This document shows, in pieces, positions 1-64,000 of a stretch of 64,000 nt of DNA. The DNA is from Sulfurovum sp. Lineage in GTDB: Bacteria > Campylobacterota > Campylobacteria > Campylobacterales > Sulfurovaceae. The notes under the pieces were generated by a model, which saw only the letters and a list, made by a program, of their open reading frames with translations, did no database searches and was not told the origin of the DNA. The position numbers were made by a program, and so were the translations under genes. Each line of letters begins with the position of its first letter. The first letter of the stretch is position 1. The DNA lies in contig NVUY01000002.1 of NCBI GenBank assembly GCA_002733215.1, forward strand, positions 2,264 to 66,263, written 5' to 3'.

Positions 1-382
1 AAACATAAATTTTACCTAAAATATAGCGCGATACGATAATAAGCACTGCGATCCGTATTAAAGTAAAAAGCAGTGAAGTCCAAAACCCATCTGCTATTTT
101 ACCCCATAGTTCAACCACCAGTGCTTTGAGACTCATACCATCCATCAGGTACATCGTACCAAATGCAAGCATAGCGCCAAGCCCCAGTACTAAAAGGATT
201 TTAAGAAAAATAAAAAGGTAATGTTTCGCTTTGTCGATCTTGACTCTGTTTTTTTCATATGAAGCAGTCTTTTTCATCAAGCCAAAGGCAAAGACATAAT
301 GAAGTTTAAGCAGTATATATACCCCCACTACTCCCAAAAGGAGGAGTGCAAAAACGATAAGTTCGTCAAAGGGTATAGACAT
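1..382 (-). CDS. Partial membrane protein, runs off window edge (hydrophobic, possibly a mechanosensitive-channel-type N-terminus)
   Basis: Reverse-complement translation from ATG at 382 is open to the window edge: MSIPFDELIVFALLLLGVVGVYILLKLHYVFAFGLMKK... with several TM segments. Confidence 0.6.
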   Translation of the reverse strand, partial: MSIPFDELIVFALLLLGVVGVYILLKLHYVFAFGLMKKTASYEKNRVKIDKAKHYLFIFLKILLVLGLGAMLAFGTMYLMDGMSLKALVVELWGKIADGFWTSLLFTLIRIAVLIIVSRYILGKIYV

Positions 383-385
383 GAA

Positions 386-2248
386 TTACAATGCTTTAGT
401 TGCCAAAGAAGCGACACGGGATGCAAAGGCACCTTTGTCTTTAGGCTCCAATCCTTCTGAAAGTTTTGCAGAATCCAGAAGTATCCAGGAGATATCATCA
501 AACAGTGCTGTATCTTCCAGAGCATCCAATTTCTTGATCATTTCATGCTCAGGATTGATCTCCAGGATCAGCGGTGTTTCCGGCATCTCTTGTCCCATTT
601 GGGCAAACATCGCTGCCATGCCTGCCATAGGATCGGAAGCATCTTTCAGTACACATGACGGGCTTGAAGTAAGTCTTGTAGAAGTTTTGACTTCTTTCAC
701 CTCTTCGCCCAACACTTCTTTGATCTTGTCAGTAAGCGATTTAAACTCTTTAGAGATCTCTTCTTTCTCTTCTTCACTCTTGGAGTCCGGAGCTTCTATG
801 CTTGTGATGTCTTTAAGACTCCACTCTTTATAAACTCCTATCATAGGAGTTACAATGCTGTCTATCTCTTCATCATCCATGATAAGCACTTCTATGTTTG
901 CTTTTTTGTAGGCTTCAAGAAGCGGAGAATTTCTGAGGACTTTTTCATCATCTCCTATGAGATAGTAGATCTCTTTCTTCTCTGAATCACCACGGCTTGT
1001 ATAAGCTTCAAATGACACAAGACCTTCCTGTGTAGAAGATTTGTACTTCACAATGTCAAGCAGTGTCTCTTTGTTGGTCTGGTCTGTATAGATACCTTCT
1101 TTAACAACTTTATTGTACTGTGATGTAAAGGTCTCTGCTTCTTCAGCACCTAGTTTTTTAATGGCTCCCAGTATCTTTTTCACTGAATTTTGTTTAATAT
1201 TTGCCAAAATTCTGTTCTCTTGCAATAATTCACGAGAGATATTCAACGGCAGGTCTTCAGAATCGATGATACCTTTGACAAAACGTAAATACGGAGGCAA
1301 GAGCTCTTTATCATCATCTGTGATAAAGACACGTTTGACATAAAGCTTCACACCCGGTGTATAATCTGTTCTGTACATATCCATAGGTGCTATTTTAGGA
1401 ATGTAAAAAAGTGTCTTAAACTCTTGAGATCCTTCAACTCTGTTATGCAGGTAGGCAAGTGGTTCATCATCACCATGAGAGATCGTTTTATAAAATTCTA
1501 CATAGTCCTCTTTTTTAAGTTCAGACTTAGGGAGTGTCCAGAGTGCTGTTGCTGCATTGATCTGCTCTGATTTTTGAACTGTTTTTGTCTCTTTCTCATC
1601 ACCCTCTCCTGTTGTTTCCTCTTCAGAATAATTCAACATAATAGGGTACGCAATGTGGTTCGAATACTTTTTAACGATCTCTTGCGTTCTCCACTTATCC
1701 AGAAACTCTTTCTCATCTTCTTTGAGCTTAATGTAGATAACAGTCCCGTGCTCTTCTTTGGTCACAGGCTTCACTTCATACTCACCTGTTCCGTCCGTAG
1801 AGAACATATATGCCTGTTCTTCTCCGGCTTTTTTAGAGATCACATCCACATGATCTGCCACCATAAAGACAGAGTAGAACCCTACTCCAAATTGACCGAT
1901 CAGATGAGAGTCTTTTTTGGCATCTCCTGTAAGATTATCCATAAATGCTTTTGTGCCCGATTTTGCGATCGTACCAAGATGATCCATAAGATCTGCTTCA
2001 TTCATACCTATACCGTTATCACCTATGGTTAGAGAGTTATCTTCTTTATCCAGTTTAATAGATATCTTTCCAGACCATCCCTCTTCTTTAAACTTTTCAT
2101 CGGTAAGTGAAAGGTAGTTAAATTTATCAAGCGCATCACTTGAGTTAGAGACCAATTCTCTGATAAAAATTTCTTTATTGGAGTAAAGAGAGTGAGTCAT
2201 AAGCTTTAAGAGTTGTCCGATTTCTGTTTGAAACTGATGTTTTGCCAT
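386..2248 (-). CDS. htpG: Molecular chaperone HtpG (Hsp90)
   Basis: 620 aa; MAKHQFQTEIGQLLKLMTHSLYSNKEIFIRELVSNSSDALDK, GDNGIGM, GQFGVGFYSVFMVADHV motifs. Confidence 0.98.
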   Translation of the reverse strand: MAKHQFQTEIGQLLKLMTHSLYSNKEIFIRELVSNSSDALDKFNYLSLTDEKFKEEGWSGKISIKLDKEDNSLTIGDNGIGMNEADLMDHLGTIAKSGTKAFMDNLTGDAKKDSHLIGQFGVGFYSVFMVADHVDVISKKAGEEQAYMFSTDGTGEYEVKPVTKEEHGTVIYIKLKEDEKEFLDKWRTQEIVKKYSNHIAYPIMLNYSEEETTGEGDEKETKTVQKSEQINAATALWTLPKSELKKEDYVEFYKTISHGDDEPLAYLHNRVEGSQEFKTLFYIPKIAPMDMYRTDYTPGVKLYVKRVFITDDDKELLPPYLRFVKGIIDSEDLPLNISRELLQENRILANIKQNSVKKILGAIKKLGAEEAETFTSQYNKVVKEGIYTDQTNKETLLDIVKYKSSTQEGLVSFEAYTSRGDSEKKEIYYLIGDDEKVLRNSPLLEAYKKANIEVLIMDDEEIDSIVTPMIGVYKEWSLKDITSIEAPDSKSEEEKEEISKEFKSLTDKIKEVLGEEVKEVKTSTRLTSSPSCVLKDASDPMAGMAAMFAQMGQEMPETPLILEINPEHEMIKKLDALEDTALFDDISWILLDSAKLSEGLEPKDKGAFASRVASLATKAL

Positions 2249-2322
2249 TGTGTTTCTCCTGTATTGTAATTATTTTATGAGATTATAGTCTATTTTTCTT
2301 AATAGTGCAATGTTTCTCGAAA

Positions 2323-2351
2323 GATACTTTAGTCAAAGTGACTAAAGTATC
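2323..2351. repeat. Perfect 13-bp inverted repeat in the divergent htpG/histidine-phosphatase intergenic region
   Basis: GATACTTTAGTCA-aag-TGACTAAAGTATC. Confidence 0.85.
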
Positions 2352-2381
2352 TAAGATAATAAAAAATGCTATACTACAGTT

Positions 2382-2870
2382 ATGAAACATTTATATCTTA
2401 TCAGACATGCAAAATCAGACTGGAGCGACGGAAGCCAAAGCGACTTTGAAAGAGGACTGAACAAAAGAGGACAAAAAGCTATCTTGACGATGGCAGAAGT
2501 ACTCAAAGAGAAAAAGATCATACCCGATCTCATACTCTCTTCTTCTGCCAAAAGAGCCAGACTCACCGCTGAAGGTCTCGCCAAGAACATGGGCTACAGA
2601 GGGAAGATCAAAACCAGTGATGCCCTCTATATGGCAGAACCGGAAGAAGTAATTGCTATGATCAAAGAGATCAAAGACAAATATAATAGGGTATTTATCG
2701 TTGGACATAATCCAGAAACCACTGAATTAACAGAGTTCCTGATAGACGAGTACATCGAAAATGTACCGACCCTGGGTATCGTTGCATTAAATCTCTCTAT
2801 TGAACACTGGAATAAGATCAAAGCAGAAAATGCAACATTGGAGTTTTTCATCACTCCAAAGATGTTTTAA
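2382..2870 (+). CDS. SixA-type histidine phosphatase family protein
   Basis: MKHLYLIRHAKSDWSD (RHG/RHA motif) ... VGHNPETTEL. Confidence 0.9.
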   Translation: MKHLYLIRHAKSDWSDGSQSDFERGLNKRGQKAILTMAEVLKEKKIIPDLILSSSAKRARLTAEGLAKNMGYRGKIKTSDALYMAEPEEVIAMIKEIKDKYNRVFIVGHNPETTELTEFLIDEYIENVPTLGIVALNLSIEHWNKIKAENATLEFFITPKMF

Positions 2871-3193
2871 AGAGGCTCACAGCCCAGTTTTTGACGCTTA
2901 GCTTCAAGTTCTGCTCTTCTCTTGTTTCCGTCTTTAAGCATTCTTGTTTTATTGTTACTCTCTGTAATGCCCGGTGCTTCCATTGCCAGATCCGCTTCTG
3001 CTATGTGAAAAGCGCTGTTACGTTCAAGTATCGTAAGGAATTTATCTACCTTTATCAGTTTTCTATCCACGTTGATACACGCTTCCTCTTTATCTGCAGC
3101 ACTGAGCCCCGGAGCAGCCATTTGACCGGTACATCCGGTTAGAAGTACAACAAATACGAAAGAAGAGAAGCCAAAAAGTAGTGTTTGTTTCAT
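2867..3193 (-). CDS. Small predicted lipoprotein
   Basis: MKQTLLFGFSSFVFVVLLTGCTGQ lipobox (LTGC). Confidence 0.75.
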   Translation of the reverse strand: MKQTLLFGFSSFVFVVLLTGCTGQMAAPGLSAADKEEACINVDRKLIKVDKFLTILERNSAFHIAEADLAMEAPGITESNNKTRMLKDGNKRRAELEAKRQKLGCEPL

Positions 3194-3242
3194 GCAATGA
3201 TCCTTTTAAAAAATAGTATAGCAGAAGGAAGGGGAAAACCCC

Positions 3243-4541
3243 TTACCGTCCCACAGAAAAATCAAGTTGTGCGATCGAAATATAATGATCATAATAGGCA
3301 TTTACCAGCTCACCCAATGATCTGATATACCCCTGTTGTGCTTCCTGAAGTTCTATATAGTCTGCAAGATCATTCTCATATCGTTTAGTTGCCTGATGAA
3401 ACTTTTTTTTACTCGCTTTGGCGATACTCTCAGAAAGAGAAACTGCATCTTTTGTCCGCCGTACTCCCAAACTCGATTCGATCACCTGCCGCTTGATCTG
3501 AAGACGTACATCATCCATACGGGAAGCCGCTCTCATAGAAGAGATCTTTGCTTCCTGCACAGAAGCATCCGTCTGGTTTCCGGAAAAAAGATTCCATGTC
3601 ATATCCACACCGGCCTGCCATTGTCTCTTGGGTGTTGAGAAGCTGAAGTCCTTGTCTACATTTTGTGCTGTATAATCACCTCTGAGTGAAAGTGTAGGAA
3701 GGTATCCTCCCTTTTCACTTTCTACAATGAACTTTGAGCTTTCCACAAGATACTTGGAACTTTTTAACTCGTAACGATGCTCATAAGCAAAGCCTTCGAG
3801 TTGAGTAAATGAAGTATTTACCTTGGGAAGATGGCGAGAGACATTCGGAAGGTCCAGCTTCCTTTGGTAGAGTGTATAATTTCCATTATAAGGAACTACC
3901 CCCATAGTCTGCTCAAGGATCGCGCGTCTCAGTTTAAGTTCATATTCTGAGTTGTTCAGCTCAAGTTCTGCCTGTATCAAACGTACCTTGGCATCAGAAA
4001 CATCGATGATCGTCTTGATCCCGCTTTCATAATAACGCGTGGCACGCCTTAGTTGTCCCTCTTGCAGTTTTATATCTTTCTTATTAACCTGGATAATACT
4101 TTTTATTTTCAGTACATCATAATAACGCGCTTTCACAAAGAGGATCTTATTGGAGATAAATTGATTCATACTTGCTTCCAGGGCATTGGCTTCTTCATCT
4201 GCCGCAGAAATTCTGCCGCTGGTTTTTCCAAAGTCATAAAGGAGCTGTGAAGCAGAGAGATTACCAAGAAGTACTGTACCGTTTAAATTGTCCGAACCCT
4301 TAAAATCCATCCCCTGTCTTCCCGCAGCGGCACCAAGATCCAGGCGAGGGAGAGTATACCCTTCCTGGAATTTGGCACGCTCTATGGCTCCCTTGAAATC
4401 AAATCGGCTAATGTCAATATCCGGGCTGTTTTCAAGTGCAAGCTCTATGGCCTTGTCTATAGTCAAAGTTTTACTCATTGCAGGGACAAACAGCGTTGCG
4501 GTGAGCAGTCCTATCCCTATTCCTCGTATCAATTGTTTCAT
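3243..4541 (-). CDS. TolC-family outer membrane efflux protein
   Basis: 432 aa, signal peptide, LTIDKAIELALENSPDI and repeated coiled-coil halves; last gene of RND operon. Confidence 0.93.
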   Translation of the reverse strand: MKQLIRGIGIGLLTATLFVPAMSKTLTIDKAIELALENSPDIDISRFDFKGAIERAKFQEGYTLPRLDLGAAAGRQGMDFKGSDNLNGTVLLGNLSASQLLYDFGKTSGRISAADEEANALEASMNQFISNKILFVKARYYDVLKIKSIIQVNKKDIKLQEGQLRRATRYYESGIKTIIDVSDAKVRLIQAELELNNSEYELKLRRAILEQTMGVVPYNGNYTLYQRKLDLPNVSRHLPKVNTSFTQLEGFAYEHRYELKSSKYLVESSKFIVESEKGGYLPTLSLRGDYTAQNVDKDFSFSTPKRQWQAGVDMTWNLFSGNQTDASVQEAKISSMRAASRMDDVRLQIKRQVIESSLGVRRTKDAVSLSESIAKASKKKFHQATKRYENDLADYIELQEAQQGYIRSLGELVNAYYDHYISIAQLDFSVGR

Positions 4542-7500
4542 TTAAACCATCTCCCGTTTTGCTATTTCATCTTCGACAGAGACAAATTTCTCACGCATCG
4601 TTTCAAGCAGTACATAAAGTACCGGTACCAAAAGTGTAGAGACCAAGGTCGCAGCCAGCATTCCGCCGAGCAACCCCACTCCGATCGATTTTTGTGTGAC
4701 GGCACCCGCACCGCTTGCAAGAGCAAGCGGTATGACACCAAAGACAAAAGAGAGGATCGTCATCATGATGGCACGGAAACGCAGTCTTCCTGCCTGTATA
4801 GCTGAGTCAACAATGCTCTTACCCGATTCACGCTGTTCTTTGGCAAATTCTACAATCAAAATAGCATTTTTGGAGGCCAGTGCTATTAAGAGCACCAGCC
4901 CAACCTGCGCATAGACATTGAGAGGAAGTCCGGCCATTTTGAGCGCCCCAATGGCACCGATCATCACAATAGGCACTGAGAGCAAAATCATCAGTGGCAA
5001 GATCCATGACTCATACTGTGCAGAGAGCACCAGGAAAACCACTAATGCCACAAAGAAAAAGACCAGGATCTGTCCATTGCCCGCAACTTTCTCCTGATAA
5101 GACATACCCGACCATTCAAACCCGTAACCATTAGGGAGTATCTCTTCAGCGATCTCTTCCATCGCTGCCATGGCTTCACCGGAACTACGTCCTTCGGCCG
5201 GAGCACCATTGATCTGAATAGAGCGGTAGAGGTTGTAGTGGGAGATATTTTGCGGTCCCATCTGCTCCTTGATCTCGATAAGTGCCGTCATCGGAACCAT
5301 CTTGCCCAGTTTGCTTTTAACATAGAGTTTAGAGATATCACTTTTATCAGATCTATACGCCTTGTCTGCTTGAATATACACTTTAAATACTTTACCGAAT
5401 TTGACAAAATCATTGATATACAAAGAGCCCAGATAAGTCTGCATCGTCCCAAATAGCGTAGCAACATCAACCCCAAGGGCATTGGCTTTTTTACGGTCAA
5501 TTTTGATCTCATACATGGGGTAAGAGGGATTATAGGTAGTAAATGCATTTGCGATACGCGGATCCTCATTCGCCTTTTTAATGATCTGCTCGGCATAGTG
5601 CATAAAGGTATCCATATCGCCTGAGAGATAATCCTGCAACCTGAAGTCAAAACCGCCCACTGACCCGAGTCCACTGATCCCCGGCATATTGAAGGCAGCA
5701 ACGTTGGCATCTGCTATGTGTGCTGTTTTGATAAAAGTTTGTTTGATGATACTCTCAACATCCAGACCCGGTGCTGTTCTGTCATCCCAGTGATCCAACG
5801 TAACGAACATCGCACCGGCACTTCCATCAAGTGAGGAAGTGATAATATTAAAGCCATCAATGGCAATAACATCACTCACACCTGGAATGTCGGCAACGAT
5901 CTTTTCAACCTCTTTACGCACATCCACGGTACGTTCAACAGAACTTCCCGGTTTAAGGTTGATAGCGACCATGTATACCCCTTTATCTTCAGAAGGTACA
6001 AACCCTGTCGGGGTTGTAATGAACATAAAATAGAGGACAGCAAGCAAAGCAAAAAAGAGTGCCAGTACCGCATAACGAAGTTTGATAAGCAAAGTGATAA
6101 AAGAGGTATATTTGTCAGTCAGCCAACTAAACCCTCTTTCAAAAAGTTCAAACCCTACAAACTTCTTTTCATCAGGGCCTCTCCGTTTGATAATGATCGC
6201 AGCGATGGCAGGTGAGAGAGTCAAGGCATTGAGAGAAGAGACCAGAACAGCAAATGAGATCGTCAAAGCAAACTGCTGATAGAGTGCACCGGTGATCCCC
6301 GGTACCATAGATACAGGAACAAAGACAGCCACCAGAACCAGTGTCGTCGAGATGATCGGACCTATCAGTTCGATCATCGATTTTTTAACGACTTGAGGCA
6401 TGGTCAGTTCAGGCTCCTTAGTCATAATCACTTCGACATTTTCCACTACCAGTATCACGTCATCAACGACGATACCGATCGCCAGTATCAGTCCGAAAAG
6501 GGTGAGAAAGTTGATAGAAAAGCCGGGTGCGACATACATTGCGACAAAGGCACCGATAAGTGAAACTGGAATGGCAACTGCTGCGATGACCGTAGGACGC
6601 CAGGACTGTAGGAAGATGTAGATAATGACAATAACCAGTAAAATCGCTATAAAAAGATTGCTGACAACATTGTCGATAGCTACATTAACATATTTCGTGG
6701 TGTCGTAAGGAATAGAATAACTGATTCCATCAGGAAAACGGCTTTCAACTTTTTCCATCACTTTTCCTACGGCTGCCCTGATATCCAGAGCATTAGAGCC
6801 TGCAAGTTGATAAATACCGACCAGCCCTGTTGGTTTTCCATTTAAGATCGCATTCCAGTCATACTTCTCAGCTCCCAACTCAATACGTGATACGTCACGC
6901 AGATAGACAAGAGAACCATCCTCCTTGTATTTTATCACGATCTCTTCAAATTCATGGACCTGAGTCAAACGCCCTTCAGCTGTCAGTGTATACTCTGTCT
7001 GTTGATCACGATAGGTAGGTGAAGATCCGATTTTTCCCACTGCGGCCTGTTTGTTCTGTGACTGGATCGCAGAGACAATATCATCCGGAGTTAAATCCAG
7101 AGCCCTGACCTTGTCTGGATCAAGCCAGATACGCATGGAGTACTTCTTCTCACCCATATTTTCCGCTTTACCCACACCTGGGATTCGCTTAAGTTCATCG
7201 AGGACATTGATGTTAATATAGTTAGACAAAAAAGCATCATCATAACGTTCATCCCCATTGACCGTGACCATACAGACGGCAGAAGGACTCTGCTTGTCAA
7301 CGATCACTCCTGTCTGTTTGACTTCGAAAGGCAGTGACGGTGTCGCCATCGAAACCTTGTTTTGGACATCAACGGCGGCGATATCGAGATTATACCCCGG
7401 TTCAAAATAGACGGTCACTTTGGACTGTCCGGCAGAATTACTTGCTGATTCAGTATAGATAGAACCTTGCACACCATTGATCTTATCTTCCAGCGGACGG

Positions 7501-7700
7501 GTTACCGAATCTTCAACAGCATAGGCGTTAGCTCCCTGATAGTTTGCTGTCACTACAACCGTCGGGGGTACAACATCCGGAAATTCCTGAATAGGCAATA
7601 CTGACAGGGAAACAAGTCCTCCGACAATGAACATCAATGAAATAACCATCGCAAGGATGGGGCGTTTGATAAAGGTTAGAGAAAACATCTTATTTGTCAC
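4542..7700 (-). CDS. RND efflux transporter, AcrB/HAE1 type
   Basis: 1052 aa; [56 protein letters not shown]. Confidence 0.97.
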
Positions 7701-8952
7701 CCTTCTTTTCAGTCGCTTTTTTTATTGTTTCATCTTTTGGTATTTTGTCTTTGCTGGGTTTTTCAACAACCGCTTCAGGTACAAGATCATTCTTTTTTAG
7801 GATCGCCATGGCACCTTTAGTCTCAGTCATGTCCTTAGGTGCCAGGAGACGACCTGCTTTTACTTTTAACAAACCGGAGATCACCACTCTGTCACCATCA
7901 TTCAATCCACTGCTGATATTGGTATAGAGTCGTGATGACATACCGATCTCGACAGAAGTTCGTTTTGCTGTGTTGTTTGCATCAACAGTGTAGACAAACT
8001 TGCCTAACTGATCTTCAAGAACCGCCTGTGGCGGCACCATGGTGAACTTGTACTTATCTGTGACAAAAACATTGATATAGACAAAAGTTCCAGGATACAC
8101 AGTTTTATCTTTATTATCCATCGTAGCACGCATCGAGACAGTCGATGTCAGCGGATCCACGATATTATTGGTGAAGTCCACAAAGCCATCAAGACGTTTG
8201 CGCTTGAAGATATCTTCTCCCTGTCCCCTAACTTCGATGAAAGCAGGCAGATCTTCACGGGAGCGGAATTTGTAGATCTTTTGCGTATCACTCTCGGAGG
8301 GAGAGAAATAGACATAAACCTTATCTGTCTGGACGATCGTTACCAAAAGGGTTGATTCACCGTAACCGACTAGATTGCCCACATCCACAAGACGGGCACT
8401 GGCTTGACCGGATATGGGTGCGGTGATGAGTGTATAGCTCAACTCCAGCTCCGCATTTCTGATCGCTGCTTCATCGGCTGCGATCGCTGCGATGAAGGCA
8501 TCACGTTGTGCTTCATACTGTTCCAGTTTAGAACGCGCGGCAAGCCCTTCTTTGACAAGAGGCTGATAGCGTTTGACATCCGCTTTTGCCAAAGCAAGCG
8601 CTGCCTGATCTTTCTCTTTTCTGGATCTTGCAGCATCAAGATTGCTTTGATACTGGGCTTGCTCGATAAGGAAAAGTTTGTCCCCCTCTTTGACATAAGC
8701 ACCATCTTCAAAATATCTCTTCTCCAGCCGACCCGAAACACGTGCCCGGATCTCCTGGTCACTGATAGCTTTTGTCATACCGGTATATTGCCTCCAAATA
8801 GGATAGGTCTTTTTCTGAACAGTGACTGTTTCAACATTTAAAGGTGGAGGAGCTTTGGGTGATTGTGCCTTTTTCTCTTCACCACAACCCGATAGGAGAA
8901 GTAGAGAAGCAGAGAGAATTATAGAATATATCTGTTTATGTGAAATTGTCAT
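7690..8952 (-). CDS. RND efflux periplasmic adaptor (MFP), AcrA type
   Basis: 420 aa lipoprotein; [43 protein letters not shown]. Confidence 0.95.
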
Positions 8953-9015
8953 GTGAATGATACCTTATCCTTTTATTATAGAATCCTAGTTTATCTAAAA
9001 TATACTTCTTTCTTT

Positions 9016-9023
9016 CCCCCCCC
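9016..9023. repeat. C8 homopolymer (G8 on the coding strand of the RND operon leader)
   Basis: tttccccccccaacg, about 65-70 bp upstream of the adaptor ATG at 8952. Confidence 0.9.
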
Positions 9024-9055
9024 AACGCTATTAAGTTAAGCGTTTTTTTGCATAA

Positions 9056-9104
9056 GGAGTAGGGACTTTAGTCCCGTTATTATGGGGACTAAAGTCCCTA
9101 CTCC
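9056..9104. repeat. Perfect 20-bp inverted repeat
   Basis: GGAGTAGGGACTTTAGTCCC-9 nt-GGGACTAAAGTCCCTACTCC. Confidence 0.95.
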
Positions 9105-9125
9105 AAGAAAAAATATTTCCTTAAC

Positions 9126-10241
9126 TTAAAAATCAAATCCAAAGAACAGTTTTGTTGTTGTTTTGTTATTTCCTACTTCGGGGTCAGGATTACTGTCATT
9201 TATGAAATCATATGCCAAGTTAACAGATAAAAAATCAAAGAGTGGTACAGTAAAGGTCAAATTTGATCTAAATATCCAATCTTCACCCATATTTTCAAGA
9301 CTTGGATAATAATACATAAATCCATCAATGATCAAGGTATTAATATAAGCAACATCATCAAACTGATATTTCCCTACCAAATTAAGTGCCGCTACAGTAA
9401 AATCTTTATCTGGATAAATGTCATCTGTATAATTAGTTGTAGCATATCCTAAACCAATAGAAGGCTCCAACCAGGCAGTATCAGCAAACATAAATTTATA
9501 ACCATAGCCTACTGAAGGGACATAGCGATTTTGAATATGTCTGGGACGATCATAATCGGCTGCTAATGTCGCAAAATAAAATTGATTGTTTTTAAAATAA
9601 TTTCGATAACTTAAAATACCTACAAGCTCATCTTTATTGACTGATCTTGGGTCATCGTCTACTTTCGTTGTATCATATTCATAATCTACATAAAGTTTGA
9701 TCTCATGTTCTGCTTGTTTATTCCGTAAATTGAACCGTACATCTATTTCCCTCTTCTCACTGTTTCCATCCTGTAACTCAAAACCTATATTAATATCCCC
9801 TTTGGTATAAGGGAATTTATTTCGTACTCTGTTTTCAAAAGAGTCATCATCACTCACCGCCAACACAAAATTGTCTATATCAGATATTTTAACAGTCCTC
9901 TCTTTGTCTCCCTCCATGATCTTGAGATATTTATTATCTTCTATCCCTACAACGCGCCCCTCAATATCCATACGTTTAAATGAAATGTGATAATTATATT
10001 TCGTATGAATAGAGGAGATGTCTTTATAAGCGATATGATTTATCCCTTCGCTATAAAGTAGTTTAAATGAGAGTCTCTTTGGACCGAGGTTCGTGACACG
10101 TCCATGCAACACCATTCCATGCACTACGATCGTGTCTTTGATCTCTTCTTCCTCAGATAGATTTTCAACGGTGCCTCCACTATATAAAAAAATCGTAAAA
10201 AAAATAAATAACGCCATAAATCTATTGATATTCAAAACCAT
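9126..10241 (-). CDS. DUF481-like outer membrane protein
   Basis: 371 aa; signal peptide and C-terminal beta-rich region (NLAYDFINDSNPDPEVGNNKTTTKLFFGFDF). Confidence 0.7.
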   Translation of the reverse strand: MVLNINRFMALFIFFTIFLYSGGTVENLSEEEEIKDTIVVHGMVLHGRVTNLGPKRLSFKLLYSEGINHIAYKDISSIHTKYNYHISFKRMDIEGRVVGIEDNKYLKIMEGDKERTVKISDIDNFVLAVSDDDSFENRVRNKFPYTKGDINIGFELQDGNSEKREIDVRFNLRNKQAEHEIKLYVDYEYDTTKVDDDPRSVNKDELVGILSYRNYFKNNQFYFATLAADYDRPRHIQNRYVPSVGYGYKFMFADTAWLEPSIGLGYATTNYTDDIYPDKDFTVAALNLVGKYQFDDVAYINTLIIDGFMYYYPSLENMGEDWIFRSNLTFTVPLFDFLSVNLAYDFINDSNPDPEVGNNKTTTKLFFGFDF

Positions 10242-10336
10242 ATCTCACCCTTCTCCCACTGTCATTCATGTAAAATATCTGAATTATAGCACTTTTTTTC
10301 ATGCTTATTACCCCACTAAGCAGACTCTCTCAATAC

Positions 10337-10942
10337 TTACAAACGATATTCCAGCTTATCTATCTCTATTTTTTCATTGCTAAAAGGTTCAACAATGACA
10401 TCTATCTCTTCAAGTGTATAGTGCAAAGGGAATCCTACCCTTGAGTTTTTTGCTGTACTCTCCAGTATATAATACTTCTTCCCATTGATCCAAAGCCCTT
10501 TTCTCTTGGCTAACTGTATATCATCTATAGCTGCTATAACAAATATATGTTTGGGTACCAATACAAAATAGGCTTCTTTTTCTAAAGCATGCAGCATGGA
10601 AATGAGCAAATTACTTTTATCATCGCAGTCACCAAAATTTTGCTGGATCGTTTTTTGAGGGGAATATCTCTGAAAGGTTTTTGTTTCATAAGGTATATTT
10701 GTTGCAAAGTCCAGCAATGCCTGAACCTCACACAACTCACTTTTACAGTCTGCTGTCAGTGCATGTGCTTTACGCTGTATCTCTTCTGAGGTCGTGACAT
10801 AAGAAGTGTAGATACCGTCAGAGGTACCTACCTGGGTTCTATCTACGATCCCTATGGCTTTGATCGTGCCATACATAAAGGTCACAAAAGCAATAGCCAT
10901 AATGACAAGAGAGAGATTTTTTGATCTTTCACTTTTTATCAT
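10337..10942 (-). CDS. Membrane-anchored transglutaminase-like protein
   Basis: CEVQALLDFATNIPYETKTF...NFGDCDDKSNLLISMLHALEKEAYFVLVPKHIFVIAAI (Cys/His transglutaminase-like motifs). Confidence 0.65.
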   Translation of the reverse strand: MIKSERSKNLSLVIMAIAFVTFMYGTIKAIGIVDRTQVGTSDGIYTSYVTTSEEIQRKAHALTADCKSELCEVQALLDFATNIPYETKTFQRYSPQKTIQQNFGDCDDKSNLLISMLHALEKEAYFVLVPKHIFVIAAIDDIQLAKRKGLWINGKKYYILESTAKNSRVGFPLHYTLEEIDVIVEPFSNEKIEIDKLEYRL

Positions 10943-10952
10943 TCAGGGTACT

Positions 10953-11234
10953 TTATTTTAAACGTTGCTTCGTTACCTCATCGGGTTCCACTTCGCATAA
11001 AAAGGTATCCTGTCCACAATGACGACAAGTACTTCTCATGCTAAATATATACCAGCCGTTTTTGTCTTTGAGTATGGGTTCAGAACATTTAGGACAGCGA
11101 ATACGACTCCAGATAATGGAAAATATCATCACCGGTAAAACATAGAACAAGTTACCTGAAAAAATAGAAATGATAACTAGTCCCCCTACGATAATAGAAA
11201 GAAAAAGATATTTTAAATACGATGAAAAACACAT
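10953..11234 (-). CDS. Small membrane protein with zinc-ribbon-like CxxC pairs
   Basis: CPKCSEPIL...CRHCGQDT. Confidence 0.6.
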   Translation of the reverse strand: MCFSSYLKYLFLSIIVGGLVIISIFSGNLFYVLPVMIFSIIWSRIRCPKCSEPILKDKNGWYIFSMRSTCRHCGQDTFLCEVEPDEVTKQRLK

Positions 11235-11240
11235 ACTGCC

Positions 11241-12779
11241 TTACTCCCACTCTATTGTTGCAGGAGGCTTAGATGAAATATCATACACCACACGGTTAAT
11301 CCCGTCAATTTCATTGATAATTCTACGACTCATACCCTCTAACACATCATGAGGCACATGAGCGAAGGTGGCTGTCATTCCATCCACAGACTCGACCATA
11401 CGGATACATACTGTGTTGTCATAGGTACGGTTGTCACCCATCACACCTACAGACTGAACATTCAACAGTATTGTAAAGGCTTGCCATACTTTGTCATAGT
11501 AACCGGTAGCTTTAAGTTCTTCCTGCATAATGGCATCTGACTCTCTGATGAGATGTAAACCCTCTTCCGTTACCGCACCCATCGTTCTGATGGCAAGTCC
11601 GGGACCGGGAAATGGATGTCTGCCTATCATATCCTTAGGAAGTCCAAGCTCAAGCCCGAGTTTTCTTACTTCATCTTTGAAAATTTCTCTGAGAGGTTCT
11701 ACCAGTTCAAATGTCATCCAGTCCGGCAATCCGCCTACATTATGGTGGGATTTAATGGTCTTGGACGGGCCTTTCACAGAGACTGATTCGATCACATCTG
11801 TGTAGAGTGTCCCTTGAGCAAGAAAGGCAACATCTGTATGTTTTTTAGCTTCTTTATCAAACACTTCGATGAACTTTTCACCGATCGCTTTACGTTTTGT
11901 TTCCGGATCAGACACACCTTCAAGTGCCGCCATGAACTCTTTTTTTGCATCCACTGTGATGAGTGACATATCAAGCAGTTTAAACATTGCCTGTACCTGC
12001 TCTACTTCATTTTTACGCAGAAGTCCCTGGTCTACAAAGACGCAAATGAGTTGTTCTTTAGGCAGTGCTTCATGCAGCATCGCAGCGACCACTGAAGAGT
12101 CGACCCCTCCGGATACGCCACAAAGTACCTTTTTATCCCCTACTTGTGCTTTAATGCCTGCTATTTTCTCTTTAGCAAAAGAGCCCATGTTCCAGGTACT
12201 GTCACAGCCACAAATATGTTTCGCAAAGTTTTTCAGCATTACTGTACCCTCTACCGTATGATGTACTTCCGGGTGAAATTGAAAAGCATACACTTTACGT
12301 GACTCATCTGCGATAGCCGCATAAGGAGAGTTCTCAGAGGTTCCAATAATATCAAACCCTTCAGGAAGTTCTTCTGCTCTGTCTCCATGGCTCATCCATA
12401 CGATAGAGTCATCTGGGATACCCTTAAATATTGAAGCATCATTCTCTATCTTGAGTTTTGCTTTCCCGTACTCATGATGGTCTGCAGGTACAACGCTTCC
12501 GCCAAAATGCTGAGTGATCAGCTGCATACCGTAACAGATCCCAAGTATAGGCAATCCCAGCTCCCAAATACCCTCATCCGGTTTATAAGCATCCTCTGCA
12601 TAGACAGAAGCCGGCCCGCCCGAAAGGATGATACCTTGAGGATTTCTTGCTTTGATCTCTTCTAAACTTTCACGATAAGGTACAACTTCCGTATAAACAC
12701 CCGACTCTCTCAATTTCCTTGCAATCAGTTGCGTGTATTGTGAACCAAAATCCAGTACTAAAATAGGTACTTGCTTCAT
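11241..12779 (-). CDS. guaA: GMP synthase (glutamine-hydrolysing)
   Basis: 512 aa; [42 protein letters not shown]-terminal PPATIEWE. Confidence 0.98.
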
Positions 12780-12843
12780 GATGTTTCCTTGTATTTGTAT
12801 GGTTAAATCTTTAAGGTAAAAACTTAACTATAGAAATAAATAT

Positions 12844-12872
12844 CTCGTTCCCAGGTGAAGCAGGGGAACGAG
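12844..12872. repeat. Intergenic palindrome, CTCGTTCCC family
   Basis: CTCGTTCCC...GGGAACGAG. Confidence 0.8.
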
Positions 12873-13002
12873 TCAATCAATAGAGTTCTCAAACCTGAAA
12901 TTGTATATACCAAACAATCATACGATGCGACATATGTTGCAAGAATTCTCCATGCCTATTTCATCTGTGATCCAAATGTGTACACAGATCTAAGTCTTCC
13001 CT

Positions 13003-14451
13003 CTATTTTTCCATATAATGTGAGCCCAAAGACTCTGTACGCGCCAATGCAGCTTCTACGATCGCAGAAGCGGTATTGAGCCGTAATTCCAGCAACCTTC
13101 CTATTTCGTGATTTTTCATATCATAAATAAGGTTTTTTGCCTCATGTAAACCTTTGGTTGTTCTGATAATACCTATGTCATCCCACATCACTTGACGTAA
13201 CTTTTGTTTATATATCTTGTCATTTTCTTTGTGCAGAATATTACCATAATCCTTCTCAAAAGTAGGTGTTTTAACCCGTTGCTGTCCTTTTCCTAAAAGA
13301 TGGTCTACCGTTCTTTTGGCAAAAACCACACCTTCAAGCAATGAATTGGAAGCAAGGCGGTTCGCGCCGTGTACCCCGGTTCTCGCCGCTTCACCAATGA
13401 CATACAGCCCTTCCATTCCTGGAATACAGCCATTGCTGTCACATTTTATGCCGCCATTAGCATAGTGAAATGCCGGCGATATAGGCACTTTGTCTTTTGG
13501 AAAATGATACCCCAGCGCAGCAAATGTACGTGTAATATTCGGAAAACGATGTTCAAACCACTTCTTCTCAAACATCGAAAAGTCCAGATAAGTCTGCAAA
13601 CCTGTTTTACGTTTATGGTTAAAGATCCCACGTGCCACTATGTCTCTGCTTGCCAACTCCCCACGCGTATCATAGTCAAACAGAAAACGTCTCCCCTCTT
13701 CATCAACCACATGGGCACCCTCTCCTCTCAACGCTTCTGTCAAAAGAAGTTTTCTGGCATAAGGAGTATCGACAAAAACAGTCGGGTGGAACTGCATGAA
13801 TTCCATATCTGCAAGTTCAATACCTTTCTCGACACAGATACCATGGATATCTGCAGAGACGGTACGGGAATTGGTATTGAGTGCGTAGAGAGATCCTATC
13901 CCTCCAGATGCGATGATGACATCATCGGCATAGATGGTTGTGGGCTCATAATTCACAGTGGCTTTTACCCCGTAACATCTGCCGTTTTCGATCAACAGAT
14001 CATACACCAGTGTATTTTTTTGAAGCTGATGTTTGTTCTGAACCATCATAAAGTAGTGAATATAACGTCCGGTAGCATCTCCGCCTGCATGGATAATCCG
14101 TTCTACCGAGTGGGCAGCCTCTTTGGTATAAAGAAGATCTCCCTTTTCATCTTTATCGAACTCCATGCCTTTAGCTATGATATCCGCTGTGGTCTCAAGA
14201 GAAGTTTCAGACATGATCTCTACAGCTTCTTTATTGTTATGATGGGCACCTGCAGCCATAGTGTCTTCAACATGGGCAGGGATATCTTCTTCATTCAGAG
14301 CCGTTGTCATCCCTCCCTGGGCATAAAAAGTATTACATTCCCAGGGTATATCTTTACACACGACCAATACTTTTTTGCTCGCAGGCAGTTGCATCGCTGC
14401 ATAGAGTCCTGCGATACCTGCACCTATGATAAGCACATCATACTTCTGCAT
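13003..14451 (-). CDS. nadB: L-aspartate oxidase
   Basis: 482 aa; DVLIIGAGIAGLYAAMQL, TFYAQGGMTTAL, GVHGANRLASNSLLEGVVF. Confidence 0.95.
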   Translation of the reverse strand: MQKYDVLIIGAGIAGLYAAMQLPASKKVLVVCKDIPWECNTFYAQGGMTTALNEEDIPAHVEDTMAAGAHHNNKEAVEIMSETSLETTADIIAKGMEFDKDEKGDLLYTKEAAHSVERIIHAGGDATGRYIHYFMMVQNKHQLQKNTLVYDLLIENGRCYGVKATVNYEPTTIYADDVIIASGGIGSLYALNTNSRTVSADIHGICVEKGIELADMEFMQFHPTVFVDTPYARKLLLTEALRGEGAHVVDEEGRRFLFDYDTRGELASRDIVARGIFNHKRKTGLQTYLDFSMFEKKWFEHRFPNITRTFAALGYHFPKDKVPISPAFHYANGGIKCDSNGCIPGMEGLYVIGEAARTGVHGANRLASNSLLEGVVFAKRTVDHLLGKGQQRVKTPTFEKDYGNILHKENDKIYKQKLRQVMWDDIGIIRTTKGLHEAKNLIYDMKNHEIGRLLELRLNTASAIVEAALARTESLGSHYMEK

Positions 14452-14453
14452 CT

Positions 14454-14585
14454 TTACCCTTCTGTCTTGACTGGGCTGTTCTTGTCTACAGGATCTGCCA
14501 CATAGACAGGGTCAGTTTTATACCCGCATCCTGCCAAGACGATACAGCAAAGTGATGTTATAATCGCTTTATGAAAAAAGCCCAT
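14454..14585 (-). CDS. Small LptM-like lipoprotein (43 aa, absent from the ORF track)
   Basis: MGFFHKAIITSLCCIVLAGCGYKTDPVYVADPVDKNSPVKTEG*; LAGC lipobox followed by GYKxDPVY. Confidence 0.7.
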   Translation of the reverse strand: MGFFHKAIITSLCCIVLAGCGYKTDPVYVADPVDKNSPVKTEG

Positions 14586-15014
14586 ACGATTTTGTCTCAT
14601 TTATCTTCTCAACCTCAGTTTAAATCATTAAAACGACAAGAGTGCTATCAGAAGTTCATCAATCTTTTAAGTAACAAATGGCAAAAAGCAGTTGCCTTTG
14701 TTTACATCAAAGATGAGACACTTTTCATCGCAGTCACACATCCTGGCTTTAAAATGGAACTTAATTATAATAGAGATTTATTAAAAAGCCTATTAATGCA
14801 ATTGGTCAAATATGACAAAAGCTGCAAAATGATGCATGCTGACAAAGTAATTGTCTTTCACAGTAAGTATCATGCCATGCCCGAAAAAAAAGTCTCGTAT
14901 GCCACCGTACCCCACTATCATGAGCGTTCTTTGGGAGATTTTGAGCTGCCTGAAGAAGTAAATCTTAAAGAAGTATTTGAACGTATCAAAGCACTTATTT
15001 CATGCAAAAAGTAA
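14571..15014 (+). CDS. DUF721/DciA-like protein
   Basis: MKKAHTILSHLSSQ...LSNKWQKAVAFVYIKDETLFIAVTHPGFKMELNYNRDLLKSLL; located before uvrC. Confidence 0.6.
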   Translation: MKKAHTILSHLSSQPQFKSLKRQECYQKFINLLSNKWQKAVAFVYIKDETLFIAVTHPGFKMELNYNRDLLKSLLMQLVKYDKSCKMMHADKVIVFHSKYHAMPEKKVSYATVPHYHERSLGDFELPEEVNLKEVFERIKALISCKK

Positions 15015-15035
15015 TTTCATGCAAAAGGTAATATC

Positions 15036-16826
15036 GTGAAAGAAGTGATCCGGGGGCTCCCCTCTTCTGCAGGAGTCTATCAGTATTTTGATGCTGCAGG
15101 TAAATTACTTTATGTCGGCAAGGCAAAAAACCTGAGAAACAGAGTCAAAAGCTACTGGCGCTTTACTCCCGAATTCACCCCTAACGGAGCCCAGGGTCCG
15201 CGTATCCTTAAAATGCTGCATGAAGCTGACAGACTGGAGTATATCGTTGTAGAGACAGAAGGAGATGCGCTCATTCTCGAAAATTCTCTCATCAAGCAGC
15301 TTAAACCCAAATATAACATCCTGCTTCGTGATGACAAAACCTACCCCTACATCTACATCGATGAAACTGTAGACTATCCTCGCTTTGAAATTACCAGAAA
15401 GGTGATCAAAGGGAAAAACATCACTTATTACGGTCCCTTCCCCACCGGAGGTAAAGCCCTGATCGATGCACTTTATGAAGTCTATCCTCTTGTGCAAAAA
15501 AAGTCTTGTCTGAGAGAAGGTAAAGCCTGTCTCTTTTATCAGATCAAAAAGTGTCTCGCTCCTTGTGAAAAAAAAGTGACTCCGGAAGCCTATGGAGAAA
15601 TAATCACAGAGGCGAAAACATCCATAGTCAAACGTAAAAATCTCATCTCTACCCTTGAAGAGAAAATGACAGGCCTTGCCGTGCAGGAGCGTTATGAAGA
15701 GGCAGCGGCCATGCGTGACAGTATAAACGCTATCTCCTCACTCAGCATTTCATCAAACATCGATCTGGCAAATGAACTTGATCTTGACATCTTTGCTATA
15801 CTGAACGGTGATGAACGGGGTGTCATAGTCAAACTCTTTATGAGAGGAGGGAAGATCATCTCTTCAGCCTACTCCTATTTTAGACATACACATATCTTTG
15901 ATGAGAATGAAGCCTATAAACAAGCTTTGTTAGAGTTTTACACCATTGATACTCCCAATGTCTCTAAACAAATTTTAACTGCCCAACCTTTTGAAGACGC
16001 TCAGCAGGTTGCAAGCAGTCTCTCTGCACGTTTTGATAAAAAGATAAAAATACACACCCCCCAACGCGGATCCAAAGCAAAACTCATCGCTTTAGCCCTG
16101 CAAAATTGTGAAGAACACCTGCGTAAAACACAGAGTGATACGATCATGGAACAAAAAATAGCAGACCTCTTTGACCTGACCGTCATCCCTTACCGCATAG
16201 AAACCTTTGACAATTCTCACCTCATGGGCGTAGCTACCGTCGGAGGCATGGTCGTTTGGGATGAAAACAGATGGGACAAAAATGCTTACAGACGATACAC
16301 TTTGCACGCACGTGATGAGTATGGACAGATGAAAGAGCTGCTCTCACGACGTATAGAAAATTTCAAAAAGGAGTCTGCACCGGATCTTTGGATACTGGAT
16401 GGAGGGCAAGCCAATCTTAATCTGGCAAAAACACTGCTCAAAGAAGCCCATGTAAATCTTGATGTCATTGCCATCGCAAAAGAGAAACTTGATGCCAAAG
16501 CACACCGGGCCAAAGGTGCAGCAAAAGATATGCTCTATACAACCAAGGGATTGATCGAACTCAAAGCAAATGACAAACGTCTGCATTGGCTGCAGCGTCA
16601 AAGAGATGAAGCGCATCGCTATGCTATCACTTACCATCAGAACAAAAAACGCAAAGAAGACACACAGATCTCACTTCTCAATAAAAAAGGGGTCGGTAAA
16701 GCCACGGTTAAAAAGCTGATCGATTATTTTGGTACCTTTGAAGCCATAGAAAATGCATCAGCTGAAGATATCAAAAAAGTTACAAATAAAAAAATTTCAA
16801 ACATTATTAAAAATAATAATTCATAA
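15036..16826 (+). CDS. uvrC: Excinuclease ABC subunit C
   Basis: 596 aa; LPSSAGVYQYFDAAGKLLYVGKAKNLRNRVKSYW, GIY-YIG domain; C-terminal HhH; GTG start. Confidence 0.97.
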   Translation: MKEVIRGLPSSAGVYQYFDAAGKLLYVGKAKNLRNRVKSYWRFTPEFTPNGAQGPRILKMLHEADRLEYIVVETEGDALILENSLIKQLKPKYNILLRDDKTYPYIYIDETVDYPRFEITRKVIKGKNITYYGPFPTGGKALIDALYEVYPLVQKKSCLREGKACLFYQIKKCLAPCEKKVTPEAYGEIITEAKTSIVKRKNLISTLEEKMTGLAVQERYEEAAAMRDSINAISSLSISSNIDLANELDLDIFAILNGDERGVIVKLFMRGGKIISSAYSYFRHTHIFDENEAYKQALLEFYTIDTPNVSKQILTAQPFEDAQQVASSLSARFDKKIKIHTPQRGSKAKLIALALQNCEEHLRKTQSDTIMEQKIADLFDLTVIPYRIETFDNSHLMGVATVGGMVVWDENRWDKNAYRRYTLHARDEYGQMKELLSRRIENFKKESAPDLWILDGGQANLNLAKTLLKEAHVNLDVIAIAKEKLDAKAHRAKGAAKDMLYTTKGLIELKANDKRLHWLQRQRDEAHRYAITYHQNKKRKEDTQISLLNKKGVGKATVKKLIDYFGTFEAIENASAEDIKKVTNKKISNIIKNNNS

Positions 16827-16975
16827 TGAACCTTAAATTCATATTTTTTACTAAAAAACTTCTTAATTCATTTTATTTTTAGTTTAATTGTACTAAAGTA
16901 TTATCAACAGGGTTGTTACCACTATTTTGGACTATAAACTTATTATAAATATAATATTACCTATAACCCTACATT

Positions 16976-17050
16976 AAACATAGCTAAACTCATTGTGAAG
17001 TGAGGACAGAAAACCATGGGTCTCATGAAGATCGCCAGGTTGCAAACTGC
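16976..17050 (+). promoter_or_regulatory. Candidate c-di-GMP-I (GEMM-I) riboswitch #1
   Basis: AGCTAAAC-TCATT-GTGA(GNRA)-AGTGA-GGACAGAAAACCA-TGG-G-TCT-catga-AGA-TCG-CCA-GGTTGC; TATAAT -10-like hexamer at 16950-16955. Confidence 0.8.
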
Positions 17051-17090
17051 ACTTCTCCCTGACACACCAACAAAAGAGGACAAAAACAAT

Positions 17091-17504
17091 ATGAATAGAC
17101 CTGATCCAATTGATGAAGAGTATCTCTTTGAGAAAGGTTTGATCGTAAGCTCAACAGACCTTAAAGGTATCATTACTTACGCTAACAGGAAATTTTGTGA
17201 AATAGCAGGATACAGCAGAGAAGAACTCAAAGGTAAAAACCATAATATCGTAAGACACCCCGATATGCCAAAAGCAGCATTCCAGGAAGTATGGGAGACT
17301 ATACAGTCAGGAAAAGAGTGGACAGGTATCGTTAAGAATCTAAGAAAAGACGGTAGGTATTATTGGGTTTATTCACATATTTCTCCTATGGTAGTTGGGG
17401 GAGAGATCACCGGGTATTCAGCAGCCAGAAGACCGGCATCTAAAACAGAAATCGAAGAGACAATTCCTATTTACAGGGATTTGCTTGAAAAAGAAAGTAA
17501 TTAA
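17091..17504 (+). CDS. PAS-domain signalling protein (Aer-like)
   Basis: MNRPDPIDEEYLFEKGLIVSSTDLKGIITYANRKFCEIAGYSREELKGKNHNIVRHPDMPKAAF; SD agagga; the track start at 17016 lies inside the riboswitch. Confidence 0.88.
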   Translation: MNRPDPIDEEYLFEKGLIVSSTDLKGIITYANRKFCEIAGYSREELKGKNHNIVRHPDMPKAAFQEVWETIQSGKEWTGIVKNLRKDGRYYWVYSHISPMVVGGEITGYSAARRPASKTEIEETIPIYRDLLEKESN

Positions 17505-17521
17505 AGAGGAGTTGTCCAACC

Positions 17522-18826
17522 ATGTACTATATATTAAATGAAACAGATCAGATCATTGCAGCAGATAATCACTTATTAGGTTTATGTTCCGTGAATAATA
17601 TCAATGAGCTATCATCAATACTGGCAGTAGGTGAGATAAAATTTGATTTGTCTGCAACAAGCCTTAGTATTCACATAGACAAGAGTGATAAAATGTTTTC
17701 TATATCTAAAACATCTCTCTCCAGTATGCTTGGTCATCTCACCTTGGTTGAACTCGCATCTGAAGAAGAAAATGATCTAGCGGAATTACCGATTTCGGAA
17801 TTCTCTATTGATGATATAACAGAAGATCTTACACCTTTAGACCTGGATTCAGATCTTATCTCTATTTTGTCAGACAGCGATAAAGACACAGTCCAGGATG
17901 AAATATCAGAAGAAATTGCACTTTTACTCACAGATGATGACTTCATAGGTATTAAAGAGGAAAACATTGAAGTTCCAGAAACAGCAGAAGCATTTGATTT
18001 GGATCTCTCTACACAAGATGATCTATTTGGAGCAGCGGCAGATACAGATGACACTATTGCAATTCCTATAGATATAGAAACCATAAGTCAACAAATTGGT
18101 ATTTCCCAGGAAGACTATAATCTATTCCTTGACGAATATATCGATGCTGCAATAGACCTGGAAGAAGACCTTCAATCTGATGAGGCAGAAAAACGTTCCA
18201 ATGCGATTGAAACACTCTCGCATCTAGGTGAAGTATTACGTCTTCCTGTTATTGGAGAAATCATTGCCAATATAGCCTCAGCATCAACAGAGACACAAAA
18301 AACAATGATAGCCTCTTTTTACGGTACCCTTTCAAGACTTACAACACAAACATCACCTCATGAAGAAGTACCACAGGAAGAAGCACCTATGGAACCTATG
18401 GACACGGTAACACTCACGGAAGAACCTGAACCTGTAGTCAATGAAAACAGCTTTGGTACGATCGATCTTTATGATGTCAAACCGATCCATTTTGATTTTC
18501 AGCTTGAAGAAGCAGCCAATGACCTCTCTTTACCTGTAGAACTTATTGAAGAGTTTGTTAATGACTTTATAGATCAGGGACATCTTGAAACAAAGAAAAT
18601 GTTAGAAGCCTATGAAAAAGGTGACCTGAAAACGATACAGGAAATAGGACATTTACTCAAAGGGACTTCAAGCAACCTTCGTATCAATGCCTTATCAGAC
18701 ACACTCTACAAGATACAGTTCTGTGAAGACAGTAGCAACCTGGAAACTTTGATCAAAGACTATTGGGGCCACTTTCTCTCTTTTGAAATTCAAATCAATG
18801 CGATATCACGCCAAAAGGAAATATAG
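17522..18826 (+). CDS. Acidic protein with C-terminal Hpt-like domain
   Basis: 434 aa; KTIQEIGHLLKGTSSNLRINALSDTLYKIQFCED resembles an Hpt histidine motif. Confidence 0.7.
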   Translation: MYYILNETDQIIAADNHLLGLCSVNNINELSSILAVGEIKFDLSATSLSIHIDKSDKMFSISKTSLSSMLGHLTLVELASEEENDLAELPISEFSIDDITEDLTPLDLDSDLISILSDSDKDTVQDEISEEIALLLTDDDFIGIKEENIEVPETAEAFDLDLSTQDDLFGAAADTDDTIAIPIDIETISQQIGISQEDYNLFLDEYIDAAIDLEEDLQSDEAEKRSNAIETLSHLGEVLRLPVIGEIIANIASASTETQKTMIASFYGTLSRLTTQTSPHEEVPQEEAPMEPMDTVTLTEEPEPVVNENSFGTIDLYDVKPIHFDFQLEEAANDLSLPVELIEEFVNDFIDQGHLETKKMLEAYEKGDLKTIQEIGHLLKGTSSNLRINALSDTLYKIQFCEDSSNLETLIKDYWGHFLSFEIQINAISRQKEI

Positions 18827-21800
18827 ATGACTATACGTAATAGACTAAAATTAATTGGTCTGGTACCAATTACCCTACTCATTCTACTATCGAGTTATTT
18901 CTTTATAACTTCATATCTGAACTTTGAAAAAGCAAATGCTCTCAAAATGACATTAAAAAACAATGCCATATTGGATAAAGCACTGACCAACATAGGTAAA
19001 GAACGCGGTTTGACGTCTTTGTATCTGGGAAGTGACAAAAAAGAGTTTGCCGCCCCAATGAAAAAACAAAGAAGTACCATGGATAGAGTATCCAAATCAC
19101 TTCAAACAGACCTAGTAACCAAAGATACAACATACCTTCCCTGGTTACTTGATCTTTTCGAAGAAAAAAGTCAGGATCAGAGTACTCAGTACAAACAACT
19201 CTTAACAAATCTTGCGGCACTTCCGGCAACAAGAAAAAAAGTTGATACTGAAACTGTAGACTTTAAGACTATCTTTTTTACAGAATATACAGAATCAATA
19301 TCCACACCGATACTTGATAATCTTATCTCCGTTAAAAATTACGCACTCGATACAGAGATCTCATCACTTGTTTCTTCACTCATTCAGCTTTATACTGCAA
19401 AAGAAAATGCCGGATTGGAAAGAGGATTTATCTCCTATTATATGACTAAAAAATCTTCTATGGCATTTGATGAAATTGCTTTATGGGATGAGTTTAAAAC
19501 AAAAGCAAATGTTTTTGATATCAAGCAAGTAACCAACCCGCTATTGCGTAAACAACTTGAATCTGTGCTTTTCTCTGATACTGCCAACGAAACTTTGGAA
19601 GAGCTTGCTATGACTTCGTCGGCAATTCAAACCGATATCGATAATGGAGATTACGCGGAAGAAGCGATAGACTGGTTCGCACTTCAAACCAGTAAGATCA
19701 CCCTACTTTCAAAAGCAGAACTCATTGTTTCAAATGCTTTATGGAAAAAAAGTGATATCTTTCTTCAGAAACAACTCACCCTTCTTGCTATTGCAGCATC
19801 AATCTGGTTACTGAGTTTTATCCTTGCATATCTCGGATACACAACAACAAGGGATATTACAAGAAACATTAAAGAACTTGAAGAGGTACTGAACAAAGCT
19901 GTTGATGAGATGAAGAGCAGTGGACAATACGTTGCATCAGATTCCATGGCCATTGAAAATATTGAGCTTGATACGCATGAAGGGACAAAAGAAGCCTATC
20001 AGTTCCTTGAAGCACTGGTTGATACGGCAAAAGAAGATAAACTTACTGCCCTTCAGGCAAATGAAGCTAAATCTCTTTTCCTTGCAAATATGTCACATGA
20101 GATCCGTACACCGCTTAACGGTATTGTTGGATTTACAGAGATCTTACGTAGTACTGATCTTACAGAAGAGCAAGATGAATTCCTTTCTATCATTGATAAA
20201 AGTTCAGAAAACCTGCTTAGTATTATCAACAATATTCTTGACCTTTCAAAAATTGAAAGTAATAAAATTGAAATTGAAAATATTGTGTTTGATGCAGCTG
20301 AAGAATTTGAATCTGCCGTTGAGACTTACGCCGTTGCAGCCACAGAGAAAAATATTGACCTCAACTACTATATGGATCCGGAAATTTCTCCTAAACTCAA
20401 AGGTGACCCGACGAAGATCAAAGAGATCGTTATTAACCTTCTTTCCAATGCCATTAAATTTACATCGTATGGTGGAGAGATCAATCTTCTTATCAAAAAA
20501 GTAGCCGGTGAAAACGGTATAAACAGAGTAGCATTCTCAGTACAGGATAATGGTATTGGTATGACCAAAGATCAACAATCACGTATCTTTGATGCCTTTT
20601 CGCAAGCAGATGTTTCTGTTACAAGAAAGTATGGTGGTACAGGACTTGGACTTACTATTTCCAGTCAATTTGTTGAACTTATGGGTGGGGAGCTTGAACT
20701 TGAAAGTGCCAAGGATCATGGTACCACATTCTTCTTCTCATTAGCATTGGAAGAAGTTACTTCCACAGAAGTAAATTACGAAGGTGCATTTTCTGATCTT
20801 ACCATAGGTAAATATGAACAGGAAATTCCAACAAAACTGGACAGCTACCTGGAAGAGTACTTTACATATTTCGGTCCATCGGTGAAACACTTTGAATCTA
20901 TCGGAGAATTAAAAGAACTTGACAATAACAATGTATGTAAAAATTACTGGATCGATATTGATAAAGCAAAACAAAATATTTTGGATGCTATCCAGCATAT
21001 GGACAGATCCAAACTGATCGTTATCGCAAATGTGACATCTCGTAACAAGCTCGAAGAGCTTGGTGTGGATCAGAGTAATGTTATCTATAAGCCGGTGACA
21101 CTCAGTAAGTTGAAAACAGTACTTAGCAATACTGCTAATGTAGCACCGGAACTTGTTGAGGCGTCAGTGAACCGACAAGAAACTAAATTTGATGCGCATG
21201 TACTGGTGACAGAAGATAATATTATTAACCAGAAACTCATCAAACGTATTCTTGAAGAGCATGGGATCACAGTTGATCTTGCAAACAACGGTTTGGAATC
21301 ATTCGAAAAACGCAGATCAGGCAACTATGATCTACTCTTTATGGATATTCAGATGCCTGTAATGGATGGGATCGAAGCAACACATGAGATCCTGGACTAT
21401 GAAGAAGATGAGGAGCTGGCACACATTCCTATTGTCGCATTGACCGCAAATGCACTCAAAGGTGATAGAGAAAGATTCCTTAGTGAAGGTATGGACGAAT
21501 ACATTACCAAACCTATTGAAACAACAGAATTACTTTATGTACTCAATAAATTCTTATCGGATAAAGCAAGTACAAAAGTAAAATCTCCTGTGAAAGAAGA
21601 GCTTGCTGAAACAGTAGAGTCAGTGCAACCTGTTGCTGCAGTGCTTGACATCATGGAAGAACCAAGTGAAAACCTTAGGGTCATCGAAGCAGACAAAAAG
21701 ATCCTTATTGCAAAAAAGTTCCTGCTCTCACGTAGAATTCTTGCAAAGGTAATTGACAACCTGGGATATGATTATGATCTCTTATCTGATATGAATACAC

Positions 21801-22015
21801 TGGAAGAAAAACTTGCATCAGGGGAGTATGACATACTCTTTGCAGACAGTGCTCTGCTTACAGAAAGCATCAGCCAAGCTGATGAAAATATAGCTATAAT
21901 TTCATCAGATAATTCAGATGATCCTCTGGGAGTAGCTGTGAAAAAAGGTGAAACTATCGCCAGCACTGCTTCTAAAGAAGAAATAAAAAATATTATTACC
22001 AAGTATAGAGGATAA
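18827..22015 (+). CDS. Hybrid sensor histidine kinase, nitrate/nitrite-sensing-like N-terminus, multiple receiver domains
   Basis: 1062 aa; [68 protein letters not shown]. Confidence 0.93.
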
Positions 22016-22020
22016 AATAA

Positions 22021-22386
22021 ATGGCACTAAAAATACTCATCGTTGATGATGACTTCATCAACCGGAAACTCTTGTCAACTCTTTTGAAAAAGAACGCAAG
22101 TGTGACAGAGATGGTTGAAGCAGAGAATGGTTCTGATGCGTTAGATAAACTTAAACACCACCCGGATATCAATCTGATACTACTGGATATCATGATGCCG
22201 GTTGTTGACGGGATAGAATTTCTAAAGATCTTCAGATCTAACATGGAGAACTCACATATCCCTGTGATCGTTCTTTCAACTGATGACACCAGGAAAACGG
22301 AAGTCTTTGACAATGGTGCAAATGACTTTTTGAGAAAGCCTGTGAAAGAAGATGTACTCCGTACTAAAATAGAACAGTGGACATAA
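22021..22386 (+). CDS. Single-domain response regulator
   Basis: KILIVDDDFINRKLLSTLL, LILLDIMMPVVDG, KPV. Confidence 0.95.
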   Translation: MALKILIVDDDFINRKLLSTLLKKNASVTEMVEAENGSDALDKLKHHPDINLILLDIMMPVVDGIEFLKIFRSNMENSHIPVIVLSTDDTRKTEVFDNGANDFLRKPVKEDVLRTKIEQWT

Positions 22387-22448
22387 TTGGGTGCATAATG
22401 CCCGCAGGAAATATCCTTGGGTGCACGTACCGTTATGACATTTCTATT

Positions 22449-22466
22449 GGTGCGTGACTACGCACC
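22449..22466. repeat. Short intergenic palindrome
   Basis: GGTGCGT-gact-ACGCACC. Confidence 0.8.
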
Positions 22467-22479
22467 CTACACAAACTAT

Positions 22480-30201: not shown

Positions 30202-33200
30202 ATGAAAAACTTGACTCTTATTTTTAATTTACTTTTAATATCCTTCATTGTTCTACCTTCTTCATCAATAGCTGCATCATATAAATGTGATGGAGAAAAT
30301 GTAGCAGATATTGATGGTGCCACAGTAGATGAAGATAAATCCTATCGGACACATAAAGATAATAAAAAGGCAAGATATTGGAAATTTACGACAGCTACTG
30401 ATGGAGTAATCACAATAACACAGAAGAACAACAAACCAGAAAGTGGGTACTGGAACCATAAACTAATAATTGGTCTCACATGTAGTGGTACAAGTATTTA
30501 TTCTGGTCCTAGCTCAAGTTCAGATTCTAAAACTTTTAATGTTGTTTCAGGTACAACTTATTATGTAAAAGTACAAGAAGCAAATTCTAAAAATGACTTG
30601 AATTTTAATATAGGTTTTAGCTTTAAAAAACAAGCTCCGGTAACAGGTGAATGTTCCAAACCTCATGCTTTTGAAAAAAGAGTCAGCTATATCCTTCCAG
30701 GAGACTTAATCGCTATTGGTAACTCCAATATCTGTGTTGATAATGATGGGAATAATGATGGGAGTAGGGATGGAAAATGTGATCCAAATCAATTAAAAAG
30801 AAACGATATAGGTGATGGAGGAAATAATATTATCTTTACAAACTCCTCATCAAGTACTGCTATAGCAACAGAACCGGGAACCTTGGAAAATACTACTGCT
30901 GCAGAACTCATAGTCCCAACAGGTGCTACAATTAAATGGGCAGGACTCTACTGGCAAGGTGAAATTTGGGATATAAAAACCAGCAACACTAGTCGTACAA
31001 GTGTCAACAAATATAATGGAAAGACTATAGCCATTGAAAATGGTGCAGATGGTAGAGACAGACAAAAACTTGCAGATAAAATAAAGTTCAAAATACCTGG
31101 TGGTACCTATCAGGAGCTTACGGCAGATGAACATTATTATGTCTTTGTAAAAAGAAAAACCGCAAATAACAAAGATGATTATTCAGGTATAACAAGATAT
31201 GAAGAACACTATCAATCTTTTAAAGATGTAACATCCCTACTTCAGGGGCTTACTGGGACGGATGGAGCAAATGGAAGTTATTGGGTTGCAGATATTCAAG
31301 CCACTGTCGGTGCATTATACTACCCAGGTGTGGAAGCAGCATGGAACCTTCAGGTGATTTATGAGCATCAGGGAGCAAAAGCAAAAAGTGTCACCATAAA
31401 TGACGGATATGTTGCTCTGTATGGGTCAGCTTCTCAAGGTGATGATTATGCTAATGATCAAGACTGTCCAACAGGAGGTATCAATACGGGGGTATATGCT
31501 TACTCAGTAGATTTTAATGTTAGTGGATTCCTTACACCAAAAACACCTGGTTTTGATACAGACCTATCTGTATTTGTCACCGAATCAGACCCTGACGGTG
31601 GTCAGTCCGATCCTACAAAACCGGAACGATTGAGTATCACAAAAAAAGACGGTAGTTCTTACACAGTTGATGGTGATGATGCATGGAATTATGAGATCAC
31701 CAACAAAGACGGAAGTGATAATCTTGACAGAACTCCGGCATATATCTATCCTATAGGTATGACCATCAAGAACTATCGTCTGAGAGATGCACTTGACCCT
31801 GATCAATCTTCAACCCAGGTTACTTTTCAAACAGATAGCGATAGACTTATCCTTGGTGTGATTGGCTTCTCAACAGAATTACGTACGGTTGACCTTTGCT
31901 ACGATTATGCTTACAAACAGTATGATCGGTATTTTACAGAAGACAACAATGGCTCCCGTGACCCCCACATTATAGGTAGTGGACTTACTGAGAGCGAACC
32001 TATCACCGTTGAACTCTTTATTCAGAATACAGAAGATTCAGATATTATTGCAAAAGATATGACCGTAAACATAGGTCCGATCGATACAGCACAAGCTGCT
32101 TATATATCGCCAACTACCTATATCATAAGACCTGATAGTGTATTTCCTGAGCTATATCCTGATACAAACGCAGCACCTAGTTACAATAAAGATATATTGA
32201 TCGGAGATATCGACAGCCAAGACTTTTTTTATGTCGACTATGATCTTGATCTTGTAAGAAGCTCTATCTTTATGCCTCTTAATGTTAATATAGAGTACAC
32301 AGCTAGATTTCCTTTTGGTAACAGTGGAGAGTTTATCGACATAAACACCAGTGCTTATCTTAATAGTGATATACCTTTATGTAGTCCCTTAAATTTCGCT
32401 TATGAACCGACATACGGTGTATTCAATGTTGAAGATGCTGCGCTCACATCCAGCCAAAAATACAACCTACCAACACAAACTGCCAACCGTCCAGGTGATT
32501 TCAAAGTAGCTGCATATGATATTCAGTCTACCAATAACAGGAATGCTGTTTCTACTATTGTTGCTATAGAACTCATAGATGCAGGGAAATTCCATGGTAT
32601 TGATGCTTCATGTATTGAACCGGACAGTGCATTGACATCTCGCGTATGGGTAATTTTTGGAGATGCCGATAACAATAGTTCACTGACTGACTTCTCTCCT
32701 ACTACAATTCAAGATGCCATTAATGAGGGGTCACTTTCAGATCAAGTTGTTAACGGTAAGATTATTAATTCCGTTGGAGAGTTTTATGAAAATGTCCGGG
32801 AAAATACTGCATTTAGAATGTCTTATAATCGTGATGGTAATGGGAGTCTAATTACATATGATGCTGTAGCTTGTCATGGCAATACTGGTGAAACATGTTA
32901 TCAAATCACAAACTTTCCCGCACTTATACAGGCTAGTGCACATTGTCCTCAACAATTTGCAAGCACAAATGGCACAGATACTGTTGGTACCTATTGTGGA
33001 AATGCCGGGGGAGGAAGTGGTTCAGCTATTACAGAGAAGGAGTTTAAACTATGTATGGAGTGTATTTACGGCTATGACTTGGTGCGGAATTGCTCACGAG
33101 ACAACTTCGCAACACGTCCAGAGAGTTTCCGTATGAATCTGAGTGACCAGGATCAAAATGATGCAACACAAAAAAGTTTTATTGATAACAATGATGATGA

Positions 33201-34848
33201 CAGTACCAGACATCAAATTGCTGCAGGATATAACTATGCACTTGAAGTGAATGCGACCAATCATGAAAATGACAGCTCTACGCCGGGGTATGATGTCTCT
33301 TTCCCTTTTGACGGTAACGCTAGTAACCGTACCTTTAGATTCTCATGGCAAACATCTGCGAATGACAACCTTTGTAACGATACAGAAGACCATAACAGAA
33401 CATTAACATTTTTTGGTGGGCGTGTAGACCTGAACTTAACCAGTACGCAGGTTGGAGAATATGACCTGACACTTACAGATAGATTATGGACAAGAGTAGA
33501 CTGGGATAATACCTTAACGGGACATCATACAGGATCTCATTTCCTCACGGGGGATGACTGTGTCTGGGCTACATCTCTAGTTCCCACCACAGGGACAAGC
33601 ACAACAATAAGTGGACAAAATCTTCTAAATGTAAGCGGATGTGATATTACTTCTGATTCACATACTAATGTTGATACCAGTGCCGCATACACAGATCTGC
33701 CATTACGTGTTCACCCTTATCAATTTGACCATTCCGGTATTACTCCTGCCATTGGTCCATACAGCAGAACCAATGGGCAAAACTTTATTTATATGGATAC
33801 CCCTCCAATTTTAAATGCGGACAATACCAATATGAGTTATAACATGAACGGTACATTCTTTGCAGCAGGCTATGACAATGGCAGACTTAGCAACTTCGTT
33901 GCAGGATGTTATGCAGATAATGTTAATATGGATCTTAATTATACCTATAACAGCCCTCCTCCAACCCAAGCACCCTACCTATGGTACAGTATTAAAGATC
34001 ATAACACTACAGATAATACTGTCGTTTACAGACCTGCTTCGGGAACTAATGACTTCGATAGACCAACGGAACCTACAGGCAATACCAACCCAATCATTAT
34101 TACTCAGGGTGAAGGATTCTTTGCTAAAGAAATGAATGGATCCATCACGATGGATCTTGGATATAACTTTAAACGTGATTACAATACAAGAGTAAACCCA
34201 AGATACATAGAATTTAAAGATTTCAATATCACTTATGTTACAAATCCATCCGCTGTCAAAGCTGACTTAAAAAGTGACTTCCAAATATTTGGAAACAAAA
34301 CACTTAATACCAATGTGACTTTTGTCTACGGAAGAGCCAAACCTTCTCAGGATTTTTATGATGATGTCATAGAAAACAACATCGATACACCTGTTTCAAT
34401 AGTTGTGTATTGTGATCAAGATCCTATTACCTGTTCTGCAGTTTACAATATTAACAGCGCACTGGGTAAAACAGATGAATACAACTGGTATCTTTCACTG
34501 GGACATGTGACTAGTGAAAATGATGGGAATATCACACTGGACGCAAGTACAGGAGGAAGTGTTGCCCCTACAGATCCAAGTGCTGTAAATATCAATAATA
34601 GCGGTGGAGTTAATAATCCTAATGTTAATGTCAGTGCCACAGTAGCTACGCGTCCTCTGGATGTCTATATCGACTTCGGAGCAGATACAAGCAGATGGCT
34701 CATACACAATAAAGATAATGATAGTATTCCTTCTCCCTTCTATCGTGTCCTTTTCGTAGGTGAAAGTGACTGGGCAGGACATGGTAAAACAGGACATGTT
34801 GTTGACAGCAATACCAGCACCAAGAAAAACAGACGTATGGGATGGTAG
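30202..34848 (+). CDS. Giant secreted protein (1548 aa), putative surface/pilus-associated adhesin
   Basis: Signal peptide MKNLTLIFNLLLISFIVLPSSSIAAS; Asn/Asp/Thr-rich; operonic with pseudopilins; no confident family recognised. Confidence 0.75.
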   Translation: MKNLTLIFNLLLISFIVLPSSSIAASYKCDGENVADIDGATVDEDKSYRTHKDNKKARYWKFTTATDGVITITQKNNKPESGYWNHKLIIGLTCSGTSIYSGPSSSSDSKTFNVVSGTTYYVKVQEANSKNDLNFNIGFSFKKQAPVTGECSKPHAFEKRVSYILPGDLIAIGNSNICVDNDGNNDGSRDGKCDPNQLKRNDIGDGGNNIIFTNSSSSTAIATEPGTLENTTAAELIVPTGATIKWAGLYWQGEIWDIKTSNTSRTSVNKYNGKTIAIENGADGRDRQKLADKIKFKIPGGTYQELTADEHYYVFVKRKTANNKDDYSGITRYEEHYQSFKDVTSLLQGLTGTDGANGSYWVADIQATVGALYYPGVEAAWNLQVIYEHQGAKAKSVTINDGYVALYGSASQGDDYANDQDCPTGGINTGVYAYSVDFNVSGFLTPKTPGFDTDLSVFVTESDPDGGQSDPTKPERLSITKKDGSSYTVDGDDAWNYEITNKDGSDNLDRTPAYIYPIGMTIKNYRLRDALDPDQSSTQVTFQTDSDRLILGVIGFSTELRTVDLCYDYAYKQYDRYFTEDNNGSRDPHIIGSGLTESEPITVELFIQNTEDSDIIAKDMTVNIGPIDTAQAAYISPTTYIIRPDSVFPELYPDTNAAPSYNKDILIGDIDSQDFFYVDYDLDLVRSSIFMPLNVNIEYTARFPFGNSGEFIDINTSAYLNSDIPLCSPLNFAYEPTYGVFNVEDAALTSSQKYNLPTQTANRPGDFKVAAYDIQSTNNRNAVSTIVAIELIDAGKFHGIDASCIEPDSALTSRVWVIFGDADNNSSLTDFSPTTIQDAINEGSLSDQVVNGKIINSVGEFYENVRENTAFRMSYNRDGNGSLITYDAVACHGNTGETCYQITNFPALIQASAHCPQQFASTNGTDTVGTYCGNAGGGSGSAITEKEFKLCMECIYGYDLVRNCSRDNFATRPESFRMNLSDQDQNDATQKSFIDNNDDDSTRHQIAAGYNYALEVNATNHENDSSTPGYDVSFPFDGNASNRTFRFSWQTSANDNLCNDTEDHNRTLTFFGGRVDLNLTSTQVGEYDLTLTDRLWTRVDWDNTLTGHHTGSHFLTGDDCVWATSLVPTTGTSTTISGQNLLNVSGCDITSDSHTNVDTSAAYTDLPLRVHPYQFDHSGITPAIGPYSRTNGQNFIYMDTPPILNADNTNMSYNMNGTFFAAGYDNGRLSNFVAGCYADNVNMDLNYTYNSPPPTQAPYLWYSIKDHNTTDNTVVYRPASGTNDFDRPTEPTGNTNPIIITQGEGFFAKEMNGSITMDLGYNFKRDYNTRVNPRYIEFKDFNITYVTNPSAVKADLKSDFQIFGNKTLNTNVTFVYGRAKPSQDFYDDVIENNIDTPVSIVVYCDQDPITCSAVYNINSALGKTDEYNWYLSLGHVTSENDGNITLDASTGGSVAPTDPSAVNINNSGGVNNPNVNVSATVATRPLDVYIDFGADTSRWLIHNKDNDSIPSPFYRVLFVGESDWAGHGKTGHVVDSNTSTKKNRRMGW

Positions 34849-35558
34849 GTATGTTAAATATTCAGATGATACGTCCAGCCATCGCCATGATAGAATTGAT
34901 CTTTGCAATCGTCATCATGGGTATCGTACTTATGTCTGCGCCTATGCTCATAAGTACTGCGACAAAAAGTGGGTATGTTTCCATCATACAAGAAGCGATC
35001 CATGGAGCTTCCTCTCAAGTCAATATGATGACAGGTTACCATTGGGACGAAAGAAGCGCAGATGAGCTCTTTCTTGATCCTATATTACGTGTAAGTGCTG
35101 GAAGTTCAGACCTGGATTCCGATGTCAATTCCAGTAGACGTAAAGGAACCCCAAAAGAAAGTTACCGATCCTTCATACGTTCCGATGGAACAGATGATCT
35201 CAATGCTTCAGTAGTACTGGGAAAAGATGGAACAGAAACTTCGGAAGATGACATAGATGATTTTACAGGTATTACAAATCTTATAGAAATTGCAACTTCT
35301 GTAGCTGACAATGTAGAAAAAACCACAATTAATATTTCAAGATCGACCAATTACAATACCGATACGGTTACGGGAGGATACAATCAATCAGATATCACGT
35401 ATATCCCATTTGTCAATGCCACGGGTACTACAAATATAAAAGGGATCACTGTTAACCTAAGCAGTACCAGTGTTGTAGATGATCTAAACAAATCCATCTC
35501 TCTTCGTGCATTTAGCTGTAACATAGGTGCGTATAAACTTGAAGAGAGGGATTTCTAG
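34842..35558 (+). CDS. Type IV pilin/pseudopilin-like protein
   Basis: MLNIQMIRPAIAMIELIFAIVIMGIVLMSAP N-methylation-like motif. Confidence 0.8.
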   Translation: MVGMLNIQMIRPAIAMIELIFAIVIMGIVLMSAPMLISTATKSGYVSIIQEAIHGASSQVNMMTGYHWDERSADELFLDPILRVSAGSSDLDSDVNSSRRKGTPKESYRSFIRSDGTDDLNASVVLGKDGTETSEDDIDDFTGITNLIEIATSVADNVEKTTINISRSTNYNTDTVTGGYNQSDITYIPFVNATGTTNIKGITVNLSSTSVVDDLNKSISLRAFSCNIGAYKLEERDF

Positions 35559-35562
35559 TATG

Positions 35563-36381
35563 AAACATAAAAGACTCACACCAGCTTTCACTATGCTTGA
35601 ACTTATCTTTGTGATTGCCATACTCGGTGTTGTTGCATCTTTAGGCTCTGAAATGATCGTTAAGATCTATGATAGCTATATAGTCCAGCGAGCACAGCAT
35701 CGTGCCACACTTAAAACCCAACTTGCTGCAACACAGATAGCCAATAGACTTGCTTCTGCAATACCTGGAACAGTTTATAGAATCAGAACCAACAACAATT
35801 ACGAGCCGATTGATTCAGACATTCCTGGAGGTATATCAGGTGATGACTATAAAGGTATACAATGGGTAGGAGCTGATACCGAGAGTTTTAGCGCTACTGC
35901 TACACCGGGATGGAGTGGTTTTTGTGATATTGACGGCAGTAGTACGCCTACCATTTCAACACCCGGTTCAAATTTAAATAGTACAGCAAATGTTATTAGC
36001 AATCTTGCCGGTGGAACTTTTCCATCATTTAACTCTGCAGTATATTTTCCTTATGATATTACTGCATATCCAGTAACAACTCCTGCAGGAAATACTCTTA
36101 CCTTTACGGGTACAATTCCTACACATATCGTAGAACACTATAAACTTGCCTGGACTTCTTATGCTTTAATAGTTGACGGGGGAGATCTTTATCTTTACTA
36201 TAATTTTGATCCTACGGCAATGGCTGCCCGAGACGAAACAACAAGATCGCTATTGATGAAAAATATCAGTACATTCAAATTTAAAGGAGCAGGACGAACA
36301 ATCCGCTTTAAGATCTGTAAACAAGAACGCATTAGTGCAGATCTAAATATCACTTCATGTAAAGAAAAGGCGGTATTCTAA
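35563..36381 (+). CDS. Type IV pilin/pseudopilin-like protein
   Basis: MKHKRLTPAFTMLELIFVIAILGVVASLGSEM; the track start at 35527 overlaps the previous gene. Confidence 0.85.
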   Translation, partial: KHKRLTPAFTMLELIFVIAILGVVASLGSEMIVKIYDSYIVQRAQHRATLKTQLAATQIANRLASAIPGTVYRIRTNNNYEPIDSDIPGGISGDDYKGIQWVGADTESFSATATPGWSGFCDIDGSSTPTISTPGSNLNSTANVISNLAGGTFPSFNSAVYFPYDITAYPVTTPAGNTLTFTGTIPTHIVEHYKLAWTSYALIVDGGDLYLYYNFDPTAMAARDETTRSLLMKNISTFKFKGAGRTIRFKICKQERISADLNITSCKEKAVF

Positions 36382-36884
36382 TGAGAAAAGCATTTTCTAT
36401 GTTAACAGCGATCTTCATCATTATCCTAATGTCAGTTGTGGCAGGATTCATTATGAACCTTTCAGGTAAAATGGTGAAAGGTACCTCTTCACAGTTTTTG
36501 CGTGAACAGTCTGTTCTTTTAGCAAAAAGCTATACTGAATACGCTATCTTAGCTGTCACTGCAAATGAACACAATACCTCTAACTGTCTCAATAACATAA
36601 CTGGTGGCTACGGGGATGATGGTAATGGAAATTATATTTATAATATCGACGTTAATATCTCTTATATCGGTAATACTGTCACTGACCCAATTACAGGGCT
36701 AGCTATTGCTAGTTTACAAGGTCAATGTGCCAGAGAGTTAAACCTAGCTACACTCGCAATTACAGAAAAATCCCCTCTTAATATTATTGTAGATGTCTTC
36801 GTCAGATATAAACAGTTGGACCACCCGGATGGAACAAATGCACCCGATATTACCTACCATAGAAGGAGCTTACAAAAAATATGA
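36381..36884 (+). CDS. Pseudopilin-like (PilX-like?) protein
   Basis: MRKAFSMLTAIFIIILMSVVAGFIMNLSGKM. Confidence 0.7.
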   Translation: MRKAFSMLTAIFIIILMSVVAGFIMNLSGKMVKGTSSQFLREQSVLLAKSYTEYAILAVTANEHNTSNCLNNITGGYGDDGNGNYIYNIDVNISYIGNTVTDPITGLAIASLQGQCARELNLATLAITEKSPLNIIVDVFVRYKQLDHPDGTNAPDITYHRRSLQKI

Positions 36885-37540
36885 AAATTTCAAATAAACA
36901 AACAAGAGCATTTACTATGATAGAGCTGGTTTTTGTTATTGTCGTGATAGGTATCCTTGCTGCACTTGCTCTTCCAAGATTGGAACGTGATATCAGACAG
37001 GAAGCAGCGGACAATATACTCTCTGCAATACGATACACACAGCATTTGGCATTGACTGATAACAAGACTGATCCTTTTGATTTGACTTGGCAAAAAAAGC
37101 TCTGGGCAATACGTTTTGACTCAGATACTGAAGGTGGATTTTTATATAAAGTTGCATCCAATACCAGTGGTAACAACATAGCAAAATCAGAATCTGCGAT
37201 CGACCCTAGCAATGGAAAACACATGTTTGCCAGTAATAATACACTCCAAGCTGATGAAAGTCCAAATGTACTTCTTGGAAAAAAATACGGTATTGATACT
37301 GTTGATTTTACAAATTGTGAATCCACTGCAAATGGTAATAATGCATCTACACATATTGCATTTGATCACTTAGGCAGACCCCATAAAGGTGTATATAACA
37401 TAGCAAAAAATGATTATCGTACGGTGATGACAGCTAACTGTATTATTAGCTTCGGTTTTGAAGATGGTTCCGCAAACTTGGACATTAACATTTCAAAAGA
37501 AACAGGCTATGCATTCATTGTAGGACAAGAAGACTCATAA
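36881..37540 (+). CDS. Type IV pilin/pseudopilin-like protein
   Basis: MKISNKQTRAFTMIELVFVIVVIGILAALALPRLERD. Confidence 0.9.
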   Translation: MKISNKQTRAFTMIELVFVIVVIGILAALALPRLERDIRQEAADNILSAIRYTQHLALTDNKTDPFDLTWQKKLWAIRFDSDTEGGFLYKVASNTSGNNIAKSESAIDPSNGKHMFASNNTLQADESPNVLLGKKYGIDTVDFTNCESTANGNNASTHIAFDHLGRPHKGVYNIAKNDYRTVMTANCIISFGFEDGSANLDINISKETGYAFIVGQEDS

Positions 37541-37698
37541 AACAGCCTTGGGTAAATGGGGACAGGCTGAATTAATTTGCTAGCAGATTACGATATTTTT
37601 TCATATAAGCATCAGGCAATAAAATACACCTCTAATATCTCTAAAAAAGGCACTACCTAAACCGAGAAAAACCTTTTCAAACACTTGCACTACTTGCG

Positions 37699-38250
37699 TT
37701 AAACTCTGTATTTGCCAAACACTGCTGCAAAATCCACAGAGGCAGGACATTCTGTCTCTTTAAAGTCAAAACGTTCGGTGTCGCACTCTGCTACTTTTTT
37801 ATATGTACCATTTTCCAGATGATAGATTCTGGCTACTAAGTCGTCAGGGTAGACCAAAATATAGTATTTTACACCCTCCTCTTCGTAGATCTCGTACTTT
37901 AAACCTTCATCTTTTTTTGCAGTAGAAGGAGAGATAACTTCAAAGATGATCTCAGGTGTCTTTGAGATGTATTTTGGGTTGCTGTCGTGACAGACTAGAG
38001 AAACATCTGATTTAAGTATAGTGTCTGAACTCACTTTCCAGTCTGTGTCTATAAGCACTTCGCACTCTGGACATTTTCCTATATGTTTCAAGAGTTCATT
38101 AAAAAGCAAACCTATCAATATCTGATGCTTCTTCACAGGTGCAAGCCATCGCATAAGCAATGCCATCTATAAGCTCCCATTCTCCCTCCCACAGTAAGTA
38201 GTCGTCATAGCGATAGTGCGGCAAGTACGCTTCTTTTTTAACTGCCGGCA
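37699..38250 (-). pseudogene. Frameshifted Uma2-family gene, copy 4
   Basis: N-part MPAVKKEAYLPHYRYDDYLLWEGEWELIDGIAYAMA in one frame, continuation APVKKHQILIGLLFNELLKHIGKCPECEVLIDTDWKV in another; break near 38145-38155. Confidence 0.75.
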
Positions 38251-38369
38251 TCCGGGATCCTTTTTGTTTTATTATAACATAGTTCTTTTGGGTGCTCTTG
38301 AGATTTTTTATGCAAAATCTAAGTATGGTATAATATAAAAATATCAACTACGTTCCATAAGGACATAAA

Positions 38370-38906
38370 ATGAGTAATTTAGCCTATCAAGAAAAATACA
38401 CTGCCAACGATCATAGCCACTGGAAAGGAGATTGGGAGCTTATATATGGAGATGCCTATGCAATGGTACCATCTCCCATGGTGACACACCAACTAGTAAG
38501 CTCAAATATTGTTTATGCACTAAAAAATGCTGTAAGTAATTGTAGTGACTGCATGGTACTAAGTGAGATAGATTATGAGGTATCAACCGATACTGTACTA
38601 AGACCAGATGTGGTATTGATATGCAAACCTATCGATGAAAAATTAAATAAAACACCCGAAATAATATTTGAAGTACTGTCGGCGTCAACCACAAGAAGAG
38701 ACGAAACAGTCAAGTTCGATATATACCAAAGAGAGGGAGTTGCCTATTATGTACTTGTAAATCCTCTAGAAAAAATAGCAAAAGTTTACAGACTAGCAGA
38801 TAGTGGAAGTTATATAAAGCAGGGAGATTTTAGCGACGATTTTTATCATTTCGACATAAGTATCTGCACTTTTGATCTTAATTTTTCTACCATATGGAGA
38901 CGATAA
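38370..38906 (+). CDS. Uma2-family protein, copy 5
   Basis: YTANDHSHWKGDWELIYGDAYAMVPSPMVTHQ...TVLRPDVVLIC...PEIIFEVLSASTTRRDETVKFDIYQREGVAYYVLVNP. Confidence 0.88.
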   Translation: MSNLAYQEKYTANDHSHWKGDWELIYGDAYAMVPSPMVTHQLVSSNIVYALKNAVSNCSDCMVLSEIDYEVSTDTVLRPDVVLICKPIDEKLNKTPEIIFEVLSASTTRRDETVKFDIYQREGVAYYVLVNPLEKIAKVYRLADSGSYIKQGDFSDDFYHFDISICTFDLNFSTIWRR

Positions 38907-38997
38907 CTTTTTCTCTATTTACCCACCATTAAGCAACTTAAGTTACAATTAAGTATGAGTATTTTGATGCTCATATCTTATAACTAAAGGAATTATC

Positions 38998-39534
38998 ATG
39001 AAACGTAGTATTACAGGTAGACATTTTGAATTAACAGAAGCTATTAAAAATTATGCAGAAGCTGCGGTTGATGTCTTGGACAAATATAATCTTGACATCA
39101 CCACAGCCAATACCGTTATTTCAAAATCTGAAAAAAAAGGGTTTACCGTTGAATTCATCGTTAACTTAAAAGATAAAAACACCATCGTAATCACACAAAA
39201 TGATAAAGATGTCTATGCAGCGATAGACCTTGCCATTGAAAGGTTAAAAAAATCACTTAGAAGACATGCCGATAAGATCAAAGGACATAGGATAACAAGC
39301 TTTAAAGACTTGGGAACTGAGGCTGAAGCGGTAATGGAACAACTTGATTACCTTGACCAGAATGACGCAGATATCGTACCAATGGACCTTGTACTTCACA
39401 AACCTATGGATTTTGATGAAGCGATAGATGCACTGAAAGCAGAGAAAAAAAGACAATTTATTGTATTTAATGACAATGACGGTCTCATGCGTGTCATGTA
39501 TAAAAGAGCCGATGGGAAATTCGGACTTTATTAA
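38998..39534 (+). CDS. Ribosome hibernation promoting factor (long form, HPF/RaiA family)
   Basis: MKRSITGRHFELTEAIKNYAEAAVDVLDKY...DVYAAIDLAIERLKKSLRRHADKIKGH; C-terminal domain KPMDFDEAIDALKAEKKRQFIVFNDNDGLMRVMYKRADGKFGLY. Confidence 0.92.
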   Translation: MKRSITGRHFELTEAIKNYAEAAVDVLDKYNLDITTANTVISKSEKKGFTVEFIVNLKDKNTIVITQNDKDVYAAIDLAIERLKKSLRRHADKIKGHRITSFKDLGTEAEAVMEQLDYLDQNDADIVPMDLVLHKPMDFDEAIDALKAEKKRQFIVFNDNDGLMRVMYKRADGKFGLY

Positions 39535-39573
39535 CGGTCATGTGCAGGGGCAAGCCTATGTGTTTGTCCTTAT

Positions 39574-39831
39574 TTAATCATAAATTTTTTTACGATGCCC
39601 TACTTTCACTATGTAAACTATCAATTTATCATCTTCTATCCTATATAAAATTCTATACCCACCTACCCTTACCCTATACTTTTCATCAGCAGTAAGTTTT
39701 TTACATCCATGAGGTCTAGGTTCAGCAGACAAAGATTGAATTTTACTAAGTATACGCTTCAAGACTAACTTTGGAAGTTTTTCTATCTCTTTAGAAGCGC
39801 TCTTTTTGATTTCAATACTATAACTTACCAT
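39574..39831 (-). CDS. RelE/ParE-family toxin
   Basis: MVSYSIEIKKSASKEIEKLPKLVLKRILSKIQSLSAEPRPHGCKKLTADEKYRVRVGGYRILYRIEDDKLIVYIVKVGHRKKIYD. Confidence 0.92.
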   Translation of the reverse strand: MVSYSIEIKKSASKEIEKLPKLVLKRILSKIQSLSAEPRPHGCKKLTADEKYRVRVGGYRILYRIEDDKLIVYIVKVGHRKKIYD

Positions 39832-40042
39832 CAGCCTCTAACTTTTTCATAAAACTTTCAAAAGAGATGCTCTCTTCATCTTTTCTCTCTTCAAACACTT
39901 TCAAATCTTGGCTATCTTCTCTAAATGAGTCAATAACCAATGCATTAATAAGCTGAGAAACAGAATGAGAAGTTTCGACCGCTTTTAGTTTTAAAAGTTT
40001 AAGAATATCTTCTTCAAATGTAACAGTTGTACGAACAGACAT
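39818..40042 (-). CDS. Cognate antitoxin (ribbon-helix-helix type)
   Basis: MSVRTTVTFEEDILKLLKLKAVETSHSVSQLINALVIDSFRED; overlaps the toxin start. Confidence 0.82.
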   Translation of the reverse strand: MSVRTTVTFEEDILKLLKLKAVETSHSVSQLINALVIDSFREDSQDLKVFEERKDEESISFESFMKKLEADGKL

Positions 40043-40095
40043 AGTTTTTCCTTTTTATTTGCATTATAGCATATTGATGCAAAGATGTATATAGC

Positions 40096-42006
40096 CTAAC
40101 TTCCCACCCTCTCTTTAGCAACAGCCACAATCTCTTCATCTTCCCCCATATCGAGCCACTTAAACTTTTGCCCGCTTTGAATCGTACCATCTAAGATATC
40201 TCCAGAGTCACGAAACTTCAGATCTAGTTTTGCGATGTCAAAGCCATTGGTAGTTTTGGTAAACTGTTCGAGTCTAAAGTTATTTGTAGTGTTGCTGTAG
40301 AGGTAACACCAAGACTTTAAACCGTTTCTTCCTACTCTTCCTCTCAATTGATGCAGAGTCGCCAGTCCAAGCCGTTCTGCACCTACTATCACGATAAGCG
40401 TGAGCTTCGGTAAAGAAATACCAACTTCAACCACTGTGGTGGCTAAAAGTATGTTCCCTTTTTCTCTAAATTCGAGCAACACTTCCTCTTTTTGTTTGTC
40501 TTTACCATGTGTCACATAGACAGCATCAAATTTCTCTTCCCAAAATGCCCGACTCTCTTCCAAAGACTGATACGGCACTTCTGTACTCTTTTCTACCAAA
40601 GGGTAGATGATGAGTACTTGATGTTTTTGGCTTATCTCTTCTTTGATATGTGTCAGCAAGTTTGGGAAATCCTGCTTACCTATGGTTTGCGTAAGTACTT
40701 CTCTCTCAAACGGTGTGGTTGTGATGAGAGAAACATCCAGCAGTTCAGACTGCATCATAGCCTGTGTTCTGGGAATCGGTGTGGCAGAAAATTGTAGAAA
40801 ATGTGGTTTTTTAAGTAGAGGGGTCTGGTGATTATGATTTGTCGCCTCAGGCGATGACGATAAATCATTTAGTGATTTATCGTATAAGCCTGTTGGGCAA
40901 AAATCATTATCACCTGACTCCCTCGGTTTAACTGAAACCAATGCCTCAAGACTAGCCCTTTGTTTCGTTCCAAAACGATGCTGTTCATCTACCATTACTA
41001 GTGAAACTTGTGGTAAATCTTTCTTAAAAATCAAAGCATGTGTACCTATAATAAAATCTGCTTCTGTATAATCTCCCCTATTTTTACCCTGCATCACCAA
41101 AGCCACTTTCACCTCTTTAGGTAAATGTTTGCATGCTTCCTCATAAAGCTGCAAAGCAAGCAAAGAAGTGGGTGCCATCAAAATACTTTTATGCGGCAGT
41201 GCCATCATCACCGAAGCCAGGATGACCATCGTTTTACCCGAACCCACATCTCCTACGACCATTCGCTTGGCTGCTTTTAGATCTGTGGATAAGTCTTGCT
41301 TTATATCTCCTATGACTTCATTCTGTTCTTTTGTTAACATAAATGGCAAGTTGTCTATAAAAGGTTTACTGTCTCCTGAAAGTGCATGAAGCGCAGGGAA
41401 ATCTGCTCTTTTCCCCCGCAGTTTTTTAAGATGGTTGAAGGCTTCTATAAATTTCAATACGTTGACAAACTCCAGCTTGAATGTACCGTTCGCATAGATT
41501 TCTTCCATACTTTTTGGAAAATGCATGTGCATCAATGTCGCCACTTCTCTAGAATCCAAACCTTCATTAAATAAGTTCTGTTCACTGACATAAACCTCTA
41601 TAAGCGAAGCGATCTCAGACTCTTTGAGCACGGTTTTGTACTTAGGGGTTATCTTGCCTATCTGTTTAATAGATTTTGGCTGAGACATTTGCAGATAGCC
41701 TTTATACTCTTCCAACTTTCCCTGAATAACATGACTAGAACCCACTTCAAAAAGTTTATGATGGTAAGGAGTCACACGGAAAAAAGTGGAAGAGAGACGT
41801 CTTCCTGACAGAGTAAGATTGAAAGTCACACGAAGTTTCCCTGCATAGATAGAGGAATCTACAACTTTGGCTTCTACAGTATTGACCTTGCCTAGTTCCA
41901 ATCTGGTAGAGAGTGTTGTATCATTATAGGAGGAAGGGATAATAAGTGCCAGGTCAAGCAGCGTATGGATCTTAAGTTTTTTAAAGAGTTGCTTTGCTTC
42001 TTTCAT
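40096..42006 (-). CDS. recG: ATP-dependent DNA helicase RecG
   Basis: 636 aa; VGDVGSGKTMVILASVMMALPHKSILMAPTSLLA, DEQHRFGTKQR, QFSATPIPRT, QLRGRVGRNGLKSWCYL. Confidence 0.96.
   Translation of the reverse strand: MKEAKQLFKKLKIHTLLDLALIIPSSYNDTTLSTRLELGKVNTVEAKVVDSSIYAGKLRVTFNLTLSGRRLSSTFFRVTPYHHKLFEVGSSHVIQGKLEEYKGYLQMSQPKSIKQIGKITPKYKTVLKESEIASLIEVYVSEQNLFNEGLDSREVATLMHMHFPKSMEEIYANGTFKLEFVNVLKFIEAFNHLKKLRGKRADFPALHALSGDSKPFIDNLPFMLTKEQNEVIGDIKQDLSTDLKAAKRMVVGDVGSGKTMVILASVMMALPHKSILMAPTSLLALQLYEEACKHLPKEVKVALVMQGKNRGDYTEADFIIGTHALIFKKDLPQVSLVMVDEQHRFGTKQRASLEALVSVKPRESGDNDFCPTGLYDKSLNDLSSSPEATNHNHQTPLLKKPHFLQFSATPIPRTQAMMQSELLDVSLITTTPFEREVLTQTIGKQDFPNLLTHIKEEISQKHQVLIIYPLVEKSTEVPYQSLEESRAFWEEKFDAVYVTHGKDKQKEEVLLEFREKGNILLATTVVEVGISLPKLTLIVIVGAERLGLATLHQLRGRVGRNGLKSWCYLYSNTTNNFRLEQFTKTTNGFDIAKLDLKFRDSGDILDGTIQSGQKFKWLDMGEDEEIVAVAKERVGS
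40818..40924. repeat. 107-bp palindromic element inserted in frame within recG
   Basis: Outer arms GAGGGGTCTGGTGATTATGATTTGTCGCC / GGGCAAAAATCATTATCACCTGACTCCCTC; inner perfect CGATAAATCA-tttag-TGATTTATCG. Confidence 0.85.
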
Positions 42007-42024
42007 GGTGAACTCCAGAAAACT

Positions 42025-42053
42025 CTCGTTCCTATGCTTTGCGTGGGAACGAG
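42025..42053. repeat. CTCGTTCCC-family palindrome
   Basis: CTCGTTCCtatgctttgcgtGGGAACGAG. Confidence 0.8.
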
Positions 42054-42130
42054 GTTTATGTTATATTTAGAAGTCAATTATAACGAAGCTTTGAATAACT
42101 AAGAAAAAATATGTCAAATTGTCATGTTTT

Positions 42131-42246
42131 TGTAGGGTGGGTTTTTATCGAAGTGTATGCTTTTGGCACAACCCACAAACAATTGCTTTCAATTGATATA
42201 GACTATTTCGCTTAGCTCATCCGTGGGTTGGAAAACCCACGCTACA
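42131..42246. repeat. Inverted repeat, GTAG...CTAC family
   Basis: TGTAGGGTGGGTTTT ... AAAACCCACGCTACA. Confidence 0.8.
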
Positions 42247-42249
42247 GAA

Positions 42250-43539
42250 TTATGATTTCTTTTTTGTCACGATACTGAAAGAGAGTTCTGACAGCTCTTT
42301 ATGTGATGTGATAAAGCTATTCATCTCTTCAAGTGTAACACTTTCAATTTTCTTTAACTGCTCTTTGGAAAAACCAAGTGGTCTTCCATAATAGTAGTCA
42401 TTATAGGCACGCTGAAGTCTTTGGGAGAGTGTCTCTGTACGCAGAGGCTCAGAACCCAGTAAAAACTTCTTCGTATCATCCAGCTCTTTCTGAGTAATAC
42501 CCTTTTTCACAAACGTATCTACCACTTCCTGGATCAAGTTTTTTGCTTCATCCTGAGTAGAGAGTTTTGTTTGCAGGTATCCGCTCAAGTAAGAGACAGG
42601 TTTGGTACGTCTCAGTGAAGCATACACGCCATAAGTCAATCCGCGCTTGACACGTATCTCTTCCATAAGTCGTGAACCAAACCCCGCACCACCAAGCAAG
42701 TACTCTGCTATCTTTGCTTTGTACTGGTCTTCTTCTTTATAAGAGTAGTTAAAAGGTGATCCAAAAAAGATGTAAGCCTGCTGCGTATCTTCATCTATGA
42801 GTACCAGCTCTTTTAACTCGGAAGCTTTTATCTTTTTCATTTCTCTGCTTTGTACTTTTGGAAAAGCGGCAATGATCTCTCTAAGGTATTTCTCTGCTTC
42901 CTTAAAGCTGATATCTCCCCCCACCAAACCTATGACATTGTTATACCCTAGGTGTGTAGAGATAAATGTTTTAATGTCATCCAATGACATATTTTCTATA
43001 CTCTCTAAGGTACCGTCATAAGGTCTTGCCAAAGCAGAACCTTTAAAAAGTGTTTCCCGTAAAGAACTGGCTGCAATGTAATCAAAGTCACCTTTTTTTT
43101 GTGTCAGCCAACCTATCTTTTGATGTTTGATCTGATCAAGCGCTTCTTGCGTATAATTTGGATCGTTCAACAGTTCCACTAAACGTTCTACCGCATAAGG
43201 GAACTCACTTTTTAACGCAGAAACTTCAATAATAAAACTTTCACGCCCTACATGCGCTCCTAACTCTACAGCATGGGCATCAAGCTTTGTAGCAAAGCCT
43301 ATACTTCCCTCTTTTGATGTACCTTCATTCATCAGTCTTGCAGACATATCTGCCAAACCGTCTATCGTATTGTTCAAATGTCCTGCATTTGTAAACACAA
43401 GTTGAATAGAAACGATAGGAATATAGTCCCCCTCTTCAAATACAACAGGTACTTTTGCATCTTTTATCTGTATATCGGTCACTGATGTTGCCATTAAGGC
43501 TCCTTGTAGTAGTAATAATAAAATCAATATTTTTTTCAT
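42250..43539 (-). CDS. M16-family zinc peptidase-like protein
   Basis: 429 aa; signal peptide; MNEGTSKEGSIGFATKLDAHAVELGAHVGRESFIIEVSALKSEF; GSRLMEEIRVKRGLTYGVYASL; the HxxEH active site is not evident. Confidence 0.85.
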   Translation of the reverse strand: MKKILILLLLLQGALMATSVTDIQIKDAKVPVVFEEGDYIPIVSIQLVFTNAGHLNNTIDGLADMSARLMNEGTSKEGSIGFATKLDAHAVELGAHVGRESFIIEVSALKSEFPYAVERLVELLNDPNYTQEALDQIKHQKIGWLTQKKGDFDYIAASSLRETLFKGSALARPYDGTLESIENMSLDDIKTFISTHLGYNNVIGLVGGDISFKEAEKYLREIIAAFPKVQSREMKKIKASELKELVLIDEDTQQAYIFFGSPFNYSYKEEDQYKAKIAEYLLGGAGFGSRLMEEIRVKRGLTYGVYASLRRTKPVSYLSGYLQTKLSTQDEAKNLIQEVVDTFVKKGITQKELDDTKKFLLGSEPLRTETLSQRLQRAYNDYYYGRPLGFSKEQLKKIESVTLEEMNSFITSHKELSELSFSIVTKKKS

Positions 43540-43555
43540 TTAGTTTCCTATAAGA

Positions 43556-44647
43556 TTAATATCTTTCTAAAATATCATAAGCAGTATTGCGCTTGGCAGG
43601 CTGTTCCCCAACATCACGAATCAACGTGATCATCTCATCCTGATTCATCTCATTTTTGGCACCCGCAGCAGAAACAACGTTTTCTTCCATCATGGTAGAG
43701 CCAAGGTCATTGGCCCCAAAAAGGAGTGCCATTTGCCCGACGTAAGAGCCTTGTGTCACCCATGAACTTTGGATGTTGGGTACATTGTCCAAGAAGAGTC
43801 TTGCCACAGCCAAATATCGAAGATACTGGTTAGGTGTTGTTTTCGTAATAGTCGGCAATTCACGCTTTAACTGTGTATTGTCACTTTGATAGGACCACAT
43901 GATAAAGGCTCTAAAGCCACCTGTTTCATCTTGAAGTTGACGTACATAGTCCCAATGCTCGACGATCTCACGTATCGTCTCTACTGTACCATACATCATC
44001 GTAGCAGTAGACTTGATGCCAAGCTTATGTGCCTGACGATGTACTTCTAGCCACTGATCTTTATCGTGTTTTTTAGGTGCGATGATGTCACGCACTCTGT
44101 CTGAAAGTATCTCTGCACCGGCACCCGGTATAGAGGAAAGACCTTTAGCTTTTAGTCTTCTCAGTACTTCTGATATACTGATCTTTGAACGGTTGGCGAT
44201 ATAGTCTATCTCTATAGATGAAAAACCGTGAATGGTCACTTTCGGATATTTTTGAGAGATATGTTCCACCAGATCTTCATACCACTCTATCTCAAGTTTA
44301 GGATGCACCCCTCCCTGAAACAGTATCTGCGTACCACCGATGGCTAAAAGTTCATCTATCTTCTGATCTATTTCCTCAAAACTCAGGATATAAGCATTTT
44401 CTTTTTTCTCATGGGTGTAAAAAGCACAAAACTTACAGTCCACCCAGCAGATGTTCGTATAATTAATGTTTCTGTCCACGACAAAAGTAGTCACACCTTT
44501 GGGATGCATCTCTCTTTTACGAGCGAGTGCCATTTTACCAAGCGTTTTCAGATCTGCTTTTTCTATGAGCTCCACAGCTTCATCAATGGTCATACGTTTT
44601 GTTATCGGGCTAGTCATATATCCTTCTTCCGTAGGGTGCGTATTCAC
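43556..44647 (-). CDS. mqnC: Cyclic dehypoxanthinyl futalosine synthase
   Basis: Radical-SAM NINYTNICWVDCKFCAFYTHEKKENAYILSFEEI; GGTQILFQGGVHPKLEIEWYEDL. Confidence 0.9.
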   Translation of the reverse strand: MNTHPTEEGYMTSPITKRMTIDEAVELIEKADLKTLGKMALARKREMHPKGVTTFVVDRNINYTNICWVDCKFCAFYTHEKKENAYILSFEEIDQKIDELLAIGGTQILFQGGVHPKLEIEWYEDLVEHISQKYPKVTIHGFSSIEIDYIANRSKISISEVLRRLKAKGLSSIPGAGAEILSDRVRDIIAPKKHDKDQWLEVHRQAHKLGIKSTATMMYGTVETIREIVEHWDYVRQLQDETGGFRAFIMWSYQSDNTQLKRELPTITKTTPNQYLRYLAVARLFLDNVPNIQSSWVTQGSYVGQMALLFGANDLGSTMMEENVVSAAGAKNEMNQDEMITLIRDVGEQPAKRNTAYDILERY

Positions 44648-44655
44648 GCACCTTA
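44630..44655. repeat. Short palindrome, GTAG...CTAC-like
   Basis: GTAGGGTGCGT-attc-ACGCACCTTAC. Confidence 0.75.
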
Positions 44656-45057
44656 CACGTCTTTTTTCTCACCAAGTGCATCAAGAACACCATTAATAAA
44701 CTGTGGTGACTTCTCATCAGCCAGTGTTTTTGCCAGTTCAACCGCTTCGTTGATGATGATCGCTTTGTCTGTCTTGGCAACCAGTATTTCATAGGCACCT
44801 AAACGCATAATGGCTTTTTCTACTTTTCCGATGCTATTATAATCCCAGTCTTTCAAATGTTCTTCTATCTGGGCATCTATCATCTCAAGATTTTCAATGG
44901 TCCCTTCAAACAGAGCATTAGAAAACTCTCTTTGTTTGTTGCGGATCTTACCCTCTTCCAAAATTTCATCTGAAAAGGTTGCAATGTTTTCATTCCCCAG
45001 GTCATAAGCATAAAGTAAACCTACAACTGCAGTACGTGCTTGATGTCTTGTTGCCAT
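44653..45057 (-). CDS. nusB: Transcription antitermination factor NusB
   Basis: MATRHQARTAVVGLLYAYDLGNE...AIIINEAVELAKTLADEKSPQFINGVLDAL. Confidence 0.93.
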   Translation of the reverse strand: MATRHQARTAVVGLLYAYDLGNENIATFSDEILEEGKIRNKQREFSNALFEGTIENLEMIDAQIEEHLKDWDYNSIGKVEKAIMRLGAYEILVAKTDKAIIINEAVELAKTLADEKSPQFINGVLDALGEKKDV

Positions 45058-45069
45058 ATTTTTCCTTTT

Positions 45070-45093
45070 GTAGGCTCGGTTTACCGAGCCTAC
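45070..45093. repeat. Perfect 11-bp palindrome
   Basis: GTAGGCTCGGT-tt-ACCGAGCCTAC. Confidence 0.9.
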
Positions 45094-45097
45094 GCAT

Positions 45098-45568
45098 TTA
45101 TTTCTCTAATGCACCATATAAATTAATGAGTTCTATCAGTCCAACCATCGCTTCAGCACCTTTGTTTCCTGCTTTCGTCCCTGCTCTCTCTATGGCCTGT
45201 TCTATGGTGTCTACTGTCAGTACACCAAAGGTTGCAGGTTTACCATATTTCATAGTCACTGAAGCCACACCTTTGGTAGCTTCTGCTGAAACATAGTCAA
45301 AATGAGGTGTTGCACCACGGATCACCGCACCTAAACAACATACTGCATCGTATTTACCCGAAGCCAATGCTTTGTCCAGTGCAAACGGTACTTCAAATGC
45401 ACCCGGTACCAAGATAAGATCCAGGTCATCTGCATTCCCACCATGTCTTGCATAGGCATCTACTGCACCTTCTACAAGTCTGTCTGTAATGAAGTGATTA
45501 AATCTTGCATTGATGATCGCTACTTTTTTACTCTTATCTACCTGTAAATTACCTTCTACTATTGTCAT
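45098..45568 (-). CDS. ribH: 6,7-dimethyl-8-ribityllumazine synthase
   Basis: [28 protein letters not shown]...[16 protein letters not shown]...[20 protein letters not shown]. Confidence 0.97.
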
Positions 45569-45597
45569 TTTTATCCTTTAAAATTTGTTTTTATTCG

Positions 45598-45629
45598 CTC
45601 TCGTTCCATCTCTCCTGAGGTGGAATGAG
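45598..45629. repeat. Degenerate CTCGTTCC-family palindrome
   Basis: CTCTCGTTCCAtctctcctgaggTGGAATGAG. Confidence 0.6.
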
Positions 45630-45642
45630 TAATCTATGATAT

Positions 45643-46443
45643 TTATTCTACGATGCTTCTGATCGCATCGATCTGTTTTATCAATGCATCCAGTTTTGTC
45701 AATTCTATCATATTTGGTCCGTCACTCAAAGCAATGCCTGGATCAAAATGTGTTTCAAAAAAGAAACCGTCTACACCAACTGCTGCTGCTGCTCGTGAAA
45801 GGTAGGGTACCAAAGCGGAATCTCCCCCAGAAGTAGCACCCCCTGATGCTGGTTGTTGTACCGAATGTGTGGCATCAAAAATGACGGGAGCAAACTCTCG
45901 CATTTGTTTAAGCCCTCGCATATCTACGATAAGGTTTCCGTACCCAAAGGTAGAACCACGCTCGGTAAGCCATACATTATACTTTTGTGCATTTTCATAA
46001 CTTGCGTCACCCTCAAAACCTCTTGTTTTAAGAACTTTTTTTACCGAATGTTCCATCGCCTGTGGTGCCAAAAACTGCCCTTTTTTAATGTTTACTACGG
46101 CAGATGTTTTTGCAGCTGCCACAAGCAAGTCTGTTTGACGACACAAAAAAGCAGGTATTTGTAATACATCTGCTACCTCTGCAACCGCTTTTGGTTGCGT
46201 ATAGTCATGCACATCGGTCAATATCTTATAGCCAAATTGTTCTTTGACTTCTTGAAGCATTTTAAGACCTTCATCTAAACCTGGTCCCCTAAAAGAGTCT
46301 AAAGAGGTACGATTTGCTTTGTCAAAACTTGCTTTAAAATAAAATTCTTTTGTACAGTCTTCATGATATATTTGCAAAGACTCCGCAATTCTCATTACAT
46401 TGTCTCTACTCTCTAGGACACAAGGGCCGGCTATTAAAATCAC
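45643..46443 (-). CDS. kdsA: 3-deoxy-8-phosphooctulonate synthase
   Basis: [21 protein letters not shown]...[26 protein letters not shown]. Confidence 0.96.
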
Positions 46444-46458
46444 TATGTTCTCCCTCTT

Positions 46459-47334
46459 CTACTTTTTTGAAAAAGCCACTAAGAGCCCTGACATAATAAC
46501 CAATAGTATACCTAAAAATGTCCAAACATCAGGTATAGGATCGCCTAACATTATGCCAATAATCAATGCAAAGACGATATTGCTGTAACTTATGGTACCA
46601 ACAATCCCTGCTTTGGTAAGCTCATAGGCTTTGGTCATTAACAATTGAGAAATCGTTGCAAATATGCCTACGGCTGTTACATACGCCCATTCCACACCTT
46701 GAGGCATGACAAATTCGGCAAACATCCAGTCAAAATCTTCTGAGACAGTCACATAGGGTGTGATCAGCATTAAAAAAAGAGGTGCTACGGTTCCCACAGC
46801 CATAAACGACATCACAATGGCACGGGTGTCATAATATTTGCGAAGTTCACGTATGGAAGTGTATGCTAACGCTGCACCGATACCTGAAAAGATGCCCAAA
46901 ATGTCATACTTGTCAAAACTTCCACCCTGGGGTTGTGCCACCAAAATGATGCCAATAAACCCTAGTCCGATAGCAAATATAGCATTTTTATGTAACTTTT
47001 CATTTAAAAAGATAAAGGCAAAAATAGCGACAAAAATCGGGGATGTCTTGTTGTATGTTACTGCTTCAGCTAGAGGAATATGTGCCATAATATAAAAATA
47101 CGCCAAAAGTGCGGCAAAGCCCATGGAACCGCGAAAGAGCAGTAACCAGGGTCTACCGCCTATCTGCTTGAGCGGTACTTTGTAGATAGCAAGTCCTACA
47201 AGTATGACACCAAAAATATTTCTGAAAAATGTGACTTCAACCGGAGGCAGCACCTGGCTCACTACTTTTGCAAACCCGCCCATAGCGGCAAAAGAGAGTG
47301 AAGCAAGCAGCATAAAAAGTATGCCTCTGTCCAT
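46459..47334 (-). CDS. EamA/DMT-family transporter
   Basis: MDRGILFMLLASLSFAAMGGFAKVVSQ...ten-TM-like pattern; likely start at 47334 rather than 47430. Confidence 0.85.
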   Translation of the reverse strand: MDRGILFMLLASLSFAAMGGFAKVVSQVLPPVEVTFFRNIFGVILVGLAIYKVPLKQIGGRPWLLLFRGSMGFAALLAYFYIMAHIPLAEAVTYNKTSPIFVAIFAFIFLNEKLHKNAIFAIGLGFIGIILVAQPQGGSFDKYDILGIFSGIGAALAYTSIRELRKYYDTRAIVMSFMAVGTVAPLFLMLITPYVTVSEDFDWMFAEFVMPQGVEWAYVTAVGIFATISQLLMTKAYELTKAGIVGTISYSNIVFALIIGIMLGDPIPDVWTFLGILLVIMSGLLVAFSKK

Positions 47335-47442
47335 GTTTTTAATTTTATCTTTCAACTTTATCCCAATTTTTTCGCAAGTGTAACATAAAATCGAGTCTAG
47401 TTTTACTATAATGTCAGGAATAAATCGCAAGGATACAAAACT

Positions 47443-48669
47443 ATGGCAATAACGGAACTAAATGTAAACAGCGGAAATACGACACAAGCAGTAGAGATAG
47501 AGAACAATACTACCCTCCCCCTGAACATGATGGAGGGACTCGATATGGGCCTGCCTGAAAAGATACAAGAGCTACTCTCACCCGTATATGAAACCTTTCC
47601 TTTTCTAGCCAACACTTTTTTAGATATCCCATTGGCAAATCTTATGGCTGCCACTTTGGTATTTTTTATCTTTCTGGGCTTACGTCATCTTTTTACAACC
47701 ATTGTCACGGTTTCTCTTCAAAAACTTGCACAAAAAACAAAAACTTATTATGACAACAGAATCATCTCTGCACTCAAAGGACCCTTAAGTTTCGCTTTTA
47801 TCATCATAGGTCTGCATATCTTTTTTATACTCATTTTCAAAGAGACAGAGACGATCAAGAACATCCTTAATACGCTGGTGATTTATACGGTTTTTTGGGC
47901 TATTCTTTCTATTTCCGAAGCACTTCGCGAATTCATCTACTCTGCGACCGGAAAATTTAATGCTGAGCTTTCCAAAGAGATAGGTAACTTTGTACTTGCT
48001 ATTTGGAAAATACTCATATCAGGCATAGGTTTGGGTGCCATGCTTCAGGTTTGGGGTATCAATGTCACTGCACTTGTTGCTTCACTGGGTATCGGTGGTC
48101 TTGCTTTTGCTTTGGCGGCCAAAGATACCGCAGCCAATCTTTTTGGATCTTTTTCGCTGCTTGCAGACAAATCCATACGCATAGGAGAGTGGATCAAAGT
48201 CAATGGGGTGGAAGGTACAGTAGAGAACATCGGTATGAGAACCACCAAAATACGTTCTTTTCAAAAATCACTCATTACCGTTCCCAATCATATCGTCGCA
48301 AATCACCCTATAGAGAACTTTTCACGCAGAGGGATCAGACGTATCAAAATGCATATAGGGTTAACCTACGCTACAAACAGTGAGCAGATCATTAAGATCA
48401 TGGAAGAGTTAAAAGAAATGCTGAAAGGGCATGAGGGTATTTCACAAAGCGATTCACTTATGGTGAACTTTGATACTTTTGGAGATTCTTCACTGAATAT
48501 TTTCATCTATACTTTTACAAAAACTGCCAACTGGGAAAAATATCTGGACATCAGAGAGAATGTGAACCTCGCAATAATGAAGATAATAGAAGAGAACGGC
48601 TCATCTTTTGCCTTTCCATCACAATCTATTTATGTGGAACAGCTGCCAGTAATCTCCAATAAGCTATAG
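47443..48669 (+). CDS. MscS-family mechanosensitive ion channel
   Basis: LVASLGIGGLAFALAAKDTAANLFGSFSLLADKSIRIGEWIKVNGVEGTVENIGMRTTKIRSF. Confidence 0.95.
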   Translation: MAITELNVNSGNTTQAVEIENNTTLPLNMMEGLDMGLPEKIQELLSPVYETFPFLANTFLDIPLANLMAATLVFFIFLGLRHLFTTIVTVSLQKLAQKTKTYYDNRIISALKGPLSFAFIIIGLHIFFILIFKETETIKNILNTLVIYTVFWAILSISEALREFIYSATGKFNAELSKEIGNFVLAIWKILISGIGLGAMLQVWGINVTALVASLGIGGLAFALAAKDTAANLFGSFSLLADKSIRIGEWIKVNGVEGTVENIGMRTTKIRSFQKSLITVPNHIVANHPIENFSRRGIRRIKMHIGLTYATNSEQIIKIMEELKEMLKGHEGISQSDSLMVNFDTFGDSSLNIFIYTFTKTANWEKYLDIRENVNLAIMKIIEENGSSFAFPSQSIYVEQLPVISNKL

Positions 48670-48742
48670 GGTGGTGCACTTGTGCCCACCAAATAATCAA
48701 ATAATATATTTTTTTAAAGGTGGGCACAAGTGCACCACCCTA
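48667..48742. repeat. Perfect 24-bp inverted repeat
   Basis: TAGGGTGGTGCACTTGTGCCCACC ... GGTGGGCACAAGTGCACCACCCTA. Confidence 0.95.
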
Positions 48743-48793
48743 CATAAAATTTCGCTATAATATACGCAATTATCTAAGAAAGAAACAACTATC

Positions 48794-50212
48794 ATGCAAG
48801 AACAAATATTAAAAAAAGTAGCCATCGTTGGACGACCAAACGTGGGGAAGAGCTCCCTCTTTAACCGTTTGGCAAGACAAAGAGATGCCATTACCTCAGA
48901 CATATCAGGGACCACAAGAGATGTTAAAAGGCGTATTGTCACCATTTCTGAGAACCGTGACTTTGAAGTCATCGACACAGGAGGTATAGACTACTCTTCT
49001 GAACTCTTTACCAAGGTAGCAGCATTTGCTCTACGTGCAGCGGAGCAAGCGGATATCATACTCTATATGGTAGACGGGAAAACGCTTCCAAGTGAAGAAG
49101 ACAAAGAACTTTTTTACAAACTTCAGGCGATGAATAAACCCTTGGCACTTGTTGTCAACAAGATCGACAATGACAAAGAAGAAGAGCGTTACTGGGAATT
49201 TTTAGAATTTGGTGCAGAGGCAACTTTTCCTATGTCTGTGAGTCATAACCGTTATTTTAACGACTTTTATGCCTGGATGGAAGAACATATTCCTGTACCT
49301 GAGGAAGAAGAGGAAGGTCTTGCACTCAGAGAAGATGAGGACGCCTTAGCGGACCCTTTTGCTGAGATCATTCGTGACATTAATACAGTCAAAGAAGAGG
49401 AAGTAGACAATCAGATCAGAGTCGCCATCATCGGTCGTGTCAATACAGGAAAAAGCTCTCTTCTTAATGCACTTTTAGGCGAAGAGCGTTCTGTTGTTTC
49501 TGATGTTGCAGGTACGACCATAGACCCCATCGATGAAATGATAGAGCATAATGATTATGAAATCACTTTCATCGATACTGCAGGGATACGAAAAAGATCC
49601 AAGATCCTCGGTATAGAAAAATACGCACTGACTCGTACCACTGAAATGCTAAAAAAAGCAAATCTTGTTTTGCTTATACTGGATTCAACCACAAGGATTT
49701 CAGAATTAGACGAGAGAGTAGCCGGGCTCATAGAAGAGCATAGACTCGCATGTCTTATCGTACTTAACAAGTGGGACATTAAAGAAGACAGAAGCTATGA
49801 AGAAGTAGTGGATGATATTCGTGATGAACTGAAGTTCTTACATTATGCACCGTTTATCACTATCTCTGCAAAAACAGGATTACGTGTCAACAAGATACTT
49901 GACCAGGTGACAGATATCTATAAACGATATACGAGACGTATCCCCACTTCAGAACTCAATGACACACTGCGTGAAGCGATAAGAAGACACCATGTGCCAG
50001 CACATAATGGTGCGGTTGTCAACATCAAGTTTGCTACACAGTACGAAACAAAACCGCCCAAAATTGCTCTCATCAGCAACAGACCGGAATTCATACACTT
50101 TTCTTACAGACGTTACCTGGCAAATTTCTTCAGATCTAAGTTTGACTTTGAGGGTGTGCCGTTGGACATCGTTGCCAGAAAACGAGGTCAAAGAGTAGAT
50201 GAGGACGAGTAG
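48794..50212 (+). CDS. der: Ribosome biogenesis GTPase Der
   Basis: Two G domains: VAIVGRPNVGKSSLFNRL and VAIIGRVNTGKSSLLNALLGEERSVVSDVAGTTIDPIDE. Confidence 0.97.
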   Translation: MQEQILKKVAIVGRPNVGKSSLFNRLARQRDAITSDISGTTRDVKRRIVTISENRDFEVIDTGGIDYSSELFTKVAAFALRAAEQADIILYMVDGKTLPSEEDKELFYKLQAMNKPLALVVNKIDNDKEEERYWEFLEFGAEATFPMSVSHNRYFNDFYAWMEEHIPVPEEEEEGLALREDEDALADPFAEIIRDINTVKEEEVDNQIRVAIIGRVNTGKSSLLNALLGEERSVVSDVAGTTIDPIDEMIEHNDYEITFIDTAGIRKRSKILGIEKYALTRTTEMLKKANLVLLILDSTTRISELDERVAGLIEEHRLACLIVLNKWDIKEDRSYEEVVDDIRDELKFLHYAPFITISAKTGLRVNKILDQVTDIYKRYTRRIPTSELNDTLREAIRRHHVPAHNGAVVNIKFATQYETKPPKIALISNRPEFIHFSYRRYLANFFRSKFDFEGVPLDIVARKRGQRVDEDE

Positions 50213-50313
50213 GGCCGGTTTACCGACCAATACAATATTAAAATAAACGGTCGATGAATCGACCCTACAATTAAATTCGCTATAATCACAAAAAAATTTA
50301 TTCAGGAACTACT

Positions 50314-51276
50314 ATGCGCGTACTCACAGGGATACAAGCTTCGGGGAAACTTCATATAGGAAACTATTTTGGGGCGATGAAGCCGATGATAGAACTTCAG
50401 GAAGAGAATGAGCTCTTTACCTTTATCGCAAACTACCACTCTCTTACCACCTCAAAAGATGCCGATACACTAAGAGAATACACATTTGATGCAGCGGTAG
50501 ATTACCTCTCGGTAGGACTGGATCCTGAGAAAACCACTTTCTGGGTGCAGAGCCATGTACCTGAAGTCCTTGAACTCTACTGGATACTTTCAAAGTTCAC
50601 CCCTATGGGACTGCTTGAACGTGCACACTCTTACAAAGACAAGGTGGCAAAAGGGATCTCAGCGAACCATGCACTCTTCTCCTACCCTGTACTGATGGCT
50701 GCAGATATTCTACTTTATGACACGCAGAAAGTACCGGTGGGCAAAGACCAGATACAACACGTAGAGATGACACGTGACATTGCCATCAAATTCAATAATG
50801 AATATGGTGAAATATTTGTACTTCCCGAACATGCTGTTCAGGAAGAGGTGGCGACCATTCCAGGTATTGACGGTCAGAAGATGTCTAAGAGTTATGGCAA
50901 TGCCATCGACCTTTTCATGCCGGAAAAATCACTTCAGAAAAGATGTAACAAAATCCTTTCATCCTCTACACCACTGGGTGAACCTTTAGAGTGGGAAGGG
51001 TGTAATATTTATGACATGGCTGTACTTTTTTTGAGTTCTGATCAAAAATGTGAACTACAAACACGTTACAAAAGCGGTAAAAAAGGCTATGGTCACTTCA
51101 AAAAATATCTCAAAGAGTTGATCTGGGAAGAGTTGGGTGAAGCGAGAGAAAAACGTGAGTATTACCTCAACCATAGGGATGAGGTAAATGACATTTTGGC
51201 GCAAGGGGCTAAAAAAGCCCGGACCATTGCCAATGACAAGATGCTAAAAGTGAAAGAAGCCATAGGACTGCTCTAA
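50314..51276 (+). CDS. trpS: Tryptophanyl-tRNA synthetase
   Basis: LTGIQASGKLHIGNYFGAMKP; KMSKSYGNAIDLF. Confidence 0.97.
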   Translation: MRVLTGIQASGKLHIGNYFGAMKPMIELQEENELFTFIANYHSLTTSKDADTLREYTFDAAVDYLSVGLDPEKTTFWVQSHVPEVLELYWILSKFTPMGLLERAHSYKDKVAKGISANHALFSYPVLMAADILLYDTQKVPVGKDQIQHVEMTRDIAIKFNNEYGEIFVLPEHAVQEEVATIPGIDGQKMSKSYGNAIDLFMPEKSLQKRCNKILSSSTPLGEPLEWEGCNIYDMAVLFLSSDQKCELQTRYKSGKKGYGHFKKYLKELIWEELGEAREKREYYLNHRDEVNDILAQGAKKARTIANDKMLKVKEAIGLL

Positions 51277-51298
51277 AGGAAACCTCTCTAGCAGGTCC

Positions 51299-51784
51299 CT
51301 ATATATCATCTAAGGCTGCTTCTATAGCCATACCTATCTCATCAGTCACTTCTTCATCCGGTACTTCAGGATCAGAAGCCGTATCAACAGCAGGTTTTAC
51401 TTCTTCTACCTCCACTACAACTTCTTCTTTTTCCGGTTCAGCATAGTTTTCCAGATTTTCCATATAAGAAGATTTTAATTTGTCTTCAACCGCATCACCA
51501 AGTGCATCCCTGCTCAACTCAGACTTAACCACAACCGTATTGGCACGACTCTCTTTTGTTGCATCCACTTTCACATCCACATCTTCATAACCTTCAAGAT
51601 TTTGGAGATACTCTGTCGTATTTGCTTTCCTTGGTGCTTTTTTCTTCTGTGATTGTTGATACTCAACCAGCTCTTCCATCATCTCTTCGTCGGCTATCAT
51701 ACTGTATTGTACGATCCAATAGATGATCGATACCGTTAATAGTCCTACAAGTAATATTGCAAAACTTTCTAATAAATTTTTCAT
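51299..51784 (-). CDS. Membrane-anchored hypothetical acidic protein
   Basis: MKNLLESFAILLVGLLTVSIIYWIVQYSMIADEEMMEELVEYQQSQKKKAPR; start at 51784 avoids overlap with the upstream gene. Confidence 0.65.
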   Translation of the reverse strand: MKNLLESFAILLVGLLTVSIIYWIVQYSMIADEEMMEELVEYQQSQKKKAPRKANTTEYLQNLEGYEDVDVKVDATKESRANTVVVKSELSRDALGDAVEDKLKSSYMENLENYAEPEKEEVVVEVEEVKPAVDTASDPEVPDEEVTDEIGMAIEAALDDI

Positions 51785-51798
51785 TTTTTCACCCTCGT

Positions 51799-52410
51799 TT
51801 AGTTTGTCACGGTCGTAAAGCCCAAGATCTTCCACATTTGGAAACCACCACGATAATAGTACATTTTATCTGCCGGATATCCAAGCGCTAAAAAGACTTT
51901 AATGAATTCTGATGATTTATCACACCATAATCCATTACAGTAAAAAGCAACTTCCATGACTTTAGAGGTATCCAAAGAACCATCCGCCAATCTTTTTGCA
52001 CCCAGTACTTTTAGTATTTTTTCTACTTTGGCCTTATTGTCTTTGACTTTTGCCGGTATATTGACCGCAGAAGGAATAGACTCTTTTTGATACGCTGTTT
52101 TGGGTCTCAAGTCAACCAGAAGACCTTTTTTCTTATTTCCTTTGGTTTTCATAAATTTAAGTAATTCCACCTCAGCGATCGTTTGAATGTCTTTATGCAT
52201 TTTGATAGGCTGAATATCTTTACCTGGTCTGTAAACACGTGCATACTCTCCTGTGAGTTTATGTTTCGTATCTTGTATGCGATGTACTTTCACCGCTTTT
52301 CCTTTATGATACACATAAATAGACGCCATATCCGGTGTTATTTTAACTTTATCATATTTACCGGCTGCTGCGCTGACTACACATAATACTATGAATGCTA
52401 TGATTTTCAT
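51799..52410 (-). CDS. Exported rhodanese-like protein (1)
   Basis: Signal peptide; VDLRPKTAYQKESIPSAVNIPAKV; VAFYCNGLWCDKSSEFIKVFLALGYPADKMYYYRGGFQMWKILG. Confidence 0.88.
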   Translation of the reverse strand: MKIIAFIVLCVVSAAAGKYDKVKITPDMASIYVYHKGKAVKVHRIQDTKHKLTGEYARVYRPGKDIQPIKMHKDIQTIAEVELLKFMKTKGNKKKGLLVDLRPKTAYQKESIPSAVNIPAKVKDNKAKVEKILKVLGAKRLADGSLDTSKVMEVAFYCNGLWCDKSSEFIKVFLALGYPADKMYYYRGGFQMWKILGFTTVTN

Positions 52411-53024
52411 TTTGTCTCCTTAGGCACGATCGTTGTCAATCCCAGTAATTGCCATGCCTGCATACCACCACGGTAGTATTTCATTTTGGATTTTGGATAT
52501 CCTATTTCTATCAAGGCATTGATCGCTGTAGGCGACTGTCCGCACCATGCACCGTTACAATATAAAAGTATAGTTTTGGCATTGGAAAAGTTCCATTTTC
52601 CGCTTTTAGTGTATGCTGCCCCTAAGTCTTTAAGTATCTTTTCACGCTCAGTTGTTTCAGACAAGAAAAGTTTAAAAGGAATATTCACCGCAGAGGGTAT
52701 CGCCGACTTTGCATACCAGTTTCCCAGTCTTGCATCAATAAAAATCCCCTGCTTCTTAGAGATGAAGTCCAATACTTCCAATTCACCATAAGTTTCAATA
52801 CCTTCATCAACCGAAAAAGGTTCTATAAAGAATGGAGGAGAAGGTCGGGAAGTCAGTGCAAAGGTATTAGTAAGATAACCATTTGGATCCTGCGCTCGTT
52901 CAATTTTATATGTTTTTCCCTCTGCTTCAACTTTAACATAAGGCAACCCTTCAACGATCTCAACAACATTAGCATTGACCAGCAGCGTACTAAGTGCAAG
53001 AGCGGCCAAATAAGATAATCTCAT
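52407..53024 (-). CDS. Exported rhodanese-like protein (2)
   Basis: IDARLGNWYAKSAIPSAVNIPFKLF; ILLYCNGAWCGQSPTAINALIEIGYPKSKMKYYRGGMQAWQLLGLTT. Confidence 0.88.
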   Translation of the reverse strand: MRLSYLAALALSTLLVNANVVEIVEGLPYVKVEAEGKTYKIERAQDPNGYLTNTFALTSRPSPPFFIEPFSVDEGIETYGELEVLDFISKKQGIFIDARLGNWYAKSAIPSAVNIPFKLFLSETTEREKILKDLGAAYTKSGKWNFSNAKTILLYCNGAWCGQSPTAINALIEIGYPKSKMKYYRGGMQAWQLLGLTTIVPKETK

Positions 53025-53110
53025 TTCATAACTCCTTTATTTCTTCTCTATAATAGTTTTGATTTTAAGTGTTAGTCATACGAATGGAGACCTTTTAGCA
53101 CTGTACATCT

Positions 53111-53190
53111 ATGGTAGTCTGGCGAACTCATACTAAGATGATGAGTCCCATGACTTTCCGTACTTATGTCACAACAAGTTAGGCTTTTTC
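53111..53190 (-). promoter_or_regulatory. Candidate c-di-GMP-I (GEMM-I) riboswitch #3, divergent variant
   Basis: Minus strand: AAAAAGCCTAACTTGTT-GTGA-CATAAGTACGGAAAGTCA-TGG-G-ACTCAT-catcttagt-ATGAGT-TCG-CCA-GACTACC; TATACT -10-like at 53196-53201 (-). Confidence 0.72.
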
Positions 53191-53299
53191 TATACAGTAT
53201 AACCGTATAAAATATTCTATCACAGTTAAGTTTATATTCACAGGTGTTTTTTTAAAATAATTAAAATTAATGAATAATGGGTAAAAATATCAAAAAAGT

Positions 53300-54109
53300 C
53301 TATCTATTTATTTTCAACTTATTGTCAACTTTTATCAAATCTATAGTTTCATAGGTCTCAATAATACTATCAATAATTTGTATTTGGATCTCTCCGGTAG
53401 TATGGACATGTATCAGTAGTTCGCCCTCATTCGAATGACCATTTTTAGTACTTAAAGTGAGTAAATGTTTGGATATGGCTTCACCTGTATGGATAAGATT
53501 GACATCACATTGCATGATAGCTTCTATGACTTCACTTACTAAAGGGTAATGTGTACAGCCTAGAACAATCGTATCTACGTCATTCTCCCGCATGGGAGAC
53601 AGCCATGTTTCCAGTAACACTTTTATCTTTTCGCTATCGGCTTCACCTTTTTCTATCTCTTCCACCAATCCGGGGCATGCCTGTTCATAAATATCAACAG
53701 ATTTTTGCATCGACAAGGCATCCACAAGCTTCTGATATTTATCTCCTTGTAGTGTAACCGGTGTAGCAAGTACCCCTATTTTACCTGTGGCTGTCTGTTC
53801 TATGGCCGGCTTGATTCCAGGTTCCGTACCGATGATGATAAGAGAAGGATAGCTTTTACGTAAATGTTCTATGGCTGAGGAGGTTGCGGTATTGCAGGCG
53901 AGTATCAGGGCATCAATCTTATAGGTTTCTATAAGATATTCGGTGATATTTAGGGAGTATTGTAAGATCTGTTCCGGTGTTTTTTCACCATAAGGTGCAT
54001 TTTTGGTGTCTGCCACATAATATATTTTGGCACCTTTGATGATCTGTGTCATTGCGTGAACGACGGTCAAGCCTCCCAAGCCAGAATCAAAGACACCGAT
54101 TTTTAACAT
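53300..54109 (-). CDS. murI: Glutamate racemase
   Basis: IGVFDSGLGGLTVVHAM; ILACNTATSSAIEHL; VLGCTHYPLV. Confidence 0.96.
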   Translation of the reverse strand: MLKIGVFDSGLGGLTVVHAMTQIIKGAKIYYVADTKNAPYGEKTPEQILQYSLNITEYLIETYKIDALILACNTATSSAIEHLRKSYPSLIIIGTEPGIKPAIEQTATGKIGVLATPVTLQGDKYQKLVDALSMQKSVDIYEQACPGLVEEIEKGEADSEKIKVLLETWLSPMRENDVDTIVLGCTHYPLVSEVIEAIMQCDVNLIHTGEAISKHLLTLSTKNGHSNEGELLIHVHTTGEIQIQIIDSIIETYETIDLIKVDNKLKINR

Positions 54110-54115
54110 AGCCTG

Positions 54116-55444
54116 TTATGCACCTTCGTTCATAATAGAGAGGAACTCTTCATTGCTTTTTGTTTTCATCATTTTAGAGAAAAGGAATTTAAGTCCTTCT
54201 ACCTCTTCCATATTTTGCATCGCATTTCTAAGTGCCCATACTTTTTGCAAAGTCTCTGCATCTACCATAAGTTCTTCTTTTCTTGTACCAGACTTGGTTA
54301 CATCGATCGCAGGGTAGATACGTCTTTCAGAAACATGACGGCTCAGTATGACTTCGGAGTTACCTGTCCCTTTGAACTCTTCAAAGATCACTTCATCCAT
54401 ACGAGATCCTGTCTCTATAAGTGCCGTAGCTATAATAGTCAAAGATCCCCCATGTTCGATGTTTCTTGCTGCACCAAAGAAACGTTTTGGTTTATGCAGT
54501 GCATTGGCATCCACACCACCGGAAAGTACTTTACCTGAACTTGGTGTGACCGTGTTATAGGCACGGGCAAGTCTTGTAATGGAGTCAAGTAAAATAATCA
54601 CATCTTTACCCATCTCTACACGTCTTTTGGCCTTTTCTATCACCATTTCTGCTGTACGTACGTGGTTTTGTGCAGGAAGGTCAAACGTAGAAGCATACAC
54701 TTCACCTTTAACTGAACGTTGCATGTCTGTGACCTCTTCTGGTCTCTCGTCTACAAGCAGTACCATGAGTGAGGCATCTGGGTTGTTATGAGTAATCCCG
54801 TGAGCAAGCTCTTTAAGAAGCTCTGTTTTACCCGTTCTTGGAGGGGCAACAACTAAGGCTCTTTGTCCTTTACCTATGGGGGTAAAAAGGTCCAGTACAC
54901 GTCCTGTCATTTTCATAGGATTGTATTCAAGTTTGAGTTGTTCGGAGGCATACAATGGTGTCAAGTTTTCAAATAATGGTCTCTGTTTTGATTTATCCGG
55001 AGCCACATAGTTGATCGCTTCTATCTTCAGAAGTGCATAGTATTTCTCCTGATCTTTAGGTGAACGTACCTGTCCTGTCACAATGTCACCGTTTCTTAGT
55101 GCAAAACGTTTGACCTGTGTACCGGAGACGTAGGTATCATTGCTTGAATTTGCAAAGTTCCCGTCGATGGAACGTAAAAAACCGTACCCGTCATTCATAA
55201 TTTCAAGGATACCCGTATAAAGGATGAATCCTCCCTGACTTACCTGTGATTTAAGAATTTCAAAAATGAGGTCTTTCCGCTGGAATTCATTCGGGTTTTC
55301 AACTTTTACTTCTTTTGCTATGGTCACAAGTTCTGTAAGTGGAAGTTTTTGGAGATTTTCTATTTTATAGCCGTCTACGGGTATGTGTGTTCTGTTTTTT
55401 CTGTTGGCAGGATTGCCGTTAGAAGATTTTTTGTTATCGCTCAT
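54116..55444 (-). CDS. rho: Transcription termination factor Rho
   Basis: [72 protein letters not shown]. Confidence 0.98.
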
Positions 55445-55542
55445 ATGTCCTCTTGTTTTGAATATGCATGATGGAGATTATACGTTAGTCATACAATATG
55501 CTACGTGTAGTGATGCCATTATAATCCTTTTTGGCTGAAAAG

Positions 55543-55932
55543 TCAAACAAGTGCATAAAATAACAGTGGCGGATACATTCCTGCACCTATAAGAAAAAAC
55601 AGCGGAGGCATTTTCCACTCTAACATTTCTGCCATTTCAGGAGAAACCTCACGCTGAATAAACACTTTTTTGATCAATTCAATCTTATAGAAGATATCAA
55701 AGACTTTGATGGCCAGAAGAAAGATCATACTTGCATTGAGCACGCCGGTAAACAATACGACAAAAAGAATAAAGTAAAAGCCAGGCTGGATCAGAAAAAA
55801 CAGAAAGATACTTTTTTCATAATAGACATACAGTTTTTCCAAAACACCCAAAAGTGTCTCCGAACGCTGCATGTACGCTTCAAAAAGTTCAGCTGCTAAC
55901 AGTATCAGTGTGAATAAGAGTGCATTTTCCAT
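55543..55932 (-). CDS. Hypothetical membrane protein
   Basis: 129 aa with about 3 hydrophobic segments; convergent with ccoI. Confidence 0.6.
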   Translation of the reverse strand: MENALLFTLILLAAELFEAYMQRSETLLGVLEKLYVYYEKSIFLFFLIQPGFYFILFVVLFTGVLNASMIFLLAIKVFDIFYKIELIKKVFIQREVSPEMAEMLEWKMPPLFFLIGAGMYPPLLFYALV

Positions 55933-55971
55933 AGGGGGATTTTACCCTTATTTAGGTAAAATCCATAAATT

Positions 55972-56038
55972 TGTAGCGTGGGCATTCCTGCCCTCGAATA
56001 TTAATTAAAGAATCGTGGGCAGGAATGCCCACGCTACA
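55972..56038. repeat. Perfect 22-bp inverted repeat
   Basis: TGTAGCGTGGGCATTCCTGCCC ... GGGCAGGAATGCCCACGCTACA. Confidence 0.95.
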
Positions 56039-56047
56039 GGGATCATC

Positions 56048-58462
56048 TTGGCAGAAATAGCATGTACCCATTGTAACCTTAGATTTTCTGAAGAGGTCAT
56101 GATAAAAGAGAAAGAAGAAGATACGCAACTTTTTTTCTGCTGCAAAGGATGTCAGGGTGTCTACCATCTTCTCAATGCAGAAGGTCTGGATACTTTTTAT
56201 GACAAGCTGGGAGATACCAAACTTCAGCCTGCGTCACAACGTCATGACGATTTGGAAAAGTTTGACCTGGAAGGCTTTAAGAACAAGTATATCCGGACCG
56301 ATGAAGACGGACTGTGTGAGATCAGCCTCATTATAGAAGGCATACACTGTTCTGCCTGTGTCTGGCTCAACGAAAAAGTACTGCACAAAACAGACGGTGT
56401 CATCGAAGCAAGTATCAACTACAGTAACAACAAAGCCAAAGTGGTCTGGGATCCTGACGTGGTCAAACTCTCACAGATCATAGAAACCATCCGTTCCATC
56501 GGGTACAATGCCTACCCCTATGACCCGAAACTACAGGAAGAACGTGCCATCTCCACACGAAAAACCTATTATACACGCATTTTGGTGGCTGTCTTTGGTG
56601 CTATGAATATCATGTGGTTGGCTGTGGCACATTATGCTGGATACTTTTCCGGTATACAGCAATCTTTTAAAGACATCCTCAATGTTGCCCAATTTATATT
56701 GGCCACTCCTGTACTCTTTTACTCCGGATGGATATTTTTCAGAGGTGCCTACTACGGATACAAGAACAACATCGTCAACATGGACACCCTTGTTGCCTCA
56801 GGTGCACTCTCTGCCTATATCTACTCCATCTATGCCATGATCATGCAAAGAGGAGAAGTCTATTTTGACTCTGTGGTGATGATCATCACTTTTGTGCTGG
56901 TAGGAAAATACCTTGAAGTACTGAGTAAAAAACATGCTGTGGATACCTTGGACTCTCTCATGGGGAGTACGCCCACAGAAGTCACTACGGTGAAAGACGG
57001 GGTCAAAGCCTTGATGAGTGTCGAAAATATCATTGTTGATGATGTCATAGAACTCAAGCCTGGTGAAAAGGTAGTGATAGACGGCTCCGTCACCTGGGGA
57101 CAGGGATCCTTTGACGAATCTTCACTCACTGGAGAGAATGAACCTATTTATAAAAAAAGCTCTGACAGCATTTTGAGCGGATCCCTCTGTCTGGACTCTG
57201 TTTTACACTACCGTGCTACCAAAGATGCTTCCAGTTCCATGCTCACTTCCATCGTCAACCTTCTCGAAGAGTCCATCACCAAAAAGCCCCGCATAGAACA
57301 ACTGGCAAACTCTATTTCCGGATACTTTTCAACCATCATCCTCATCATCTCCCTCCTCACCTTTGTGGGCTGGTACTTTTGGGCTGACAGTTTTGAACAG
57401 GCACTTATCGTGGGTATCTCCGTGATCGTCATCGCCTGCCCCTGTGCTTTGGGTCTGGCAACACCTATGGCAACCCTTGTGGGGATCTCTGTCGCAGCTA
57501 AACGAGGCATACTTTTTAAAGAAGCTTCTTTTCTTGAAACCATGGCAAAAAGTGACATACTTGCTTTAGACAAAACAGGAACCATCACGGAGGGAAAACC
57601 TTCTGTTGTGACAGCAGATTTTTATGAAGAGTTTAACCCTACCTTGCTGCACTCTTTAGTGAGCACTTCGAACCACCCTATCTCCCAGGGGATCAAAGTA
57701 TATCTTGAAACCAAGCATGAAAAATTGGAAATACTCACACTCGAAGAGATAAAAAGTATCGAAGCAAAAGGTTTATCTGCTTCTTACCGAGGGAAAACAC
57801 TCATCGGCGGAAATGCGGAACTGCTTCAGACACATAACATAACAGTTGATGCAGATTCCCCGAACGCCCTCTTTTTCTTCTCAATCAACCATACCCTTGT
57901 CGCACGTTTTGAACTGAGTGATACCATTAGAGATGGTGCTGCCGAAGCGATACAAAACATCAAAAACCTGGGTATTAAAGTAGTGATGCTTACAGGAGAC
58001 CATGAACAAAGTGCCCAAAAAGTGGCAAAACAGGTAGGCATAGATGAAGTCTACGCCAAACTCCTCCCGCAAGACAAGGCAGTTATGATAGACAAGTTCC
58101 ATGAAGAAGAACATGTCATCGTCATGGTTGGAGACGGTATCAATGATGCCATTGCCCTCGCCTCAGCAGATATTTCTATAGCCATGGGTAATGGTGCGGA
58201 TGTGGCGATCTCAGTGAGTGACATCGTTCTTTTAGATGAAAAACCTGCCAGTATTTATGAAGCATACAAACTCTCACGCAGAACCTATGGAGCAGTTAAA
58301 GAGAACTTAGGTTTTTCATTACTGTATAATGTCGTAGCTGTACCGCTGGCTATGATGGGATTTGTAAACCCGCTGGTAGCCGCACTCTCCATGTCTTTGA
58401 GTTCATTGGTGGTCGTAGGCAATTCCATGAGAATAAAATTTTTGAAATTCAAAAATACGTAG
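56048..58462 (+). CDS. ccoI: Heavy-metal P-type ATPase, CcoI/FixI type
   Basis: CTHCNLRFSEEVM...FFCCKGCQGVYHLL; IEGIHCSACVWLNEKV; CPCALGLATPMA; DKTGTITEGKP; paired with ccoS. Start uncertain: track GTG at 56015 lies inside a palindrome. Confidence 0.9.
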   Translation: MAEIACTHCNLRFSEEVMIKEKEEDTQLFFCCKGCQGVYHLLNAEGLDTFYDKLGDTKLQPASQRHDDLEKFDLEGFKNKYIRTDEDGLCEISLIIEGIHCSACVWLNEKVLHKTDGVIEASINYSNNKAKVVWDPDVVKLSQIIETIRSIGYNAYPYDPKLQEERAISTRKTYYTRILVAVFGAMNIMWLAVAHYAGYFSGIQQSFKDILNVAQFILATPVLFYSGWIFFRGAYYGYKNNIVNMDTLVASGALSAYIYSIYAMIMQRGEVYFDSVVMIITFVLVGKYLEVLSKKHAVDTLDSLMGSTPTEVTTVKDGVKALMSVENIIVDDVIELKPGEKVVIDGSVTWGQGSFDESSLTGENEPIYKKSSDSILSGSLCLDSVLHYRATKDASSSMLTSIVNLLEESITKKPRIEQLANSISGYFSTIILIISLLTFVGWYFWADSFEQALIVGISVIVIACPCALGLATPMATLVGISVAAKRGILFKEASFLETMAKSDILALDKTGTITEGKPSVVTADFYEEFNPTLLHSLVSTSNHPISQGIKVYLETKHEKLEILTLEEIKSIEAKGLSASYRGKTLIGGNAELLQTHNITVDADSPNALFFFSINHTLVARFELSDTIRDGAAEAIQNIKNLGIKVVMLTGDHEQSAQKVAKQVGIDEVYAKLLPQDKAVMIDKFHEEEHVIVMVGDGINDAIALASADISIAMGNGADVAISVSDIVLLDEKPASIYEAYKLSRRTYGAVKENLGFSLLYNVVAVPLAMMGFVNPLVAALSMSLSSLVVVGNSMRIKFLKFKNT

Positions 58463-58533
58463 GCTCGGTTTACCGACCACACATATATAAATAAGATATA
58501 ATACACCCAAAATGGTCGATAAACCGACCCTAC
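58459..58533. repeat. Imperfect inverted repeat, GTAG...CTAC family
   Basis: GTAGGCTCGGTTTACCGACCA ... TGGTCGATAAACCGACCCTAC. Confidence 0.8.
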
Positions 58534-58546
58534 AGAGGAAAGAAGT

Positions 58547-58798
58547 ATGAGCGAAAATATAGTGGTTCTAATGATAGGTATCTCTACACTTTTAGGTGCC
58601 ATAGGCTTACTGGCTCTGATCTGGGCTGTAAGAACAGGTCAATTTGACGACCACAGTAAGTTCATAGATGCTGTACGTCACGATAATGTAGAAGACTTGC
58701 AGGATGCTGCCATGATGCAAGAGAAGAAAAAAGCCTATAAAGAGAAGATGAAGCAGGAAAGACTGAAAAAAGAAAGAAACTATAGACCTGCAGACTAA
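58547..58798 (+). CDS. ccoS: cbb3-type cytochrome oxidase assembly protein CcoS
   Basis: MSENIVVLMIGISTLLGAIGLLALIWAVRTGQFDDHSKFIDAVRHDN. Confidence 0.92.
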   Translation: MSENIVVLMIGISTLLGAIGLLALIWAVRTGQFDDHSKFIDAVRHDNVEDLQDAAMMQEKKKAYKEKMKQERLKKERNYRPAD

Positions 58799-58863
58799 GT
58801 TTTTACAAGAAATTTATGTTATCATTATATGAATAAATATGAATAACTACAAAAGGTCTGTCT

Positions 58864-59427
58864 ATGTCCGTCAAAAAACTCTTTTTCTCCTCTCTTCTCT
58901 CTTTAGGGATCCTTCATGCACAAAGCACTATAGGACTTAACATCAATAATGATGACATTGAAGTACTCGCTGCCTTAAACCTCAATAGTTATGCTGACTA
59001 CTCTGACAGTACCACATACATTATAGACGGTTCTTACCTGCATACAGATGGTGACAATCTCTCTACGCTAGGCTTAAGCGGGCAAAACACTTTTCAGGGC
59101 ATCCAGGGACTGGCACTTGCATTTGGAGTCAAAGGTGTCTTTGCCCGTGATTTTTTCGCTGTTCCTCTTTTTGGGAAAGCAGTCTATGCACTGCCGCTAA
59201 ATGACAGTATCCCTACAACTTCTGTATCTACCAGCTTTGCTTATGCACCTTCTGTATTGACATTCAGAGATGGAGAAAGCTATACAGAATTCAGGATCGA
59301 AGCAGACATGGAAATCATCTCAAATATCCATCTCTTTACCGGATACCGAAATATAGATACAGAGTATGATCACTACGATAAAACTTTCAACAGCAGCTTT
59401 TACGGTGGGATGAAGTTGAGCTTCTAG
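58864..59427 (+). CDS. YfaZ-like outer membrane protein
   Basis: Signal peptide, beta-rich 187 aa: ...LNINNDDIEVLAALNLNSYADYSDSTTYIIDGSYLHTDGDNLSTLG. Confidence 0.6.
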   Translation: MSVKKLFFSSLLSLGILHAQSTIGLNINNDDIEVLAALNLNSYADYSDSTTYIIDGSYLHTDGDNLSTLGLSGQNTFQGIQGLALAFGVKGVFARDFFAVPLFGKAVYALPLNDSIPTTSVSTSFAYAPSVLTFRDGESYTEFRIEADMEIISNIHLFTGYRNIDTEYDHYDKTFNSSFYGGMKLSF

Positions 59428-59510
59428 CTCAATAGCAGAACCAACATTATTTTGATACAATTACAAAATCATTTAAAGCAAGGTACATCATGCAAAAAAA
59501 TCCTACTCTA

Positions 59511-59538
59511 CCCACTACCCACTGCCCACTGCCCACTA
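59511..59538. repeat. Heptanucleotide tandem repeat x4
   Basis: CCCACTA CCCACTG CCCACTG CCCACTA. Confidence 0.85.
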
Positions 59539-59554
59539 ACACCAAAGGTGTTTT

Positions 59555-64000: not shown

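Follow-up and report, generated by a model that had tools for sequence, protein, structure and literature searches.

A conserved c-di-GMP-I riboswitch aptamer precedes an operon of exported rhodanese-domain proteins in Sulfurovum and its relatives

Among the described RNAs with a fold related to that considered here, the 3',3'-cGAMP (GEMM-Ib, A20-type) riboswitches of Geobacter carry an A at position 20, and the Rfam family RF03167 (c-di-GMP-I-GGC), of the same clan and architecture, has a G in its model at the position equivalent to A47; the name "GGC" may be read, from the consensus of this model, as G20/G47/C92. The Vc2 riboswitch of Vibrio cholerae (RF01051) shares with the RNA described below a two-stem aptamer with a GNRA-capped P2, P3, the nucleotides G20, A47 and C92, and the pair C44-G83, and has a P1 whose counterpart in this RNA is weak beside the pocket. 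The three nucleotides have been reported as ligand contacts and C44-G83 as a universal inter-helical pair (PMC4744006); Vc2 is also the precedent for a P1-driven translational OFF switch, and GEMM-I switches are known in both ON and OFF forms (PMC9262584). The control mode proposed in the present study is the one reported for Vc2, whereas the differences from it are a C-G pair at 21-46, an AU-rich P1 that would be rivalled by a probable 5'-terminal hairpin, and a periplasmic rhodanese target. Concerning the target, the proteins found here have an exported rhodanese domain like PspE and the PQQ-associated CXXCW proteins, which are single-domain periplasmic rhodaneses, and show weak NCBIfam similarity to both, but they score far under the cut-offs of those families. 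Compared with single-domain periplasmic rhodaneses, among which we take Wolinella Sud to be comparable, the proteins of the present locus have a CNGxWC loop, and their two genes stand in tandem beside that of a membrane partner.

The stretch analysed (hereafter, the window) comprises 64,000 nucleotides of a Sulfurovum sp. contig (NVUY01000002.1, assembly GCA_002733215.1). The first-pass annotation of this DNA had proposed a divergent c-di-GMP-I riboswitch upstream of a two-rhodanese operon and recommended a search with RF01051. The sequence that it quoted was found on the minus strand, and the search placed a c-di-GMP-I (GEMM-I) aptamer at 53193-53109 with 51.6 bits (E 3.4e-9 per genome), well over the curated gathering cut-off of 35 bits, so the call was borne out. 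At the same interval, RF03167 was the top model by E-value in an all-Rfam scan at a relaxed threshold, although its score of 45.4 bits (E 1.9e-7 for the 64 kb searched) lay under its own cut-off of 59 bits. Judged by sequence, structure and conservation, the aptamer belongs genuinely to the c-di-GMP-I class; the match is far above chance, and a chance origin of the motif is ruled out. An operon of three genes follows 85 nt downstream of the aptamer.

The two other aptamer candidates from the same annotation also proved to be real matches. The first (16974-17048, plus strand) precedes a PAS-like gene, and the second (29879-30121, plus strand), whose P3 loop is enlarged by an insertion of 172 nt, precedes a gene for an exported protein. 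Within 1 kb of this second aptamer, RNA domains of a group II intron (RF02005 and RF00029) were matched at 28461-29124 on the minus strand. Elsewhere in the window, a long near-perfect inverted repeat with arms of about 30 bp (48667-48742), which gave a spurious mir-H11 match, is perhaps the terminator of the gene at 47443-48669.

Positions in the aptamer were assigned via the cmscan alignment and by counting along Vc2. In Vc2 numbering, all the ligand contacts are canonical (G20 at 53184, A47 at 53157 and C92 at 53114), as is, by alignment, the inter-helical pair C44-G83 (C at 53160, G at 53123), and the three contacts are canonical in the aligned orthologs as well. A variant of the GGC or the cGAMP type is disfavoured by the A, not G, found at the A47 position and by the G, not A, found at position 20; accordingly, membership in RF03167 was rejected on the score below its cut-off and on the A at 53157, and assignment to the A20-type GEMM riboswitches on the G at 53184. 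The pair adjacent to the pocket, C21 (53183) with G46 (53158), is inverted relative to the G-C of the Rfam consensus. The P2 hairpin (53163-53178, minus strand), delineated from the sequence, the cmscan alignment and ortholog covariation, has a U.C closing pair and bears the GNRA cap noticed earlier, a GUGA tetraloop at 53172-53169, which is predicted to dock to a receptor in P3 as in the c-di-GMP-I class. The P3 hairpin (53116-53155, minus strand) has the outer pairs GUC:GAC against gCc:gGc in the consensus, and so the compensatory nature of this replacement, already suggested from the sequence, was confirmed. The one feature of the window copy that is truly weak is P1 beside the pocket, where the only pair in register is a G-C; most orthologs have a P1 of the UAUUG:CAAUA type. 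In the constrained fold of the window leader a 9-bp outer P1 is predicted instead, between a 5' strand UACUGUAUA (53191-53199, minus strand) and a 3' strand UGUACAGUG (53099-53107, minus strand); the latter, which also forms the 5' arm of a hairpin, H1, corresponds to GUAUARGUG in the ortholog alignment.

The genes downstream were as anticipated, with one addition. Rhodanese 1 (52407-53024, minus strand; 205 aa) has a signal-peptide-like start and a CNGAWC active-site loop, and rhodanese 2 (51799-52410, minus strand; 203 aa) has a similar signal-peptide-like start and a CNGLWC loop; the two genes overlap by four bases, the start of the second lying over the stop of the first. They are followed by a conserved third gene (51299-51784, minus strand) for a small membrane-anchored protein with one membrane segment, which begins with MKNLLES as in orthologs. 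This gene follows the rhodanese pair in nearly all of the orthologs read, which suggests the start at 51784. The product of the third gene gave no family match, none of the three proteins could be named precisely from a family model, and a sequence search for PDB relatives of rhodanese 1 returned none at E values up to 0.001. The rhodanese domains, together with the sulfur-oxidising host, suggest that the operon serves periplasmic polysulfide or sulfane-sulfur handling.

The link between aptamer and operon was examined in the 30 sequences of the family that match rhodanese 1 best, the window copy included, since orthologous operons without the leader had been named as the case that would speak against it. 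A leader match to RF01051 or RF03167 at or above the cut-off was found in 14 of these 30, among them one from another genus (L051) and two whose proteins have 67% (L042) and 65% (L049) identity. Three more leaders were recognisable by eye (L030, with an insertion in P2, L039 and L046), which brings the number to 17/30; the remaining 13 are without the aptamer, and in one of them (L029) it has been deleted behind a kept promoter region. When 16 leaders were aligned, pairing held in 87.9% of the cells, and 14 of the 24 pairs are changed on both sides. The covariation score was 0.427 against 0.229 for shuffled alignments, none of 500 of which reached it, and controls with the structure slid along the alignment gave at most 0.163. 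Taken together, the pairing, the two-sided changes and the covariation identify the leader as a maintained RNA, and a conserved, covarying c-di-GMP-I aptamer is linked to the rhodanese operon in two genera. In four of the leaders (L044-L047) the second P1 pair has changed from U-A to G-C. The same four have a P3 that is a single long stem and appears to be devoid of the usual tetraloop-receptor part, with G20, A47 and C92 kept. The idea that the rhodanese link reaches beyond Sulfurovaceae was rejected, since the aptamers read in a neighbouring family precede other genes.

The host assembly, a Sulfurovum-like Campylobacterota MAG, contains 16 aptamers of the c-di-GMP-I clan, and close relatives of the rhodanese were found in Sulfurovum MAGs. 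With about 20 GGDEF and 14 full EAL matches, the assembly has c-di-GMP signalling. Judging from the translations, the other aptamers of this genome mostly precede genes for exported, surface or PAS-domain proteins. Two of them stand in tandem before a lipoprotein-like gene (G000:C2:9007-9221; L003 and L001), and an identical aptamer and leader precede two near-identical genes for secreted hydrolase-like proteins (G000:C12:4733-4807 and C34:870-944; L008 and L009), which may mean either that the riboswitch was duplicated together with its gene or that the assembly contains the same unit twice. Matches to RF01051 occurred in 107 of the 176 genomes of the family, with up to 21 per genome, and in 25 of the 299 genomes of the phylum sample.

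With regard to function, we consider it rather probable that this riboswitch, which would lie at the very 5' end of the mRNA, binds c-di-GMP and acts as a translational OFF switch for the rhodaneses, both binding and direction being deduced from its class and from the leaders of its relatives. Without ligand, the 5'-terminal hairpin (P0, see below) would hold the 5' strand of P1, and the post-aptamer segment GUAUARGUG would pair with an anti-Shine-Dalgarno sequence, leaving the ribosome site free. When c-di-GMP is bound, P1 would close and extend into the GUAUARGUG segment, and the freed anti-Shine-Dalgarno would mask the Shine-Dalgarno, so that the rhodaneses would not be made; high c-di-GMP, as in the sessile state, would thereby turn down periplasmic sulfane-sulfur handling. 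In the window, the first rhodanese gene has its Shine-Dalgarno, AAGGAG, at 53032-53037 (minus strand), and a candidate anti-Shine-Dalgarno, UAACACUU, was picked by eye at 53067-53074 (minus strand), with a rival CUCC at 53089-53086.

This mode was assessed by folding 14 leaders with either P0 or P1 enforced, with 60 dinucleotide-shuffled linker sets as controls; thermodynamic folding is rough for such AU-rich leaders. P1 formation lowered the predicted Shine-Dalgarno exposure by a mean of 0.19 over the 14 leaders, against -0.03 in the shuffled sets, whose maximum among the 60 was 0.12, a comparison that overstates independence because the ortholog leaders are related and are not independent samples. 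Complements to the Shine-Dalgarno are strong and significant in L039, L042 and L044-L047. The window's own leader was negative in the test, with a difference of -0.12, and its Shine-Dalgarno:anti-Shine-Dalgarno complementarity is not significant (p = 0.37); its direction of control is thus taken over from its relatives.

The same c-di-GMP-I riboswitch could also work as an ON switch or through transcriptional control by intrinsic or Rho-dependent termination, a reading that we hold to be a good deal less probable, although it is the most serious alternative. It is favoured by the precedents for GEMM-I switches of both directions (PMC9262584), by the constrained folds of the window leader, in which P1 does not mask the Shine-Dalgarno, and by a terminator-like hairpin with a U-run in one ortholog, AAAAGAGUAUA...UAUACUUUUU (L027), so that some relatives may exert control at transcription. 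However, intrinsic termination was rejected for the window leader, as no hairpin there is followed by a U-run, and both the family-level masking, which exceeded all the shuffles, and the strong Shine-Dalgarno complements of several clades point to the translational mode.

The translational OFF model invokes P0, a 17-nt inverted repeat, ATACGGT-TAT-ACTGTAT (53192-53208, minus strand), that was recognised in the leader alignment as a probable 5'-terminal RNA hairpin. Upstream of it lies a probable extended -10 element, TGTGATAGAAT (53214-53224, minus strand), whose conservation in the alignment suggests a promoter role and places the likely transcription start near P0. Flanked by the -10 element on one side and the aptamer on the other, such a repeat would also suit an operator in the DNA, bound by a repressor or an activator, in which case a protein would exert control beside the aptamer and P0 would not be a switching strand; the retention of P0 in some orthologs without the aptamer, e.g., L038, fits this reading too. 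Nevertheless, we regard an operator as unlikely. With its 3' half P0 reaches into the 5' strand of P1, as expected of a switching strand, and the seven pairs of P0 hold in 99% of the cells in the 16 leaders through variants that preserve RNA pairing via G.U and break the symmetry of the DNA. These changes (G.U/A-U type) are one-sided only, and therefore the covariation of P0 is supportive rather than proof.

A further possibility, raised by the first-pass annotation as a "degenerate sensor", is that the window aptamer is what is left of a c-di-GMP riboswitch that is decaying and has lost its function. The poor pairing of P1 beside the pocket and the U.C closing mismatch in P2 could be understood in this way, as could the absence of the aptamer from L029, L033, L041 and other orthologs, but we find decay improbable, because every ligand contact is retained, the window score exceeds those of most orthologs, P3 carries compensatory changes, and a 9-bp outer P1 is possible. 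The AGTACG that had been taken for a degraded GGGACG is the 3' end of P2 with the joining segment, where the orthologs vary too. The features earlier regarded as decay are accordingly accounted for by the compensatory change in P3, the variable 3' end of P2 and the inverted 21-46 pair; the changes are mostly lineage-wide in Campylobacterales, and, with the contacts canonical and the helices covarying, the notion of a degenerate sensor is not supported.

The inverted pair deserves separate consideration, as the C-G arrangement was seen in nearly all the aptamers that were inspected, whether from this genome, its family or its order: at 53183/53158 in the window and among L001-L016 and L056-L106, where L080 and L093 keep G-C. 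It is conceivable, but we would give it little credence, that this inversion and the 5'-terminal hairpin rivalling P1 define a functionally distinct c-di-GMP-I subclass, with shifted affinity or ligand preference, that couples the choice between sessile and motile life to sulfur metabolism in the periplasm of Sulfurovaceae. Weakest of all is the altered ligand specificity suggested by the earlier reading, whether for cGAMP, c-di-AMP or another cyclic dinucleotide, and, with it, an assignment to the RF03167 "GGC" variant. We consider this very improbable: it can draw on the E-value rank of RF03167 and on the inversion beside the pocket, but this inversion is common to nearly all aptamers examined in the order, the window and the aligned orthologs alike show canonical contacts, with A where the RF03167 consensus has G, and RF03167 remains below its cut-off whereas RF01051 is above.

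Among open-licence papers, judged by title and abstract, no link between a c-di-GMP riboswitch and a rhodanese was found, nor was any report on c-di-GMP riboswitches in Sulfurovum. The sensor class is thus a known one, and the conserved rhodanese target appears, as far as can be judged from this search, to be without an earlier report. For the biology of these bacteria, the aptamer as a c-di-GMP-I riboswitch of the rhodanese operon suggests that c-di-GMP may directly set the levels of exported sulfur-transfer proteins in sulfur-oxidising Campylobacterota, in a family that relies heavily on c-di-GMP-I switches with an inverted pair beside the ligand pocket.
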